Below are positions 1-64,000 of a stretch of DNA of 64,000 nt, one piece after another. The position numbers and the translations under genes were made by a program. Below the pieces are notes generated by a model. That model did not search any database. It saw nothing but the letters and a program-made list of their open reading frames with translations, and was not told the origin of the DNA. Within the stretch, counting starts at the first letter, position 1; each line of letters opens with the position of its first letter. Origin of the DNA: Acrocarpospora catenulata (GTDB lineage: Bacteria; Actinomycetota; Actinomycetes; Streptosporangiales; Streptosporangiaceae); contig NZ_JAHCST010000027.1 in the NCBI RefSeq assembly GCF_018476525.1, forward strand, positions 1-64,000. Direction: 5' to 3'.

Positions 1-49
1 GGGAGGGCCGCGGGGAGGGTGGGGAATGGGGTTGGTTTGGGGGTGGGGT
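1..49 (+). other. G-quadruplex-prone G-tract upstream of mutY
   Basis: Between bases 12 and 31 there are four G-runs (12-15, 17-19, 21-24, 28-31) separated by loops of 1, 1 and 3 nt, which meets the usual intramolecular G-quadruplex pattern. Further runs lie at 39-43 and 45-48. The tract is on the coding strand of mutY and ends 16 nt before its start. Whether it folds in vivo is not known. Confidence 0.5.
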
Positions 50-64
50 CGATAAAGTCGGGGG

Positions 65-928
65 GTGCGGATTCTTCATGAGGCTGTTCTTAACTGGTAT
101 GCCGAGCACAATCGGGATTTGCCTTGGCGGCGGGCGGAGGCTACGCCGTGGGGGATTCTGGTGAGCGAGATCATGCTTCAGCAGACACCGGTGGTGCGGG
201 TGCTCCCCGTTTGGGAGGAGTGGATGGAGCGATGGCCGGAGCCGGGGGCGCTGGCCAAGGAGGCTCCTGGGGAGGCTGTGCGGTATTGGGGGCGGCTGGG
301 GTATCCGCGTAGGGCTTTGAATTTGCACGCGTGCGCCAGGGCTATTACAGAGCACTTTGGGGGGCTTGTTCCGGCGAGTTATGACGAGTTGCGGTCGCTG
401 CCGGGGATTGGGGACTACACGGCGGCGGCGGTGGCGAGTTTCGCGTACGGCGGGCGGCATGCCGTACTGGATACGAATGTGCGGCGAGTCCTGGCGCGAG
501 TGATGCGAGGCGAGGAGTATCCGCCGAAGGCGACGACGACACCGGAGCGGCGACTGGCCGAATCGCTCATTCCCCCGGTGGACGCCCCCCGCTGGGCGGT
601 GGCGGTGATGGAACTGGGCGCCCTGATCTGCACGGCCCGCGCGCCACGTTGCGCCGACTGCCCGGTGGCCGCCCGCTGCGAATGGCTCCTGACCGGCAAG
701 CCCGCCCACGACGGCCCACCCCGCAAGGGCCAGACGTACGCGGGAACCGACCGCCAATGCCGGGGTAGTCTGCTTGCGGTGCTCCGAGACGCCCCAGGCC
801 CGGTCCCGAAGGCCGCCCTGGACGCCGCCTGGGCCGACGCCCCGCAACGGGAACGCGCCCTGGACGGCCTGCTCGAGGACGGCCTGGCCGAACTCCTCGA
901 CGACGGCAGCTACGCGTTACCGAGCTGA
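65..928 (+). CDS. mutY: A/G-specific adenine DNA glycosylase MutY
   Basis: This 287-aa protein removes adenine mispaired with 8-oxoguanine during base-excision repair. It has the HhH-GPD order of the family: the catalytic Glu region SEIMLQQTP near residue 37, the helix-hairpin-helix LPGIGDYTAAAVASF near residue 120, the catalytic Asp in VLDTNVRRVLARV, and a C-terminal [4Fe-4S] loop with Cys spacing C-x6-C-x2-C-x5-C near residues 190-210. The length is close to other actinobacterial MutY proteins, and the C-terminal part is short. The start is GTG at 65, the first start after an in-frame TAA at 53-55. The same gene opens the syntenic block in mycobacteria. A G-rich tract lies directly upstream. 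Confidence 0.95.
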   Translation: MRILHEAVLNWYAEHNRDLPWRRAEATPWGILVSEIMLQQTPVVRVLPVWEEWMERWPEPGALAKEAPGEAVRYWGRLGYPRRALNLHACARAITEHFGGLVPASYDELRSLPGIGDYTAAAVASFAYGGRHAVLDTNVRRVLARVMRGEEYPPKATTTPERRLAESLIPPVDAPRWAVAVMELGALICTARAPRCADCPVAARCEWLLTGKPAHDGPPRKGQTYAGTDRQCRGSLLAVLRDAPGPVPKAALDAAWADAPQRERALDGLLEDGLAELLDDGSYALPS

Positions 929-1245
929 AACCCGGCGCGAAGATCCCGACCTGATCTCAATGGGACCGAAGGTGTTTCACGCCACCAAACGTAGTACTAC
1001 ACTTCGTAGAGTGAATTCGGCCGAGTCACACCAAGTGGATCACAAGTCGCCACGTCTACGGTGAGCTCGCTGCCGACGTCATCCTGGCGACGTACCGAAC
1101 ATCGCCTGCGGGGCTGACGCGTAGACCGGTGCCCGAGAGCAAGCTCGCCGTACCGGGCCGGATTCCCGGCACGGAAGGGACTCGTGTCCCATGCGACCAG
1201 GACAGGTCGTGTGGGCCAATAAGGGTCGGAGCTTGGAGGCATTCG
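929..1245. promoter_or_regulatory. Gene-free stretch with a palindrome, upstream of the EboE-like gene
   Basis: No convincing gene lies in this 317-bp stretch. It contains a perfect 10-bp palindrome, GTAGTACTAC at 991-1000, followed by ACTTCGTAG, so that CTAC and GTAG form a second inverted pair. Motifs of the TACTACA/TGTAGTA type bind BlaI/MecI-like repressors, but the fit here is partial. A GGAGG at 1235-1239 is the ribosome-binding site of the next gene. Confidence 0.3.
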
Positions 1246-2181
1246 ATGCGGCTGCGCCACCACGACGGGACGGTCGTTCACCTGGCCTACAACGCGGGGG
1301 TCCACCCCGCCGAGGACCTGGAGAACCTGATCGCCCACCTGACCAGGTACGCCGTGCCCGTACGGCGCCGCCTTGGCGTGGAACGACTCGGCATCGGCCT
1401 ATGGCTGGCGCCCCAGGTCGCCGACCACCTGATCGCCGACCGGATCGAACTGGTCCGGCTCCGCCGCTCACTGGAGGAGCGCGGCCTGGAAGTGGTCAGC
1501 CTGAACGGCACCGGCGGCCGCAACCAGGAGGCCCCCGGCCCCGACTGGGCCAAGCCCGAGCGCTACCGCTACACGATGGCCCTGGCCAAGATCCTCGCCT
1601 TCCTGCTCCCCGACGACGTCCGGTTCGGCAGCATCTCCACCATCCCCATCGGCTGGCGCCGCGACTGGCCGGCCGACCTGCACGCCATCGCCTCCCGCCG
1701 CCTGGAGCGCCTCTCCCGCGAACTGCGCGGCATCTACAGCGTCACCGGCAAGACGATCAGGGTCGGCTTCGAGCCGTGGCCCGGCTGCGTCCTGGAGACC
1801 ACCGAGCAGGCCCTCCAGCGGGTCTGCGGCATCGACTCCGAGCACCTCGGCGTCTGCCTGGACGTCTGCCACCTGTCCTGCGGCCCCGAGGAGCCCGAGG
1901 CGGCCCTGCGCGGCCTCGCCCAGGCCGGCGCCCCCGTGGTCAAGCTCGGCCACGTCCACAACCACAGCCACGAAATCCCCAGCACCCAGCCCATCCTGCA
2001 GGACACCCTGACGGCCCTGCTCTCCGGCGCCGTCAACGGCTCCGCCCACATCGAGGTCGAGGCCCACGACTGGACCGCCCCCAAGTCCAGAGGCCCCGCC
2101 GCCCTGGTCGCCCGCCTCGCCGACGACCTCGACTGGACCCGCCAACACCTCACCGCCCTCGGCCTGAAACTGGCCGCGTGA
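1246..2181 (+). CDS. EboE-like TIM-barrel protein (xylose isomerase-like fold)
   Basis: This 311-aa protein resembles EboE, from the ebo clusters linked to export or trafficking of secondary metabolites in cyanobacteria and actinobacteria. The N-terminus MRLRHHDGTVVHLAYN matches the EboE opening. The blocks GFEPWPGCVLETTEQ and LGVCLDVCHLS are typical TIM-barrel sugar-isomerase-like motifs, with acidic residues and His placed for a metal site. The start is ATG 1246, six bases after GGAGG; an upstream GTG at 1129 would add 39 residues of unrelated sequence. The protein is shorter than I expect for EboE (about 370-400 aa), with an apparent loss after VVSLNG where family members carry a longer loop. 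No eboA-D neighbours are present, so it is an orphan copy of uncertain role. Confidence 0.7.
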   Translation: MRLRHHDGTVVHLAYNAGVHPAEDLENLIAHLTRYAVPVRRRLGVERLGIGLWLAPQVADHLIADRIELVRLRRSLEERGLEVVSLNGTGGRNQEAPGPDWAKPERYRYTMALAKILAFLLPDDVRFGSISTIPIGWRRDWPADLHAIASRRLERLSRELRGIYSVTGKTIRVGFEPWPGCVLETTEQALQRVCGIDSEHLGVCLDVCHLSCGPEEPEAALRGLAQAGAPVVKLGHVHNHSHEIPSTQPILQDTLTALLSGAVNGSAHIEVEAHDWTAPKSRGPAALVARLADDLDWTRQHLTALGLKLAA

Positions 2182-2185
2182 CCTC

Positions 2186-3019
2186 CTACCGGATGGCGGC
2201 GCTCGGCAGGGCGTCGTAGGCGGCCAGGACCTCCTCCGTCAAGACGGCGAACGACGCCGCGACGACATCGGGATCGTCGAGCACGCCCACCGCGCGCACC
2301 GCGAGACGGGCGAGCTCACCGTCGGGTTCACCGCCGTGCCGCCGCAAGATCGCCACCGCCTCAGTGGTCACCCCAGCCGCCAGCGGGTCATCACTGAGGC
2401 GCCGAAGATCACGGGCCAGCGGTTCCGCCTCAACGGCCCGGAGCAGGCGCAGCATGTCCAGTCCATCTTTGGGCTTGAGCCGATCCCGCTGGTCCAAGCG
2501 TTCCTTGACCTTGATGGCCTTCGCCACGAGCAGCGCGGCCACCCCGGCCACGCGGATCGTGAAGGTCCGCTCATCGGTTACGTCCAGCGCTTGTAGTTCA
2601 TGATCACGGTTGTCCACAAGCGCCGGTTCCAGCCCGACGGTACGGCGGGCGACGCGATTTCCGTGTACGGGAAGCCGGGCACCTCGCCTGCCGCCCGAAC
2701 CACTCAGCGCCTCCGGCACCATCAGGTCCACGGCGATATGGGACGTGCCGTGCCAGGTTCCTGGATTCGCACCGGGGACGAATCCCGCGCTGCGGAGAGC
2801 GGCCTCAAGAAGTGGCTCATCATGGAGAAGGTCGGGGGCGAGGGCGATGTCCGCATCCGTTGTGGTCGGTGCCACGGCCAGGTCGGCATCGCCGGTGTGC
2901 AGGTAGACCGCCTGAGCGCCGACTAACACCACCGCGTCACGATGAGGCCCGAGAGCCTCCAACACGTCCAGCAGGACCTGGCGCGCCAGCACGTATTCGG
3001 TGGGATTGGTGACGGTCAT
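2186..3019 (-). CDS. AbiEii-like nucleotidyltransferase (predicted toxin)
   Basis: This 277-aa protein appears to be a nucleotidyltransferase-fold protein of the AbiEii type. Near residues 30-65 it has VLVGAQAVYLHTG followed by TTDADIAL, the GG/GA-x-A then D-x-D arrangement used for metal and NTP binding. A Lys-rich helix around VAKAIKVKERLDQRDRLKPK follows, a region that in AbiEii-like toxins helps bind nucleotide. The preferred start is ATG 3019, which overlaps the upstream TGA as ATGA and has GGAA upstream; an ATG at 3028 would add three residues without a ribosome site. It is the second gene of a two-gene unit with the HTH protein before it, the usual antitoxin-then-toxin order of AbiE systems. 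The activity is inferred. Confidence 0.65.
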   Translation of the reverse strand: MTVTNPTEYVLARQVLLDVLEALGPHRDAVVLVGAQAVYLHTGDADLAVAPTTTDADIALAPDLLHDEPLLEAALRSAGFVPGANPGTWHGTSHIAVDLMVPEALSGSGGRRGARLPVHGNRVARRTVGLEPALVDNRDHELQALDVTDERTFTIRVAGVAALLVAKAIKVKERLDQRDRLKPKDGLDMLRLLRAVEAEPLARDLRRLSDDPLAAGVTTEAVAILRRHGGEPDGELARLAVRAVGVLDDPDVVAASFAVLTEEVLAAYDALPSAAIR

Positions 3020-4125
3020 CGGTTCCATTCCGGGTCAGTGGTGGCCAGGAGTTCGATCAGTTGTGCGGCCTCTTCGGCTGATCTCCCGGGGCCGGTCAGC
3101 AAGTCGGCGATCGCCTGAGCCGGACTGACGTAGCGCAGCCGATCACGTGCCGTGGCGTTCTGGTGGACGACGTCGTCGAAGGGCTCGATGAGCAGGACGT
3201 TCGCACCGCGCTGGGTAGCACGCAGGCCAAGGTCCCGTTGTGCGGTGACGGCGTTGTCGACGTACAGGGCCAGGAGCGCCAGCGGCGCCACCGCGGCACG
3301 TTCGGGTGGCAGATAGGCCTGAAGCGCCGCACCCATCGTCAGGGAATAGCGGCCGGGGTAATCGCGCAGATCATGCAGAACTCGATCGACTCCCCGCGCG
3401 GCCAGTACAGGCACCGCGTGGTTCGACAGGGTGACCCCATAGTCCTCCACCCAGCGGCGCATCAGGGAACGCTTGCGGGTCGCGGTGATCGCCCCGCCTG
3501 GGTCGCGCTCCACCAGGCTCTCCCGGGCCAGCAGATCGAGCACCCGCGAACTGGTGGCCGCGCTGACCCCGGCGTCGCTCGCCAGCTCCCGTACCCCCCG
3601 GTATCCCTGCCCGTCCATGAGCGCGCGAACGATACGCGCGGCGGCCCGTCCACGGAGTGATCGCAACGGTCGATCGGGCGCCGGATAGGGGTTTCGATCA
3701 GCTCCGTGCCGATCTATGAAGATCAGCGGCTGCGGCAGTTGCAGACGCAGATTTCCGGCTGAATCAAACCACCCTGTGTGTTCCGCAGCGAGCAATTCGC
3801 GGACTCTGGGGGAAATGTAGGAGGCCACGATTACTCTGCCGCTCCGACGAAGCGTCTCGCCGGGCAGCCGCTCTTCGTAGGCCGACATCACCCGAAGCAC
3901 CCTCGGAAGATCGCGCGGCTCCAGATGGCGTTTTATCGCGATATGGATGCGGCCACGCGCATTTTCCGCTGCCTCGATCTCGTAGACGGCGTCGATTCCG
4001 GTATCCGAACTCCACGCCGGTTCCGGCACGTGGGCAATCGTCCAGTCCGGGGGCAGCACCGAGCGCACCGCCTCTCCGAAGAGGTGTTCGAGTTCTGTTT
4101 CGCGAGGAGCCCCGTTCCGCGTCAC
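3016..4125 (-). CDS. AbiEi-like winged-helix antitoxin/regulator with extra N-terminal domain
   Basis: This 369-aa protein has a winged-helix region around residues 160-215 (RIVRALMDG, GVRELASDAGVSAATSSRVLDLL, LVERD), preceded by about 150 residues with an alpha/beta pattern. Within that part, TGIDAVYEIE and IHIAIKRH are spaced somewhat like a degenerate PD-(D/E)xK core; this is a weak resemblance. The block GWFDSAGNLRLQL followed by LIFIDRHGADRNP is shared by actinobacterial HTH proteins that precede nucleotidyltransferases. It is first in an overlapping pair with the AbiEii-like gene. The start is GTG at 4125. TAGACT ends exactly 7 nt before it with no Shine-Dalgarno sequence, so the mRNA may be leaderless. 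The antitoxin/repressor role is inferred from gene order and the HTH. Confidence 0.6.
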   Translation of the reverse strand: MTRNGAPRETELEHLFGEAVRSVLPPDWTIAHVPEPAWSSDTGIDAVYEIEAAENARGRIHIAIKRHLEPRDLPRVLRVMSAYEERLPGETLRRSGRVIVASYISPRVRELLAAEHTGWFDSAGNLRLQLPQPLIFIDRHGADRNPYPAPDRPLRSLRGRAAARIVRALMDGQGYRGVRELASDAGVSAATSSRVLDLLARESLVERDPGGAITATRKRSLMRRWVEDYGVTLSNHAVPVLAARGVDRVLHDLRDYPGRYSLTMGAALQAYLPPERAAVAPLALLALYVDNAVTAQRDLGLRATQRGANVLLIEPFDDVVHQNATARDRLRYVSPAQAIADLLTGPGRSAEEAAQLIELLATTDPEWNR

Positions 4126-4179
4126 GTGAAACAGTCTAATCTGTGGAACACCCCCGGTGGTGCTGATCAGAGAACACGC

Positions 4180-4216
4180 GAAAGCGCCCCTCCCCCAGCG
4201 GGGAAGGGCGCCTTCG
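4180..4216 (-). terminator. Hairpin terminator after clpC
   Basis: An inverted repeat pairs AAAGCGCCCCTCCCCC (4181-4196) with GGGGAAGGGCGCCTT (4200-4214). It starts 15 bases past the clpC stop on the minus strand and also lies between clpC and the promoter of the AbiE-like pair. Confidence 0.7.
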
Positions 4217-4229
4217 TGGTTGTTCTCGG

Positions 4230-6734
<2,505 letters not shown>

Positions 6735-6867
6735 CTCGTCGCTCCTCACAGAGCGGTCAGGCGCGGCCGGGAGATCCGGCCGCGTCGTTCCGCATGCCAG
6801 CTCCGGCCCGGCGACCGCCTCTATGTAGCAAGACGTTCCCCGGGCGCAGGGCGTTCACCCTCCATCC

Positions 6868-6895
6868 AACTACCGATCGGGGGCGAGGTGTTCCC
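6868..6895 (-). promoter_or_regulatory. Candidate sigma-R/sigma-H type promoter of clpC
   Basis: On the minus strand GGGAAC (6895-6890) is followed after 19 nt by GTT (6870-6868). This fits the GGAAT/C-N18/19-GTT form used by SigR/SigH-type ECF sigma factors in actinobacteria. clpC belongs to the thiol-oxidative-stress regulon in Streptomyces as I recall, which supports the call, but the motif is short and the DNA is GC-rich. Confidence 0.45.
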
Positions 6896-6935
6896 GATAC
6901 GCCGCAAGCGAACGACGTTTATTACCTGATAACGC

Positions 6936-6995
6936 GATCGTGCGGCCATGCGGGCCGTCAGGGAAGATCCCCGGCGACCGCATAACCGCACGATC
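6936..6995 (-). terminator. Long inverted repeat after lsr2
   Basis: GATCGTGCGG (6936-6945) and ATGCGG (6948-6953) pair with CCGCAT (6978-6983) and CCGCACGATC (6986-6995). The result is an 18-nt arm with a 2x2 internal loop and a 24-nt apex that can itself pair GCCG with CGGC. It begins 22 bases past the lsr2 stop and is probably its terminator, although a regulatory operator is not excluded. Confidence 0.6.
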
Positions 6996-7016
6996 AAGAA
7001 GTGACCAGTGAGCGTC

Positions 7017-7358
7017 TTAGTGCGCTTGGTCGTAGGCCTCGACGATCGAGGCGGCAATCCGGCCGCGCTCGCTCACCGGGTGGTTGTTCGCCTTGGCCCA
7101 GGCGCGGATCTCCGCGCTCTTCTCCCGGGTCATGGCCCGCTGGGTCCCACCGCCACCACGACGACGGCCCCGAGTTGACCCTGTTTCGCCCTTACGGGCG
7201 CTGGAGACGAAAGGCGCCAGCGCTTCCCGCAGCTTCTTGGCGTTCGAGTCGCTCAGGTCAATCTCATAAGGCAGGCCGTCAATCGCGAAGGTGACCGTCT
7301 CATTGGCCTCGCCGCCATCGAGGTCGTCGATGAGAATCACCTGCGTGTGCTTGGCCAT
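7017..7358 (-). CDS. lsr2: Nucleoid-associated protein Lsr2
   Basis: This 113-aa protein is the actinobacterial H-NS analogue that binds and silences AT-rich DNA. The N-terminal dimerisation domain (MAKHTQVILIDDLDG through about residue 60) is followed by a basic, Gly-rich linker (TRGRRRGGGG). The C-terminal DNA-binding domain IRAWAKANNHPVSERGRIAASI carries the RGR minor-groove hook near residues 97-99. The start is ATG 7358 with AAAGGA upstream. The gene sits in the conserved clpC-lsr2-lysS neighbourhood. The region upstream is AT-rich relative to the window, consistent with a promoter that Lsr2 itself could bind. Confidence 0.95.
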   Translation of the reverse strand: MAKHTQVILIDDLDGGEANETVTFAIDGLPYEIDLSDSNAKKLREALAPFVSSARKGETGSTRGRRRGGGGTQRAMTREKSAEIRAWAKANNHPVSERGRIAASIVEAYDQAH

Positions 7359-7445
7359 CCGGCAATCCTTTCACGAGCATAGTTTGATTCGTCTGCCAAA
7401 CATATACCCAGTTACGCCGGATGACAATTCGAGCCAAGGCATTTC

Positions 7446-7598
7446 TCAGGGAAGGGTGGTCTTGTCCGAGGGGTTCTCGGCGGGTTCGCGTCTTCCGCGC
7501 AAGCCTGCCGCCTCTGAACGAACCAACTTAACCACCCCGTAGACCACTGCCGCGCCGACCAGAAGCGGTGGGATCAGGGCTGAGATTACCTCGGTCAT
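7446..7598 (-). CDS. Small single-span membrane protein, 50 aa
   Basis: A 50-codon frame starts at ATG 7598, preceded by a strong AAGGAG (7608-7613) at 9 nt, and ends at TGA 7448-7446. The protein begins MTEVISALIPPLLVGAAVVY, giving one hydrophobic helix over about residues 5-24. A short basic, polar tail follows (KLVRSEAAGLRGRR, then acidic). The ribosome-binding site, the membrane segment and high third-position GC support a real gene. It is probably too short for most gene callers. It lies between the RDD gene and lsr2 on the same strand. Its function is unknown. Confidence 0.6.
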   Translation of the reverse strand: MTEVISALIPPLLVGAAVVYGVVKLVRSEAAGLRGRREPAENPSDKTTLP

Positions 7599-7781
7599 TC
7601 GTCTTCACTCCTTGCCGGGAGGTTGCCGGACTGTTTCAACCGGATCGCCCGTGAAAATAGGGGTATCCGGCGCCTGATGGCCGTCCTGTGCAGCTGATCC
7701 ATAGCCTGGCGCGGAGGACAAGTATCCACCAGGGTGGTCAGAATGCTTACCCGATAGAACAAAATCGTACCCAGGAATGGC

Positions 7782-7813
7782 GAGTGGGGTGGCCGGGAGC
7801 GGCCACCCCACTC
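7782..7813 (-). terminator. Perfect hairpin terminator after the first RDD gene
   Basis: A 14-bp perfect stem, GAGTGGGGTGGCCG (7782-7795) with CGGCCACCCCACTC (7800-7813), closes a 4-nt loop. It lies 19 bases past the stop of the RDD gene on the minus strand. Confidence 0.8.
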
Positions 7814-7831
7814 ATTGGAACACAGATCGGG

Positions 7832-8494
7832 CTACAGCTTCACCACGACGGTTCCGGCGACCTTGTCGTGAATCGCCTGCTGGAGCGGCTTGTCCCAGAG
7901 CGGCCAGAGCACGTTCACCAGGCTGAAGATGCCGGCGATCATGTTGAGGACGGTATTGAAGCCAAGAATCTGCGGGCCGTACAGCACCCCGATCCGCTTG
8001 ATCAGCGTCTCGGTGTCGACGCCGCCCTGAAGGGGGGCGCCGAGCTTTACGATGCGGATCTTCATGACCTTCTTGCCGATTGTCTGCCCGTCCCGTGACA
8101 CCAGGAAGAACTCGTACGCGCCGTACAGCAGGACGCTGATGATCGCGCTCAGCAGCAGGCCGGTGAAGGAAACGGTCTGGACTTGGGCCGAGACACCCAG
8201 CACGCTGACTGTCTCAGTCGTGCTGAAGGCGGACGCGATGATGCGGCCAATAATCAGGTACACGACCACGCCGAGGATAACGCCGTCGATCAGTCGTGCC
8301 ACCAAACGCTGCCACCACTCCGCGAGCGGCGCGGGAACTCCGGGCGGAAGGGGCATGCCCATGGGGGCGTTGTAGGCGCCGGCAGGCGGGTATCCGTGCT
8401 GCGGCGGCGGCGGGTATCCGCCAGGCGGCGGGTATCCACCCGGAGGGGGAGCCGAGCCATACGGGTTCTGGCCGGGGGGAGGTTCCGGGTTCAT
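7832..8494 (-). CDS. RDD family membrane protein with Pro/Gly-rich N-terminus
   Basis: This 220-aa protein has a Pro/Gly/Tyr-rich cytoplasmic N-terminus (repeats of PPPGGYPPP type, residues 1-55). The RDD domain follows, starting at the signature [20 protein letters not shown], and later has DGQTIGKKVMKIRIV. Three hydrophobic spans are visible. RDD proteins are small polytopic membrane proteins mostly of unknown role; some act in ion transport. The start is ATG 8494 with GAGAGG at 7 nt; the longer frame from 8617 is unsupported. It is a paralogue of the next gene, and the two share [17 protein letters not shown] almost exactly, which suggests tandem duplication. Confidence 0.8.
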   Translation of the reverse strand: MNPEPPPGQNPYGSAPPPGGYPPPGGYPPPPQHGYPPAGAYNAPMGMPLPPGVPAPLAEWWQRLVARLIDGVILGVVVYLIIGRIIASAFSTTETVSVLGVSAQVQTVSFTGLLLSAIISVLLYGAYEFFLVSRDGQTIGKKVMKIRIVKLGAPLQGGVDTETLIKRIGVLYGPQILGFNTVLNMIAGIFSLVNVLWPLWDKPLQQAIHDKVAGTVVVKL

Positions 8495-8623
8495 TGCGTT
8501 GCCTCTCGTGACATCTATGAGGACCGGTGTTCTTGGTCCCATCGCACGGTAGCAGTAACCCGTTACGGCTTTTAGGGTGTTATTTCGGATGGAACGGCCC
8601 GAACACGCTGCGTGCACGAAACA

Positions 8624-8649
8624 GGGCCGATGGTCCGTTCCATCGGCCC
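8624..8649 (-). terminator. Hairpin terminator after the second RDD gene
   Basis: GGGCCGATGG (8624-8633) pairs perfectly with CCATCGGCCC (8640-8649) across a 6-nt loop. It begins 30 bases past the stop of the longer RDD gene on the minus strand. Confidence 0.7.
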
Positions 8650-8678
8650 CGTTCCGGATTTTCCTGAGGTCTATGTCA

Positions 8679-9986
8679 CTACTTGACCTTGACGACCACC
8701 GTGTTCGCCACCTTGTCGAGAAGCGACTGCTGCAACGGCTTATCCCAGAGGGGCCAGAGCAACGCGGCCAGCCAGTAGAGGTAGACGAGCCACGGAAGAA
8801 TGGTCTGAAGGCCGGGAATCCATGTCAACAACACCGGCCCGGCAAGAGCTCCCGAACGGCGCAGCGCGGTCTCATTGTCCAGCCCGCCCGCCAGTCCCTG
8901 CCCGACGCGCACCACCTTGATACCCATAACGATCTTGCCGAGGGTCTGGCCGCGCTGCTTCAGCAGAAGGAATTCGTAGCCGAACAGCGCCGCCGCGCCG
9001 AGCAGCGCGGGCACCAGGAAGGTGAGAATCGACGGCGAGCTGAGCTGGCCGGTCTCGAAGTCGAAGGTGGTGTTCCGCACCCAGATGGAAGCGGCGATCA
9101 TGCCGATCACGAAGCTCAGCACGAAATAGAGCGCGCCGTCGATCAGCCGGGCCACCAGGCGCTGCCACCACTCCGCCAGCGGGGCGGGCGCGCCCGGCGG
9201 GACGGGGGCCGCGGCGTAGCCGGGGGCCGGAGCGCCCGGCTGCGGGTAACCGGCGTATCCGGGCTGCTGGCCGTAACCCGGCTGGGGCTGCTGCTGGTAG
9301 CCCTGACCGTAGCCCTGGCCATACCCCTGCTGGCCGTAGCCCTGCTGGGGCTGCTGGTAACCCTGCTGGCCGTAACCGGGCTGCTGGGGGTAGCCCGGCT
9401 GGGAGTAGCCCTGCTGCTGGGCGTGCTGCTGGTCCTGGCCATAACCGGGTTGCTGGGCGTAGCCCTGCTGCTCATAACCCTGCTGCTGCTGAGCGTAGCC
9501 CTGCTGCTCGTAACCCTGTTGCTGGCCGTAACCCGGCTGGGAGTAGCCCTGTTGCTGGGAGTAGCCCTGCTGCTGGCCGTAACCCTGGCCATAGCCTTGC
9601 TGCTGCTCGTATCCCTGCTGCTGCCCGTACGGCTGCTGGCCGTAGCCCTGCTGGCCGTACCCCTGCTGCTGGCCGTATCCCTGGGCCTGGGGCTGGGACT
9701 GGCCGTAGCCCTGACCGTACGGCTGCTGCTGGCCATAGCCGGGCTGCGGCTGTTGCGGCTGTTGCGGGTAGCCCTGCCCGTAGGGGTTGGTCCCCTGCTG
9801 CTGCCCGTACGCCCCGGAGCCCTGCTGCCCGTACACCGGCTGCTGGCCGGTGCCGGAGGGGTTGCGGCTCACGATGGTGACGTCGGGGTCGAAGTTCTGC
9901 TGGTCGCCCTCTTGGCTCTGATCGGATGGCGGCGGTGCGTTGCCGGCCTTGTCGTCCTGCGGGTACGGCGGCTCAGGATTGCTCAC
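8679..9986 (-). CDS. RDD family membrane protein with long Gln/Tyr/Gly-rich domain
   Basis: This 435-aa protein has roughly residues 45-265 as a low-complexity tract built from short variants of GYGQQ and GYxQQ, rich in Tyr, Gln and Gly. The RDD domain follows ([20 protein letters not shown]), with three or four membrane spans and [19 protein letters not shown]. The N-terminus [10 protein letters not shown] is hydrophilic. The start is GTG 9986 with GAGG upstream. The tract resembles the tyrosine-rich prion-like domains of phase-separating eukaryotic RNA-binding proteins in composition only. Its DNA is an imperfect short tandem repeat that could vary in copy number. It is paralogous to the shorter RDD gene downstream. 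The function is unknown. Confidence 0.8.
9100..9860. repeat. Imperfect short tandem repeats coding Gln/Tyr/Gly tract
   Basis: The stretch coding for the low-complexity domain repeats units such as CTGCTGGCCGTA and CCCTGCTG many times, with the densest part at about 9240-9830. Units are 9-18 bp and remain in frame. Slippage or recombination here would change the tract length without a frameshift. Confidence 0.7.
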
Positions 9987-10068
9987 CGTGTCACCTCACT
10001 TCGGGTTCGAGCGTGGGCACGACACGCACGCTTGACAATCCCCAAAGTATCGATAGCCGGATTAACAG

Positions 10069-10647
10069 TCACCTTTCCCCCCCGTTATGGCGGGAGTCAA
10101 CCCGCGGCCCGAGGTGCAGCAGCATGCGGGTGTTGCCCAGGGTGTTGGGCTTGACGTGTTCCAGGTCGAGGAACTCGGCGACACCTTCGTCGTAGGAGGC
10201 GAGCAGCTCCGCGTACACCTCGGGGGAGACCGGGGTGCCGTTGATCGGGACGAAGCCGTGCCTGGCGAAGAAGGCCACCTCGAAGGTGAGGCAGAAGACC
10301 CGGCGCACGCCGAGCTCGCGGGCGGTGTCCAGCAGTGCGGCCACCAGGCGGTGGCCCAGGCCCTGACCGCGGACGGACGGGTCCACCGCGACGGTCCGGA
10401 TCTCCGCCAGGTCCTCCCAGAGCACGTGGAGCGCGCCGCAGCCGACCACCACGCCGTCCACCTCGGCGACCCAGAACTCCTGCACGTCCTCGTAGAGGGT
10501 GACCGTGGACTTGGTGAGCAGCCGCCGCTCGGCGCCGGAGTAGGCGTCGACGAAACGCCGGATGATGCGGACGTCCGCCGTGCGCGCGCGACGCACCACC
10601 GCCGAAGGCCGGACGGCTTCCTCGACGGCCGGCGCCACCTGTTCCAT
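10069..10647 (-). CDS. argA: GNAT amino-acid N-acetyltransferase (ArgA-like, Rv2747 type)
   Basis: This 192-aa GNAT protein resembles the short actinobacterial glutamate N-acetyltransferase that starts arginine synthesis (the M. tuberculosis Rv2747 type) rather than the long E. coli ArgA. Features in order are VRRARTADV, VVGCGALHVLWEDLAEIRTVAV (beta strands 3-4), the acetyl-CoA loop VRGQGLGHRLV, FARHGF, and the C-terminal GVAEFLDLEHVKPNTLGNTRML shared with that family. The start used is ATG 10647; a TTG at 10710 would add 21 residues without recognisable homology. TATAGG at about 10713-10718 on the minus strand could be a -10 box. The gene is transcribed away from the divergent NlpC/P60 gene. 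Confidence 0.8.
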   Translation of the reverse strand: MEQVAPAVEEAVRPSAVVRRARTADVRIIRRFVDAYSGAERRLLTKSTVTLYEDVQEFWVAEVDGVVVGCGALHVLWEDLAEIRTVAVDPSVRGQGLGHRLVAALLDTARELGVRRVFCLTFEVAFFARHGFVPINGTPVSPEVYAELLASYDEGVAEFLDLEHVKPNTLGNTRMLLHLGPRVDSRHNGGER

Positions 10648-10998
10648 GTCCCCGAGAGTAGCGGCGGATCGCAGGGCAGGCACGGCGGGCCGAGTATCGG
10701 CCGTGCCCAAACCCTATACACAAGGTCACGGAATAACGATGAGTAAGGGCGTGGTGACAATTCGCGCACTCTCTGGCGTACCTGGGGCTTTCGATCGCCC
10801 CAACCACATCAAAGGGAACTAATCGCAGGACATTCTTGGTGGTCACGTGACCTTTTCGTGATCGTTCGGTTGTCGAACCTAGACGGATTTCTCAGTTCTG
10901 GTTGAGCACGAACCTGACGTGCACTAATGTCCAGCGCGGATTGTCGGCCTCCCGAACCCGTCGGCTGATCCGGTAGGCGGCTCTGGAGAGGAGATCGG
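10648..10998 (+). promoter_or_regulatory. Divergent region; 3' part resembles ydaO (c-di-AMP) riboswitch core
   Basis: This 351-bp stretch has no gene. Near its right end, CCGAACCCGTCGGCTGATC followed by CGGTAGGCGG (about 10952-10982) closely resembles the conserved 3' half of the ydaO/c-di-AMP riboswitch, and it sits directly before an NlpC/P60 hydrolase gene, a classic target. The conserved 5' half (GGGGGAACC and GGGGTGAA blocks) was not found in the preceding 100 bases, so the element may be degenerate or the match fortuitous. GGAGAGGAG at 10985-10993 is the ribosome-binding site. Confidence 0.3.
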
Positions 10999-12003
10999 TT
11001 GCGCAGTCGTGGCAGGCATACCCGCGGCCCTCGAAGACCCCGGGTGCTCAGCAGGATCGTGTTCGTCGGCGCCGCGCTGACCATGATCACCATCGGCGCC
11101 CCGGTCGTCTCGGCCACCGCCGACCCTGAGCCCACGCTGAAGGAGCTCACCAAGGAGGTCGAGGACCTCTACGTCGAGATCGAGACCGTCACCGAGGAGT
11201 ACAACGGGGAGAAGGTCCGGCTCAAGGAGGCCCAGCGCTCCGCCGAGCTGGCCAAGACCACGCTCGCCAAGAGCGAGGCCGAGCTGGCCGGCCTGCGGGA
11301 GAAAGCCGGCCTCTTCGCGCAGAACTCCTACATGACCGGCGGCGCCAACGGCTTCGGCCTGATGAACGCCGCCGACCCGGACACCTACCTGGACGTCGCC
11401 GCCACCACGTACGCGCTGCAGCTGCAGAGCGGCGAGGAGGTGCTTCAGGTGGAGAAGGCCATGGAGACCGCCCAGCGGGCCCGGGAGGGGGCCAAGGCGC
11501 GGCAGGACGAGGTGGCCAAGCTGCTCAAGAGCCTGGACGCCCGGACCGACAAGATCCGCAGACTGGTCAAGAAGACCGAGAGCTCCCTCTACCGCCAGGT
11601 GGCCGGCCAGGTCCGCCGTCCCTCCCGTCTTGACCTGCCCGTGGTCGGGGACGGCAAGGCCGCCCAGGCCGTACGGTGGGCGCTCACCCAGCAGCTCAAG
11701 CCGTACGTGTGGGGGGCCGAAGGGCCCAACTCCTACGACTGCTCCGGCCTGGTGATGGCCGCCTACCAGCGGGTCGGCATCAGCCTGCCGCACTACACCG
11801 GCGACCAGTGGACGGCCGGCACCCACGTGAGCAAGGAGGACCTGCGCCCGGGCGACCTGGTCTTCTTCTACAACGACCTGCACCACGTTGGCCTCTACAT
11901 CGGCGGCGGCTACATGGTGCACGCGCCGCAGACCGGCGACGTCGTCCGGGTGGCGACGATCGCGACCCGCCCGTTCGCGGGAGCCGTCCGGATCGCGGAC
12001 TGA
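10999..12003 (+). CDS. Secreted NlpC/P60 peptidoglycan endopeptidase with coiled coil (RipA/CwlA-like)
   Basis: This 334-aa exported cell-wall hydrolase probably cuts peptide stems of peptidoglycan. A basic N-terminus and hydrophobic signal segment (about residues 17-40, ending near SATADPE) are followed by a long alpha-helical coiled-coil region (45-205). The C-terminal NlpC/P60 domain (about 220-334) has catalytic Cys in YDCSGLVMAAYQ, His in HHVGLYIGGG and a third polar residue in VHAPQTGD. The start is TTG 10999, six bases after GGAGAGGAG. The leader may carry a riboswitch-like element. A second protein with the same architecture is encoded at the other end of the block (37058-38185). Confidence 0.9.
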   Translation: MRSRGRHTRGPRRPRVLSRIVFVGAALTMITIGAPVVSATADPEPTLKELTKEVEDLYVEIETVTEEYNGEKVRLKEAQRSAELAKTTLAKSEAELAGLREKAGLFAQNSYMTGGANGFGLMNAADPDTYLDVAATTYALQLQSGEEVLQVEKAMETAQRAREGAKARQDEVAKLLKSLDARTDKIRRLVKKTESSLYRQVAGQVRRPSRLDLPVVGDGKAAQAVRWALTQQLKPYVWGAEGPNSYDCSGLVMAAYQRVGISLPHYTGDQWTAGTHVSKEDLRPGDLVFFYNDLHHVGLYIGGGYMVHAPQTGDVVRVATIATRPFAGAVRIAD

Positions 12004-12036
12004 CGACCGGTCACCGGCACAGCCCGTAAACGAGCA

Positions 12037-12063
12037 CGCGGACCGCTCCAGAAGCGGTCCGCG
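12037..12063. terminator. Bidirectional hairpin terminator
   Basis: CGCGGACCGCT (12037-12047) pairs perfectly with AGCGGTCCGCG (12053-12063) across a 5-nt loop. The hairpin lies between the convergent NlpC/P60 and LuxR-type genes and can serve both. Confidence 0.8.
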
Positions 12064-12078
12064 GTTGTTCGCACCCGA

Positions 12079-12363
12079 TCAGATGAGGCGGCGGCGGGCC
12101 GCCCAGGCGACCGCCTCGATCGCGGTCGCCACTCCGATCCGATCGCAGATACCGCGGAGCCGCCGCCGGACCGTACGCCCGCTCACGTCGAGCCTGCGTC
12201 CCACCCGGTCCACCGTGACTCCCTTCGCCAGCTCCGCGAGGAGCAGTAGTTCGTCATCGGTCAGACCGGCACGCTCCATATCCAACTCTTTTCGGCCAAC
12301 CTCTGTTCGGCCAACCTCTACGCGGCCAACCTCACTGCGGGCAACCACCTCGGAAAACGACAT
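12079..12363 (-). CDS. Small LuxR/NarL-type HTH DNA-binding protein
   Basis: This 94-aa protein is essentially a free-standing LuxR-type helix-turn-helix. LTDDELLLLAELAKG leads into VDRVGRRLDVSGRTVRRRLRGICDRIGVATAIEAVAWAARR (residues about 35-92). There is no receiver or sensor domain. The N-terminal 30 residues contain a four-fold pentapeptide repeat V-(G/A)-R-x-E. The start is ATG 12363, seven bases after GAGAGGGG; a longer reading to 12462 uses codons with low third-position GC and no ribosome site. Actinobacteria encode many orphan HTH proteins of this size; its target is unknown. Convergent with the NlpC/P60 gene. Confidence 0.75.
   Translation of the reverse strand: MSFSEVVARSEVGRVEVGRTEVGRKELDMERAGLTDDELLLLAELAKGVTVDRVGRRLDVSGRTVRRRLRGICDRIGVATAIEAVAWAARRRLI
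12293..12352. repeat. 15-bp tandem repeat, four units, inside HTH gene
   Basis: Units at 12293, 12308, 12323 and 12338 are variants of CGGCCAACCTCTnnn; the first three share ten or eleven identical leading bases. They code for the V-G-R-x-E pentapeptide repeat at the N-terminus of the LuxR-type protein. Confidence 0.75.
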
Positions 12364-12504
12364 CGTGAGCCCCTCTCCCACGACGAATGATTTCGCCACC
12401 CTTGGGGACGGTAAACGCCGTCGTGAAAGGTCGTCAAGGAGGGTCATTGACAGGGCAACCATTAGGTGTAGTGCGTGTCCCCCACCGCTGACCTGCCCAG
12501 ACGA

Positions 12505-12532
12505 CCGGCCCGGGGGCTGTCTCCCGGGCCGG
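12505..12532 (-). terminator. Hairpin after lysS
   Basis: CCGGCCCGGG (12505-12514) pairs perfectly with CCCGGGCCGG (12523-12532) across 8 nt. It begins about 20 bases past the lysS stop on the minus strand. No T-run follows. Confidence 0.6.
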
Positions 12533-12551
12533 GAAATCTCTCAGAAAACCC

Positions 12552-14042
12552 TCAGAAATTAGGCCGCACCAGCGGGAAGAGGATGGTCTCCCGGATGTTC
12601 CTTCCGGTGAAGGCCATGATCATCCGGTCGATGCCGACCCCGACGCCGCCGGTGGGGGGCATGGCGTACTCCAGCGCCGCCAGGAAGTCCTCGTCCAGCT
12701 GCATGGCCTCCAGGTCGCCCCCGGCGGCCAGCAGCGACTGCTCGGTGAGCCGCCGCCGCTGCTCGATCGGGTCGATCAGCTCCGAGTACGCGGTGCCCAG
12801 CTCGGTGCCGAAACCGATCAGGTCCCACTTCTCGGTCAGCAGCGGGTTCTCCCGGTGCTGCCGGGTCAGCGGCGAGGTCTCCACCGGGTAGTCCATGACG
12901 AAGGTGGGCTGGATCAGCGTGTGCTCGACCAGCGCCTCGAAGATCTCCTGGACCAGCTTGCCCGCGCCCCACTTCGGGTCCCAGTGGATCTCCCGCTGGT
13001 CGGCGTACTTGCGGAGCCGCTCCAGCGGGGTCTCGGTGGTGACCTCCTCGCCCAGCGCCGCGGAGACCGAGCCGTACAGCGTGATCCGCGGCCACTCGGC
13101 CAGGCCGAGATCCACCTCGTGCTCGCCGTGCCGGACCACCGTGGTGCCCAGGGCGGCCACCACGGCCCGCTGGTACATCCGCTGGGTCAGGTCGGCCATG
13201 CCGTGGTAGTCGAGGTAGGTCCCGTACGCCTCCAGCATGGTGAACTCGGGGTTGTGGGTGGCGTCGGCGCCCTCGTTGCGGAAGTTGCGGTTCATCTCGA
13301 AGACCTTCTCGATGCCGCCGACCACCAGCCGCTTGAGGTAGAGCTCGATCGCGATCCGCAGGTAGAGCTCCATGCCGTAGGCGTTGATGTGGGTCTTGAA
13401 GGGCCGGGCCGTCGCGCCGCCGTGGATCGGCTGGAGCATCGGGGTCTCGACCTCCAGGTAGCCCTCCTCGTGCCAGAAGTCGCGGACCGCGCGCACGGTG
13501 TCGCTGCGCACATGGGCCAGCCGCCTGGCCTCGTCGTTGACGATCAGATCCACGTACCGGAGCCGGACCCGGGCCTCCGGGTCGCTCAGGCCGGCGTGCT
13601 TCTCCGGCAGCGGGCGCAGGCACTTGGAGGTGATCTGCCAGCTCTCGGCCATGATGGACAGCTCGCCCCGGCGGGAGGTGATCACCTCGCCCTCGACGCC
13701 GACGTGGTCGCCGAGGTCCACGTCGCGCTTCCAGGCGGCCAGTGACTCCTCGCCCAGCCGGTCCAGGGACAGCATGATCTGCAGGTCGCCGGAGCCGTCC
13801 CGGATGGTGGCGAAGCAGAGTTTGCCGCCGATCCGGGAGAGCATCACCCGGCCGGCCACACCGACGCGGTCGCCGGTGGCCGCACCGGGCTCCAGGTCGG
13901 CGTATTTCTCCCGGATCTCCGCGTTGGTCGCGGTGCGCGGAAAGGTCACGGGATAGGGATCGACGCCCTCGGCGCGCAGCCGGTCCAGCTTCTCCCGCCG
14001 GACCCGCATCTGCTCCGGAAGCTCGTTCAGGTCTTCGCTCAC
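12552..14042 (-). CDS. lysS: Lysyl-tRNA synthetase, class II
   Basis: This 496-aa enzyme charges tRNA-Lys. An N-terminal OB-fold anticodon-binding domain (about residues 45-155, AGRVMLSRIGGKLCFATIRDGSG) precedes the class II catalytic core. Motif 2 is FRNEGADATHNPEFTMLEAY and motif 3 is GVGIDRMIMAFTGRNIRE. Length and ending (LFPLVRPNF) are normal. The start chosen is GTG 14042 (VSEDLNELPEQMRVRREKL). There is no Shine-Dalgarno sequence, but TAGCCT ends exactly 7 nt upstream, so the transcript may be leaderless; TTG 14081 would add 13 residues. Position next to lsr2 and coaX is conserved in actinobacteria. Confidence 0.95.
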   Translation of the reverse strand: MSEDLNELPEQMRVRREKLDRLRAEGVDPYPVTFPRTATNAEIREKYADLEPGAATGDRVGVAGRVMLSRIGGKLCFATIRDGSGDLQIMLSLDRLGEESLAAWKRDVDLGDHVGVEGEVITSRRGELSIMAESWQITSKCLRPLPEKHAGLSDPEARVRLRYVDLIVNDEARRLAHVRSDTVRAVRDFWHEEGYLEVETPMLQPIHGGATARPFKTHINAYGMELYLRIAIELYLKRLVVGGIEKVFEMNRNFRNEGADATHNPEFTMLEAYGTYLDYHGMADLTQRMYQRAVVAALGTTVVRHGEHEVDLGLAEWPRITLYGSVSAALGEEVTTETPLERLRKYADQREIHWDPKWGAGKLVQEIFEALVEHTLIQPTFVMDYPVETSPLTRQHRENPLLTEKWDLIGFGTELGTAYSELIDPIEQRRRLTEQSLLAAGGDLEAMQLDEDFLAALEYAMPPTGGVGVGIDRMIMAFTGRNIRETILFPLVRPNF

Positions 14043-14163
14043 CCGGTAAAGGCTACCGAGTCGCGGCGAGCGGAATTGCAAGCGTTGTGCTAGCGACGGT
14101 CAGGGCGGGTGAAAGGGCGTGCGCGTATCTATGTATCACCACCCCGAAGGAGCCCTGATAACA

Positions 14164-14622
14164 ATGAAGCGCCTCATATTCGCCCTGGTGACCGGCTTCG
14201 TGGCCGCCGCCCTCGCCCTCCCCGCCACCGCCGCCAGCGCCATGCCCGCCAACGAGTGGGGTCCCTACTACTCCGCCAACGACCTCGCCCGGGTCAAGGG
14301 CACCATCGACATCAGCTGGAACCAGCACCAGACCGTGAACACCGTGCACGTGACCGGCCAGCTCTGGGACGACGACGCGCGGTACTACAAGCACGGCGGC
14401 AAGTGCGCGTACGTGAAGTTCCAGGTCACCAACCTGTACAGCCACAAGTGGTACACCACCAAGACCTACAAGCACTGTGGCGCCGGCACCTTCAAGCACT
14501 TCGAGTTCTGGAAGAAGAGCGTGAGCAGCCTGCGCTTCAAGGTCTGCCAGTACAACCCGTACAACAAGAAGGTCTCGTACTGCGGTGACTGGAACTACCT
14601 GTACACCGCCGAGAACGAGTGA
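14164..14622 (+). CDS. Small secreted protein with four cysteines, unknown function
   Basis: This 152-aa protein starts at ATG 14164 after AAGGAG. It has a clear signal peptide (MKRLIFALVTGFVAAALALP, cleavage probably after ASA near residue 27). The mature part, about 125 aa, is rich in Tyr, Lys, Trp and His, with exactly four Cys (in KCAYVK, KHCGAG, VCQYN, YCGDW) that could form two disulphides. The alternating pattern suggests an all-beta domain. I do not recognise the family. Its orientation is opposite to the housekeeping genes on both sides, so it is probably a lineage-specific insertion. Confidence 0.75.
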   Translation: MKRLIFALVTGFVAAALALPATAASAMPANEWGPYYSANDLARVKGTIDISWNQHQTVNTVHVTGQLWDDDARYYKHGGKCAYVKFQVTNLYSHKWYTTKTYKHCGAGTFKHFEFWKKSVSSLRFKVCQYNPYNKKVSYCGDWNYLYTAENE

Positions 14623-14634
14623 TCCGCACAGCTC

Positions 14635-14667
14635 GAGGGCCCGTCTCCCATCCGGGGGCGGGCTCTC
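14635..14667. terminator. Bidirectional hairpin between the secreted protein gene and coaX
   Basis: A 14-bp stem with a few G-U pairs (14635-14648 with 14654-14667) closes a 5-nt loop. It starts 13 bases past the stop of the secreted-protein gene and touches the end of coaX, which converges on it. Confidence 0.6.
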
Positions 14668-15448
14668 ACGTCGTGTTGCGGGCGTAGATCAGACGCAGGC
14701 CGATCAGGGTCAGCCAGGGCTCGTGCTCGTCGATGGTGCGGGCCTCGCTGACCACCAGGGGCGCGCCCGGGCCGGTGGCCACCACGGTCACGTCGGCCGG
14801 GTCGTCGGCCAGTTCGGCGGTCATCCGGTCCACGATGCCGTCCACCAGGCCGGCGAAGCCGTAGATGATGCCGGACTGGAGGGCCTCGACGGTGTTCTTG
14901 GCGATCACCGAGCGGGGGCGGATGAGCTCCACCTTGTGCAGCTGGGCCCCGGCCGCGGCCAGCGCGTCCACCGAGATCTCCAGGCCGGGGGCGGTCACCG
15001 CGCCGATGTACTCGCCCCGGGCGGAGACCGCGTCGAAGGAGGTGGCGGTGCCGAAGTCGACGATCACGCAGGGCCCGCCGTACAGGGTGGTGGCGGCCAG
15101 CGCGTTGACGATGCGGTCGCTGCCGACCTCCTTGGGGTTGTCCATGCGGACCGGCACGCCGGTGCGCACGCCGGGCTCGACGACCACCGTGGTGACGTCG
15201 CCGTAGTACCGGCGGGACATCTCACGCATCTCATTCAGCACCGATGGAACGGTCGAACAGATGGCCACGCCCCCAATATCCGCATTTTTCAGGATGGGCG
15301 ACTGGGAGAGCAGGCCCTGGAGGACGACGGCGATCTCATCGGCGGTCCGGCGGGGGTCGGTGGCGATCCGCCAGTGTTCAAGGACTTCCTCACCCTCGAA
15401 CAGGCCAAGCACCGTGTGGGTGTTGCTGACGTCGATGGTGAGCAGCAT
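14666..15448 (-). CDS. coaX: Type III pantothenate kinase CoaX
   Basis: This 260-aa ASKHA-fold enzyme phosphorylates pantothenate, the first step of coenzyme A synthesis. The phosphate-binding opening MLLTIDVSNTHTVLGLF, the mid-region GSDRIVNALAA and VIVDFGTATSFDAV, and GAVTAPGLEISVDAL are the standard type III motifs. The start is ATG 15448, seven bases past the nadBC stop; eleven residues of a longer frame overlap nadBC and lack support. An AGGGA precedes the ATG very closely, and CATAAT ends 6 nt upstream, overlapping the nadBC stop codon, so a separate leaderless transcript is possible. It clusters with panC, as in mycobacteria. Confidence 0.93.
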   Translation of the reverse strand: MLLTIDVSNTHTVLGLFEGEEVLEHWRIATDPRRTADEIAVVLQGLLSQSPILKNADIGGVAICSTVPSVLNEMREMSRRYYGDVTTVVVEPGVRTGVPVRMDNPKEVGSDRIVNALAATTLYGGPCVIVDFGTATSFDAVSARGEYIGAVTAPGLEISVDALAAAGAQLHKVELIRPRSVIAKNTVEALQSGIIYGFAGLVDGIVDRMTAELADDPADVTVVATGPGAPLVVSEARTIDEHEPWLTLIGLRLIYARNTT

Positions 15449-15455
15449 TCCCTGA

Positions 15456-17942
15456 TTATGCACTACGAAGATCCAGAGCAATATCGAGCGCAGGGGCCGA
15501 ATGTGTCAGTCCGCCCACGGCGAGGTAATCCACCCCCGTGGCGGCGACCTCGGCCGCGTCGGCCAGGGTGAGGCCGCCGCTGGACTCCAGCCGGGCCCGC
15601 CCGCCCACCAGCCGGACCGCCTCGGCCAGCTCGGCCACGGTGAAGTTGTCCAGCAGGATCTCCTCGGCGCCCTCGGCCAGCACCGGCTCGATCTGGTCGA
15701 TCCGGTCCACCTCCACCTCGATGGGCAGCTCCGGGTACGCCTCCCGGACCGCCCGGAAGGCCGCCGCCACGCCCCCGGCGGCCACCACGTGGTTGTCCTT
15801 GATCAGGGCGGCGTCGTACAGGCCGATCCGGTGGTTGACGCCGCCGCCGCAGCGCACCGCGTACTTCTCCAGGGCGCGCAGGCCGGGGATGGTCTTGCGG
15901 GTGTCCCTGATCCGGGCGCCGGTGCCGGCCACCGCGTCCACCCAGGCGCGGGTGCGGGTGGCGATGCCGGACAGGTGGGTGAGGAAGTTGAGCGCGGTCC
16001 GCTCCATGGTGAGCATCGCCCGGGTGTGGCCGCGCACGGTCAGCAGCACGTCCCCGGCCCGCACCCGGTCGCCGTCCCTGGCCACCCGCGCCACCTCCAG
16101 ACCGGCCTGCCGGAAGACCAGCTCGGCCACCGGCAACCCGGCCACCACGCCGTCCTTCCTGACCACCACGTCGGCGGCGCACTCCTGCCCGGACGGGATG
16201 GTGGCGGCCGAGGTGACGTCCTCGCCCTCGGCCAGGTCCTCGCGCAGGGCCGCGGCGATCAGCTCGAGGACCTCCCGGGGGTCGAGCCCGGCGGCGGTCA
16301 GTTCCTCGGCGTGGTGGTCGGCGGTGGTCATGGCGAGTTCCCCGTTCTCGGTCAGGGTCACGTCGATGTGACTGAGCCAGCGGCTGTCCCGGCGCGGGAA
16401 GTCCTCCCGCCAGTGGGCGCCCCTGGTCTCCTCGCGGAGCGCGGCGGCGGCGGTGAGCGCGGTGGCCACCGTGTGCAGGTTGGTGGTCTCCCAGGATTCG
16501 GTGCAGGGCTCGACCGCGACCGGGGTCCAGCGGAAGTTCTCCAGGGCCCGGCTCACCTCGGCGAGGGAGTCGCGGCTGCGCAGCACGCCCGCGCCGCGGC
16601 TCATGAAGGTCTGCACGCGGGTTCTGGTCCGGGGGTCGATGAGGCCGGTGGGGCGCTCGTCGTCGATTTCGCCGGGTGTGGGGCGGGCCTCGATCAGGTC
16701 GGAGGCGATGCGCTCGGCGAAGACCAGGCCCTCCAGCAGGGAGTTGGAGGCCAGGCGGTTGGCGCCGTGCACGCCGGTGCAGGCCACCTCGCCGCAGGCG
16801 TACAGGCCGGGCACGGAGGTACGGCCCCGCAGGTCGGTGCGGACGCCGCCACTGGCGTAGTGCGCGGCGGGGGCGACCGGGATGGGCTCGGTGACCGGGT
16901 CGATGCCGTGTTCCCGGCAGACCGCCAGGATGGTGGGGAACCGGGACCGCCACTTGGCCTCGCCGAAGGCGGTGGCGTCCAGGTGGACGTGGTCGGCGCC
17001 GGTCTCGGCCATCCGGCGCATGATGGCCTTGGCCACCACGTCGCGGGGGGCCAGGTCGGCCAGCTCGTGCACGCCGGTCATGAAACGTTCCCCGGTGGCG
17101 TCGACCAGGACGGCGCCCTCGCCGCGTACCGCCTCGGAGACCAGCGGCTGCTGGCCGGTCGAGCCTTCGCCCAGCCAGAGCACGGTGGGGTGGAACTGGA
17201 CGAACTCGATGTCCCTGACGGTCGCCCCGGCGCGCAGCGCCAGCGCGACCCCGTCCCCGGTGGAGACCAGTGGGTTGGTGGTGGCCGCGTAGATCTGGCC
17301 CATGCCGCCGCTGGCCAGCACCACCGCCCCGGCGCGTACGGCGCCGACGCCGTCCCTGGCGCCCTCGCCCATCACGTGCAGGGTCACCCCGCGGGCGGCC
17401 CCGGTGGCGTCCTTGATCAGGTCCAGGACCAGGGCGTGTTCGATGATCTCGATGCCCGGCTGCCGCTGGGCCGCCTCGACCAGGGCCCGCTGAACCTCGG
17501 CGCCGGTGGCGTCGCCGCCCGCGTGCACGATGCGGTTGCGCCGGTGGCCGCCCTCCCGGGTCAGCTGGAGCTCCCCGTCGGCGTCCCTGTCGAACTCCGC
17601 GCCGTGCTCCATCAGGCGCTTCAGCGCGTCCGGCCCCTCGGTGACCAGGACCCGGACGGCCTCCTCGTCGCAGAGCCCGGCTCCGGCCAGCAGGGTGTCG
17701 CGCAGGTGCTCGCCGGGGGTGTCCTCGGGGTCGAGCACGGCGGCGATGCCGCCCTGGGCCCACTGGGTGGAGCCGGCCGCGAGCACGTCCTTGGTGACGA
17801 CCAGGACCCGGCCTTCGGGGGCGAGTTCGGTGTAGCGGAGCGCGACGGTGAGGCCGGCGATGCCGGAACCGACCACGACGACGTCGGCCGTCACCGTCCA
17901 GCCGGGGTCGGGTGCGGTCAGCCTGCTGGGTATCCGGGTCAT
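15456..17942 (-). CDS. NadB-NadC fusion: L-aspartate oxidase plus quinolinate phosphoribosyltransferase
   Basis: One uninterrupted 828-codon frame encodes two NAD-synthesis enzymes. Residues 1 to about 537 are L-aspartate oxidase: FAD motif VVVVGSGIAGLTVALRYTE, then STQWAQGGIAAVL, ASGGMGQIYAATTNP and EVACTGVHGANRLASNSLLE. Residues 538-828 are nicotinate-nucleotide pyrophosphorylase (NadC): RTALNFLTHLSGIATRTR, IRDTRKTIPGLRALEKYAV, GGGVNHRIGLYDAALIKDNH. There is no linker. An in-frame ATG at 16331 (MTTADHHAEEL) with GGGG about 9 nt upstream could also give free NadC. NadA is not in the window. The start is ATG 17942 after AAAGGGG. coaX follows after 7 bp and panC precedes by about 70 bp. Confidence 0.92.
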   Translation of the reverse strand: MTRIPSRLTAPDPGWTVTADVVVVGSGIAGLTVALRYTELAPEGRVLVVTKDVLAAGSTQWAQGGIAAVLDPEDTPGEHLRDTLLAGAGLCDEEAVRVLVTEGPDALKRLMEHGAEFDRDADGELQLTREGGHRRNRIVHAGGDATGAEVQRALVEAAQRQPGIEIIEHALVLDLIKDATGAARGVTLHVMGEGARDGVGAVRAGAVVLASGGMGQIYAATTNPLVSTGDGVALALRAGATVRDIEFVQFHPTVLWLGEGSTGQQPLVSEAVRGEGAVLVDATGERFMTGVHELADLAPRDVVAKAIMRRMAETGADHVHLDATAFGEAKWRSRFPTILAVCREHGIDPVTEPIPVAPAAHYASGGVRTDLRGRTSVPGLYACGEVACTGVHGANRLASNSLLEGLVFAERIASDLIEARPTPGEIDDERPTGLIDPRTRTRVQTFMSRGAGVLRSRDSLAEVSRALENFRWTPVAVEPCTESWETTNLHTVATALTAAAALREETRGAHWREDFPRRDSRWLSHIDVTLTENGELAMTTADHHAEELTAAGLDPREVLELIAAALREDLAEGEDVTSAATIPSGQECAADVVVRKDGVVAGLPVAELVFRQAGLEVARVARDGDRVRAGDVLLTVRGHTRAMLTMERTALNFLTHLSGIATRTRAWVDAVAGTGARIRDTRKTIPGLRALEKYAVRCGGGVNHRIGLYDAALIKDNHVVAAGGVAAAFRAVREAYPELPIEVEVDRIDQIEPVLAEGAEEILLDNFTVAELAEAVRLVGGRARLESSGGLTLADAAEVAATGVDYLAVGGLTHSAPALDIALDLRSA

Positions 17943-17954
17943 CGCGAGCCCCTT

Positions 17955-17969
17955 TCGTCAATATGACGA
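17955..17969. promoter_or_regulatory. Palindromic operator candidate upstream of nadBC
   Basis: TCGTCA-ATA-TGACGA is a perfect 15-bp palindrome immediately upstream of the nadBC ribosome-binding site. The GTCA-N3-TGAC core resembles the kind of site bound by NrtR-type regulators of NAD genes, but no regulator gene is present and the assignment is a hypothesis. Confidence 0.4.
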
Positions 17970-18015
17970 TAACGCCTGGGCGCACGTTTCCCGTCCCCGG
18001 GTGGCCAGATCGCCG

Positions 18016-18864
18016 TCAGCCCAGGTCAAGCACCATATTGTCGATGAGCCGGGTGGTCCCGACCTTGGCGGCCACGGCCAGCACCGCCTGCCTCCGGTAG
18101 CCCTCCCCCACGTCGGTGAACGAGGCGGGGTCCACCAGCGCCAGGTAGTCGAGCAGCAGCGGCGGATCCAGCCGGGCCGCCTCCTCCAGCACCGCCCTGG
18201 CGGCCTGCCTGATCCGCGCCGGCTCCCGCTGTACGGCTCCCGCCCGCAACGCCCGGGACAGCTCCAGCGCGGTGACCCGCTCCCTGGCCGACAGGTACCG
18301 GTTCCGGCTGGACAGCGCCAGCCCGTCCGGCTCCCGGACCGTCGGGGCCGCCACGATCTCGACCGGCACGTCCAGGTCGGCCACCATGCGCCGGATCAAC
18401 GCCAACTGCTGGGCGTCCTTCTGGCCGAAGATCGCCAGGTCCGGCTGGACCAGGTTGAAGAGCTTCAGCACCACGGTGAGGACCCCGTCGAAATGGCCGG
18501 GCCGAAACGCCCCCTCGACCACCGTGCCCATGGCGCCGGCCGAGACCGCCACCTGCCGGTCCGGCAGGTACATGTCGGCGGCGGACGGGGCGAAGACCGC
18601 CCGGACCCCCTCCTGCTCGCAGACCGCCAGGTCGGCGTCGAAGGTCCGGGGATAGCGGGAGAAGTCCTCGTTCGGGCCGAACTGGAGGGGGTTGACGAAG
18701 ATGCTCACCACCACGTGCTCGGCACGCTCCCCGGCCAGCCGGATCAGCGACCGGTGGCCCTCGTGCAGCGCCCCCATGGTCGGCACCAGCGCGTACCGGC
18801 CAGGACCGGCGACCTCCCTGGCCTTGCGCAGCTCGGCGCGGTTCCCGGCGACGATCAGGTCCAT
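18016..18864 (-). CDS. panC: Pantoate--beta-alanine ligase PanC
   Basis: This 282-aa enzyme joins pantoate and beta-alanine with ATP to make pantothenate. It has the nucleotidyltransferase HIGH-like motif VPTMGALHEGH near residue 30, SIFVNPLQFGPNEDFSRYPR, FGQKDAQQLALIRRMV, and the KMSKS-like LALSSRNRYLS near residue 187. The start is ATG 18864, overlapping the end of the DUF2520 gene by 10 bp. In mycobacteria panD follows panC; here nadBC follows instead and panD is not in the window. Confidence 0.95.
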   Translation of the reverse strand: MDLIVAGNRAELRKAREVAGPGRYALVPTMGALHEGHRSLIRLAGERAEHVVVSIFVNPLQFGPNEDFSRYPRTFDADLAVCEQEGVRAVFAPSAADMYLPDRQVAVSAGAMGTVVEGAFRPGHFDGVLTVVLKLFNLVQPDLAIFGQKDAQQLALIRRMVADLDVPVEIVAAPTVREPDGLALSSRNRYLSARERVTALELSRALRAGAVQREPARIRQAARAVLEEAARLDPPLLLDYLALVDPASFTDVGEGYRRQAVLAVAAKVGTTRLIDNMVLDLG

Positions 18865-19745
18865 ATGTTCCCTCCCAGCGCGTCCAGCAGGAGCTCGGCC
18901 GCCTCCGGTTTGAGCAGCCCGGCGGCCAGCGCCCGGTCGGCGGTCAGCCTGGCCAGCGCGATGTAGGCGTCGGCGGCCTCCGGCGCGGCCAGGATCAGCG
19001 CGTCCACATGCTTACGCACCGTCCCGGCGTCGCCCCGGACCACCGGTCCGGTGAGGCCGTTGATGCCGAGCCTGAGCACGTTGTCCAGCGCGGCGCCGAG
19101 CAGCGGCCCGAGCATGCGGCCCGGGTGCTCCACCCCGATTCTGGCCAGCAGGTCCTGCGACTCGGCGATCAGGGTGACCATGTGGTTGGCGGCCCCGGCG
19201 ATGGCCGCGTGGTAGAGCGCGCGGTCGGCCTCGGCGATCCAGACCGGCTCGCCGCCCATCTCGATCACCAGCGCCTCGGCCACCGGGCGCAGCCCGTCCG
19301 GCGCGGTCACCCCGAACGAGCAGCCGGTGAGCCGGTTGAGGTCGTCGGGGCGGCCGGTGAAGGTCATCACCGGGTGGAGCGCCAGCGGGACGGCCCCCGC
19401 CGCCACCGCCGGGGCCAGCACGCCCAGACCGTACGCCCCGCTGGCGTGTACCAGGAGCTTGCCGCGCAGGTCCGCGCCGGTGGCGGCGAGCCCGGCGACC
19501 AGGCCGGGGAGCACGTCGTCCGGCACGGTGAGCAGGACCAGTTCGGCCCGTCTGATCACGTCGTCGGGCCGGGACAGCGCCACTCCCAACGTTTCGCTCG
19601 CCCGCCGCTCGGACGCGTCGGAGACCCCACTGGCCGCCACCACCCGGTGGCCCGCCTGCGCCAGTGCGGCCCCGAGCACGGAACCGACCCGGCCGGCGCC
19701 GAGCACCCCCACGGCCAACCGTGCGGGGCGATCGCTTGTGTCCAT
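18855..19745 (-). CDS. DUF2520 Rossmann-like NAD(P)-binding protein
   Basis: This 296-aa protein has an N-terminal Rossmann motif (VGVLGAGRVGSVLGAALAQAG, residues about 10-30), a VLLTVPDDVLPGLV segment and the conserved ALHPVMTFTG. A helical C-terminal half follows (DRALYHAAIAGAANHMVTL). It belongs to the DUF2520/Rossmann-like family found before panC in actinobacteria (Rv3603c type), resembling ketopantoate or prephenate-type dehydrogenases. A role in pantothenate synthesis, perhaps as a ketopantoate reductase, is inferred from linkage only. The start is ATG 19745, six bases after GGAGG; 66 residues of upstream open frame are unsupported. First gene of the DUF2520-panC-nadBC-coaX series. Confidence 0.85.
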   Translation of the reverse strand: MDTSDRPARLAVGVLGAGRVGSVLGAALAQAGHRVVAASGVSDASERRASETLGVALSRPDDVIRRAELVLLTVPDDVLPGLVAGLAATGADLRGKLLVHASGAYGLGVLAPAVAAGAVPLALHPVMTFTGRPDDLNRLTGCSFGVTAPDGLRPVAEALVIEMGGEPVWIAEADRALYHAAIAGAANHMVTLIAESQDLLARIGVEHPGRMLGPLLGAALDNVLRLGINGLTGPVVRGDAGTVRKHVDALILAAPEAADAYIALARLTADRALAAGLLKPEAAELLLDALGGNIWT

Positions 19746-19869
19746 GCCGTCCTCCCGATCGCCAGCGTAACGGGGGGAGATGAAGAAGCACGGAAGGGAG
19801 CGGGCAAGCTGGGTTAGGGCTTGATCACTTTCCTGTCGCGTTATTGTCGCGGGCGCTGTCTGTAACGGC

Positions 19870-19916
19870 GTACCGTGCCCGCCGGGGGAGCGGGCCGGGA
19901 CGCCGCTCCACGGTAC
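19870..19916. repeat. Inverted repeat in divergent promoter region
   Basis: GTACCGTG (19870-19877) and CACGGTAC (19909-19916) are perfect inverted arms around a GC-rich 31-nt centre. They lie between the DUF2520 gene and the methyltransferase gene, which point away from each other, so this could be an operator or part of the methyltransferase leader. Confidence 0.4.
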
Positions 19917-19979
19917 CGCAAAGAATGCGCATGGCGTGGTCAACCCGCTACTCCTCGTGTCGCGATAAGGTCAGCCGTT

Positions 19980-20921
19980 GTGTGGCTCAGCTGGCGGGAG
20001 GCGATGGCCAGGGCGCTCTACGGCGCCGGCGGCTTCTACCGGCGCGAGCGCCCGCACCGGCACTTCCGGACCTCGGTCCACGTCTCGCCCGCGTTCGGCG
20101 CGGGGGTGACCCGGCTGCTGGCGCGGGTCGACCGGCGGCTCGGCGGCCCGGCCGTGCTCGACTTCGTGGACATGGGCGCGGGGGACGGCAGACTCGCCGC
20201 CCAGGTGCTGGCGGGCGCGCCGCCGGAACTGGCGGGGCGGCTCCGGGTGACCGCCGTGGACCTGTCGGACCGGCCGCGGGACCTGGACGGGCGGATCCGG
20301 TGGGCGGCGGCCGTCCCGCCGGGGGTGACGGGGCTGATCTTCGCCAACGAGTGGCTGGACAACGTGCCGCTGGACGTGGCGCGCGGGTCCCGGCTGGTGC
20401 TGGTGGACCCGGCGACCGGGGCCGAGCGGGACGGCGGGCCGCCGTCGGAGCGGGACCGGGAGTGGCTCGCCCGCTGGTGGCCGGGCGGGGAACGGGCCGA
20501 GATCGGATGGCCGCGCGACGACGCCTGGGCGGAGCTGGTCGCCGCGCTGGAGCGGGGCATGGCGGTGGCCGTGGACTACTCGCACACCCGGCAGACCAGG
20601 CCGCCGCTCGGCACGCTGACCGGCTACCGGGACGGCCAGCAGGTCGCCCCGGTGCCGGACGGCTCCCGCGACCTGACCGCGCACGTCGCGCTGGACGCCT
20701 GCGCCGCCGCCGGCGAGCGGGCCGGAGCCGCGGAAACCGTGCTCACCACCCAGCGCGAAGCCCTACGTGAGCTGGGCGTACGCGGCGCCCGCCCCCCGCT
20801 GGAACAGGCCCGCACCGACCCGGCGGGCTACCTGCGCGCGCTCAGCCTGGCCACGGCGGAGGCCGAGCTGATCGACGCCACGGGCCTGGGCGCATTCGGC
20901 TGGCTGACCCAGATACGGTAA
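19980..20921 (+). CDS. MidA/NDUFAF7-family SAM-dependent methyltransferase (DUF185)
   Basis: This 313-aa protein is of the Methyltransf_28 family. The N-terminal WREAMARALYGAGGFYRR and HFRTSVHVSPAFGAGVTRL are family hallmarks. The SAM-binding loop is FVDMGAGDGRLAAQVL near residue 60, and IFANEWLDNVPLDV is the post-I region. Mitochondrial NDUFAF7 methylates an arginine of the complex I subunit NDUFS2, the NuoD homologue. A NuoD paralogue lies 4 kb downstream here. The start chosen is GTG 19980 after ATAAGG at about 8 nt; ATG 20004 would remove the conserved WREAM segment. The KhtT-like gene follows after 5 bp, so the genes are probably co-transcribed. Confidence 0.85.
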   Translation: MWLSWREAMARALYGAGGFYRRERPHRHFRTSVHVSPAFGAGVTRLLARVDRRLGGPAVLDFVDMGAGDGRLAAQVLAGAPPELAGRLRVTAVDLSDRPRDLDGRIRWAAAVPPGVTGLIFANEWLDNVPLDVARGSRLVLVDPATGAERDGGPPSERDREWLARWWPGGERAEIGWPRDDAWAELVAALERGMAVAVDYSHTRQTRPPLGTLTGYRDGQQVAPVPDGSRDLTAHVALDACAAAGERAGAAETVLTTQREALRELGVRGARPPLEQARTDPAGYLRALSLATAEAELIDATGLGAFGWLTQIR

Positions 20922-20926
20922 ACGTC

Positions 20927-21409
20927 GTGGAAATCGAACAGACTTCACTGCCGGGGATCGGACTCAAACACGAGTTCACCACCCACACCGGCCGCCGTAT
21001 CGGCGTCGTCTCACACCGGACCGGGCGCCGGGACCTGATCATCTACGACAAGTATGACCAGGACAGCGCCTGCGAGAACATCCACCTCAACGACGACGAG
21101 GCGGACGCACTGGTGGAACTGCTCGGGGCGCCGCGCATCGTGCAGCGCCTCAACGCCCTGCACCGCGAGGTGGAGGGCCTGGTCAGCCTGCAGCTCCCGA
21201 TCACGCCGCGCTCGCCGTACGACGGGCGCACCCTCGGCGACGCCCGGGTCCGCACCAGGACCGGCGCCTCGGTGGTGGCCGTGGTCCGGGCCGGGCAGGT
21301 CCACGCCAGTCCAACACCGGACTTCCGCTTCCTGGCCGGGGATGTGGTGGTCGTGGTGGGAGACGAGGAGAACACCGCCGCCGTAGCCGACATACTGACC
21401 GACGGATAG
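20927..21409 (+). CDS. khtT: KhtT-like regulatory subunit of a cation:proton antiporter
   Basis: This 160-aa cytoplasmic protein has a C-terminal TrkA_C/RCK_C domain (about residues 75-158: YDGRTLGDARVRTRTGASVVAVVR, FRFLAGDVVVVVGDEENT). The N-terminal domain is of the KhtT type (LPGIGLKHEFTTHTGRRIGVVSH). In Bacillus, KhtT gates the KhtU K+/H+ antiporter and binds c-di-AMP. The next gene, 8 bp downstream, is a KhtU-like antiporter. The start is GTG 20927. The symbol is given by family resemblance and gene pairing. Confidence 0.8.
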   Translation: MEIEQTSLPGIGLKHEFTTHTGRRIGVVSHRTGRRDLIIYDKYDQDSACENIHLNDDEADALVELLGAPRIVQRLNALHREVEGLVSLQLPITPRSPYDGRTLGDARVRTRTGASVVAVVRAGQVHASPTPDFRFLAGDVVVVVGDEENTAAVADILTDG

Positions 21410-21417
21410 GCCGCCGC

Positions 21418-22659
21418 GTGCCCGCTCTCCTCGCCGTAAGCGCGTCCTCGGATTCGGTCGCGATCCTTTTCCTCGAACTAGGCGGAGTCATCCTCGGCCT
21501 CGGTGTGCTCGGCGCACTGGCACTGCGCGTCGGCATCTCTCCCATTCCCCTCTACCTGATCGCCGGTCTCGCCTTCGGCACGGGCGGCATCTTGCCGCTG
21601 GCCACCAGTGAGAACTTCATCGAAGTCGGCGCCGAGCTGGGCGTCATCCTGCTGCTGCTGACTCTCGGCCTGGAGTACAACGCCGACGAACTGGTGACCA
21701 GCCTCAAGAGCAACGCCCCGGGCGGCCTGGTCGACCTGGTGCTCAACGCCGCGCCGGGCGCGATCGCCGCGCTGTTGCTCGGCTGGGGGCCGGTCGCGGC
21801 CGTGGCCATGGCCGGGGTGACCTACGCCACCTCCTCCGGCATCACCGCCAAGGTCCTGTCCGACCTGGGGTGGATCGGTAACCGCGAGACCCCGGTGGTG
21901 CTCTCGCTGCTGGTCTTCGAGGACCTGACCATGGCCCTCTACCTGCCCATCCTGACCGCGCTGCTGGCCGGGGCCGGGCTGGTGACCGGCTCGATCACGG
22001 TGGCCATCGCGCTGGGCACGGTGACCGTGGTCCTGGTGATCGCGCTGCGCTTCGGCAACTGGATCGAGAAGTTCGTGGCCAGCCCCAACTCCGAGGTGCT
22101 GCTGCTGAAGGTGATCGGCCTGGCCCTGCTGGTGGCCGGCATCGCCCAGCAGCTCCAGGTCTCGGCGGCGGTCGGGGCGTTCCTGGTGGGCATCGCCCTG
22201 TCCGGGGAGCTGGCGCACGAGACGCGGGCGCTGCTGATGCCGATCAGGGACCTGTTCGCGGCGGTGTTCTTCGTCTTCTTCGGCCTGCAGACCGACCCGA
22301 CGAAGATCCTCCCGGTGGCCGGCCTGGCCGCGCTGCTCGCCCTGGCCAGCATGATCACCAAGCTGCTCACCGGCGCGTACGCGGCCCGCCGGGCCGGGAT
22401 CGCCAAGGCCGGGCGCATCCGGGCCGGTATCGCGCTCGTCCCCCGCGGTGAGTTCAACATCGTCATCGCCGGGCTGGCGGTGGCCGCCGGCGTGCACCCG
22501 GACCTGGGCCCGCTGGCCGCCGGCTACGTGCTGATCCTGGCCGCCTTCGGGCCGCTGGCGGCGCGGGGCATCCAGCCGCTGGTGAACGCCATCGCGCTGC
22601 GCAAGCAGAGCAGCCCGGTGCCGTCGGAGCGGGGCATCTCCGAAACGGGGTATCCCTAG
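21418..22659 (+). CDS. khtU: KhtU-like CPA2 cation:proton antiporter
   Basis: This 413-aa integral membrane protein has about 12 hydrophobic segments and belongs to the CPA2 monovalent cation:proton antiporter family. Features include VGISPIPLYLIAGLAFGTGG, the discontinuous-helix region VTYATSSGITAKVLSDLG, LVFEDLTMALYLPIL with the conserved acidic residue, and late GRIRAGIALVPRGEFNIVIA. It probably exchanges K+ (or Na+) for protons across the plasma membrane under control of the preceding TrkA_C protein. It lacks its own C-terminal RCK domain, consistent with a two-component antiporter. The start is GTG 21418. The stop lies 4 bp inside the convergent P450 gene. Confidence 0.85.
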   Translation: MPALLAVSASSDSVAILFLELGGVILGLGVLGALALRVGISPIPLYLIAGLAFGTGGILPLATSENFIEVGAELGVILLLLTLGLEYNADELVTSLKSNAPGGLVDLVLNAAPGAIAALLLGWGPVAAVAMAGVTYATSSGITAKVLSDLGWIGNRETPVVLSLLVFEDLTMALYLPILTALLAGAGLVTGSITVAIALGTVTVVLVIALRFGNWIEKFVASPNSEVLLLKVIGLALLVAGIAQQLQVSAAVGAFLVGIALSGELAHETRALLMPIRDLFAAVFFVFFGLQTDPTKILPVAGLAALLALASMITKLLTGAYAARRAGIAKAGRIRAGIALVPRGEFNIVIAGLAVAAGVHPDLGPLAAGYVLILAAFGPLAARGIQPLVNAIALRKQSSPVPSERGISETGYP

Positions 22660-23843
22660 ACCGACACCTGCAGCGACTCCAGGCCGCGGATCACGTAACC
22701 GGGCTTCCAGGTGGGCTCCTCGACCAGTTCCAGGTCCAGGTCGAGGAGCGCGCCGAAGGACTCGGCGAGCTCCACCCGGGCCAGCGGCGCGCCCAGGCAG
22801 AAGTGGATGCCCGCGCCGAAGGAGATGTGCGGGTTGTCGGCCCGGCCCACGTCCAGCCGGTCCGGTTCCGCGAACGCCTCAGGGTCCCGGTTGGCCGAGC
22901 CGAAGAGCAGGGCGACCTCGACGCCGCGCGGGATGCGCACCCCGCCGACCTCGATGTCCTCAAGCACCCAGCGCTCGAACATCTGGAGCGGGGTGTCGTA
23001 GCGCATCAGCTCCTCGATCGCCGCGGGCAGCAGCGAGCGGTCGGCGCGGAGCCTGGCGAGCTCGCCGGGGTTGCGGAAGAGCGACCACCAGCCGTTGCCG
23101 GTGACGTTGACGGTGGCCTCGTGCCCGGCGTTGAGCAGCAGCACACAGGTGCCGATCAGCTCGTCCTCGGTCAGCTCGACCCGGGTGAGCGCGCTGATCA
23201 GGTCGTCCCCGGGGTTCTCCCGGCGCAGGCGGCTGAGTTCGCGCAGGTAGTCGGCGAACTCCTTGGCGGCCCTGACCGCCGTGTGCTGGGCCTCCAGGGT
23301 GGGGTTGAGCTCGTACATGCCGCAGATGTCGGCCGACCAGGGCCGGAGCAGGGGGCGGTCGGTCTCGGGCACGCCGAGCATCTCGGCGATGACGGTGACC
23401 GGCAGCGGCTCGGCCACCTCGGCGATCAGGTCGCCGCCGCCGCGTTCGGCCAGGCCGCGGGCGAGTTCGGCGGCCATCGCGGCGATCCTGGGGCGGAGCG
23501 ACTCCACCATCCGGGGCGTGAACGCCTTGGAGACCTGGCGGCGCAGATGGGTGTGGACCGGGGGTTCCACGTCCAGCATGCCCGCCCTGACCACCCGCCA
23601 GAACGGTTCCTGGAAGTCCGGCTCCGCTTCCCTGCCGAACTCCTCGTGGCCGGCCACGTGCAGGTAGGACCGGCCCAGCCTGCGGTCCCTGAGCAGCGCG
23701 TTGACGTCCTCGTGGCGGGCGATCAGCCACTGTCCTGTGGGCTCGAAGAAGCTGACGGGGCGCTGGTCGCGGAGCTCCCGGTACGCCGCGTAGGGGTGGG
23801 CCACGAACTCGGGATTCCAAGGATCAAACTGCACAAAACACAT
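22656..23843 (-). CDS. Cytochrome P450
   Basis: This 395-aa soluble class I P450 shows the I-helix motif LLLNAGHEATVN near residue 240 (AGxE(A)T type), the K-helix ExxR in EELMRYD, and the heme loop FGAGIHFCLGAPLARVEL, whose Cys ligates iron near residue 345. QVSKAFTPRMVE and EPPVHTHLRRQ fit bacterial CYP families such as CYP107/CYP105, but the family and substrate cannot be set from sequence alone. No ferredoxin is adjacent. The start is ATG 23843 with no Shine-Dalgarno sequence; alternatively GTG 23834, placed exactly 7 nt after TAGCAT (23847-23842), could be a leaderless start. It is divergent from the SAM-riboswitch gene and convergent with khtU. Confidence 0.9.
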   Translation of the reverse strand: MCFVQFDPWNPEFVAHPYAAYRELRDQRPVSFFEPTGQWLIARHEDVNALLRDRRLGRSYLHVAGHEEFGREAEPDFQEPFWRVVRAGMLDVEPPVHTHLRRQVSKAFTPRMVESLRPRIAAMAAELARGLAERGGGDLIAEVAEPLPVTVIAEMLGVPETDRPLLRPWSADICGMYELNPTLEAQHTAVRAAKEFADYLRELSRLRRENPGDDLISALTRVELTEDELIGTCVLLLNAGHEATVNVTGNGWWSLFRNPGELARLRADRSLLPAAIEELMRYDTPLQMFERWVLEDIEVGGVRIPRGVEVALLFGSANRDPEAFAEPDRLDVGRADNPHISFGAGIHFCLGAPLARVELAESFGALLDLDLELVEEPTWKPGYVIRGLESLQVSV

Positions 23844-23908
23844 GCTAGAGGGCGGGATGGGTGCTGTATCCGGCGTATCCTGCCGAGAATTTCGTCGCAA
23901 CGGTGGGC

Positions 23909-23914
23909 TATAGT
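23909..23914 (+). promoter_or_regulatory. -10 box for the riboswitch transcript
   Basis: TATAGT at 23909-23914 places a transcription start near 23921, three bases before the riboswitch aptamer. No good -35 was seen at 16-18 nt spacing. Confidence 0.5.
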
Positions 23915-23920
23915 CTCGAC

Positions 23921-24072
23921 TCAGGTCATGAGTGCCAGCGCACAGCCCCGGCTTGCTGGCCGGCAACCCTCCGTCCGTGGCGGGGTGCCCCGGGTGAGGA
24001 CCGGGTCCGGCGCGGGGTGCGCCGGGCAAGCGCGGACTCCTGAGGGGGTCCCATGACCCCAGGAGGCGTCCC
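23921..24072 (+). ncRNA. SAM-IV-type riboswitch with SD-sequestering hairpin
   Basis: The stretch from GGTCATGAGTGCCAGCG (23924-23940) through CCCCGGCTTGCTGGCCGGCA and CCCTCC to GGGGTGCCCCGGGTGAGGACC (ends 24002) reproduces the SAM-IV/SAM-I core order: P1, the k-turn-like and CGGCAACC-type elements, and the closing GGTGA(G)GACC. GTCCGGCG...CGCCGGGC (about 24005-24026) is a further stem, as SAM-IV has. A hairpin pairs CTCCT with AGGAG (24037-24041/24061-24065) and GGGGTC with GACCCC (24045-24050/24055-24060), masking the AGGAGG of the next gene. GGTCATG (23924-23930) is perfectly complementary to CATGACC (24052-24058), a possible anti-sequestor. High SAM would then reduce translation. Confidence 0.85.
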
Positions 24073-25299
24073 ATGTCCGCCACGCTCACTCTCGGCCTGC
24101 CCGCCGTCGTCGGCTCCGATCTTCAGGCGCCGTTGCGGGACGGGCGGCTGGTGCCGTACGCGAACCTCGACTACGCGGCGAGCGCGCCCTGTCTGGAGAC
24201 GGTCAGGGACGCGGTGGCCGCCGCCCTGCCCGCCTACTCCAGCGTGCACCGGGGGGCCGGATACGCCTCCCAGGTCACCACCTGCCGCTACGAGCGGGCC
24301 AGGCAGACCGTGGGCGCGTTCGCCGGCGCCAGGACCGACGACGCGGTGCTCTTCGTGCGCAACACCACCGACGCGATGAACCTGCTGGCCAGGAGCCTGC
24401 CCGAGGGCACCACCGTGATCGTCTTCGACACCGAACACCACGCCACCCTGCTGCCCTGGCCCTCCCCCGTACGGCTGACGCCCCCCGCCCTGCCCGGCGA
24501 GGCCATCCGGGCCGCCGACGAGGCGCTGGCCGGCGTCGAGGGACCCGCGCTGCTGGTGGTCACCGCGGCCTCCAACGTGACCGGGGAGCTCTGGCCGATC
24601 GCCGGTCTGGCCCACGTCGCGCACCGGCACGGGGCCAGGATCGCGGTGGACGCGGCGCAGCTGGCCCCGCACCGGCCGCTCAACGTGGCCGCGCTCGACC
24701 TGGACTACGTGGCCTTCTCCGGGCACAAGCTCTACGCGCCCTTCGGAGCGGGCGTGCTGATCGGGCGGCCGGACTGGCTGACCGCGGCGGAGCCGTACCT
24801 GAAGGGCGGCGGGGCGGTGCGCGCGGTCGGCGAGACGGCGGAGTGGAGCGCGGACCCGCAGGCCAGGCACGAGGCGGGCACCCCCAACGTGCTGGGCGCG
24901 ATCGCGCTGGCGGCGGCCTGCGAGACGCTCGCCGCCACCGGCTGGGCGGCGCTGATCCGCGAGGAGGAACGCCTGCTCGGCCGCCTGCGGGCGGGGCTGG
25001 CCGCCCTCCCCCGGGTGCGCGAGCTGGCACTCTGGCCGGGCGACCATCCCCGGGTGGGCATCGTCTCCTTCACCGTCGAGGGGCGGACCGCCCGGGAGGT
25101 GGCCGAGATTCTCGCCGGCGAGCACGGCATCGGCGTCCGGGACGGGAAGTTCTGCGCCCATCCGTTCGTCCGGCACCTGCTCGGGGTCGAGGACGGCGGC
25201 TGTGAAGACGGCACCGCGAGCGCGGTCCGGGCCTCGATCGGCCTGGGCAGCACCGAGGAGCACGTCGACCGGCTGCTGGCCGCCCTGCGCGCGCTTTGA
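24073..25299 (+). CDS. Cysteine desulfurase-like class V aminotransferase under SAM-riboswitch control
   Basis: This 408-aa PLP-dependent class V enzyme has its PLP Lys at residue 219 in AFSGHKLYAPFG, with DAAQ upstream as the pyridine-binding Asp. A Cys at residue 361 in GVRDGKFCAHPF aligns with the active-site Cys of SufS/CsdA-type desulfurases (RTGHHCAQP type). This suggests release of sulfur from cysteine or a related C-S compound, but it is not a housekeeping SufS: no suf genes are adjacent. The start is ATG 24073, six bases after AGGAGG (24061-24066), which the upstream riboswitch can hide. Control by SAM points to sulfur-amino-acid metabolism. The NuoD-like gene follows within 6 bp. 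Confidence 0.8.
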   Translation: MSATLTLGLPAVVGSDLQAPLRDGRLVPYANLDYAASAPCLETVRDAVAAALPAYSSVHRGAGYASQVTTCRYERARQTVGAFAGARTDDAVLFVRNTTDAMNLLARSLPEGTTVIVFDTEHHATLLPWPSPVRLTPPALPGEAIRAADEALAGVEGPALLVVTAASNVTGELWPIAGLAHVAHRHGARIAVDAAQLAPHRPLNVAALDLDYVAFSGHKLYAPFGAGVLIGRPDWLTAAEPYLKGGGAVRAVGETAEWSADPQARHEAGTPNVLGAIALAAACETLAATGWAALIREEERLLGRLRAGLAALPRVRELALWPGDHPRVGIVSFTVEGRTAREVAEILAGEHGIGVRDGKFCAHPFVRHLLGVEDGGCEDGTASAVRASIGLGSTEEHVDRLLAALRAL

Positions 25300-25305
25300 C
25301 GCATC

Positions 25306-26493
25306 GTGGCGTCGTGGCAGCATGGAAAGGTGTCGCATGAGGTAGTCGTTGGGGTCGGCGCGGGCGCCGCGGCGGTGCCCGGCAAGGAACTGGCCACCGA
25401 GGACATGATCCTCAACATCGGCCCGCAGCACCCGTCCACGCACGGCGTGCTCCGGCTCCGCCTCACCCTGGACGGGGAGCGGATCGCCACCGCCGAGCCG
25501 ATCGTCGGCTACATGCACCGGGGTGCCGAGAAGCTCTTCGAGGTGCGCGACTACCGCCAGATCATCGTGCTGGCCAACCGGCACGACTGGCTGTCGGCGT
25601 TCGCCAACGAACTCGGCGTGGTGATCGCGGTGGAACGCATGCTCGGCATGGAGCCGCCGGTGCGGGCGGTCTGGGCGCGCACCCTGCTGGCCGAGCTCAA
25701 CCGGGTGCTCAACCACCTGATGTTCCTCGGCTCCTACCCGCTGGAACTGGGCGCGATCACGCCGGTCTTCTACGCCTTCCGGGAGCGGGAGACCATCCAG
25801 GCGGTGATGGAGGAGATCTCCGGCGGGCGGCTGCACTACATGTTCAACCGGGTGGGCGGCCTCAAGGAGGACCTGCCGCTCGGCTGGCTGGACCGCACCA
25901 CCCAGGCCGTGGCCGAGGTGCGCCGCCGGTTGCCCGACATCGAGCAGCTGATCAGCGGGAACGAGATCTTCCTGGCCCGCACCACCGGCGTGGGCGTGCT
26001 GGACCGCGAGACCATCCTTCAGTACGGCGTGAGCGGCCCCATCGCCCGCGCCTCCGGCCTCGACCTGGACCTGCGGCGGGACGAACCATACCTGGCCTAC
26101 GGGGAACTCCCGGTCAAGGTGGTCACCCGCTCGGCCGGGGACTGCCACGCCCGCTTCGAGGTCCTGCTCGACCAGCTCAAGGTCTCCCTGGACCTGGCCG
26201 ACGCCTGCGTGGCCCGGCTCAGGGAGCTCCCGCCCGGGCCGATCAACCAGCGGCTGCCCAAGATCCTCAAAGCGCCGGAGGGGCACACGTACGCGTGGAC
26301 CGAGAGCCCCCTCGGGCTCAACGGCTACTACCTGGTCTCGCGCGGCGAGAAGACCCCGTGGCGGCTGAAGCTGCGCAGCGCCTCCTACAACAACGTCCAG
26401 GTGCTGCGCGAGATGCTGCCCGGCCACCTGGTGGCCGACATGGTGGCCATCCTCGGGTCGATGTTCTTCGTCGTCGGCGACATCGACAAGTAG
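25306..26493 (+). CDS. NuoD-like paralogue (NADH-quinone oxidoreductase 49-kDa subunit family)
   Basis: This 395-aa protein belongs to the NuoD/Nqo4/NDUFS2 family: [19 protein letters not shown] with the quinone-site His, [11 protein letters not shown] with Arg at residue 72, the Tyr in [20 protein letters not shown] with His, and the C-terminal [21 protein letters not shown]. At [11 protein letters not shown] a Glu replaces the Asp of the usual LDLGA. No other nuo genes are adjacent, so it is a stand-alone paralogue of the kind seen in Streptomyces. Its partner complex is unknown. The start is GTG 25306, six bases after the previous stop; GTG 25330 is an alternative. Linkage to a MidA-type methyltransferase is notable. 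Its stop abuts the convergent DUF3180 gene. Confidence 0.85.
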
Positions 26494-26946
26494 CTACTTC
26501 TGGTCGCGGTCCTTCTGGTCGGGGACGCGGCAGCTGAACTCCAGGTAGAGGGCGGCGCAGATGAGCAGCACGCAGGAGACGAACGAACCGCCGGCGATGA
26601 ACGCGTCCTGCCGGGGGTCCGGCACGTCGATCAGCTCCAGGGTGTGGATGACGAAGCCGCCGAACACCCCCGCGAACACCGCCCCCGTGGCCGAGGTGGC
26701 CTTGGCCAGCGCGGCCAGCCGGGCCACCGCCAGCGGCTCCACCGGCCTGGTCCCGGGCTTGCGGGCGATCCTGCCCCGGGTCAGCCACCCCGTGTACGCC
26801 TCCCCCAGGGCCAGGATCAGCAGCGTCGGGATGGCCGTCCACGGCAGCGCGGGCAGCGTGGTGTACACCTGCTTCAGCACGGCCCAGGTGAGCACGGCGA
26901 AGATGATGACCAGCCCCACCAGGACGCCAGGGTTGCTCGGCTTCAC
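26494..26946 (-). CDS. DUF3180 membrane protein
   Basis: This 150-aa protein has four hydrophobic segments (about residues 8-25, 32-48, 85-103 and 118-136) and a short charged tail (DQKDRDQK). It matches the DUF3180 family by position and pattern: it follows folK in actinobacterial folate clusters (Rv3605c type). The function is unknown. The start is GTG 26946, 24 bp after folK. The stop codon directly abuts that of the convergent NuoD-like gene. Confidence 0.75.
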   Translation of the reverse strand: MKPSNPGVLVGLVIIFAVLTWAVLKQVYTTLPALPWTAIPTLLILALGEAYTGWLTRGRIARKPGTRPVEPLAVARLAALAKATSATGAVFAGVFGGFVIHTLELIDVPDPRQDAFIAGGSFVSCVLLICAALYLEFSCRVPDQKDRDQK

Positions 26947-26970
26947 AGCTGACTCTTCACGGATGCGCTC

Positions 26971-27471
26971 CTAGACCGGGGGTTGCAGCGAAAGGTCGGT
27001 GCGGAGCCGGACCCCGCTCTGGTCGAGATCGTCGAGCAGGTCCGCCACCGGACCGTACCCGGGCAGTTCCGCGGCCGGGTCGGCCTGGAGCCAGGGCGCC
27101 AGCACGAAGGCCCGCTCGTGGGCGCGCGGGTGGGGCAGGATCAGCTCGGGATCGTCCGAGATCAGGTCCTCCACGGCGATCAGATCCACGTCCAGGGTGC
27201 GCGGGCCCCAGCGTTCCTTGCGCTCCCGGCCGAAGGCGTCCTCGACGCTCAGCGCGCGCTCCAGGATCGAGCGTGCGCTCACCTCACAGTCCGCGATCAC
27301 CACGGCGTTCAGGTACGCCCCCTGCTCGGGACCGCCCACCGGGTCGGTCTCGTACACCGGGGAGAGCGCCACGAAGGTCATGCCGGGGGCGTCGAAGAGC
27401 GCGTCCACGGCGCCCTGGAGGTTGTCGATCCGGCGTCCGAGGTTGCTGCCGAGGGCGAACACGACCCTCAC
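26971..27471 (-). CDS. folK: 2-amino-4-hydroxy-6-hydroxymethyldihydropteridine pyrophosphokinase
   Basis: This 166-aa HPPK transfers pyrophosphate from ATP to hydroxymethyl-dihydropterin. Its motifs are VFALGSNLGRR at the N-terminus, LSPVYETDPVGGPEQGAYLNAVV, and RWGPRTLDVDLIAVEDL with the Asp pair that binds magnesium, then LPHPRAHERAFVLAPW. The start is GTG 27471, overlapping the folB stop as GTGA, so translation is probably coupled. It is in the folE-folP-NTF2-folB-folK-DUF3180 series on the minus strand. Confidence 0.95.
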   Translation of the reverse strand: MRVVFALGSNLGRRIDNLQGAVDALFDAPGMTFVALSPVYETDPVGGPEQGAYLNAVVIADCEVSARSILERALSVEDAFGRERKERWGPRTLDVDLIAVEDLISDDPELILPHPRAHERAFVLAPWLQADPAAELPGYGPVADLLDDLDQSGVRLRTDLSLQPPV

Positions 27472-27830
27472 GCCCGGGACCTCCGCACGGTCACCACCAC
27501 GTCCGCGAACGGCACCTCGATGGGGGCGGCTGGCTTGTGCACCCGGATCTCGGCCTCGACCACCGGCTCATGGGTCAGACAGGCCGTGGCCAGCCGGTCG
27601 GCCAGCGTCTCGATCAGGTTCACCGGCTCCCCTGCCACGATCGCGGCCAGTTCCGCGGCCAGCCGGCCGTAGTCCACCGTCCTGGCCAGGTCGTCGTCGG
27701 CCGCGGCCGGACGGGTGTCCAGAAAGAGGGTGGCGTCCACGACGAACTCCTGGCCCAGCTCCCGCTCGGCCGGCAGGCAGCCGTGCCGCCCTCGTGCGCG
27801 GACCCCCCGCAGTGCCACGCTGTCCATCAC
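27468..27830 (-). CDS. folB: Dihydroneopterin aldolase
   Basis: This 120-aa tunnelling-fold enzyme cleaves 7,8-dihydroneopterin to hydroxymethyl-dihydropterin and glycolaldehyde. Features are LRGVRARGRHGCLPAERELGQ with the conserved Glu, the TVDYGRLAAEL segment, LIETLADRLATACL, and VRVHKPAAPIEVPF-like VHKPAAPIEVPFADV near the C-terminus. The start is GTG 27830, which overlaps the preceding stop as GTGA; an adjacent ATG at 27827 is an equal alternative. Operon with folK and the NTF2-like gene. Confidence 0.93.
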   Translation of the reverse strand: MMDSVALRGVRARGRHGCLPAERELGQEFVVDATLFLDTRPAAADDDLARTVDYGRLAAELAAIVAGEPVNLIETLADRLATACLTHEPVVEAEIRVHKPAAPIEVPFADVVVTVRRSRA

Positions 27831-28276
27831 CCGGATCCGCCTCCCGCGTTCTCCTCGCCGTCATCCTCGTCTTCGTCGTCACCCTGCAGGACCGGGGAGC
27901 CGTGGTGGTGCCAGAGCCGCCAGCCCTCCGGGGTGCGCACGTAGGTGTTGGTGGCCACCACCCGGCCCGCCGCGAAGCCGGTCTCGTCGGCGCCGGCCGC
28001 GGTCAGGATGTTCTCCGCGCAGGTCAGCACGGCCACGTCGCCGAGCACGGTGGTGCTCACGTCGGTCAGCACGAACTGGATGTAGGGCGTGTTGGCCATG
28101 ATCAGTGCCCACGAGCGGAGCACCTCGGAGCGGCCGCTCAGCATCGGCCAGCCCGGATGCACGCACATGGCCACCCGGCCCGCGACGTCCTCCACCCAGA
28201 TCTCGGACATACGGTCCAGGTCGGCGCTCTCGATGGCGTTGTAGAACGCCTGGTTGAGATCCTCAACGTCCTTCAT
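27827..28276 (-). CDS. NTF2/SnoaL-like protein inside the folate operon
   Basis: This 149-aa protein is a single NTF2-like (SnoaL_3) domain: LNQAFYNAIESADLDRMSEIWVED, HPGWPMLSGRSEVLRSW, VLTCAENILTA, NTYVRTPEGWRLWHHHGSPV. A short acidic tail follows (QGDDEDEDDGEEN). The conserved His near HHHGSPV and the Trp-rich pocket are typical of the fold. The catalytic function is unknown. The start is ATG 28276 with GAGGGA at 5 nt; a much longer open frame in this strand is a shadow over folP. It lies 8 bp after folP and overlaps folB by 4 bp, so it is surely part of the folate operon; a pterin-related role is possible but unproven. Confidence 0.8.
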   Translation of the reverse strand: MKDVEDLNQAFYNAIESADLDRMSEIWVEDVAGRVAMCVHPGWPMLSGRSEVLRSWALIMANTPYIQFVLTDVSTTVLGDVAVLTCAENILTAAGADETGFAAGRVVATNTYVRTPEGWRLWHHHGSPVLQGDDEDEDDGEENAGGGSG

Positions 28277-28284
28277 GGCGTCCC

Positions 28285-29187
28285 TCACCGGTCGCGGATC
28301 TCTGTTTGCCCCGCCATTTGCCTCGCCGCGGCGGGGATGACGGATCGTTTCTCGGCCCGCCGCCAGGCCGCCGCCACCCGGACCGCGTCGGCGTTCGGCC
28401 GGACCTCGTGCACCCGGACGCACCAGGCGCCCGCCCTGGCCGCCAGGGCGGTCACCGCGAGGGTGGCGTCGTCGCTCTGGTCGAACGAGCGGGGCGCGCC
28501 GTCCTGGTCGGCCAGCAGCCGCCCCAGGAACCGTTTGCGGGAGGCCCCGACGATCAGCGGGTGGCCCAGTTCGGCCAGCGCGGGCAGGCCGGCCAGGAGC
28601 TCCCAGTTGTGCTCGGGCTGCTTGGAGAAGCCAAGACCCGGGTCGAGCACGATCTGCTCCTCCCCGACCCCCTCGGCCAGCACCGAGTCCACCCGCTTGC
28701 GCAGTTCCTCGGCCACCTCGGTGACCACGTCGGCGTAAATGGCGCGGCTGTCCATGTCCCTGCTGTGGCCGCGCCAGTGCATCACCACGTACGGCACCCG
28801 GGCGGCGGCGACCACGCGGGGCATCACCGGGTCGGCCAGCCCGCCGCTCACGTCGTTGACCAGCCGGGCCCCGGCCGCCAGGGCCGCCTCGGCCACCTCG
28901 GCGCGCATGGTGTCCACGCTGACCACCACCCCGGCCTGGCTGAGCGCCCGGATCACCGGCGTCACCCGGCGCAGCTCCTCCTCCAGCGGGACCCTGGCCG
29001 CCCCCGGCCGGGTGGACTCCCCGCCCACGTCGACCAGGTCGGCGCCCTCGGCCACCAGCTCGAGACCACGCGCCACCGCCGCGTCCACGTCGAACCAGCG
29101 GCCACCGTCGGAGAAGGAGTCGGGGGTGACGTTGACCACGCCCATCACCAGGCATCGCCCCAGATCGGGCAGCCCTGGCACGGCCAT
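28285..29187 (-). CDS. folP: Dihydropteroate synthase
   Basis: This 300-aa TIM-barrel enzyme condenses hydroxymethyl-dihydropterin pyrophosphate with p-aminobenzoate and is the sulfonamide target. It has VMGVVNVTPDSFSDGG, DVGGESTRPGA, SVDTMRAEVAEAAL, LVNDVSGG, VLDPGLGFSK and GASRKRFLG in order. The start is ATG 29187 with GAGGAG at about 8 nt; 16 further in-frame residues upstream are unsupported. It is preceded by folE (about 110 bp) and followed by the NTF2-like gene. Confidence 0.95.
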   Translation of the reverse strand: MAVPGLPDLGRCLVMGVVNVTPDSFSDGGRWFDVDAAVARGLELVAEGADLVDVGGESTRPGAARVPLEEELRRVTPVIRALSQAGVVVSVDTMRAEVAEAALAAGARLVNDVSGGLADPVMPRVVAAARVPYVVMHWRGHSRDMDSRAIYADVVTEVAEELRKRVDSVLAEGVGEEQIVLDPGLGFSKQPEHNWELLAGLPALAELGHPLIVGASRKRFLGRLLADQDGAPRSFDQSDDATLAVTALAARAGAWCVRVHEVRPNADAVRVAAAWRRAEKRSVIPAAARQMAGQTEIRDR

Positions 29188-29296
29188 CTTCTCGCTCCTC
29201 ACCTGCGACCTGAACGCCACGCTCCTGAACACCAAGCCTAGGCTCTTACCCGACGTCGTCAGTCGCGTGGGCGCAGCCTGTGGATAACGATCGGGA

Positions 29297-29881
29297 TCAT
29301 CGCGCGATGATCAACGACATCGCCTCTGCACGGGTCTTGTCGTCCTCACGGAACAGGCCACGCACCGCAGAGGTGATGGTCTTGGCCCCCGGCTTGCGCA
29401 CCCCGCGCATCGCCATGCACATGTGCTCGGCCTCCACCACCACGATCACGCCGCGCGGCTCGAGCACCTCCACCATCGCGTCGGCGATCTGCGAGGTCAT
29501 GCGCTCCTGGACCTGCGGGCGGCGCGCGTACACGTCCACCAGTCTGGCCAGCTTGGACAGACCGGTGACCTGGCCCTTCTCGTTCGGGATGTAGCCGACG
29601 TGGGCCACCCCGTGGAACGGCACCAGGTGGTGCTCACAGGTGCTGTAGACCTCGATGTCGCGGACCAGCACCATCTCGTCGTGGTCCGCGTCGAACATCG
29701 TGGTCAGCGCGTCCGTGGGCGCCTGCCCCAGCCCGGCGAACTGCTCCGCGAACGCCCGGGCCACCCGGGCGGGGGTGTCGAGCAGGCCGTCCCGGTCGGG
29801 ATCCTCGCCGATGGCGAAAAGGATCTCCCGAACGGCCCGCTCGATCCGGGCGTGGTCGAACTTGGGGGGCGGGCCCGGCAC
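29297..29881 (-). CDS. folE: GTP cyclohydrolase I
   Basis: This 194-aa enzyme makes dihydroneopterin triphosphate from GTP, the first folate step. Zinc ligands appear in [13 protein letters not shown] and [32 protein letters not shown], with the later [11 protein letters not shown], completes the GTP site. The start is GTG 29881, directly after the TGA of ftsH (TGAGTG), so the gene is coupled to ftsH as in mycobacteria. Confidence 0.96.
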
Positions 29882-31903
<2,022 letters not shown>

Positions 31904-32164
31904 CCGATGCGGAACCCCGGCGGGCCCGTCCCTTCCCTGACCACGGCCTGGCCCCCCTCCATCGAGGGGGTCGCGGCACCTGTTTGCCGCTCCAACTGAC
32001 TACCCAGAGCTGTCCCTGCGCTATCAGAAGGTACACCGCCCCGGCCGCGCAGAGTCACTGTGCGGCCAGCGCCCGGTACTGCCTACCAACGTACGTCAGG
32101 GATGCCCGTGTTCCCCGACCTGGGAGCAAATAACGCGCCTTTGGCCGGGTACTTCGCTCAGGGC
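31904..32164. promoter_or_regulatory. ftsH leader and hpt downstream region
   Basis: This 261-bp stretch has no gene. It contains a hairpin CCCCCTC/GAGGGGG near 31950-31968 in the presumed ftsH leader, and a 9-bp stem GGCCGCGCA (32043-32051) with TGTGCGGCC (32059-32067), which may terminate hpt transcription. Confidence 0.4.
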
Positions 32165-32722
32165 TTACTCGCCACCGTAGACATGCGGGGCGAGCGTGCC
32201 GATGAATGGCAGGTTCCGGTACTGCTCCGCGTAGTCCAGGCCGTATCCGATCACGAATTCGTTGGGTATGTCGAAGCCGACGTACTTCACGTCGATCGGC
32301 ACCTTGACCGCCTCCGGCTTGCGGAGCAGGGCGCAGATCTCGGCGGAGGCCGGGTTGCGCGACTGGAGGTTGTTCATCAGCCAGGACAGGGTGAGCCCGG
32401 AGTCGATGATGTCCTCCACCACCAGCACGTGGCGGCCGGCGATGTCGGTGTCGAGGTCCTTGAGCACCCGGACCACACCGGAGGACTTGGTGCCCGCCCC
32501 GTACGAGGACACCGCCATCCAGTCCATCTGGACCGGAAGGTGCAGAGCCCTGGCCAGGTCGGCCATGATCATGACGGCGCCCTTGAGCACCCCGACGAGC
32601 AGCAGATCCTTCCCGGCGTAGTCCGCGTCGATCTGACCGGCGAGTTCTTTGATCTTGGCCTGGAGCTCGTCTTCGGAAATGAGGACGTTGGACAGGTCAC
32701 TGCCCAGGTCGGCTGCATCCAC
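32165..32722 (-). CDS. hpt: Hypoxanthine phosphoribosyltransferase
   Basis: This 185-aa purine-salvage enzyme converts hypoxanthine or guanine plus PRPP to the nucleotide. It has the [15 protein letters not shown] pyrophosphate loop, [14 protein letters not shown] flexible loop, PRPP motif [17 protein letters not shown] and C-terminal [26 protein letters not shown] purine site. The start is GTG 32722 with AAGGAA at about 7 nt. It follows tilS by about 100 bp on the same strand, as in mycobacteria. Confidence 0.95.
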
Positions 32723-32826
32723 CTGCGGGATTCCTTAGGATTAATGAGAAACTCGTGATCTGGGCAGCCACAGCGGAGAGCCCCCTGGTCGGAGGCTATG
32801 TGGCTGTCCATGGGACGGGTTTCTCG

Positions 32827-33804
32827 TTAACAGAGGTTGCTGGCGAATATCAGGGTGCCACATCGTCGCTGTGCGCCGACCCCCCCGGGTAGGTCGACGC
32901 CGCGCTGGCCGCGCCAGTCGGTGACCAGGCGGTCCACCTCCTCGATGTGCACGGCCGCGAGCGCGCCCGCCGGGGATCCGGCCGCCACCGCCGCGCGCTG
33001 GATCACCCGCCGCCGGACCGCGGCGGGCAGCGCCCGCAGGGTGGCCACGTCCAGGCCCGCGCCCAGCTCTCTGGCCTGGGCGTAGACCGCGTCCGCCCAC
33101 TCGTCCAGGGCGTCGGCGTCGTCCCGGCAGAGCCGGGCGGTGCGGGCCAGCGCCTCGGCGATGCCGGGGCCGAGCGCGGTCTCCAGCGCGGGCAGCGCCT
33201 CCCGGCGCACCCGCACCCTGCGGTAGGCCGGATCCTGGTTGTGCGGGTCCTCCCAGACGGCCAGCCCGAGGGCGGCGCACGCCTGCTCGGTACGGGTACG
33301 GCTCAAGCCCAGCAGCGGCCGCCGGTACCGCCCGGCGCGCTCGGCCATGCCCGCCAGGGAGCGGCTGCCGCTGCCCCGGGAGAGCCGGAAGAGCACGGTC
33401 TCGGCCTGGTCGTTGAGGGTGTGGCCGAGCAGTACGGCGGCGGCGCCCAGGCGGTCGGCGGCGGCGTCCAGAGCGGCGTACCTGGCCGCCCGCGCAGCGG
33501 CCTCCGGGCCGCCCTCGGTGCCCACGGTGACGGTGAGCGCCTCGGCCGGGTCGAGGGCGAGGCCAGGCGCCAGCAGCACCAGGTCGCGGGCCCGGTCGGC
33601 GGAGCCGGGCTGCAGACCGTGGTCGACGGTGAGCAGACCGGCCCGCAGGCCCATCCGGGGCGCGGTGAAGCCGAGGCAGGCGGCCAGGGCCAGCGAGTCG
33701 GCGCCGCCGCTGCACGCGGCCAACACGAGCGCTCCGGGCGGCAGGTCGGCCAGGGCGGCCCTGATGGCCCTGCGGATGTCGGCGACGGCGGGATGGGGCC
33801 CCAT
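32827..33804 (-). CDS. tilS: tRNA(Ile)-lysidine synthetase TilS
   Basis: This 325-aa enzyme modifies the wobble cytidine of tRNA-Ile(CAU) to lysidine, using ATP and lysine. The PP-loop [15 protein letters not shown] is near residue 32. [10 protein letters not shown] and [22 protein letters not shown] are characteristic, followed by [21 protein letters not shown] and [15 protein letters not shown]. The protein is short because, as in other actinobacteria, it lacks the extra C-terminal domain of E. coli TilS. The start is ATG 33804, 27 bp after the DUF2342 gene. Confidence 0.95.
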
Positions 33805-33831
33805 GGAGCCATTGTGGCCCCAGGGGGACGC

Positions 33832-34980
33832 CTACTCCGCCGGGGCGTCCTCGCCGTGCTCGGCGGCGGGAGCGGCACCGTTCTGGCCGTGGTGACCGTT
33901 CTGGCCGTTCTGGCTCGGCGGGAGCGCGCCGCTGCTGAGCACCCGGCGCATCCAGGACTGCGGGTCAGCGATCTCCTGCCGGGTGGGCAGGGTCTCGGCC
34001 GAGGTCCAGACCTTGTTGAAGCCCTCCATCCCGGCCTCGTCCACCACGGTGCGGACGAAGGTGGAGCCCTCCGCGTACTGCTTCATCTTGAGGTCCAGGC
34101 CGAGCAGGCGGCGGATCAGCTGGTCGACCCGGGAGCCGCCGCCCCTGCGGCGCTGGAACTTGGCCCGGATGTCGGCCACGGTGGGCACCACGCTCGGGCC
34201 CACCGCGTCCATCACGTAGTCGCCGTGGCCCTCGACCAGGGTCATCACCGCGGTCACCCGGTCCAGCACGGCCTTCTGCTCGGGCGTCTGGATGGCCTCG
34301 ATGATGTTGCCCTCGCCGCCGCGGAACGCGTCGGCCACCGCGTCGGTGACGTCCCGCATGCGCTCCAGCAGGGTGGACAGGTCAAGCTCGGAGATGGTGA
34401 GGAACTCGGTCATCTGCGCCTGCAGGTACGGCCGGAGCCAGGGCACGCCGGTGAACTGCACCCGGTGGGTCTCCTCGTGCAAGCAGACCCAGAGGCGGAA
34501 GTCGCGGGTGTCCACCCCCAGCTCCCGCTCCGCGTGCACGATGTTGGGCGCGACCAGGGTCAACCGGCCGGTCGGCGCGTTGCCGTCGGGGTCGGGCGGC
34601 AGGAACAGCTCGTACTGCCCGAGCACCCGGGAGGCCAGGAAGGCCAGCACGGCCCCGACCTCCACCCCGGTGATCCGGGAGCCGACGGCGCTCACGATGG
34701 CCGGCATGTTCGAGCCGACCTTCTGGGTCAGGGGTTCCAGGACCACCTTGAAGCCGTCCACGTTGGCCCGGATCCAGCCGGGCCGGTCCACCACCGTGGC
34801 CTCCTCGGGCGGCGCGGAGTCGATCCCGGTGAAGTCCTTGACGTGGCCCTCGGCCTCCCGGGAGAGCCGCCGGAGCTCGGCGACCGCCTGCCTGGCCTCC
34901 TCCCGGCTGACCTGCGGCCCGGGGCGGACCAAACGCACCCCCGTGGCGACGGCGAGGTCCCAATCGATCACTGCGGGCAT
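33832..34980 (-). CDS. DUF2342 zinc-dependent metalloprotease-like protein
   Basis: This 382-aa protein belongs to the actinobacterial family often labelled coenzyme F420 biosynthesis-associated (Rv3626c type). A zincin signature HEETHRVQFTGVPWL (HExxH) near residue 163 is followed about 100 residues on by LVEGHGDYVMDAVG, which likely supplies further ligands. N-terminal DFTGIDS and VVDRPGWIRANVDGF are family blocks. The C-terminus is a disordered Asn/Gly/Ala tail. No signal peptide is evident, so it is probably cytoplasmic. The substrate is unknown. It sits between dacB and tilS as in mycobacteria. Confidence 0.85.
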   Translation of the reverse strand: MPAVIDWDLAVATGVRLVRPGPQVSREEARQAVAELRRLSREAEGHVKDFTGIDSAPPEEATVVDRPGWIRANVDGFKVVLEPLTQKVGSNMPAIVSAVGSRITGVEVGAVLAFLASRVLGQYELFLPPDPDGNAPTGRLTLVAPNIVHAERELGVDTRDFRLWVCLHEETHRVQFTGVPWLRPYLQAQMTEFLTISELDLSTLLERMRDVTDAVADAFRGGEGNIIEAIQTPEQKAVLDRVTAVMTLVEGHGDYVMDAVGPSVVPTVADIRAKFQRRRGGGSRVDQLIRRLLGLDLKMKQYAEGSTFVRTVVDEAGMEGFNKVWTSAETLPTRQEIADPQSWMRRVLSSGALPPSQNGQNGHHGQNGAAPAAEHGEDAPAE

Positions 34981-35037
34981 GGCGTCCTCACCGTTCCTCT
35001 GCTTGGTTCCGCATGTTTCCCACCGTATGTCAGGCGG

Positions 35038-36423
35038 TCAGGACGCGCGCGAGACGATGGCGGCCAGCCGGTCGAGCATGGCCACCGCCTTCGTCGGATT
35101 AGCCACGTCGTTGGCCATGAACGCGAAGCTGAGCAGCCGTCCGTCCACCGTGTAGACCAGGCCGGTCAACGTGTTCACTCCGTTGAGCGTGCCCGTCTTG
35201 GCGCGCACCAATCCGGCTCCGGGCCGGGATTCGGCCTGGTCGTAGCGGTTGTGCAGGGTGCCGGTGTAACCGGCCACCGGCAGGCCGCTGACCAGCGTGT
35301 GCAGTTGGGGGTGGGCGGGGGAGGCGGCCAGCGCGACCAGTTTGGCCAGGGCGGCGGGGGTGATGCGGTTGCGGGTGGACAGGCCGCTGCCGTCGTGCAC
35401 CTCGACGCCGTCGGCGGCGCCGAGCCGGGTGAGCACCCGCCGTACGGCCTCGGCCTGGCCGAGGAAGGTGGCAGGCTGCTGCTCCTTGATCGCGACCTGC
35501 CGGGCCAGCGCCTCGGCCAGGTCGTTGTCGCTCTCCGTGAGCATGTGTTCGACCAGCTGGTAGACGGGGGGCGAGTCGACCTTGGCCACCTCGGGGAAGG
35601 CGGGGGTGGCCTTGCCGGGGCGGATGGTGTCGCCGACCTTGATCCCATTCTTCTCCAGCAGCGCGGCGAAGGCGGTGGCCGCGGCCTGGGGCGGGTCGGC
35701 GGAGCGGGCGTCGCTGTCCGGGGAGACCCGGCCCTCGTCGATGGCCAGCGCGGTCACCGGGGCCGCGCTGCCCTCCGGCACGTACGTCGGTTTCCACCCG
35801 GGGGCGAGCACCGGCCCCTGGAACAGGGTGGCGTCGTACCGGAGGGAGACCGCTCTGACGCCGTCCGCCTTCAGTGCCTTGGCGGTGCGGGCGGCGAGCA
35901 CGGCCAGCGAGGCGGGACGGGGGTAGATCCGTTTCTTGGCGTCGGTCCTGGGCCCGGCCAGGGTCGGGTCGCCGCCGCCGATCAGCACGATCGAGGTCTT
36001 CCCCGAGCGGGCCACCCGGGTGCTCAACCGCGCGTCGGCGCCGAGAGAGGCGAGCGCGGCCACCCCGGTGACGACCTTGGTGGTGGAGGCGGGGGTGAGT
36101 GCGCGGGCGGCCGCGGAGTCGAAGAGAGTCTGCCCGGTCTCGGTGTCGATCACAGCGGCGGCCAGATTGCCCGCCGCCTCAGGGTCCCCCAGCGCCGCGC
36201 CGAGCAGGGAGCTCAAAGTACCCTTGGCGGGGAGGGGTCCATCCTCCGCTGCGACCAGCACCGGGCCGGCGGTGACGATCGGGGTGGGGGTCGGTTGTGG
36301 TGACGCGATGGGGAGAGGCAGCCGGCCGATGCCGTTGGCGATCACATAGACGCCCACGGCGACGGCGAACGCCTGCAACAGGGCGAGGGTGACCAGCACC
36401 ACCCACCGCTCGCGTCGCACCAA
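35038..36423 (-). CDS. dacB: D-alanyl-D-alanine carboxypeptidase/endopeptidase, family S13 (PBP4-type)
   Basis: This 461-aa exported penicillin-binding protein trims peptidoglycan peptides. An N-terminal membrane segment (residues 8-30) and a Pro/Thr linker precede the catalytic domain. The serine motif is [11 protein letters not shown] (SxxK), SDNDLAEAL is the SxN motif, and [12 protein letters not shown] is the KTG triad. Between the first two motifs lies the long insertion typical of S13. The start is TTG 36423 after GGAGAGG; GTG 36420 is an alternative. It is divergent from ppa. Confidence 0.93.
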
Positions 36424-36564
36424 CGTAACCTCTCCCTGCTATACGGGTTCCTGGATGTTCCCGGGCGGTGTTCCGGTACGACCGCCCAGGTCACGCGATT
36501 CTGGCTAAACGAGACACTAATGCCACCCCGGGACCGCCCGGAGTGCTTGAGCGGAGGAACCGCA

Positions 36565-37053
36565 GTGCAATTCGACGTTGTCGTTGAGATTCCGAAGGGG
36601 CAACGGAACAAGTACGAAGTGGACCACGAGACCGGGCGGATCCGCCTGGACCGCATGCTCTTCACTTCCACCCAGTACCCCGCGGACTACGGCTTCATCG
36701 AGAACACCCTCGGCGAGGACGGCGACCCTCTGGACGCCCTCGTCCTCCTCCAGGAGCCGACCTTCCCCGGCTGCCTGATCAAGTGCCGCGCGGTCGGCAT
36801 GTTCCGGATGACCGACGAGAAGGGCGGGGACGACAAGGTGCTCTGTGTGCCCGCCACCGACCCCCGGATGGAGCACATCAGGGACATCCACCACGTTCCC
36901 GAGTTCGACCGGCTGGAGATCCAGCACTTCTTCGAGGTGTACAAGGACCTGGAACCCGGCAAGTCGGTCGAGGGCGCCAACTGGGTGGGCCGGGTGGAGG
37001 CCGAGCTGGAGATCGAACGTTCCATCAAGCGCGCCCAAACCGAGGATCATTGA
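36565..37053 (+). CDS. ppa: Inorganic pyrophosphatase, family I
   Basis: This 162-aa cytoplasmic enzyme hydrolyses pyrophosphate and pulls biosynthetic reactions forward. Signature residues are in [38 protein letters not shown] (the Asp cluster that binds Mg) and [18 protein letters not shown]. The start is GTG 36565 ([10 protein letters not shown]), seven bases after GGAGG; 15 residues of upstream open frame lack support. It converges on the NlpC/P60 gene with a 4-bp gap. Confidence 0.96.
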
Positions 37054-37057
37054 CGGA

Positions 37058-38185
37058 TTAGGCCGGGCGGGTGGCGCCGACCAGATCATGGCGCCACATC
37101 GAGGCGATCCGGACCACGTCCCCCGTCTGGGGGGCGTGGACCATCCGGCCCCGGCCGATGAAGATTCCGACGTGGTGGATGGTGCCAGGGTCGGCGGTCC
37201 GGCGGCCGAAGAAGAGCAGGTCGCCGGGGCGCAGCCGGTTCAGTGGCACGTGCGGCCCTGACGTCCACTGGGTCCCGGTCCAGTGGTCCAGGCCGACGCC
37301 GGCGCGCTGCCAGGCCCGCATGGTGAGCCCGGAGCAGTCGTAGCTGCGAGGCCCGTCGGCCGCCCAGACGTACGGCTTGCCGAGCTGGGTGAGCGCCCAG
37401 CGGGCGGCCACGCCTCCCAGGCCTGCCGAGGCGGCGCGGGCCCAGCCGGGGACTGTCTGGTTCTCCTGTTCCCTGCGCAGCCGTTCCGCGCGCAGGCGCT
37501 CCACCCGGGATTTGGCCGCCGCCAGCTTCCCGGTCAGCTCCGTCTGCTCGGCCTTGATCTCCTTGGTCTCCCTGACCTGGGCGGCGACGGCCTCGGCGGC
37601 CTGCCGTTTCAGGTGCTCGGCCAGGGCCGCGGAGGCCCGGCGCTGGAGCAGCGCGCGGGCCGCCTGGTCCCGCAGGATGGTGTAGACCCGCTGGCTGGCC
37701 CGCAGGCTCCGCATGGCGGCGGACTTCTCGTTGCCGAGCTGGCTGACCAGGCTCGCCCTGCGGAGGAAGGTGCTGCCCGCCCCCAGCAGGGTGAGCATCG
37801 GGACGGTGAGCCCGGATTGGCTGTACTGCTCGGCCGCCATCGCGCCCACCTGCTCCCTGACCTGCTCGACCTCGTCCCGCGCCCCGTCGAGGCTGGTGCT
37901 GAGCGTGCGGTGCCGGTTCTCGGCGGCGCGGAGCCGGACCAGTTCCCCGTTGTACGCCTCGACCCGGCGCTCGGCCTGGGCGGTGAGCTCGTGCAGCCGG
38001 GCCTTGGCGTTGGCCAGGCGGAGCTGGGCGCGGTTGAGCTCGCGGCTGCGCTCCTTGACCTTCTCCTTGGCGGCGCGGATGTCCGCCGGGGTCGGGCTGG
38101 GGTCGGCATCGGCCGGTGACGCTCCGCTCAGGACGAGAACGCACACGGTCGCGGTGACCAACCATGGTGACCTGCGGAGTGGCAT
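37058..38185 (-). CDS. Secreted NlpC/P60 peptidoglycan endopeptidase with coiled coil
   Basis: This 375-aa protein has a signal peptide (residues 1-28, ending SPADADP), a long Arg/Glu/Ala-rich coiled coil (about 35-245), and a C-terminal NlpC/P60 domain with catalytic Cys in YDCSGLTMRAWQ, His in HHVGIFIGRG and VHAPQTGD. The architecture equals that of the protein at 10999-12003 and of mycobacterial RipA-like hydrolases, though the two share only the catalytic domain strongly. It probably cleaves peptide stems during growth or division. The start is ATG 38185 after AAGGGAG. No riboswitch-like leader was seen. Confidence 0.9.
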   Translation of the reverse strand: MPLRRSPWLVTATVCVLVLSGASPADADPSPTPADIRAAKEKVKERSRELNRAQLRLANAKARLHELTAQAERRVEAYNGELVRLRAAENRHRTLSTSLDGARDEVEQVREQVGAMAAEQYSQSGLTVPMLTLLGAGSTFLRRASLVSQLGNEKSAAMRSLRASQRVYTILRDQAARALLQRRASAALAEHLKRQAAEAVAAQVRETKEIKAEQTELTGKLAAAKSRVERLRAERLRREQENQTVPGWARAASAGLGGVAARWALTQLGKPYVWAADGPRSYDCSGLTMRAWQRAGVGLDHWTGTQWTSGPHVPLNRLRPGDLLFFGRRTADPGTIHHVGIFIGRGRMVHAPQTGDVVRIASMWRHDLVGATRPA

Positions 38186-38241
38186 TGTTCTCCCTTCCCG
38201 TTACCTCCACTCCCACAGTTCCCAATGGTTACTCTGTGTAA

Positions 38242-39528
38242 TCACTGATCTGGACAGGGGCGCTTTCGGGTGTGCTGGGGCTCGGGGGACGAGGAGGGCG
38301 TGGAAGGGGTCGCCGAGGGGGTCGCGGTCGGCTGTTCCGCCGGCGACGGGCTGGGGGCCGGAGTGGGCGGGCAGGTACGGCTTGGCCGGGGCCGCTGAGG
38401 CCGCTGAGGCCGCTGCCGGGCCGGAGGCGTCTCCGTGGTCACCGTGATGGTCACCGTGGGGGTGGGCTCGGGGGCGTCCGGGGTCGGGTCGGCTGTCTTG
38501 ACCGGGGCTTTGGTGGGCGTCTGACGCTTGGTGGGGACCGGCCGGGCGTAGCTGTCCGGGCGGACCCGGTGCCGCACGACGGGGGGGACGGCAGGAGTCG
38601 TGGCCGGGGTGGACTTGAGGTCGTGGGGTTCCAGCGGCGTGTCCCTGGGCGCCGGCGGGTCGGGAAGCTTGGCGGAGGGCGTTTTCACCGGGAAGAGCTC
38701 GGAGGCGGTGACCGCGGTCTGGCCGGCCCGGTCGGAGCCGAGCTGGCTGAAGGCGAAGACGACGGCCGCCACCGCCGCGATCGCGGCCACCACGCCGAGC
38801 ACCGCGTGCGGCCAGCGGCGCGGCCGGCCAGGCGGCACGGGGAACCCGGCCTCGTCCAGCCGGCCCACCCGGCGGGCGACGTACTGCCGGTAGGGCACGA
38901 GTTCCGGGTCGATGAAGCAGCTCATCACCCGGACCCTGAGCGTGTCCGGCAGGGGGGCCTCGGGAAGCAGGGCGAACACCCTGGCCGCGGAGACCTCGCC
39001 CGGGCCGGCCAGGGCTCCGGCCGGCGACAGGGCCGCTCGCAGGCGCTGGGTGGCGCCCTCGCGTAAGGCCTCGGCCTGGCGCGGCGAGCGGCCCAGGACG
39101 GCGGCCAGGTCGAAGCCGGAGAGGCCGTGGCGGGTGCTGAGCTCCAGGACCTCGCGGTCCTCGTAACTGAGGGCGCGGGTGGCGTTCCAGGCCGCCAGGC
39201 GCTGTTCGGAGTCGCCCTCGCCGGTGGTCACCGCGACCCCGGCCGGGTCGGTCTCGTCGGTCACCACGAAGCCCGGGATACGCCGCCGGGCGCACTCCGC
39301 GCGGGCCAGCGCCAGCAGCCACTGCCGGAGCCTGCGCGGTTCGGCCAGGGCGCCGACGTGCGCCTCGGCCGCGATCAGCGTGTCCCTGAGCGCCACCTGG
39401 GCGCCGTCGGGACTGCCCAGCATGGCCCAGCAGTATTGGTAGAGGCTTTCTGCGTAGGTGTCGTAGAGCTCGGCGAGGGCCCCCGGATCGCGCTCACGGA
39501 GGGCCTCGACCAGCAGGCGGTCATCCAT
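38242..39528 (-). CDS. ECF sigma-like protein with membrane anchor and Pro/Thr-rich exterior
   Basis: This 428-aa protein has an N-terminal sigma-70-type part. Residues 1-70 (ALAELYDTYAESLYQYCWAML, then RLRQWLLALARAECARRR) look like region 2. Residues 105-160 (LSYEDREVLELSTRHGLSGFDLAAVLGRSPRQAEALREGA) look like region 4. One transmembrane helix follows near residues 235-257 (AVLGVVAAIAAVAAVVFAF), then about 165 residues of Pro/Thr-rich sequence, probably outside. This resembles ECF groups with C-terminal membrane extensions. No anti-sigma gene is adjacent. Whether it still binds RNA polymerase is unknown. The start is ATG 39528. Confidence 0.7.
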   Translation of the reverse strand: MDDRLLVEALRERDPGALAELYDTYAESLYQYCWAMLGSPDGAQVALRDTLIAAEAHVGALAEPRRLRQWLLALARAECARRRIPGFVVTDETDPAGVAVTTGEGDSEQRLAAWNATRALSYEDREVLELSTRHGLSGFDLAAVLGRSPRQAEALREGATQRLRAALSPAGALAGPGEVSAARVFALLPEAPLPDTLRVRVMSCFIDPELVPYRQYVARRVGRLDEAGFPVPPGRPRRWPHAVLGVVAAIAAVAAVVFAFSQLGSDRAGQTAVTASELFPVKTPSAKLPDPPAPRDTPLEPHDLKSTPATTPAVPPVVRHRVRPDSYARPVPTKRQTPTKAPVKTADPTPDAPEPTPTVTITVTTETPPARQRPQRPQRPRPSRTCPPTPAPSPSPAEQPTATPSATPSTPSSSPEPQHTRKRPCPDQ

Positions 39529-39624
39529 GTGACCGAAGGTAATGGATTAGTAACTATCAGTTCCAGTGATTCGCGGTTCTGCTTCGTCCCGCCACATTTA
39601 CCCAGGGAAATCCGCTCAGGCCAG

Positions 39625-39918
39625 TCAGAGTAGTATGACCACAAAAATGGTGGCGAGGGCGATACCGGCGAGAATCAGGGTCACCACGGCACAGTCCGAG
39701 GCGGCCTGAACCATGCCGGAGTCGGTGAAAGCGGACGGCCCGCCCCTGATGTCGTCCAGCGCCCGGGGCGCCAGGACCAGCGCGGCCACAGCTGGGAGCA
39801 CGCCCAGCCCGGCCAGGAAGAACAGCGGCAATGAGGAGAAACCCAACCTGGTCGCCCATATCACGCGTCGCCGGTTGATTATCCGCTCTTGTCGCGTTTC
39901 CAACATTTGTGGCGTCAT
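39625..39918 (-). CDS. Small two-span membrane protein, DUF4190-like
   Basis: This 97-aa protein has a basic N-terminus (ETRQERIINRRR) and two hydrophobic segments, about residues 27-50 (LGFSSLPLFFLAGLGVLPAV onward) and 76-97. The loop APRALDDIRGG recalls the DUF4190-type pattern in which a Gly/His-Ala-arg motif follows the first span. GGAGG lies about 10 nt before ATG 39918. The function is unknown. It lies just upstream of the sigma-like gene on the same strand and could be co-transcribed. Confidence 0.6.
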   Translation of the reverse strand: MTPQMLETRQERIINRRRVIWATRLGFSSLPLFFLAGLGVLPAVAALVLAPRALDDIRGGPSAFTDSGMVQAASDCAVVTLILAGIALATIFVVILL

Positions 39919-39999
39919 GCCAAATCGAACCTCCGTGCCGGTTTATTACCTCCTTTCACGCGGTACCCGGATGTTCGTTATTGATAACGTCAAGAAGGT

Positions 40000-41100
40000 T
40001 CAGGAAGGGGCGATTTGGAGGCCCGCCGCGGCGCAGCCCTCGGCCAGCGCGTCCAGGCCGAACGCCTCCACCGGGCCGAGCGCGCCGGTGCCGCCCACCC
40101 CGCGCACCAGCGCGGTGGTCGCCGCCCAGGCCAGCACCCGGGCCGTGAAGTCGTACGGGTCGCCCCCGTCCAGCCGTACCGTGGCCAGCAGCCGCCCCGC
40201 CCGGTCGTAGGCCTCCGCCACGGTCTGCGAGGAGATGGCGGGGTCGGCCACCGCCAGCCGGTTGCCGGTGCGGATCGCGCGGTCGGCCATCGCCTCGGTC
40301 ATCCGGCGGGCGCCGGGCAGCGCCGCGATCACGGGGGTGGCCCTGGCCAGCACCCCGGCGGCCCGGGTCAGGCCGCCCAGCCAGCCCAGGTAGACGTTGA
40401 CCTCGCGGAGCCGGGGGTAGGCGCGGGGCAGCGCGAAGTGCTCGCTGGCGCCCAGGGAGATGCCGTGGCGTTTCCGGCCGCCGACGTCGAAGAGCCGGGT
40501 CCGGCCGTGCTCGCGGATGATGCGGCCGTCGCGGAAGCCGTACATGGGCTCCAGGATCATGCCGAGCGCGGAGGCGCGGGTGCCCGCGCTGGCGCGGCGG
40601 GCCATGTTGCCGCGGACGAAGTATCCGATGTCCACCCGGACCGCCGCCGTGCCCGCCTTGCGCAGGGCCAGCGCGGCGGCCAGGTTGCCGGGCACGTAGT
40701 CGTACCCGAAGGCGGTGACCAGGGCGGCGCCGCGGGCCGCGGCGGCGGGGCCGTACCGCTGGAAGACCCGCTTGATGAACGGCGGCTCGCCGGTGGAGTC
40801 CAGGTAGATCGCCCCGGCCTCGGTGACCGCGCGAACCGCCGGCTCACCCCAGCGGGCGAACGGCCCGACGGTGGAGATCAGCACGTCCCCGGACTCCACG
40901 ATGCGGCGCACCGAGTCCGGCCGGCTCACGTCGGCCACCGCCGTCGGCAGCCGGGTCGGCAGCGCCGCCGCCAGCGCGGCCAGCCTGGCCGGATCTCGGC
41001 CCGCCAGCAGCGGCAGGGCGCCCCGGGCCAGCAGGGCCTCGGCGGTGAGCCGGCCGGTGAAACCCGTGGCGCCGAACAGGACGATCCGGGGGGTGGTCAT
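40000..41100 (-). CDS. Saccharopine dehydrogenase-like NAD(P)-binding protein
   Basis: This 366-aa protein has an N-terminal Rossmann motif IVLFGATGFTGRLTAEALLARG and continues DVLISTVGPFARWGEPAVRAV and GAIYLDSTGEPPFIKRVF, the pattern of trans-acting enoyl reductase/saccharopine dehydrogenase-like proteins in actinobacteria. A later AAARGAALVTAFGYDYVPGNLAAALAL block is conserved in the group. The substrate is unknown, possibly lipid-related in mycobacterial relatives. The start is ATG 41100; a larger open frame to 41898 is a shadow of the lipoprotein gene. TACCGT ends 6 nt before the ATG and there is no Shine-Dalgarno sequence, so it may be leaderless. Confidence 0.8.
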   Translation of the reverse strand: MTTPRIVLFGATGFTGRLTAEALLARGALPLLAGRDPARLAALAAALPTRLPTAVADVSRPDSVRRIVESGDVLISTVGPFARWGEPAVRAVTEAGAIYLDSTGEPPFIKRVFQRYGPAAAARGAALVTAFGYDYVPGNLAAALALRKAGTAAVRVDIGYFVRGNMARRASAGTRASALGMILEPMYGFRDGRIIREHGRTRLFDVGGRKRHGISLGASEHFALPRAYPRLREVNVYLGWLGGLTRAAGVLARATPVIAALPGARRMTEAMADRAIRTGNRLAVADPAISSQTVAEAYDRAGRLLATVRLDGGDPYDFTARVLAWAATTALVRGVGGTGALGPVEAFGLDALAEGCAAAGLQIAPS

Positions 41101-41153
41101 GTGTTCACGGTAACCCGGTCCCGATTTCAAGATCCAGAGTGGTTGGTCGCTGA

Positions 41154-41951
41154 TCACGAGCGTTTGTCGAGGATCGCCTGGTACCCGCGATCCTTGGCGA
41201 ACGGCTCGGTGGTGGGCTTGACCGTGTGCACCGGCACCGCCCCGCCCAGCGCCAGTTCCTCGTACGGCTTGGCGGTGGCGCCCCAGGTCCTGGCCATCAC
41301 CTGGGTGGCGGCCACCTCGGCGTCGCCGCTCACGCTCTCCACAGTGATGATGAACCGGCGGTTGACGTCCGGCCGCACGTCGTCCACGAACGCCGTGCCG
41401 CCGCCCACCAGCTTGCCGGCCGCGTCCCGCAGCAGCGCGGTCACCACCAGGCTGCTGGCCGGCTTCAGGTACGGGTCCGCCACGTACCCCGTGATCAGGT
41501 AGTTTCCGGTGCCCAGCTTCTCGGTGCGCACGTTGCTCACCGGGAACGACTTGAACGCCGACGGGATGCGGGCGGCCAGGTGCCAGACCGCCGGGCGGTA
41601 GGAGATCTTCACGGTGACCGGCTTCTCCGCGGCCAGCGCCTCGCCCGTGAAGGCCAGCGAGGCCGTGGGCGGGACGGCGTCCAGCGGCTGCTCCATGCGC
41701 ACGACCTCCTTGCCGGCCGCGTCCAGCGCGCTGATGGTGGCCACGGTGTTCTCCCCGAAGTGCCACCGGTTGGCGTTGGCGAGCACGCCCGCCCAGTTCA
41801 CCACGTAACCGCCGCTGGCCTGCGCCACCGAGGAGGTCTGCTCCTTCAGCGCGAGCGGGGCGAGCTGGGAGGGTTTGGCGGATTCGTCTTTCGAGCATCC
41901 CGCGAGAACCACCAGGGTGGACAGGGCCAGTGCTGTCATACGCTGCGTCAC
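41154..41951 (-). CDS. Secreted lipoprotein, unknown function
   Basis: This 265-aa protein begins with a lipoprotein signal peptide: MTALALSTLVVLAGCSKD gives lipobox LAGC, with Cys 19 as the acylation site counting from GTG 41951. The mature part is beta-rich with LDAAGKEVVRME, TVKISYRPAVWHLAARIP, GTGNYLITGYV and RRFIITVESVSG, possibly two immunoglobulin-like or FxLYD-like domains. No catalytic motif was seen. The start is GTG 41951; ATG four codons later is an alternative. It precedes the saccharopine dehydrogenase-like gene by about 50 bp. Confidence 0.75.
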   Translation of the reverse strand: MTQRMTALALSTLVVLAGCSKDESAKPSQLAPLALKEQTSSVAQASGGYVVNWAGVLANANRWHFGENTVATISALDAAGKEVVRMEQPLDAVPPTASLAFTGEALAAEKPVTVKISYRPAVWHLAARIPSAFKSFPVSNVRTEKLGTGNYLITGYVADPYLKPASSLVVTALLRDAAGKLVGGGTAFVDDVRPDVNRRFIITVESVSGDAEVAATQVMARTWGATAKPYEELALGGAVPVHTVKPTTEPFAKDRGYQAILDKRS

Positions 41952-42015
41952 TAGGCCGTGATAACCCGTGAACGCCCTGGCCTGCCCGGATTACACGCCG
42001 ACCCCGGGGAAAGCT

Positions 42016-43632
42016 TTACCGCACGCGTTCGACCCGGCCCTCGTCCCAGACCGGCTCAGGGGCCTCGTACACCCGGCCGTCCGCGCCGAAGACCAGGTAG
42101 CGGTCGAAGTCGGCGGCGAACCAGCGGTCGTGGGTGACCGCCAGCACGGTTCCCGCGAACGAGTCCAGACCCTCCTGCAACGCCTCGGCGCTGGCCAGGT
42201 CCAGGTTGTCGGTGGGCTCGTCGAGCAGGAGCAGGGTGGCGCCGGACAGTTCCAGCAGCAGGATCTGCAGGCGGGCCTGCTGGCCACCGGAGAGCGTCTC
42301 GAAGCGCTGCTCGGCGATGGTGCCGGCCAGCTCGTACCGGGCGAGGATCTTCATCGCCTCGTTCCTGAGCCTGGCGTGCTCGGTCATGACGATCTCGCAC
42401 GGGGTGCGCTTGGCCAGTTCCGGGCGGGCGTGGGTCTGGGCGAAGTGGCCGGGCACCACCCGGGCGCCGAGCCTGGCCACGCCGGTGTGCCGGATCTCCT
42501 CGCCCGCGATCAGCCGGAGGAAGTGGGACTTGCCGGAACCGTTGGAGCCGAGCACGGCCACCCGCTCGCCGTACCAGATCTCCAGGTCGAAGGGTTTCAT
42601 CAGGCCGGTCAGTTCGAGGTTCTCGCAGATCACCGCGCGCTTGCCGGTGCGGCCGCCGCGCAGCCGCATGGTGATCTGCTGGTCCTTGGCGGCCAGCTCG
42701 GGCGGGCCGGCCTCCACGAACTTGCGCAGGCGGGTCTGGGCGGCGTGGTAGGCGGCGGCCATGCCGTCGTTGTAGGTGGCCTTCTGCTTGAGCATGTTGA
42801 CCAGGCGCTTGAGCTTGATGTGCTCCTCGTCCCAGCGGCGGCGCAGCTCCTCCAGGCGCTCGTTGCGGTCCTTGCGGGCCTGGACGTACGTGGCGAAGCC
42901 GCCGCCGTGCACCCAGATGTTGCCGGCTTCGACGGTGACGATGCGGTCGGCGGCGTTGGCCAGGAGCTGGCGGTCGTGGGAGACCAGCAGCACGGTCTTC
43001 GGGGTCTCCCGCAGGGCCTGCTCCAGCCAGAGCTTGCCCGGCACGTCCAGGTAGTTGTCCGGCTCGTCCAGCAGCAGCGTCTGGTCGGGGCCGCGTAGCA
43101 GGGCCTCCAGGACCAGGCGTTTCTGCTCGCCGCCGGAGAGGGTGGTGACCTCGCGGTACTTCACATTGTCGTACGGGGCGCCGAGGGCGGCCATGGTGCA
43201 GGTGTCCCAGAGCACCTCGATGTCGTAACCGCCGGCGTCGGAGTAGTCGGTGATCGCCTGGGCGTACCTGAGCTGGGTCTTCTCGTCGTCCCGCTCCATC
43301 ATGAGCAGCTCGACCTCGGCCAGCTTCTCGGCCGCCTGGCGGACGCGGACCGGGGCCACCGAGAGCAGCAGGTCGTGGACAGAACGCCCGTCCCGGATGC
43401 TCCCGATGAACTGCCGCATCACGCCGAGCCCGCCGGAATTGGCCACCGACCCCTCAACGGGCTGGAGATCCCCGGAGATCAGCCGCAGCAGGGTGGTCTT
43501 CCCCGCGCCGTTGGGGCCGATGAGGGCGGCCTTGACCCCTTCACCGATGCGGAACGACACGTCGTCCAGCAGCGGTCTGCCATCCGGCAGCACATACGTC
43601 AGATGACCGACCTCAACGTGTCCCACGCCCAC
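42016..43632 (-). CDS. ABC-F family ATPase
   Basis: This 538-aa soluble twin-ATPase has no membrane domain. The first module has Walker A IGPNGAGKTTLLRL, signature LSGGEQKR and Walker B LLLDEPDNYLDVP. The second has GSNGSGKSHFLRL, LSGGQQARL and LLLDEPTDNLD. A charged alpha-helical linker with RWDEEHIKLKRLVNMLKQKA (about residues 265-315) joins them, as in ABC-F translation factors that bind the ribosomal E site. The DEPDNYLD in place of DEPTNHLD is a variation I associate with an actinobacterial subgroup. Role: translation or ribosome protection, unproven here. The start at 43632 is preceded by a weak site. Confidence 0.88.
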   Translation of the reverse strand: MGVGHVEVGHLTYVLPDGRPLLDDVSFRIGEGVKAALIGPNGAGKTTLLRLISGDLQPVEGSVANSGGLGVMRQFIGSIRDGRSVHDLLLSVAPVRVRQAAEKLAEVELLMMERDDEKTQLRYAQAITDYSDAGGYDIEVLWDTCTMAALGAPYDNVKYREVTTLSGGEQKRLVLEALLRGPDQTLLLDEPDNYLDVPGKLWLEQALRETPKTVLLVSHDRQLLANAADRIVTVEAGNIWVHGGGFATYVQARKDRNERLEELRRRWDEEHIKLKRLVNMLKQKATYNDGMAAAYHAAQTRLRKFVEAGPPELAAKDQQITMRLRGGRTGKRAVICENLELTGLMKPFDLEIWYGERVAVLGSNGSGKSHFLRLIAGEEIRHTGVARLGARVVPGHFAQTHARPELAKRTPCEIVMTEHARLRNEAMKILARYELAGTIAEQRFETLSGGQQARLQILLLELSGATLLLLDEPTDNLDLASAEALQEGLDSFAGTVLAVTHDRWFAADFDRYLVFGADGRVYEAPEPVWDEGRVERVR

Positions 43633-43696
43633 TCCCTGAATCCCCGCGAAGGGTATCCGTCGGCCGGGTGAGGTGGCATCCCAATTTCTGGGATCG

Positions 43697-44425
43697 CTAG
43701 ATGATCACGGTCATTGAGGTGCTGGTGATGGTGAAGCCGATTCGGGCGTAGGTGTTCTTGGCGTGGTTGGCGTAGGTCACCGCCAGGCCCATCTCGGTCA
43801 GGCCGCCGGCGGCGGCGCGGAGCTGGACGTGGCGGAGCAGGTGGGCTCCCAGGCCGCGTGGGGAGCGTTCGGGGTGGCGGAAGACCTCGGAGATCCAGGG
43901 AGTGCCTTTGAAGCCGTTGACCAGGACTCCCGCCACCACGTCGCCGTCGGTGTCCAGCGCCACCGCGCTACAGGGGAGGAGTTCGCCGATCAGCTTTCCG
44001 GCCACCAGGGGGACCAGTTCCTCCAGGAACGCCTGCTGGTCGTCGCGGGTGGCGGAATGGTCCGGGTGGCCGGGCGGGAACGCGGCCACCCAGGACTCGA
44101 ACATGTCCTCCGCCGTACGCTCATGGGCCGGGATGAAGCGGAAGCCTTCGGGGGCAGGGCCTTCCAGCGGGGGCAGTGCGGACAGATCGGTCAGGTCGCA
44201 GTGCATGGTGTGGGCGTGGCGGGAGAGGCGGGCGCCCTTGTCGAGGAGTTGCCGGCCGAGGTCGACCGGGGTGGAGACCGCCCAGCCGGTCAGATCCGTC
44301 ATGATCAGGTCGACCGGGTCGGGGCCGATCACCTCGACCATGTCCGCCCACGGCCGCCCGTCCCGGAACCCCTCAAGGTAACTGATCACCGGAACGCCTT
44401 GGGCATTCTTCCTGATCTGTCGCAT
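43697..44425 (-). CDS. GNAT-family N-acetyltransferase
   Basis: This 242-aa protein has a C-terminal GNAT domain: GFRFIPAHERTAEDMFESW, SAVALDTDGDVVAGVLVNGF, WISEVFRHPERSPRGLGAHLLRHV with an acetyl-CoA loop of the RxxGxG type, and LAVTYANHAKNTYARIGF. About 90 N-terminal residues (VEVIGPDPVDLIMTDLTGW) are not recognised. The substrate is unknown. The start used is ATG 44425; TTG 44473 would add 16 unsupported residues. Confidence 0.75.
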   Translation of the reverse strand: MRQIRKNAQGVPVISYLEGFRDGRPWADMVEVIGPDPVDLIMTDLTGWAVSTPVDLGRQLLDKGARLSRHAHTMHCDLTDLSALPPLEGPAPEGFRFIPAHERTAEDMFESWVAAFPPGHPDHSATRDDQQAFLEELVPLVAGKLIGELLPCSAVALDTDGDVVAGVLVNGFKGTPWISEVFRHPERSPRGLGAHLLRHVQLRAAAGGLTEMGLAVTYANHAKNTYARIGFTITSTSMTVII

Positions 44426-44560
44426 TCTGCGAGAATCGCGTATCCGCCCCGGACCGGGCAATGGATTTACCAATCCCTGACGTGATCACGAGGTCCACCT
44501 GCCCGGACCTGCCCGAAGGGCCTGTGCAAGGCAAACACAGACCTGAAGGGTGCGAACCCA

Positions 44561-45280
44561 GTGAAGCGTTTTCTGATCGTGTCCGCCCTCGCCGTGCTGC
44601 CCCTGATGGCGGCACTCCCGGCGACGGCCGACCGATCCGTCCCGGGCAACCCGGACGGCCGGATCACCACCGGGAAGGACGTGGTCTCCCCCACGGTGAC
44701 CGGTGACATCGCGTACGTCGTGGAGGGCTGGGACCTGCCCGCCAACGCCCGCCTGACCGTGTCCAGCAGCGGCCTCGCCACGGCCTGCTCCGGGGGTTCC
44801 ACGCTCCGGGCCAGGAAGGTGCGCACGGACGACAACGGCCACTTCGTGCTCCCGGCCAGGGCGTCCAGCTGCGTGTCCGGCAAGTACCTGATCGAGGCCA
44901 CCGAGGCGCGGGCCCCGTTCCGCACCCACTACACGACCCTCGCGGTCGGCACCCCCAAACGCTCCGGCGCCGGCACCTCCTTCACCACCGCCCCCGGCAC
45001 CACGGTCCTGACCAGCGACGGCGTCATGGCCTTCATCCTGGACGGGGTGGACTTCGCACCCAACGCGAAGATCATTCTGGACAGCGCCGGCCTGACCAAG
45101 GGCTGCGACGGCGGGACCAACCTCAGGGACACCGTGGTGACCGCCGACAGGAACGGACGGTTCTCGCTGGCCGTGACCGGTAAGGGCTGCGCGTCCGGCG
45201 CGTACAAGATCGAGGCTACCGAGCAGGGCACCCCGTCCCGCACCCACACCACCTCGATCACCCTGGCCGAATCCGAGTAA
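44561..45280 (+). CDS. Secreted protein with two tandem Cys-containing repeats
   Basis: This 239-aa protein has a signal peptide (MKRFLIVSALAVLPLMAALP, cleavage near ATA-D at residue 24). The mature part is two copies of a domain of roughly 80 residues: first DIAYVVEGWDLPANARLTVS to EATEARAPFRTH, second VMAFILDGVDFAPNAKIILD to EATEQGTPSRTH. Each copy contains two Cys at matching places (ACSGGS/SSCVSG and GCDGGT/KGCASG) and ends in (Y)(L/K)IEATE, so each is probably a disulphide-bonded beta-sandwich. The family is not recognised. The start is GTG 44561 after AAGGGTG. Confidence 0.75.
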   Translation: MKRFLIVSALAVLPLMAALPATADRSVPGNPDGRITTGKDVVSPTVTGDIAYVVEGWDLPANARLTVSSSGLATACSGGSTLRARKVRTDDNGHFVLPARASSCVSGKYLIEATEARAPFRTHYTTLAVGTPKRSGAGTSFTTAPGTTVLTSDGVMAFILDGVDFAPNAKIILDSAGLTKGCDGGTNLRDTVVTADRNGRFSLAVTGKGCASGAYKIEATEQGTPSRTHTTSITLAESE

Positions 45281-45314
45281 CGCCTGGGGTCATGGCGGTT
45301 CCCGGGGACTACTA

Positions 45315-45360
45315 CCGGATCGTCCTGGTCGTCGATGACTGGTGGGGCCGGCCGATCCGG
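45315..45360. terminator. Inverted repeat between convergent genes
   Basis: CCGGATCG (45315-45322) and CGATCCGG (45353-45360) are perfect inverted arms 30 nt apart, between two convergent genes. It could be a weak bidirectional terminator. Confidence 0.35.
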
Positions 45361-45367
45361 AGCGGCC

Positions 45368-45979
45368 TCACCCGGCTGTTCCTCGACCACACCGCCCGGC
45401 GGCGCGTTCGTCCGCCACGATCCGGTCGACGCTCTTGTTCTGGTACTGCTTCCGCTGGTCGGGGGTGAGCTGGTAGCGCCACTCCCCGTGCTGGTGGACG
45501 AAGGTGAAGGTTTCGGTCAGCTTGGCACGCGTGGCGGTCACGGCGGCCTTGGTCCCGGAGACGGCCACCTTGCCGATCACCCAGGGGACCCCTTCGCTGG
45601 GGGACGGACACTCCCGGAATCTGCGGAGGTAGTCGGCACGCCGCACCAGCGGTTGGTCCTCGCTCACCCACCGGTCCCAGAACTTGCCGTACTCCCCGCC
45701 GGCGTAGAGCTCCAGCGCCCGCTGCGCCGCCGCCCGCGCGCCCGCCCTGGTCAGCGGCTCATCGGGGGAAGGCTCCGGGCTGCTCAGCACCACCGGCTGG
45801 GTGCTGACCGTGCTGACCGTGCTGTCCACGGGACCACTCGCCACCGGCTCGGGTAAACGTTCCACCACCAGCACCACCGCCACGATCGCCGCGCACAACG
45901 CGGCGATCGCCACCCCGAGCGCCAGCACCGCGACCCCGCTTCCGGCCCCCCGCCGTTTCCTCGGCATCCGCGTCGCCAT
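45368..45979 (-). CDS. Membrane-anchored protein with extracytoplasmic NTF2-like domain
   Basis: This 203-aa protein has a basic N-terminus (MATRMPRKRRGAGS) and one transmembrane helix (about residues 16-40). A Ser/Thr/Pro linker follows, then a domain of about 120 residues (TRAGARAAAQRALELYAGGEYGKFWDRW, AAVTATRAKLTETFTFVHQHGEWRYQLT), whose pattern suggests an NTF2-like or DUF4878-like fold outside the cell. The function is unknown. The start is ATG 45979, eight bases after GGGGGAG; the longer frame to 46114 is unsupported. Confidence 0.7.
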   Translation of the reverse strand: MATRMPRKRRGAGSGVAVLALGVAIAALCAAIVAVVLVVERLPEPVASGPVDSTVSTVSTQPVVLSSPEPSPDEPLTRAGARAAAQRALELYAGGEYGKFWDRWVSEDQPLVRRADYLRRFRECPSPSEGVPWVIGKVAVSGTKAAVTATRAKLTETFTFVHQHGEWRYQLTPDQRKQYQNKSVDRIVADERAAGRCGRGTAG

Positions 45980-46061
45980 GACGTGCTCCCCCTCGAACCT
46001 CCGGCAAGGACCACTACCCAGTGGGACGTGCCAGAGACGCGTGAGGTTGCCGTGACGCCAG

Positions 46062-46871
46062 TTAGGACTCCCACTTCCTCGCCCAGTCGGGCAGCTCGGT
46101 GAAGGAGTTGCCATCCAGGTAGAGCGAGGTGAGGCCGGTCAGGTTGGCCATCGAAGCGGGCAACTCGGTGAGCGCGTTCCTGGACAGGCTCAGGTGGATC
46201 AGCGAGGTGAGGTTCCCCACGGAGTCCGGGAGCCGGGTCAACCGGTTGCGCTCCACGTTGAGCGACTCAAGGGCGGTGAGCCTGCCCAGCGAATCCGGCA
46301 GCTCGGTGAGCTGGTTTCCGCCGAGCCCCAGCGTGGTGAGCGCTCTCACGTTGCCCAGGCTGGCCGGCAGCTCGGTCAGCCGGTTCTCGCCCAGGCCCAG
46401 GTTGAACAGGGCGCCGAACTCGCCGAACCAGTCGGGCAGCTCGGTGATCTGGTTTCCGGCCAGCTGCAGGTAACCCAGCTCGGTGAGGTCCCCGAGCCGT
46501 TCCGAGATATGGGTCAGCCGGTTCCTGCCGAGGTTGAGCTCGGTCAGCGCGGTCAGCTCGCCGAGTTCGTCGGGCAGGTCGGTCAGGGCGTTGCCGTACA
46601 GGTTGAGGGTGTGCAGCACGCTGAGTCTCCCCAGCGAGACCGGCAGTTCGGTGAGCGCGTTGCGGGACAGCCCCAGGTAGACCAGCGACTTGAGCTCGCC
46701 CACCACCTCGGGCAACTGGGTGAAGGCGTTGCCCTCCAGGTACAGCCGGTTCAGCGCGGTGAGCTCGCCCAACGAATCCGGCAGCGTGCTCAGCTCCAGA
46801 CCCGCGAGATCCAGCGACCGGGCGCCCTCCCGCCCCGCCCGCTCGATTCGTTTTTCGGCCTCCGGCGACAT
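46062..46871 (-). CDS. Leucine-rich repeat protein, eleven 23-residue repeats
   Basis: This 269-aa protein is 16 residues (MSPEAEKRIERAGREG) followed by eleven uninterrupted 23-aa repeats of the form LxxLxLxxNxLTELPxxLGxLTx. The last repeat runs to the stop (DWARKWES). No capping domain, enzyme domain, signal peptide or membrane segment is present, so it is a free cytoplasmic LRR solenoid, likely protein-binding. The consensus resembles the ROCO/leucine-rich group rather than secreted effectors. The start is ATG 46871. The 69-bp DNA units are a substrate for copy-number change by recombination. Confidence 0.85.
   Translation of the reverse strand: MSPEAEKRIERAGREGARSLDLAGLELSTLPDSLGELTALNRLYLEGNAFTQLPEVVGELKSLVYLGLSRNALTELPVSLGRLSVLHTLNLYGNALTDLPDELGELTALTELNLGRNRLTHISERLGDLTELGYLQLAGNQITELPDWFGEFGALFNLGLGENRLTELPASLGNVRALTTLGLGGNQLTELPDSLGRLTALESLNVERNRLTRLPDSVGNLTSLIHLSLSRNALTELPASMANLTGLTSLYLDGNSFTELPDWARKWES
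46080..46830. repeat. 69-bp tandem repeat array encoding LRRs
   Basis: Eleven in-frame 69-bp units encode the 23-aa leucine-rich repeats. Shared blocks such as GGCAGCTCGGTGA and CGGTTC recur at this period. Units are diverged, so the array is old, but unequal exchange remains possible. Confidence 0.65.
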
Positions 46872-47035
46872 GCCCACCCCAACCATGATCCACGCCACGA
46901 AAACACCGCACTTTAGCACCGGCCACCGATTCCGATATGCCACATCCACCTGATGACCGATACAGATCACGACACATCCTGAGACGCACCCCTCGTCCCA
47001 TTGGACCGATCTAACCTACTAGCTGGTTCCATCCG

Positions 47036-47072
47036 GTGGCGCCCCACACCCCGGAACGGCGTGGGGCGCCAC
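47036..47072 (-). terminator. Hairpin terminator after the WGR gene
   Basis: GTGGCGCCCCAC (47036-47047) pairs perfectly with GTGGGGCGCCAC (47061-47072) across 13 nt. It starts 5 bases past the stop of the WGR-domain gene. Confidence 0.8.
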
Positions 47073-47077
47073 ATGGT

Positions 47078-48490
47078 TCAGAGCAGTCGGCGGATTTCGC
47101 CGTACGCGCGGTAGAAGCCGCCGCGGGCGGCGGGGCGGAGGCCTTCGACGAGATAGCGGGCGCCGGGTTCGCGGATTTCCTTGGGGAATTGGACGTGCCA
47201 GGTCTCGAAGCCGGGGGTGATCACGCGGATGCGCAGACGGCTGCCTTCTGGGACGCATTCGAGGATGACGCCGTCGCCGGGGACGGTGGTGGTCTCCAGG
47301 TGCAGGGAGGGTTCGACGGTGGGGAGGGAGGCGGCGGCCTTGATGTCGAGCCTGGTGGGCACGGTGCCCTCGCGGGCGGCGGCGATGGCGGGTTCGCTCG
47401 CGTCGATGCAGGCCAGGGAGCCGTCGGTGGTGACGATGTAGAGGTGGTCGTCCAGGAACTGCATGGAGAAGGCGGAGCCGCAGCCGGTGCCCAGCTTCCA
47501 GAGGCGTTCGCCGGAGGCGGTGAAGCAGTACACCGAGGAGTGGCTGTCGCCGGCGAAGACGTACCGGCCGCCGGGGGAGGTGGCGCAGGAGTAGACGGGG
47601 GCGTCGCACTGGTAGACGGCCTGCACGGCGCCGTCGGACTTGGCGAGGCGGTGCACGGTGCGCCGGGCCGTGCCGGCGTAGACGGCGTCCTGCTCGTGCC
47701 AGCCGAACAGGACGCCGTCGGCGGCCGAGGTCTGCCAGACGGGGCGGCCGTCGGCGATGTCGTAGCGGGCCACGCCGCCGGAGTGGCCGTGGTAGACCGA
47801 GTCGGCGTCGCAGCGGACCATCCAGGCGGAGTCGCCGTTGGCCTGGCGCGCCCACTGGAACTCGTCCTCGTAGTCGATGGTGGTGATCCGCCCCGCGCGG
47901 TCGGAGACGCCGAGCACGCCGTCGTGGATGTCCAGCCAGTAGATGTCCACGTCGGCCGCGATCTCGTACGCCGCCCGGGGCACCTTGCCGCTCAGGTCGT
48001 AGACCTTGCCGTCGTCGCAGCCCGCGTAGATCCAGAAGTCGTCGGCGACGATGCACTTGACGCCGTCGGGGAGGCGGAAGCGGCTGGTCACCGTGCCGTC
48101 GTGGGAGACGGTGTAGACGTCGCCGTCCTGGTTGCCGACCCAGCAGCGGTCGCCGTCCACGAAGATGCCGAACGCGGGGGCGCCGCTGGCGAAGCGCCAG
48201 AGCACGGGGGCCTGCTGGGCGGTGGAGTGGGAGCTGACGATCGGGCGCCGGGTGATGGACCGGCGCTGCCGCACGCCGCGGACGGCAGGGGCGTAGCCCT
48301 TCCGCACCTTTTCGGCGATCTTCTTCGCGGCAGCGGCCTGGGCCTTCTCCGCAGTGGGGAACGTGGTGACCTTGGCCTGCCCGCTCTCACCGATACGCCC
48401 GAAAGTGATCGTCACCTGGGTGCCGTCCACCACGGTTTCGTAGAACTTGTGCGCCGAGCCACCGTCCTCGGAAAGCTCAAGGTAGGTCAT
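47078..48490 (-). CDS. WGR domain fused to a WD40/PQQ-like beta-propeller
   Basis: This 470-aa protein starts with a WGR domain (residues 1-70: MTYLELSEDGGSAHKFYE, ITFGRIGESGQAKVTTFPT, AEKVRKGY), the nucleic-acid-sensing module found in PARPs and MolR-like proteins. Here Phe replaces the Trp. From about residue 90 on there are six or seven blade-like repeats (DGDRCWVGNQDGDVYTVSHDG, DDFWIYAGCDDGKVYDLSG, DAVYAGTARRTVHRL, GRYVFAGDSHSSVYCF), a PQQ/WD40-like propeller. A C-terminal 60-residue beta domain follows. No catalytic motif was seen. The start is ATG 48490. The role is unknown; it may report DNA state to a partner. Confidence 0.75.
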   Translation of the reverse strand: MTYLELSEDGGSAHKFYETVVDGTQVTITFGRIGESGQAKVTTFPTAEKAQAAAAKKIAEKVRKGYAPAVRGVRQRRSITRRPIVSSHSTAQQAPVLWRFASGAPAFGIFVDGDRCWVGNQDGDVYTVSHDGTVTSRFRLPDGVKCIVADDFWIYAGCDDGKVYDLSGKVPRAAYEIAADVDIYWLDIHDGVLGVSDRAGRITTIDYEDEFQWARQANGDSAWMVRCDADSVYHGHSGGVARYDIADGRPVWQTSAADGVLFGWHEQDAVYAGTARRTVHRLAKSDGAVQAVYQCDAPVYSCATSPGGRYVFAGDSHSSVYCFTASGERLWKLGTGCGSAFSMQFLDDHLYIVTTDGSLACIDASEPAIAAAREGTVPTRLDIKAAASLPTVEPSLHLETTTVPGDGVILECVPEGSRLRIRVITPGFETWHVQFPKEIREPGARYLVEGLRPAARGGFYRAYGEIRRLL

Positions 48491-48567
48491 ATCCGCGTTC
48501 CTCCGGAAATATCACTAGATCAACTGATCCGGAGAGTAGAGGAGACAGCTGACAGTTTCGCCGAAAG

Positions 48568-49542
48568 CTACGGCCCAACCGTCAGCCGCTTACGGAACAC
48601 CCAGTAGGTCCAGCCCTGGTACAGCAGCACCACCGGGGTGAAGATGGCCGCCACCCAGGTCATGACCGTCAGCGTGTACGGCGTGGACGCGGCGTTGGTC
48701 ACGTTCAGGCTGTTGGCCGGATCGAGCGCGGGCATCACGTCCGGCCACAGGTTGCCGAACAGGGTCGCGGTGATCGCCACGATGGCCACCGCGTTGGCGG
48801 TGAAGGCCCAGCCGTCCCGGCCGCGAGCGGTCGCGACCAGAGCGGCGAGGATGCCCGCCGCAGCGACCCCGGCGGTGACCCAGGTGGCCGGCCTGCCGCT
48901 GTCGAGCTGGGTGAGCACCAGGAACACGCCACCGACGAGCAGCGTCAGCAACCCGGCCTGGCGGCCGAGCCGGGTGGCGGTCGCCCGGAGCTCGCCCTGG
49001 GTGCGCAGGGCCAGGAAGACCGCGCCGTGGAAGGTGAACAGCGTGAGCGTGGCCGCGCCCCCGAGCAGCGCGTACGGATTGAGCAGGGTGAACAGGTTCC
49101 CGGTGTACTCGTGCGAGGCGTCCAGCGGCACCCCGTGCACGATGTTGGCGAAGGCCACCCCCCACAGGAACGCCGGCACCAGGGAACCCCAGAAGAACGC
49201 CCGGTCCCATCCCCGCGTGTGATCGCTCTTGCTCCGGTACTCCAGCGCCACCCCCCGGGCGATGAGCGCCAGCAGGATGAGGAACAGCGGCAGGTAGAAG
49301 CCGCTGAACAGGGTGGCGTACCACTCGGGGAAGGCGGCGAACGTGGCGCCGCCGGCCACCAGCAGCCAGACCTCGTTGCCGTCCCACACGGGCCCGATCG
49401 AGGCGATGACGGTACGGCGCTCGGCCTCGTCGCGGGCCACGAACGGCAGCAGCACGCCGACCCCGAAGTCGAAGCCCTCCAGGACGAAGTAGCCGGTCCA
49501 CAGGACGGCGATGAGCACGAACCAGACAGTCGTGAGTTCCAC
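48568..49542 (-). CDS. cydB: Cytochrome bd oxidase subunit II
   Basis: This 324-aa polytopic membrane subunit II of the high-affinity quinol oxidase has about eight spans. Conserved blocks are LEGFDFGVGVLLPF near residue 22, GPVWDGNEVWLLVAGGATFAAFPEWYAT, and NAASTPYTLTVMTWVAAIFTPVVLLYQGWTYWVF near the end. It follows cydA by 13 bp in an operon. No cydCD genes are adjacent. Confidence 0.95.
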   Translation of the reverse strand: MELTTVWFVLIAVLWTGYFVLEGFDFGVGVLLPFVARDEAERRTVIASIGPVWDGNEVWLLVAGGATFAAFPEWYATLFSGFYLPLFLILLALIARGVALEYRSKSDHTRGWDRAFFWGSLVPAFLWGVAFANIVHGVPLDASHEYTGNLFTLLNPYALLGGAATLTLFTFHGAVFLALRTQGELRATATRLGRQAGLLTLLVGGVFLVLTQLDSGRPATWVTAGVAAAGILAALVATARGRDGWAFTANAVAIVAITATLFGNLWPDVMPALDPANSLNVTNAASTPYTLTVMTWVAAIFTPVVLLYQGWTYWVFRKRLTVGP

Positions 49543-49555
49543 GGTGACGGTCCTT

Positions 49556-50941
49556 CTAGTACGAGAGGGCGGGCAGCGGTTCGGCTGGTTCCGTGCCGGT
49601 TTCCGGCTCGGGTCCCAGGCGGACGTACTTGATGAGCAGCCGTACCTCGATGGCCGCTAGCACGGCGTACACGAGGGTGAAGCCGACCAGGGTGAGGGCC
49701 ACCTCGAGCACGTCGGCGCCGGGTGAGACGGCGGCGGAGGTGCGCATCAGGCCGAAGACGGCCCATGGTTGGCGGCCCATCTCGGTGAAGATCCAGCCGA
49801 GCGAGTTGGCCAGGAAGGGCAGGCTGATGCCCAGCAGGGCGATCCGGGTGAACCACGGATTTCGGGGGAAACGGCCGCGGCGGGTGAACCAGAGCCCGGC
49901 CAGGGCCAGCAGCGCGGCGAGCGCGCCGAAGCCGATCATGAGCCGGAAGGACCAGTAGGCCAGCCCGACGATCGGACGGTAGTCGCCCGGGCCGTACAGG
50001 GCCTGGTACCTGGCCTGGATGTCGTTGATGCCCTCGACCTTGCCGTCCAGGGAGTTGGTGGCCAGCAGGCTGAGCCCGCCGGGGATCTGGAGGTTGACGT
50101 GGTTGCGGCCGTTCTCCACGTCCCCGACGGCGAACAGGGAGAATCCGGCGGAGGTCTCGTCCTCCCAGAGGGCCTCGGCGGCGGCCATCTTCATCGGCTG
50201 CTGCTCGGTCATGATCTGCGCCTGCCAGTGGCCGGAGACGGCGACCCCCACGGCCGCGACCAGGCTGACGACCATGGCCAGCCGGGCCGAGGTGCGGAAC
50301 AGCGCGACATCCCGCCCCCGGGCGAGCTGCCAGACGCTGATGCCGATCATGAACGCGCCCGCGGTGACGAACGCGCCGAAGATGACGTGCGGGAAGGTGA
50401 CCAGCGTCGTGGAGTTGGTCAGCACCGCCCAGATGTCGGTCAGCTCGGCCCGCCCGGTCGTGGGGTTGAGCCGGTACCCGACCGGATGCTGCATCCAGGA
50501 GTTGGCGGCCAGGATGAAGTACGCCGAGACGGCCGTGCCGATCGAGGCCAGCCAGATCGTCGCCAGGTGCACCCGCGGCTTCAGCCGGTCCCAGCCGAAG
50601 ATCCACAGCCCCAGGAACGTGGATTCCATGAAGAAGGCGATCAACCCCTCCATGGCCAGCGGCGCACCGAAGATGTCGCCCACGAACCGGGAGTACTCAC
50701 TCCAGTTCATGCCGAACTGGAATTCCTGCACGATGCCCGTCACCACGCCCATGGCGAAGTTGATCAGGAACAGCTTGCCCCAGAAGCGGGTAAGCCGCAG
50801 GTAGGCGGGGTTCCCGGTCCGGTGCCAGGCCGTCTGCAGACCGGCCACCAGCAGGGACAGGCCGATCGTCAGGGGGACAAACAGGAAGTGGTAGACGGTC
50901 GTGATGCCGAACTGCCATCGCGACAGATCCAAGGCGTCCAT
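49556..50941 (-). CDS. cydA: Cytochrome bd oxidase subunit I
   Basis: This 461-aa heme-binding subunit oxidises quinol and reduces oxygen at low O2 tension. The His in VYHFLFVPLTIGLS near residue 18, the His in FPHVIFGAF near residue 185 and the Met in FTEMGRQPWAVFG are the heme ligands. The Q-loop is of the short type (VQEFQFGMNWSEYSRF, then NLQIPGGLSLLA). The start is ATG 50941. Divergent from adhP, it shares the intergenic region that contains a DosR-type box. Confidence 0.95.
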   Translation of the reverse strand: MDALDLSRWQFGITTVYHFLFVPLTIGLSLLVAGLQTAWHRTGNPAYLRLTRFWGKLFLINFAMGVVTGIVQEFQFGMNWSEYSRFVGDIFGAPLAMEGLIAFFMESTFLGLWIFGWDRLKPRVHLATIWLASIGTAVSAYFILAANSWMQHPVGYRLNPTTGRAELTDIWAVLTNSTTLVTFPHVIFGAFVTAGAFMIGISVWQLARGRDVALFRTSARLAMVVSLVAAVGVAVSGHWQAQIMTEQQPMKMAAAEALWEDETSAGFSLFAVGDVENGRNHVNLQIPGGLSLLATNSLDGKVEGINDIQARYQALYGPGDYRPIVGLAYWSFRLMIGFGALAALLALAGLWFTRRGRFPRNPWFTRIALLGISLPFLANSLGWIFTEMGRQPWAVFGLMRTSAAVSPGADVLEVALTLVGFTLVYAVLAAIEVRLLIKYVRLGPEPETGTEPAEPLPALSY

Positions 50942-51024
50942 CAGTGCTCCAGGTCGTCATGGGACTCCCAGAAGCGTCGATCACCCGGCCCCGCCGCGCT
51001 TAGGGCCGGGAGACCCCCGCGCCG

Positions 51025-51038
51025 GGGACCTTGGTCCC
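51025..51038. promoter_or_regulatory. DosR/OsdR (DevR)-type binding box
   Basis: GGGAC-CTTG-GTCCC (51025-51038) is a perfect match to the core of the hypoxia/NO response regulator site GGGACYWWRGTCCC. A half-site GGGACCAAC occurs at 51072-51080. Both lie between divergent cydA and adhP. All target-type genes (cyd, adh, hsp20, CBS) surround it. Confidence 0.65.
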
Positions 51039-51144
51039 ACCCTGGCCGGGGGCGCAAAGTCCGCACCGACCGGGACCAACGCCTCTAAGCCGGCACCCAC
51101 GGAACGCGGAGGGTGAGTTCCGGAGAACAAAACAGGAGGCAGAT

Positions 51145-52155
51145 ATGAAAGCGGCAACCGTCGTCGCGTTCGACCAGCCCATCGTGGTGGAGGAGACGCG
51201 CCTCCCCGCTCCCGCCCCCGGCCAGGTCCTGGTCCGGATCGAGGCCAGCGGCCTGTGCCACACCGACATCCACGCCGCCCAGGGCGACTGGCCGGTCAAA
51301 CCACGCCTCCCGTTCACCCCCGGGCACGAGGGCGTCGGGATCATCCAGGGACTCGGCCCGGCCGTCACCGCGCGCACGGTCGGCGAGCGGGTGGCCATCC
51401 CCTGGCTCGGCTGGGCCTGCGGGACCTGCTCGTACTGCGTCAGCGGCCGGGAGACGCTCTGCGAGTCCCAGCGGAACACCGGCTACGGCATCGACGGCTG
51501 CCACGCCGAGTTCGCGCTGGCCGACGCCCGGTACGTCGTGCCCGTGCCCGATGGCGTGCCGTCCGCCGAGGCGGCTCCGCTCACCTGCGCGGGTGTCACC
51601 TCGTACAAGGCGGTGAAGGTGTCGGGCCTGCGGCCCGGCGAGCGGGCGGCGATCTTCGGGATCGGCGGGCTCGGCCACCTGGCCCTCCAGTACGCGACGA
51701 TCTTCGGCGGCGAGACGATCGCGGTCGACGTCACCGAGGACAAGCTCCAGCTGGCCGACGAGCTGGGGGCGACCCACCTGGTCAACGCGGCCGACACCGA
51801 CCCGGTCACCAGAATCCGGGAGCTGGGCGGCGCCGACGTGGCCATCGTGCTGGCCGCCAACCCGCACGTGCTTGAGCAGGCGCACGCGAGCCTGCGGCGC
51901 GGGGGCCGGCTGGTCCTGGTCTCGCTGCCCAAGCACAACGAGATGCGACTGCCGATCTTCCAGACCGTGCTGGGCGGGATCACGGTGATCGGTTCCATCG
52001 TCGGCACCCGGGCCGATCTCGCCGAGGTCTTCGAGCTGCACGCCACCGGCCGTACCCAGGTCAGGTACGAGACCCGCAAGCTCGACGAGATCAACGCAGC
52101 CGTCGAGGACCTGCTTTCTGGGCGCATCGACGCCCGCGTGGTCTTCGAGTTCTAA
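51145..52155 (+). CDS. adhP: Zinc-dependent alcohol dehydrogenase (AdhP-type)
   Basis: This 336-aa medium-chain dehydrogenase oxidises or forms primary alcohols using NAD. The catalytic zinc ligands are in GLCHTD near residue 38 and PGHEGVG. The structural zinc has four Cys in CGTCSYCVSGRETLC. The Rossmann GIGGLGHLALQYA motif is near residue 168. The start is ATG 51145 after AGGAGG. The hsp20 gene follows after 27 bp; linked with cydAB this fits a hypoxia-response set of the Streptomyces OsdR type. Confidence 0.93.
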   Translation: MKAATVVAFDQPIVVEETRLPAPAPGQVLVRIEASGLCHTDIHAAQGDWPVKPRLPFTPGHEGVGIIQGLGPAVTARTVGERVAIPWLGWACGTCSYCVSGRETLCESQRNTGYGIDGCHAEFALADARYVVPVPDGVPSAEAAPLTCAGVTSYKAVKVSGLRPGERAAIFGIGGLGHLALQYATIFGGETIAVDVTEDKLQLADELGATHLVNAADTDPVTRIRELGGADVAIVLAANPHVLEQAHASLRRGGRLVLVSLPKHNEMRLPIFQTVLGGITVIGSIVGTRADLAEVFELHATGRTQVRYETRKLDEINAAVEDLLSGRIDARVVFEF

Positions 52156-52182
52156 CCGAATCATCCACAAGGAGGTGGAGTG

Positions 52183-52599
52183 ATGAGCACACTCACGCGC
52201 CGCGACCGGGGACTAATCCCCGAGATCTTCGACCTGTTCGAGGCGCCGTTATTCGGACTGCGGCCGATGTCGCATTCCCTGAGGTTCGAGCAGTTCGTCA
52301 AGGAAGGCCGGTACGTGCTGCGCGCCGAACTCCCCGGCGTCGACCCGGCCAAGGACGTCGAGGTCACCGTCGGCGGGGGCATCCTGACCATCCACGCCCA
52401 ACGCCACCAGGAGGAGACGGACACCACGCACACCGAGTTCCGGTACGGCACGCTGACCCGATCGGTCAACCTGCCCGCCAACGCGGACGAGAAGGACGTC
52501 ACCGCCGCCTACGACAAGGGCATCCTGGAGGTCTCCGTCAACCTGACCGAGGCCAAGGAGCCCGGCACCCGGATCCCGATCACCACGCCCAAGGGCTAG
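52183..52599 (+). CDS. Hsp20/alpha-crystallin small heat-shock protein
   Basis: This 138-aa chaperone has the alpha-crystallin domain about residues 35-125: YVLRAELPGVDPAKDVEVTV, ILTIHAQRHQE and the C-terminal ITTPKG. AYDKGILEVSVNL is the conserved GxLxV strand. The N-terminus (MSTLTRRDRGLIPEIFDLFE) resembles mycobacterial HspX-like proteins. The start used is ATG 52183 after AAGGAGG. It sits in an adhP-hsp20-CBS gene series typical of dormancy regulons. Confidence 0.92.
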   Translation: MSTLTRRDRGLIPEIFDLFEAPLFGLRPMSHSLRFEQFVKEGRYVLRAELPGVDPAKDVEVTVGGGILTIHAQRHQEETDTTHTEFRYGTLTRSVNLPANADEKDVTAAYDKGILEVSVNLTEAKEPGTRIPITTPKG

Positions 52600-52607
52600 C
52601 TCGCGTA

Positions 52608-52625
52608 CCCGGGGCCCGCCCCGGG
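52608..52625 (+). terminator. Small intercistronic hairpin
   Basis: CCCGGGG (52608-52614) pairs with CCCCGGG (52619-52625) across CCCG, 9 bases after the hsp20 stop and before the CBS gene. It may reduce or process read-through. Confidence 0.5.
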
Positions 52626-52640
52626 CGAAGGACGGACGTC

Positions 52641-53327
52641 ATGCGCATCAAGGTCAAGGACATCATGACCACCGAGGTCGTCACCGTCAGTGGGGACACC
52701 CCGTTCAAGGACGTCGCCGAGACGCTGCTCACCCACCGGGTGAGCGCGGTGCCCGTCGTGGACGAGGAGAACCGCCTGGTCGGCATCGTCTCCGAGGCCG
52801 ACCTGCTCCGCAAGGAGGAGTTCCGCGAGCACTACGCGGACGAGGGCTACCGGCAGCCGTGGCGGGTCCGGCTGCGCCACCGCCTGGCCCCCGAAGGCGC
52901 GCACCCCGCCGACAAGGCGGACGCCCGCACCGCCGCCGACCTCATGACGGCCCCCGCCTACGTCGTGCACCCCGAGTCCTCGGTCTCCACCGCCGCCCGC
53001 CTGCTGGACGAGTACGGCGTCAAACGCCTGGTGGTGGCCACCGAGAACGGCCCGGTGGCCGGCATCTTCAGCCGAAGCGACCTGCTGAAGGCCTTCGTCC
53101 GCGGTGACGCGGAGCTGGCCGAAGAGGTCCGGCAGGACGTGCTGCGGCGCTCGCTCTGGGTCGACACCGACGGCGTGGCGGTGCGCGTCGACCACGGGGT
53201 GGTCACCCTGAGCGGCGTCATCCCGCGCCGCAGCGACGCGGAGCTCGCGGTCAACCTGACCCACCGGATCAACGGCGTGGTCGACGTGATCGGCGAGTTG
53301 GAGTGGAAGGAGGACGACTCCCGTTAG
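52641..53327 (+). CDS. CBS-pair and BON domain protein (hypoxic response protein-like)
   Basis: This 228-aa protein has two CBS domains (VKDIMTTEVVTVSGDTPFKD, VSAVPVVDEENRLVGIVSEADLL; then AADLMTAPAYVVHPESS, VKRLVVATENGPVAGIFSRSDLL) and a C-terminal BON domain (DGVAVRVDHGVVTLSGVIPRRS). CBS pairs bind adenosyl ligands; BON domains may associate with membranes. Similar proteins belong to DosR/OsdR regulons (Hrm1 type). The start is ATG 52641, 41 bp after hsp20. Its terminator follows. Confidence 0.9.
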   Translation: MRIKVKDIMTTEVVTVSGDTPFKDVAETLLTHRVSAVPVVDEENRLVGIVSEADLLRKEEFREHYADEGYRQPWRVRLRHRLAPEGAHPADKADARTAADLMTAPAYVVHPESSVSTAARLLDEYGVKRLVVATENGPVAGIFSRSDLLKAFVRGDAELAEEVRQDVLRRSLWVDTDGVAVRVDHGVVTLSGVIPRRSDAELAVNLTHRINGVVDVIGELEWKEDDSR

Positions 53328-53341
53328 GTCCCATCGGAAAG

Positions 53342-53369
53342 GGCCCGCGACGGCGAACCGTCGCGGGCC
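53342..53369 (+). terminator. Strong hairpin terminator after the CBS-BON gene
   Basis: GGCCCGCGACGG (53342-53353) pairs perfectly with CCGTCGCGGGCC (53358-53369) across CGAA, followed by TT. It starts 14 bases past the stop. Confidence 0.85.
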
Positions 53370-53380
53370 TTCCGGGCGTT

Positions 53381-53396
53381 CAGTACGCTCGTACTG
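53381..53396. promoter_or_regulatory. Palindrome upstream of the NTF2-like gene
   Basis: CAGTACG-CT-CGTACTG is a perfect 16-bp palindrome 33 bp before GTG 53430. It has the size of a TetR/GntR-type operator, but no regulator gene is adjacent. Confidence 0.45.
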
Positions 53397-53429
53397 TCGT
53401 TCGATATTCGGCTGTCACGGGGGTTCCGA

Positions 53430-53828
53430 GTGGTGACCACTGACGAGCAGCGGATCCGCGCCCTGATCGAGCGTTGGGTCGCGGCGGTCCACAACGGCGA
53501 CCTGGACGGCGTCCTCGCCGACCACGCCGACGACATCGTGATGTTCGACGTGCCCCCGCCGTACGAGGGCGTGCGCGGCCGGGAGGCCTATCGCCGGGTG
53601 TGGCCCGATTTCTTCGAGTGGCAGCGGCAGGGCGCGTCGTTCGAGATCGACACGCTGGACGTCACCGCCGGGGACGATGTCGCCTTCGCCCACGCCCTGC
53701 TGCGCTGCGGAACTCCAAAGGATTTCACCGACAATCCAGACAACCGCCTGCGGCTGACCCTCGGCCTGCGCAAGGTGAACGGACACTGGGTGGTCACGCA
53801 CGAACACCACTCCTTCCCGCTCACCTGA
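53430..53828 (+). CDS. NTF2/SnoaL-like (DUF4440-type) protein
   Basis: This 132-aa single-domain protein has ALIERWVAAVHNGDLDGVLADHADDIVMFDVPPPYEGVRGREA-type content read as short blocks IRALIERW, NGDLDGVLA, VMFDVPPPYEGV and NGHWVVTHEHHSFPL. This is a ketosteroid isomerase-like fold of the stand-alone YybH/SnoaL type. The His pair near the end lines the pocket. The substrate is unknown. The start is GTG 53430. Convergent with the pectate lyase gene, 8 bp apart. Confidence 0.85.
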   Translation: MVTTDEQRIRALIERWVAAVHNGDLDGVLADHADDIVMFDVPPPYEGVRGREAYRRVWPDFFEWQRQGASFEIDTLDVTAGDDVAFAHALLRCGTPKDFTDNPDNRLRLTLGLRKVNGHWVVTHEHHSFPLT

Positions 53829-53836
53829 CACAGCGG

Positions 53837-55036
53837 CTACCGGTAGGTCAGGTCCGACGAGGAATAGACGCAGTTGGTCCCATCGGCCCCGGTCCCGACC
53901 TGGGTGGGTTCGGCGCCGGTGCTGTTGCCGTTGTACTTGCGGCAGATCACCATCGACCGGCCGGAGTCATTGACGATCGTGATCCCCGAGAACCGGGCGG
54001 TGTCGCCGTAGTTCACGTTGATGCCGGCCACCGTGTTCCCCGGCCGGGTCAGGGTGACGTTGCGGATCACCACATTGCGGCGGTACTGGGTCGAGCAGTT
54101 GCCGCAGGAGCGGTAGAACGTCCCGAAGTTGGTCGCCTGGAAGTTCTGGATGGTCAACGTCCCGGCGCCGTTGTGCTGGAAGATCTTGTCGCTGGCGGCG
54201 CGGGCGCCGCCCCCGTCGACCAGGAAGGTGGGCGTGCCGCTGCCGCGGAAGGTGGCGGCGTCCTCGCCCACGTCCTCCCACCACACGTTGCGCAGCGTGC
54301 ACGACCCGGCGCAGTGCACCCCGTCGCCGGCGGGTGCGCCGATGATGACGTTCTGCAGGGTGGCCCCGGCGGCGAGCTGGAACATCGGGTCCTGGCTCTC
54401 CTCCTGGCTGCCGTCGCCGATACAGCAGTAGCGGCGCATGCCGCCGTCGAAGGTGCCGGAGACCGGGATGGTGCCGTTGACGTTGACCTGGCCGGTCGGT
54501 GTCGGCCAGGTCCCTGCCGGGGGCGGCGTGACTGTCGGCGTCGGGGTCGGGGTCACCGTGGGTGTCGGGGTCGGCGTCCGGGTCGGGGTGGGCGTCGGCG
54601 AACTCGTGGTGACCCCGCCGGTGCAGGTCACGCCGTTGACCGCGAACGAGCCCGGCACCGGGTTGCTGCTGTTGTTCCAGCTGCCGTTGAAGCCGAACGA
54701 GGCCGAGGCGTTGGTCGCGAGGTTGCCGTTGTAGCTGAGATTCTCGGCGCGTACCGAACCGCCGCTCTGCGTGACCGTGGCGTTCCACGCCTGGGTGACC
54801 GTCTGCCCGGCGGTGAACGACCAGGTCATCACCCACGAGGTCAGCGGGTCGCCGACATTGGTGAGGGTGACGGTCGCGGAGAATCCGCCCGGCCACTGCG
54901 AGCCGATCGCGTAACTGACGCGGCACCCGACGGCCGCCTGCGCGGCGCCCGCCGTGGCCACGATGCCGACCGCGGCCGCGGTGGCCGCGCCCGCTGTGAA
55001 GATGTGCAGCGCCTTCCGGCGCCAACTGCGCAGCAT
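53837..55036 (-). CDS. Secreted pectate lyase (PL3) with N-terminal CBM2
   Basis: This 399-aa extracellular enzyme has a signal peptide (residues 1-35, ATAGAAQAAVG) and a family 2 carbohydrate-binding module (about 36-140: CRVSYAIGSQWPGGF, SWVMTWSFTAGQTV). A Pro/Thr linker (about 142-176) leads to a family 3 pectate lyase domain (about 182-399) with DGVHCAGSCTLRNVWWEDVG and DKIFQHNGAGTLTI, a short right-handed beta-helix needing calcium. It probably degrades de-esterified pectin while binding cellulose. The start is ATG 55036 with GGAGG upstream. Confidence 0.92.
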   Translation of the reverse strand: MLRSWRRKALHIFTAGAATAAAVGIVATAGAAQAAVGCRVSYAIGSQWPGGFSATVTLTNVGDPLTSWVMTWSFTAGQTVTQAWNATVTQSGGSVRAENLSYNGNLATNASASFGFNGSWNNSSNPVPGSFAVNGVTCTGGVTTSSPTPTPTRTPTPTPTVTPTPTPTVTPPPAGTWPTPTGQVNVNGTIPVSGTFDGGMRRYCCIGDGSQEESQDPMFQLAAGATLQNVIIGAPAGDGVHCAGSCTLRNVWWEDVGEDAATFRGSGTPTFLVDGGGARAASDKIFQHNGAGTLTIQNFQATNFGTFYRSCGNCSTQYRRNVVIRNVTLTRPGNTVAGINVNYGDTARFSGITIVNDSGRSMVICRKYNGNSTGAEPTQVGTGADGTNCVYSSSDLTYR

Positions 55037-55190
55037 GCTGCCTCCTGCTGCCGAGTGGGAACGTTAACAGGCAGCATCCGCGCCCCTGCGGAGCGCACGC
55101 CAATGAGCTGCGCTCTGTCCGTCGATCCACGCTGGTCAGCTGCTCGGCGGCCCTGAACATTTCAGCCCATTTATTGGGAAAGAAAACTAT
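55037..55190 (-). promoter_or_regulatory. Promoter region of the pectate lyase gene
   Basis: TTAACGTTCCC (about 55060-55070, minus strand) contains AACGTT with the central CG of LacI-family operators, and the left 30 bases before 55190 are unusually AT-rich. No full palindrome was seen. Confidence 0.3.
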
Positions 55191-56198
55191 TTAAATCATG
55201 AGGGTGGTGAGCAGGTCGTCCAGACTCACCAGCCCGATCACCTTTCCGGCGTCGTCGCGGACGAGCGCGAGCTGGCTGTGCGCGTCGCGCAGCCTGGTGA
55301 CGGTGTCGGACACCGTGGCCGTGGGCGGCACGGACGGCACCGGGTGGGCCAGGCGCAGGGCCGGGGCGGACGTGCCGCGCGCCCGGGCCAGGTAGGCGTC
55401 CCTGAGGTGGACGGCCCCGGCGGGGTCCTCGCCGTTCCAGGCGATCAGCCGTGTGCGTCCTGACCGCGCCGAAGCGTCGATCACCTCCTGCGGGGTGGCC
55501 GTCACCGGGACACCGACGATGTCGGCACGCTGGATGATCAGCGGCTCAATGGTGGCCGTCGGGGCGTTGAGGGCACGGCTGAGCACCCCGTGGTCCTCCG
55601 GTTCGATCAGCCCCAGCCGCCGTGACTCCTCGACCAGGTGCTGGAGTTGCTGCGGCGTACGCGGATTGTCCATCCCGTCGCGCGGGTGCACCCCGAACGC
55701 CTTGAGGATCAGGTCGCTGACCCCGTTCAGCACCCTCAGCAGCGGGCGCACCACGACGGTGAAACCCCGGAACGGCAGGGCCAGCGCGGTCGCCGAGCTC
55801 TCCGGGTGCGCGATCGCCCACGACTTGGGTGCCATCTCCCCGATGACCATGTGCAGGAAGGTCACCAGGCCGAGCGCGATGACGAACGCCACGGCGTGCG
55901 CGGCCGCCGACGGAAGGCCGAACTCCTCGAACAGCGGGGTCAGCGTGCCGGCGATGACGGGTTCCGACACCACGCCCAGGCCCAGGGAGCACAGGGTGAT
56001 GCCCAGCTGGGCGCCGGCCAGCATGAGGGACAACTCCTTGATGCCGGCGACCGCCGCGGCGGCGGCGCGGCTGCCCTGCGCGGCGGCCCGCTCAAGACGG
56101 TGCCGCTTGGCGGCCACCAGGGCGAACTCGGCGGCCACGAAGAACCCGTTGCCCACGAGCAGGGCCAGGGTGACCAGCAGTCCGGTGGTGAGGTTCAC
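55191..56198 (-). CDS. CNNM/CorC-type membrane protein (DUF21 plus CBS), partner subunit
   Basis: This 335-aa protein has an N-terminal DUF21/CNNM transmembrane domain (about residues 1-180: GLLVTLALLVGNGFFVAAEFALV, LAGAQLGITLCSLGLGVVSEP, HMVIGEMAPKSWAI) and a CBS pair (about 200-335). It lacks the C-terminal CorC_HlyC domain. Family members have been linked to Mg2+/Co2+ export. The start is GTG 56198, overlapping the upstream stop as GTGA; a longer frame to 56474 lies inside the neighbour. It forms a coupled pair with the 449-aa paralogue. Confidence 0.85.
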   Translation of the reverse strand: MNLTTGLLVTLALLVGNGFFVAAEFALVAAKRHRLERAAAQGSRAAAAAVAGIKELSLMLAGAQLGITLCSLGLGVVSEPVIAGTLTPLFEEFGLPSAAAHAVAFVIALGLVTFLHMVIGEMAPKSWAIAHPESSATALALPFRGFTVVVRPLLRVLNGVSDLILKAFGVHPRDGMDNPRTPQQLQHLVEESRRLGLIEPEDHGVLSRALNAPTATIEPLIIQRADIVGVPVTATPQEVIDASARSGRTRLIAWNGEDPAGAVHLRDAYLARARGTSAPALRLAHPVPSVPPTATVSDTVTRLRDAHSQLALVRDDAGKVIGLVSLDDLLTTLMI

Positions 56199-57544
56199 GG
56201 CAGCGGCTCCTCGTGGCGGTGCCGCGCGGGCGTCAGCCGTACCCGGGCGGGGACATGGCGGTCCAGGGTGAGCACCTCGATGTCGGCATGGGTGGGGGCG
56301 CCGCCGTCGAGCGTGGGCGGCAGGGCGACGGTGATGACGTCGCCGGGGACGGCGAAGCGGCCGAGCCGGTGCAGGATGAGGCCGGCGAGGGTGTCGTACT
56401 CGTCCTCGTCCGGCAGCTGGAGGTCGGTGGCCAGCGCGATCTCGTCGACCCGCAGGCCCGCGTCGAGCTCCCACCCGTCGTTCCCGCGGACGATCGCCGC
56501 CGCCTCGGCGTCGTTCTCGTCGGCGATCTCCCCGACCAGTTCCTCCGCGACGTCCTCCCAGGTGATCAGACCGGCCAGGCCGCCGTGCTCGTCCACGACG
56601 CAGGCGACCTCCTCCCCCCGGGTGTGCATCTGCGCGACGAGGTCGGGCAGCGCGGTCGAGAACGGCACGACCAGCGGCGGACGGGCGATGTCCCCGACGC
56701 GGGTTGCGGCCGCGACGCCCACGGGGACGGCGCTGAGCTCGCGCAGGCCGACCACGCCGACCACGTCGTCCAGCCGCTCACCGAGCACCGGATAGTGGGT
56801 GTGCCCGTGCCGGGCGATCAGCAGGTCCAGGTCGGGTACGGTCGCCGACGCGCTCACCGTGACCATGTCCACCCGGGGCACCATGACCTCGGCGGCGGTG
56901 TGCTCGGAGAATGCCAGGGCCCGCTCCAGCACGTCGGCCTGACTGCCCGGCAGGTGGCCGTGGCGCTCCGACTCGCCGATGATGTGGCCGAGCTCCTCCA
57001 GGGTGGCACCGTGGTGCAGTTCCTCGACCGGTTCGATGCCGGCCAGGCGGACGAGCCGGTTGGCCGCCGAGTCGAACAGCCTGATGATCGGCCCGGCGAT
57101 CATCAGGTAGACCAGCGTCGAACCGGCCAGGGCGCGGGCCAGGACCTCCGGCCTGGCCAGGGCGAGGTTCTTGGGCGCCAGCTCGCCGAGCACCATCTGG
57201 ATGACGGTCGCCAGGACGAAGCCGAGCGCCAGGGCGATCCCGCCGGTCATGCCGGACGGCACGCCGAGCGCGTCCAGACCCGGCTCGATCAGCTCCGCGA
57301 GGGCGGGTTTGGCGATGAAGCCGACGACCAGGGCGGTGACGGTGATGCCGAGCTGCGCCCCGGAGAGCATGAACGACAACCGCTCCATGACGCGGACCGC
57401 CTTGACGGCTTTCCGGTCGCCGGCTGCCGCCTGCTGGGAGAGCAGGAGCCGGTCGGCGCTGACGTAGGCGAACTCCTGGGCGACGAAGTATCCGGTCGCC
57501 AGGGTCAGGACGAAGATGGCCACCAGGCCGAGCGCGATGCTCAC
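56195..57544 (-). CDS. CNNM/CorC-type membrane protein (hemolysin family)
   Basis: This 449-aa protein has four membrane segments in a DUF21 domain (ALGLVAIFVLTLATGYFVAQEFAYVS, LSGAQLGITVTALVVGFIAKP, MVLGELAPKNLALARP), a CBS pair (about 215-345: VMVPRVDMVTVS, EEVACVVDEHGGLAGLITWED) and a C-terminal CorC_HlyC domain. It is probably a divalent-cation transport regulator or exporter at the plasma membrane. It overlaps the shorter paralogue by 4 bp. The start is ATG 57544. Confidence 0.88.
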   Translation of the reverse strand: MSIALGLVAIFVLTLATGYFVAQEFAYVSADRLLLSQQAAAGDRKAVKAVRVMERLSFMLSGAQLGITVTALVVGFIAKPALAELIEPGLDALGVPSGMTGGIALALGFVLATVIQMVLGELAPKNLALARPEVLARALAGSTLVYLMIAGPIIRLFDSAANRLVRLAGIEPVEELHHGATLEELGHIIGESERHGHLPGSQADVLERALAFSEHTAAEVMVPRVDMVTVSASATVPDLDLLIARHGHTHYPVLGERLDDVVGVVGLRELSAVPVGVAAATRVGDIARPPLVVPFSTALPDLVAQMHTRGEEVACVVDEHGGLAGLITWEDVAEELVGEIADENDAEAAAIVRGNDGWELDAGLRVDEIALATDLQLPDEDEYDTLAGLILHRLGRFAVPGDVITVALPPTLDGGAPTHADIEVLTLDRHVPARVRLTPARHRHEEPLP

Positions 57545-57630
57545 GCGGTCCTGCTCCTCCTGCGGATCGATCGAGGTACGCGAAGGGACGAACGATTCCG
57601 GTGTGTCTCAGGTGCCCGGTGAGACACAGA

Positions 57631-58785
57631 TCACTTCTGCTTCTCCGCCAGGAGGTCGGCGAACAGGCGCTCCCACCGGGGCATGACCTGCTCCGGCGTG
57701 TACTCCTGCGCCGTCCGCAGCGCCGCCGCCCCCAGCCGGGCCCGGAGCGCGGGATCCTCGATCAGGCGCCCGACCGCGCGGGCCAGGGCCACCACATCCC
57801 GGTGGGGCACCAGGAGGCCGTTGACGCCGTCCTCAATGATGTCGGCGGGGCCGGTCGGGCAGTCGAAGGCGGCGACGGCCAGGCCGTGGCCCATCGCCTC
57901 CAGCATCACCATCGGCAGGCCCTCGAACCGCGAGCTCAGCACATAGATGGAGGAGTCGGCCAGTTCCCGATCCAAGGTCGTGGTACGGCCCCGCAGCCGG
58001 ATCGCCGCCGGATCGGCGTTCTGGTCGATCAGCCCCTGGAACCGCTCCTTGCGCGGCCCCTCCCCGAAGATGTCCAGCGTCCACCCGGGGTGCTCACGCG
58101 CCACCAGGTCGAACGCCGAGATCAGCATGTCGAAGCCCTTCTGCGGATACAGCCGCCCGGCCGCGATCGCGCGCGGGTTGACCAGCTCGGCACGCTTACG
58201 TTCGTGGATGCTGACCGCGTTGGGGATCTGGACGGTCCGCAGCCCGGGGGCGGCGCGCTCGTAGTCGGCCTGGTCGGTCCTGGTCAGCACGGCGACCACG
58301 TCGAGCTTGGCGTAGTGGCGGTGGATGGCCCTGCGTACGGGGTCCTTGTGGGTGCCGAGGTTGAGGTGCTCCTGGCCGACCTTGACGACCTGCGGGGCGG
58401 CGTACCGCGCGGAGACGAGGTTGAGCGCGGGCCGGGTGGTGACGAGGATCCCGTCGGTCAGGCCCCGGACGTACTCGACGACGGCCTTCTCCACCTGCGG
58501 CGTGAAGTAGCGGGCGGCGAACTCCCCGGCGGGCACCACCTTGCCGCGCACCCTGCGCATCACCCGCTCCCCCAGCGTCGGGTCCGAGCGGCCGGCACGC
58601 TCGTCGACGACGGCGCTGAGCTTCACGCGGGGGTCTAGGGCGAACTGCGGTTTGGTACGGCGCCGGACGGCGCTGACGATCTCGACGTCGTGCCCTCGGG
58701 CGGCCATGGCGTTGGCCTGGGCGAAGACGGTTCTGATGGTGCCGCCCATGCCGTAGGCGTGGAGCAGCATGTACCGGATCCTCAT
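57631..58785 (-). CDS. Family 4 glycosyltransferase
   Basis: This 384-aa GT-B retaining glycosyltransferase has an N-terminal acceptor domain (HAYGMGGTIRTVFAQANAMAARG) and a C-terminal nucleotide-sugar domain with IAAGRLYPQKGFDMLISAF, DIFGEGP and the EX7E motif in SRFEGLPMVMLEAMGHGL. GQEHLNLGTHKDPVRRAIHRHY in the middle is typical of teichuronic or cell-surface polysaccharide transferases of actinobacteria. Donor and acceptor are unknown. The start is ATG 58785. Confidence 0.88.
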   Translation of the reverse strand: MRIRYMLLHAYGMGGTIRTVFAQANAMAARGHDVEIVSAVRRRTKPQFALDPRVKLSAVVDERAGRSDPTLGERVMRRVRGKVVPAGEFAARYFTPQVEKAVVEYVRGLTDGILVTTRPALNLVSARYAAPQVVKVGQEHLNLGTHKDPVRRAIHRHYAKLDVVAVLTRTDQADYERAAPGLRTVQIPNAVSIHERKRAELVNPRAIAAGRLYPQKGFDMLISAFDLVAREHPGWTLDIFGEGPRKERFQGLIDQNADPAAIRLRGRTTTLDRELADSSIYVLSSRFEGLPMVMLEAMGHGLAVAAFDCPTGPADIIEDGVNGLLVPHRDVVALARAVGRLIEDPALRARLGAAALRTAQEYTPEQVMPRWERLFADLLAEKQK

Positions 58786-58875
58786 GTGACCGGCGGGGCG
58801 TGAACGCGGAGCAAGCTTCTCATCCCCGCACCCTATGGAGGCCGTCTTAGAAAACTCTGAGACCAGACCCGCGGC

Positions 58876-60210
58876 CTAGGCCGCTGCCTCGTCATCCGGT
58901 TCCGGCGACGTGGCGGTCGTGAGCCGTACCTGGGTGATGGCGAGGCGTTCGGTGGCGGTCACCTCGATGCGCCAGCCCTCCACGGTCACCCGCTCGCCGG
59001 GGCCGGTGGGGATCCGCCCCAGCTCGGCCAGGACCAGCCCGGCCACGGTGGTGTAGTCGCCGTCACTGCGCCGTTCCAGATGTACGCCGAGGTCGGGCAG
59101 GTCGTGCAGGGGGAACCCGCCGGGCAGCAGCATGCTGCCGTCCGCCTCGTGCCGCACGCTCTGGATGTCGCGGTCGGTCTCGTCATAGATCTCGCCGACG
59201 ACCTCCTCCAGGAGGTCCTCCAGGGTGACGATGCCGTCGACGACGCCGTGCTCGTCCACGACCAGGGCGAACTGCTGGTGTTCCGCCTTGAAGCGGCGCA
59301 GCGCGTCCGCGACCGGCAGGCTGTCGGGGAGCAGCATGGCGGGGCGGACGACGCCGGCCACGGTGACGGTCTCCTGCGGGTCCTCGGCGGTACGGGTGTC
59401 CGGGTCGGTGGCGGTCAGCAGGTCACGCAGGCTGGTGATGCCGAGGGTGTCGTCCAGGCCACCGACGCGTACCACGGGCGCGCGGGAGTGCCCGGAGGCG
59501 GCCAGCAGGCGGGCGGCCGCGTCGGCCGGGGTGTCGGCGGGGAGGGTGAAGACCTTCCGCCGGGGGACCAGCACCTCGCGCAGGATCCGGTCGGTGATCT
59601 CCACCGCGCCGGAGATGATCATCCGCTGTTCCTGGGTGAAGCCGCGGTGGCCGGCGATCAGGTCGCGGATCTCCTCCGAGCTCATCTCCTCCCGGTGCAG
59701 GGCGGGGTCCCCGCCCATCAGCCGGACCGCCACGTCGGTGGCCTTGCCCAGCGCCCACACCACCGGCCTGGACAGGGTGGCCAGCAGGCTGAGCGGCCGG
59801 GCGACCAGCAGCGCCCAGGTCTCGGCCCGCTGCATCGCCACCCGCTTGGGCGCCAGCTCGCCGAAGACCAGCGTCAGGAAGGTCAGCACCAGGGTCACCA
59901 GCACGATCGCCGCCGGCCCCGCGGCGTCCCCGAGGAAGGACAGCAGTGGCGCCACCGGCTCCGACAGCGCGACCGCGGCGGTCGCCGAGGCCAGGAACCC
60001 GGCCAGGGTGATGCCGATCTGGATGGTGGCCAGGAACTGGTTGGGGTCACGGGCCAGCCGGGCCAGGATCCGGCCACCGCCGCCCCGCTGTTCCAGCCGC
60101 CGGAGCTGGCCTTCGCGCAGCGAGATCAGCGCGAGCTCGCTCCCGGCGAAGACGGCGTTGAGCACGATGAGCACGACGACCAGACCAAGCTGGAACCCAT
60201 AGCCGCCCAC
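58876..60210 (-). CDS. Third CNNM/CorC-type membrane protein
   Basis: This 444-aa protein has the same domain order as the 449-aa paralogue: DUF21 membrane domain (QLGLVVVLIVLNAVFAGSEL, IQIGITLAGFLASATAAVAL, GELAPKRVAMQRAETW), CBS pair (about 210-345: VLVPRRKVFTLPADTPAD, QQFALVVDEHGVVDGIVTLED) and CorC_HlyC domain (about 360-430). It is separated from the pair by the glycosyltransferase gene. The start is GTG 60210. Likely role: divalent cation homeostasis. Confidence 0.88.
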   Translation of the reverse strand: MGGYGFQLGLVVVLIVLNAVFAGSELALISLREGQLRRLEQRGGGGRILARLARDPNQFLATIQIGITLAGFLASATAAVALSEPVAPLLSFLGDAAGPAAIVLVTLVLTFLTLVFGELAPKRVAMQRAETWALLVARPLSLLATLSRPVVWALGKATDVAVRLMGGDPALHREEMSSEEIRDLIAGHRGFTQEQRMIISGAVEITDRILREVLVPRRKVFTLPADTPADAAARLLAASGHSRAPVVRVGGLDDTLGITSLRDLLTATDPDTRTAEDPQETVTVAGVVRPAMLLPDSLPVADALRRFKAEHQQFALVVDEHGVVDGIVTLEDLLEEVVGEIYDETDRDIQSVRHEADGSMLLPGGFPLHDLPDLGVHLERRSDGDYTTVAGLVLAELGRIPTGPGERVTVEGWRIEVTATERLAITQVRLTTATSPEPDDEAAA

Positions 60211-60546
60211 AGAACAGACTCCTCGAACAAAGATGTGCGCAGACGGCGCCGGAACACGCTCCGCAGGTGACGGCAGTCAGCCGGGGAGGCACCCGGCCCG
60301 GTACTGCACTCGTCCACGAGACTCCGTTCTCACACCTGCGGTGATTGCCGTTGTAGCACGGAAACGGGTGGATTGTCGTATTGGTTCCCGAGTGCTCTTT
60401 GGAAAACACCCACCACGTGATGAAGGTCGCACGCCGGTACAGCCATCGGGACAGGCCTTCCTGACCGCGGGAACCGGCCCCCCGCGTTGATCGTTAACGT
60501 CGGCGGCCATGCCCATCAGCATTCCTTCGACAGGGAGAAACAAGAC
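60211..60546. promoter_or_regulatory. Divergent region upstream of the Spo0M-like gene
   Basis: This 336-bp stretch has no gene. On the plus strand GGAAC (60470-60474) is followed after exactly 18 nt by GTT (60493-60495), a SigR/SigH-like promoter pattern that would start RNA near 60503, 44 nt before GTG 60547. AGGGAG at about 60532-60537 is the ribosome-binding site. Confidence 0.5.
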
Positions 60547-61554
60547 GTGGTCTTCAAACGCATGCTGGGTGCCTTCGGCGTCGGCGCGCCCTCGGTGGAC
60601 ACCGTGCTGTCCACCCCGCGCATCCAGCCGGGCCAGACGCTGACCGGCCAGGTCCGGCTGTCTGGCGGCGACTTCGACGCGGGCATCGAACACCTCACCC
60701 TGGCCCTGGTGGCCCGGGTGGAGATCGAGCACGGCGACGCCGAGCGCGACGGTCTCAGCGAGTTCGCCCGCGTCCAGGTCTCCGGCCCGTTCACCCTGGC
60801 CAAGGGTGAGCAGCGGACGATCGACTTCCAGCTCCCCGTGCCGTGGGAGACGCCGATCAGCCACATCGGCGGCCAGCCGCTGGCCGGGATGGCGGTGGGC
60901 GTGCGTACCGAGCTGGCCATCGCCCAGGCCGTCGACAAGGGCGACCTGGACATGGTGACGGTGGAGCCGCTGCCGTCCCAGCTACGCGTGCTGCAGTCGC
61001 TGCTGAACCTCGGTTTCCACTTCAAGTCCGCCGACCTGGAAGCCGGGCACCTCTACGGGATTCACCAGGAACTGCCGTTCTACCAGGAGATCGAGTTCTA
61101 TCCGCCCCCGCAGCACGCCGGTTTCGTCGGCGAACTGGAGCTCACCTTCGTCGCCACGCCGTACGCGCTGGAGGTGATCCTGGAGGCCGACAAGGGGGCC
61201 GGCCGCTACTCCGGGGACGCGATCGGCCGTTTCTCGCTCAGCCACGACGACGCGCTGCGCACCGACTGGTCCAGCGAACTCGACCGCTGGCTGACGGGTC
61301 TGGCCTCCTTCGGTCACCCCGGTGGACATTACGGCGAGCCCCACGGATACGGGTACGGGGGCGAGCATGGTCACCACCCGCAGTACGGTCACCACGACCC
61401 CCACTACCAGGAGCAGCACCGCAGCGGCCCGGGCTGGGGCACCGTGGCCGCGGCCGGCGCCGCCGGTGTGGTCGGTGGCCTGGTCGCCGGCGAGATCATC
61501 GAAGAGATCTTCGAGGGTGACGAAGAAGAAGAAGAGGAAAGCGGCGACTGGTAA
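60547..61554 (+). CDS. Spo0M/SpoOM-family arrestin-like protein with His-rich and acidic tail
   Basis: This 335-aa protein is of the sporulation-control Spo0M family. Residues about 1-245 form two arrestin-like beta-sandwiches (VDTVLSTPRIQPGQTLTGQV, HLTLALVARVEIEHGD, GEQRTIDFQLPVPWETPI, EFYPPPQHAG). Then come a His/Gly/Tyr-rich stretch (about 258-300), a small-residue hydrophobic segment (GTVAAAGAAGVVGGLVAGEI) and an acidic tail (EGDEEEEEESGDW). The tail is unlike the core and could bind metal or membranes. Bacillus Spo0M affects sporulation and division. The start is GTG 60547 after AGGGAG; a longer start at 60487 is less likely. Confidence 0.85.
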   Translation: MVFKRMLGAFGVGAPSVDTVLSTPRIQPGQTLTGQVRLSGGDFDAGIEHLTLALVARVEIEHGDAERDGLSEFARVQVSGPFTLAKGEQRTIDFQLPVPWETPISHIGGQPLAGMAVGVRTELAIAQAVDKGDLDMVTVEPLPSQLRVLQSLLNLGFHFKSADLEAGHLYGIHQELPFYQEIEFYPPPQHAGFVGELELTFVATPYALEVILEADKGAGRYSGDAIGRFSLSHDDALRTDWSSELDRWLTGLASFGHPGGHYGEPHGYGYGGEHGHHPQYGHHDPHYQEQHRSGPGWGTVAAAGAAGVVGGLVAGEIIEEIFEGDEEEEEESGDW

Positions 61555-61559
61555 CAGAT

Positions 61560-61591
61560 GAGCGGCTCACCACGATCGTGGTGAGCCGCTC
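61560..61591. terminator. 32-bp perfect palindrome, bidirectional terminator
   Basis: GAGCGGCTCACCACGA (61560-61575) is followed at once by its exact complement TCGTGGTGAGCCGCTC (61576-61591). It lies 5 bases past the Spo0M-like stop and 10 bases past the stop of the convergent GlsB-like gene. Confidence 0.85.
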
Positions 61592-61601
61592 TGCCTGTTC
61601 G

Positions 61602-61871
61602 TCAGCGGCCGCGCCTGCCGTACGCGCCCGTAGCCAGTGACACTCCCAGCGCGGCCAGGGCCACCTGGATGCCCAGTTCGATCCAGTCGATGCCACGGGT
61701 GTCGGCGACGCCCAGGACGGACGCGATCGCCGTACCGACCAGGGCCGCGACGACGCCGATCACGATGGTCAGCCAGACCGGCATCCGCTGCCGGCCCGGC
61801 AGGACCAGGCGTCCCAGGGCGCCGATGATGATCCCGATGATGATGCCGGAGATGATCCCAGTGATCTCCAC
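61602..61871 (-). CDS. GlsB/YeaQ/YmgE-family stress membrane protein
   Basis: This 89-aa protein has three hydrophobic helices: GIISGIIIGIIIGALGRLVL, then WLTIVIGVVAALVGTAIASV, and a third near the C-terminus (about residues 64-83). The first helix with the Gly pattern and LGRLVLPGRQ is the transglycosylase-associated/GlsB signature. Family members respond to general stress; mechanism unknown. The start is GTG 61871 with GGGAG at about 8 nt; a longer frame to 61931 is unsupported. Confidence 0.82.
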   Translation of the reverse strand: MEITGIISGIIIGIIIGALGRLVLPGRQRMPVWLTIVIGVVAALVGTAIASVLGVADTRGIDWIELGIQVALAALGVSLATGAYGRRGR

Positions 61872-61955
61872 GCTGCGCTCCCGACGCTCAACGACCAATC
61901 CATCGAGCCCAACGAACGGTCGCCGCGCCACGTTCCGCCGCTCTCCGGCAGCCCC

Positions 61956-64000
61956 TCATTCGTCCGTTGCCGAGGTGATGATCTCGGTCAGTTCGCTGAG
62001 GAAGGTGCCCGCATCGGCGGCTGCCCTGAACTCGGCCCCCTTTGTCTGCGCCACCTCCCGAATCCGCTGATACCACCACTCGGGAGGCCTGCCGTCGGAT
62101 TGAGCGGCCTCGGCCGTGACGATTCGCTCCGCTTCGGCCAAGGCCATGATTTGGATCTGGCGGTCGGTGGGCCTGCTGCCGTCGATCTCCACCTCGGCGA
62201 CGGCGGGCTCGGGCATGGCGGGACGGTCGGTCCGGGGCTTTGTCCTGGTCAGCACCGACCACACCGTCGGCGCCCTCCTGATGCGCTCATTGGCGCCCAG
62301 CATGTCCGATGGCGCCCTGACCCAGTCACGGATGGATGCGAGGATCGAGGTGTGATCGAACTCGGCTCCCCGGGTCAGTGCCGCGGGCGCCAGATGATTC
62401 GAGCCTTTCTGCCGGAGTGCGATGCCGAGCAGCGCGCCCGGAGGCCAGGTCAGCGGGTTGGTGTCCGCGTCGAAGGTGCCCAGGCCGCCTTGCTGCGGGA
62501 CGTAGTTGGTGTTCCAGTCGGGGTTCTCCAGCCACTGCGGGTCGGTGCCGTCGGGTTTGCTGTGCTGGAGCCGCAGGGCGATCCGGTTGCCGGTGGACGG
62601 GTCGTGACCAGGGGGCGCCTTCTGGTGGAAGGCGATGCCGGTGATGACACGGCCGGGCGGGCAGACCAGCGGGTTGGTGTCGGCGTAGAAGCCCCCCAGG
62701 CCGCCTTGCTGCGGGACGTAGTTGGCGTTCCAGTCGGGGTTCTCCAGCCACTGCGGATCGGTGCCATCGGGCTTGCTGTGCTGAAGCCGCAGGGCGATCC
62801 GGTTGCCGGGTTCCTTACCAGGGCCCTTCCGGCGCAGGGCCATGCCGGTGACGACACGGCCGGGCGGGCAGACCAGCGGGTTGGTGTCGGCGTAGAAGTT
62901 GTTGAGTCCGCCGCTCGGCGGAAAGCGGTTGCTGTTGTTGTCGTCGTTTCGGAGCCAGGCCTCGGCCGGCGCCCTGAAGACGGTTCCCGGCTCGATGTAC
63001 GGCGATACCAGGATGGCCGGCACCCGTGTCCCGTAGACCGCGAAGGGGTTGAGTTTCCCCACGGCGAACTGGGGCGAGGAATTATCCGGTGGCGTGGCCG
63101 CCGGAGGGGCCACGTGGTCGTAGCAGCCCCCGTGTTCGTCGTGGGTGATGATCAACAGCACTCTGCCCCAGCGCTTGCTGGTGGACAGGTCTGTGAAGAT
63201 CCTTTGCACCAGAGCATCACCGTTGGAAACCGGGTGCGGCGGATGCTGGTCGTTGTTGTCCAGCGGCGTGTACGCCGGCTCGATGAAAATGTATTCAGGG
63301 GGGAACTGAATCCGATACCCCGGAATGAGGTCGTTGTAGAGGTACTTCGCGTGATGGGCCTGCCACTTCAGCTTCTCCGGTATCGTCCAGAACTGGAAGC
63401 TCAGCAGAGTGGCGATCCCGACGGCGTCCTGATACACGCGCCAGCGAATACCCAGCTCCTCCAGCACGTTGAAGATGGTCCGTTTCCCGGCGTACACCGC
63501 GAAGTTCGGGACAAGGCAGTCTTCCACATCGGGCTGGTCGCAGTTGTTGAGACGGCCGAACGACGTGCCGGCGTGCAGGAAAGCGCGGTTGGGCCAGGTC
63601 TCACAGGGCACGGAACCGAACCACCGGTCGCAGACGGCGTAGTTCTTCGCCAGCTGGCTCATGGTCGCCAACTGATCAGGCGTGTAGCAGTCCATGATCG
63701 CGGATGGGTCGGACGCCTTCGCCGCCGTTTTGTAGTTGGCCGCGAAGCCCCACATGTTGGGCTGCTGCCCCGCCTCCGGCGTGGCGGTGCCGTACATCTG
63801 CTCCACGAAAGAACCGCAGATCTCGCTCGGGTTCCGATCGGGTGTGGTGCCGGACCGCGCCCCCTTCCGCACATAAATGCGGTCCTTTTCCGGGGCCGTG
63901 TCGTGCGCGTTGGCGGGAATGGTGTTCCAGTAGGCCTTCTCCTGGAGGCCCAGGAAATACGGTTTGCCGTCCGGCGGGGTCGGTATGTTCCGGGGCGGCA
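61956..64000 (-). CDS. Phosphoesterase-family protein (phospholipase C/acid phosphatase type) with inserted repeats, partial
   Basis: The frame is open through the right edge, so the N-terminus is missing; at least 681 codons are present. PNRAFLHAGTS, VYAGKRTIFNVLEELG, THDEHGGCYDHVAPP and PAILVSPYIEPGTVF are phosphoesterase (PF04185) motifs; FDHTSILASIRDW is the conserved later block. Between SPYIEPG and FDHTSI about 180 residues of repeats are inserted: two full copies of about 70 residues (FYADTNPLVCPPGRV, GNRIALRLQHSKPDGTDP, ENPDWNxNYVPQQ) and a partial third. The C-terminus (about 130 aa) is helical and unrecognised. No signal peptide is visible because the start lies outside. An internal GTG at 63872 is not a real start. 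Confidence 0.8.
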   Translation of the reverse strand, partial: PPRNIPTPPDGKPYFLGLQEKAYWNTIPANAHDTAPEKDRIYVRKGARSGTTPDRNPSEICGSFVEQMYGTATPEAGQQPNMWGFAANYKTAAKASDPSAIMDCYTPDQLATMSQLAKNYAVCDRWFGSVPCETWPNRAFLHAGTSFGRLNNCDQPDVEDCLVPNFAVYAGKRTIFNVLEELGIRWRVYQDAVGIATLLSFQFWTIPEKLKWQAHHAKYLYNDLIPGYRIQFPPEYIFIEPAYTPLDNNDQHPPHPVSNGDALVQRIFTDLSTSKRWGRVLLIITHDEHGGCYDHVAPPAATPPDNSSPQFAVGKLNPFAVYGTRVPAILVSPYIEPGTVFRAPAEAWLRNDDNNSNRFPPSGGLNNFYADTNPLVCPPGRVVTGMALRRKGPGKEPGNRIALRLQHSKPDGTDPQWLENPDWNANYVPQQGGLGGFYADTNPLVCPPGRVITGIAFHQKAPPGHDPSTGNRIALRLQHSKPDGTDPQWLENPDWNTNYVPQQGGLGTFDADTNPLTWPPGALLGIALRQKGSNHLAPAALTRGAEFDHTSILASIRDWVRAPSDMLGANERIRRAPTVWSVLTRTKPRTDRPAMPEPAVAEVEIDGSRPTDRQIQIMALAEAERIVTAEAAQSDGRPPEWWYQRIREVAQTKGAEFRAAADAGTFLSELTEIITSATDE
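62377..62912. repeat. In-frame tandem repeat inserted in the phosphoesterase
   Basis: Copy A is 62706-62912 (69 codons), copy B 62490-62705 (72 codons) and a degenerate partial copy C is about 62377-62489. Copies A and B share long near-identical stretches (for example around 62497-62580 and 62713-62796), so the duplication is recent or maintained by conversion. Confidence 0.85.

Follow-up and report, generated by a model that had tools for sequence, protein, structure and literature searches.

A SAM-IV riboswitch predicted to act on the translation of a SufS-like class V enzyme in Acrocarpospora catenulata

A stretch of 64,000 nucleotides of Acrocarpospora catenulata DNA (hereafter referred to as the window) contains a SAM-IV riboswitch followed by a gene for a class V PLP enzyme that is SufS-like but is not SufS. 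We propose that the riboswitch probably shuts off translation of this stand-alone enzyme when SAM is plentiful. The association of SAM-IV with a cysteine-desulfurase-like gene is not new, since it is in print for Streptomyces (PMC8079986, Table 3, and the transcript data of PMC8269248). The new content is the logic of the expression platform, the removal of a link to NuoD and a lead concerning a leader ORF. The features of the region, all on the forward strand, are as follows.

23909..23914, +, −10 box TATAGT, from the sequence and the hexamers of relatives
23924..24038, +, SAM-IV riboswitch aptamer (RF00634, 106.1 bits, cut-off 38)
23924..23927, +, P1 5′ strand GGTC, with partner GACC at 23999-24002 in the predicted SAM-bound form (cmscan structure line)
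23973..23978, +, PK-2 strand GTCCGT within the P3 loop, complementary to 24032-24037
24032..24037, +, PK-2 3′ strand GCGGAC (the aptamer tail), which pairs with the P3 loop
24034..24040, +, proposed anti-sequestor strand GGACTCC, which overlaps PK-2 and can pair with 24045-24051; its CTCC also faces the Shine-Dalgarno (SD) sequence in the hairpin (duplex swap tests, 0/5000)
24037..24065, +, SD-masking hairpin, CTCCT 24037-24041 with AGGAG 24061-24065 and GGGGTC 24045-24050 with GACCCC 24055-24060 (fold; arm swap test)
24052..24058, +, CATGACC, perfect 7-nt complement of P1 5′ GGTCATG at 23924-23930 (sequence; lineage-limited)
24061..24066, +, SD sequence AGGAGG
24073..25299, +, class V PLP enzyme, SufS-like but not SufS (PF00266, 254 bits; sufS model, 253.1 against a cut-off of 475.1)

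Results

Identification of the aptamer and its promoter

The original prediction had recognized a SAM-IV-type aptamer from the sequence alone, and the assignment was put to a covariance-model search. RF00634 (SAM-IV) matched positions 23924-24038 over the whole model (1-116) with an E-value of 1.6e-18, its 106.1 bits standing against a gathering score of 38. It was the sole Rfam match at or above the gathering score within the 64-kb window; a scan of 23700-24300 at E up to 5 gave, besides SAM-IV, just one sub-threshold miRNA match. RF00634 is the lone SAM-clan family retained at 23924-24038 by cmscan, which for overlapping members of clan CL00012 (RF00162 among them) keeps the best match alone and does not display the scores of the losers. 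The window RNA resembles the known SAM-IV of the cryo-EM work (PMC6890682) in its full-length model match, its P1 and PK-2 strands and its actinobacterial host; no difference from the aptamer as presented there was found, and section 7 of that paper describes PK-2 at the aptamer 3′ end.

For comparison, a set of 155 distinct leaders was assembled, each with a class V match, an aptamer motif, a tail and a start codon. Left out were loci in which the class V match did not reach E ≤ 1e-30 and loci that had no aptamer motif within 3 mismatches, no CAAGCGCG-type tail or no start codon; identical leaders were removed as well. The PK-2 strand (GCGGAY) forms at least five of six pairs with the P3 loop in 144 of the 155. 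Judged by sequence, the window RNA is a true, ordinary SAM-IV riboswitch, and it is expected to bind SAM. The model ends 34 nt before the ATG of the SufS-like gene, for which a role in sulfur metabolism is suggested. The founding SAM-IV paper is reportedly that of Weinberg et al. 2008, which may treat expression platforms.

The putative −10 box TATAGT was also where it had been claimed to be, 15 nt 5′ of GGTCATG, and 73 of 78 related loci have a hexamer with at most one mismatch from it, 13–16 nt 5′ of the aptamer. Such a box would place the transcription start a few nucleotides from the aptamer. A promoter scan of 23750-24150, which requires a −35 box too, found none. On the opposite strand a divergent cytochrome P450 gene (PF00067) occupies 22656-23843, with ~80 bp from its likely ATG to the aptamer.

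Conservation of the riboswitch–gene pair

An aptamer motif was found upstream in 78 of 80 close relatives, the remaining two being at contig edges. In a class-wide draw of 345 genomes, SAM-IV was present in 226 and the enzyme gene (E ≤ 1e-60) in 130. The best 24 of these 130 gene places (L139-L162) all had the aptamer motif upstream. Among the remaining 106 places, 66 had SAM-IV 65–598 nt upstream; for the other 40, 39 stretches of 1 kb were scanned with cmscan and 30 contained SAM-IV. SAM-IV thus lies upstream in 96 of 105 tested gene places, the 24 best being counted apart and G354 left out. No SAM-IV was found within 1 kb upstream at 9 of the 105 (G294, G164, G259, G345, G412, G238, G157, G176 and G308); the G308 stretch reaches less far upstream because the enzyme match begins at residue 141.

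SAM-IV is listed before SLIV_26975, a 'cysteine desulfurase' of S. lividans (PMC8079986, Table 3), a SAM-IV premature transcript is reported before the class V enzyme gene CRV15_21540 of S. clavuligerus (transcript data of PMC8269248), and SAM-IV is stated to regulate metXY in Actinomycetales (passage in PMC4239095). SLIV_26975 and CRV15_21540, as annotated in these sources, share the riboswitch class and the enzyme kind with the window, a likeness drawn by annotation. In the Streptomyces-like genus g56 (32 genomes in the 345-genome draw), the enzyme matches are 54–59% identical to the window protein; g56 leaders have an ORF of six codons between the riboswitch and the enzyme gene, whereas the window leader has none. 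SAM-IV and the enzyme gene are a well-conserved, partly known pairing.

The expression platform

A hairpin at 24037-24065 masking AGGAGG had been drawn in the original prediction, and folding of 24037-24072 returned it there, with the pairs CUCCU:AGGAG and GGGGUC:GACCCC, at −17.2 kcal/mol and a z of only −1.1. Inclusion of the tail (24027-24072) brought the values to −23.2 kcal/mol and z −2.25. Since the hairpin by itself has so modest a z-score, the case for the platform rests on comparison rather than on energy. Masking by the platform folded alone is partial: the mean pairing probability of the SD is 0.66 in the window and 0.51 over 59 Streptosporangiaceae-type leaders, with group means from 0.51 to 0.87. 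A much shorter platform without SD hairpin is seen in G063, of the same genus, and in Herbidospora/Acrocarpospora loci, so the platform evolves fast. At one locus of another same-genus relative (G145, L326), the leader joins what seems to be the interior of the class V gene, through either a deletion or a misassembly.

The simplest reading, and that of the original prediction, is that P1 5′ GGTCATG against CATGACC alone decides whether the SD is masked or free, the tail having no role. The perfect 7-nt complementarity between 24052-24058 and 23924-23930 is indeed present, and ATGACC or CATGACC occurs in 24 of the 59 Streptosporangiaceae-type leaders against ~0.5% in shuffles. Sorted by longest P1 complement, these 59 divide into CATGACC 6, ATGACC 18, TGACC 4, GACC 14 and none 17, and all 155 platforms into CATGACC 7, ATGACC 20, TGACC 18, GACC 45 and none 65. 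The P1 partner GACC is thus present in just 90 of the 155 platforms (4 of 25 in g56), and none of the 30 leaders with GGTCACG has the matching GTGACC. The P1:CATGACC helix is lineage-limited and enriched in Streptosporangiaceae-type leaders. While the 7-nt match stands, the sufficiency of P1 alone does not hold up against CATGACC in 7 of 155 platforms and the covariation of a second helix, presented below, and we consider exclusive control by P1 improbable.

The second helix would be formed by the tail and the 5′ arm of the hairpin, and it and the hairpin exclude each other. Tail strands are typically GGAYCCC, GGGCTCC or GGACTCC and overlap PK-2. In a swap test, the energy of each leader's own strand with its own platform was compared with that of strands taken from other leaders (5000 permutations). 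With each distinct tail entered once (n = 51), own pairs reached −13.57 kcal/mol against −12.35 for swapped ones (sd 0.26), a difference attained in 0/5000 permutations. Permutation within groups gave, combined, 0/5000 and z 4.4, while the four segments used as controls stayed at z 1.0, −0.5, 1.2 and −1.8; single groups ranged from 14 to 1388 of 5000 and were weak in three of five (325, 1121 and 1388). Swapping the hairpin arm instead (n = 84) gave −14.10 for own against −12.78 for swapped pairs (sd 0.22), 0/5000, and again 0/5000 within groups combined, with single groups at 0 to 968 of 5000 and three of five weak (342, 365 and 968). The two tests are not independent because the arm was placed by the tail, and permutation leaves some relatedness, so the swap results are to be taken as supports, not as probabilities. 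Matched changes are found in individual leaders: tail GGGTTCGC goes with GCGGACCC in L125, GGATCCCG with CGGGATCC in L083 and GGATCG with CGGTCC in L116. From these comparisons, the tail and the hairpin 5′ arm make up what we consider a second alternative helix with covariation support.

The best site for the tail was arm-like in 137 of the 155 leaders, SD-like in 14 and other in 4. Eleven of the 14 SD-like cases fall among the 59 Streptosporangiaceae-type leaders, and one, L093, is in fact an arm that the pattern miscounted. In leaders of the SD-like kind, masking of the SD may fall to the tail, and these cases made us slightly less confident in the proposed model than we had been. The tail could then be a plain anti-SD strand that pairs with the SD once PK-2 opens, pairing with the arm being secondary or absent. 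CTCC is present in the tail of most Streptosporangiaceae-type leaders, and their 11 SD-like sites include the short platforms L035, L036, L107 and L145. Such an arrangement would, however, mean that expression is off at low SAM, the reverse of what sulfur supply calls for, and the preponderance of arm-like best sites speaks against it as well; we regard it as very unlikely.

We favour, as probable, a model in which both strands switch. With SAM bound, P1 (23924-23927:23999-24002) and PK-2 (23973-23978:24032-24037) would hold both control strands, and the hairpin 24037-24065 would mask AGGAGG. Without SAM, the tail GGACTCC (24034-24040), which has GGAC in common with PK-2, would pair with GGGGTCC (24045-24051) in the arm of the hairpin. 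The P1 strand GGTCATG, now released, would do so with CATGACC (24052-24058) next to that arm, and the resulting helices would abut and leave the SD single-stranded. In the window, the segments 24034-24040:24045-24051 directly adjoin the helix of P1 5′ with CATGACC. A constrained fold accommodates both SAM-free helices next to each other and leaves the SD unpaired at −83.4 kcal/mol; the sequestor fold, which is the minimum without constraint, reaches −86.1. Pseudoknots and SAM are left out of these energies.

A leader ORF in Streptomyces-like genomes and the level of control

A pattern search of the 345 genomes found the six-codon ORF in 25, all g56 and one per genome, and the reversed pattern in none of the 345. 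The ORFs map just 3′ of SAM-IV, before the class V start. Inspection added six further g56 genomes (MNQRMR in three, MIQRMR, MSKRMS and MSQHMP), so that 31/31 g56 genomes having the SAM-IV/enzyme pair contain an ORF of six codons, the fifth of which is Met (L189-L213, L320-L324, L251). It reads MSKRMR in 22 of the 31 and is a variant in 9; the 32nd genome (G401) has no enzyme gene at E ≤ 1e-60. In the g56 leaders displayed, SD-like bases precede the ORF and a GGGC..GCCC hairpin follows it. The string MSKRMR gave no literature match.

These leaders bear on whether control might be mainly transcriptional, the leader RNA ending early, through Rho or some atypical terminator, if masking of the SD leaves no ribosome behind the polymerase. 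The premature transcription unit at S. clavuligerus CRV15_21540 is among the most extreme read-count falls in the transcript data of PMC8269248, and the g56 genomes have both the leader ORF and the hairpin after the switch. In the window, however, the SD itself lies within the hairpin, with no leader ORF intervening, and no terminator-like site was found in 23750-24150. A transcription terminator in the window leader is discounted on that basis, and mainly transcriptional control is in our view a poor prospect. The translational platform put forward in the original prediction is what the SD hairpin and the terminator search support.

Properties and predicted role of the enzyme

The protein had been described as a class V enzyme outside the Suf group that has an active-site-type Cys, and profile searches and alignment bear this out. 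On the SufS family model TIGR01979 it scores 253.1 bits, about half the cut-off of 475.1; four orthologues score 246–291 bits, and a canonical SufS elsewhere in the genome scores 521.8. H123, K219, C361 and R386 are invariant in 22/22 aligned sequences, the Cys aligns with that of E. coli SufS/CsdB chains (phmmer), and the closest solved sequences are SufS/CsdB. With catalytic His, PLP Lys, active-site Cys and Arg in place, the protein is predicted to be a group II cysteine desulfurase-like enzyme. It shares PF00266 and these four positions with the SufS/CsdA group II cysteine desulfurases and differs from them in reaching half the sufS cut-off, in its SAM-IV control and in having no Suf-type gene among the scanned window neighbours.

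A recurrent partner gene was sought in 20 neighbourhoods of other genera (L214-L233), where no non-enzyme protein cluster occurred in more than three. Company of another kind was seen elsewhere. The second SAM-IV of the window genome (contig C94, 69.3 bits, with deviant P1; L188 4011-4122 and downstream, L318, G000) precedes genes for a peptide-type ABC binding protein (SBP_bac_5), a permease, an ATPase and luciferase-like monooxygenases (Bac_luciferase). In G193, two SAM-IV copies lie back to back, with the enzyme gene leading off on one side and luciferase-like monooxygenase ORFs on the other, and in G412, one of the places without SAM-IV, the enzyme gene is near ABC, luciferase-like and CMD genes. 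From SAM control and this ABC/luciferase-like company, we infer that the enzyme serves to obtain sulfur from organic compounds at low SAM; it probably supplies sulfur for cysteine and methionine synthesis, together with a cluster for organosulfur uptake and oxidation.

Alternatively, the enzyme could be a second Fe-S or thio-modification desulfurase and not a sulfur scavenger, as its invariant catalytic residues and SufS/CsdB as closest solved sequences would allow. Against this stand the canonical SufS elsewhere in the genome, the lack of a partner cluster in more than 3 of the 20 neighbourhoods, and the SAM control and ABC/luciferase-like genes, which point to sulfur supply. We judge such a function unlikely and retain the role in sulfur acquisition.

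Two upstream regions have further elements. In L286 (2177-2428), one SAM-IV copy points away from the class V gene; behind it come an ORF ending in RRHVDLVRVASCTCR (read by eye) and then luciferase-like monooxygenase ORFs. We take this ending to resemble actinobacterial cysteine leader peptides, so that sensing of SAM and of cysteine may be arranged in series there. In G179 (L255/L287), the class V SAM-IV and a divergent SAM-I (S-box) share one upstream region; on the S-box side follow a 2OG-Fe(II)/WelO5-like oxygenase and a match to cyclodipeptide synthase that falls below the cut-off.

The downstream NuoD-like gene

A NuoD paralogue 6 bp downstream had been placed in the sulfur/SAM network together with the enzyme. 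The distance is right: the NuoD-like ORF starts with GTG 6 bp past the class V stop, an alternative start being a second GTG at 25330, after GGAAAGG. Its product scores 389.1 against 459.35 for TIGR01962 and 379.1 against 360 for NF004739, and a higher-scoring NuoD (565.8 bits) is encoded elsewhere in the genome. Membership in the network fares worse. Among the 80 close-relative loci, a NuoD-type neighbour occurs in Streptosporangiaceae only. At 21 Nonomuraea-type loci the NuoD match starts 0.67–0.99 kb past the enzyme match, and in 12 of the 21 a gene of one cluster intervenes; the single example scanned (L076) is DoxX-like and on the opposite strand. Ten genomes from eight other genera that have the SAM-IV/class V gene were compared: in four, a 77–80% identical NuoD-type orthologue lies away from the enzyme (in G309, 2.2 Mb from it on the same contig), and in the other six there is just a 38–41% match, presumably canonical NuoD. 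This distribution does not support NuoD as an operon partner, and we regard the NuoD-type paralogue as a neighbour, not a partner, of the SAM-IV/enzyme system.

Discussion

The isolated SAM-IV aptamer is described as undergoing no significant conformational change upon SAM binding (structural account in PMC6890682), so switching must arise from competition with the platform. In the part of the SAM-IV literature covered, no description of reuse of the PK-2 3′ strand as an anti-sequestor was found. Translational control by a SAM riboswitch, as proposed for the window, has a parallel in the SAM-I riboswitch of Xanthomonas, which according to PMC7270179 acts mainly on translation; the system presented there differs in having a SAM-I aptamer and in its operon (met).

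A more tentative extension, possible but rather doubtful, is that the PK-2 strand itself would be the switching strand, with a diversified output: it would act directly on the SD in Streptosporangiaceae, and in g56 the target of control would be the conserved leader ORF of six codons (MSKRMR or a variant), codon 5 always being Met. If true, this would be a two-input leader that senses SAM together with translation or charged Met-tRNA, and the gene under it would encode an uncharacterised cysteine-desulfurase-like enzyme serving the use of organosulfur compounds.

The analysis draws attention to a large SufS-like family of Actinomycetes tied to SAM, five scanned members of which pass no NCBIfam cut-off. 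It offers a concrete model, open to mutation, of how SAM-IV may act on translation via its second pseudoknot, and the g56 leader ORF behind the same switch makes the leader-ORF lead testable in laboratory Streptomyces.
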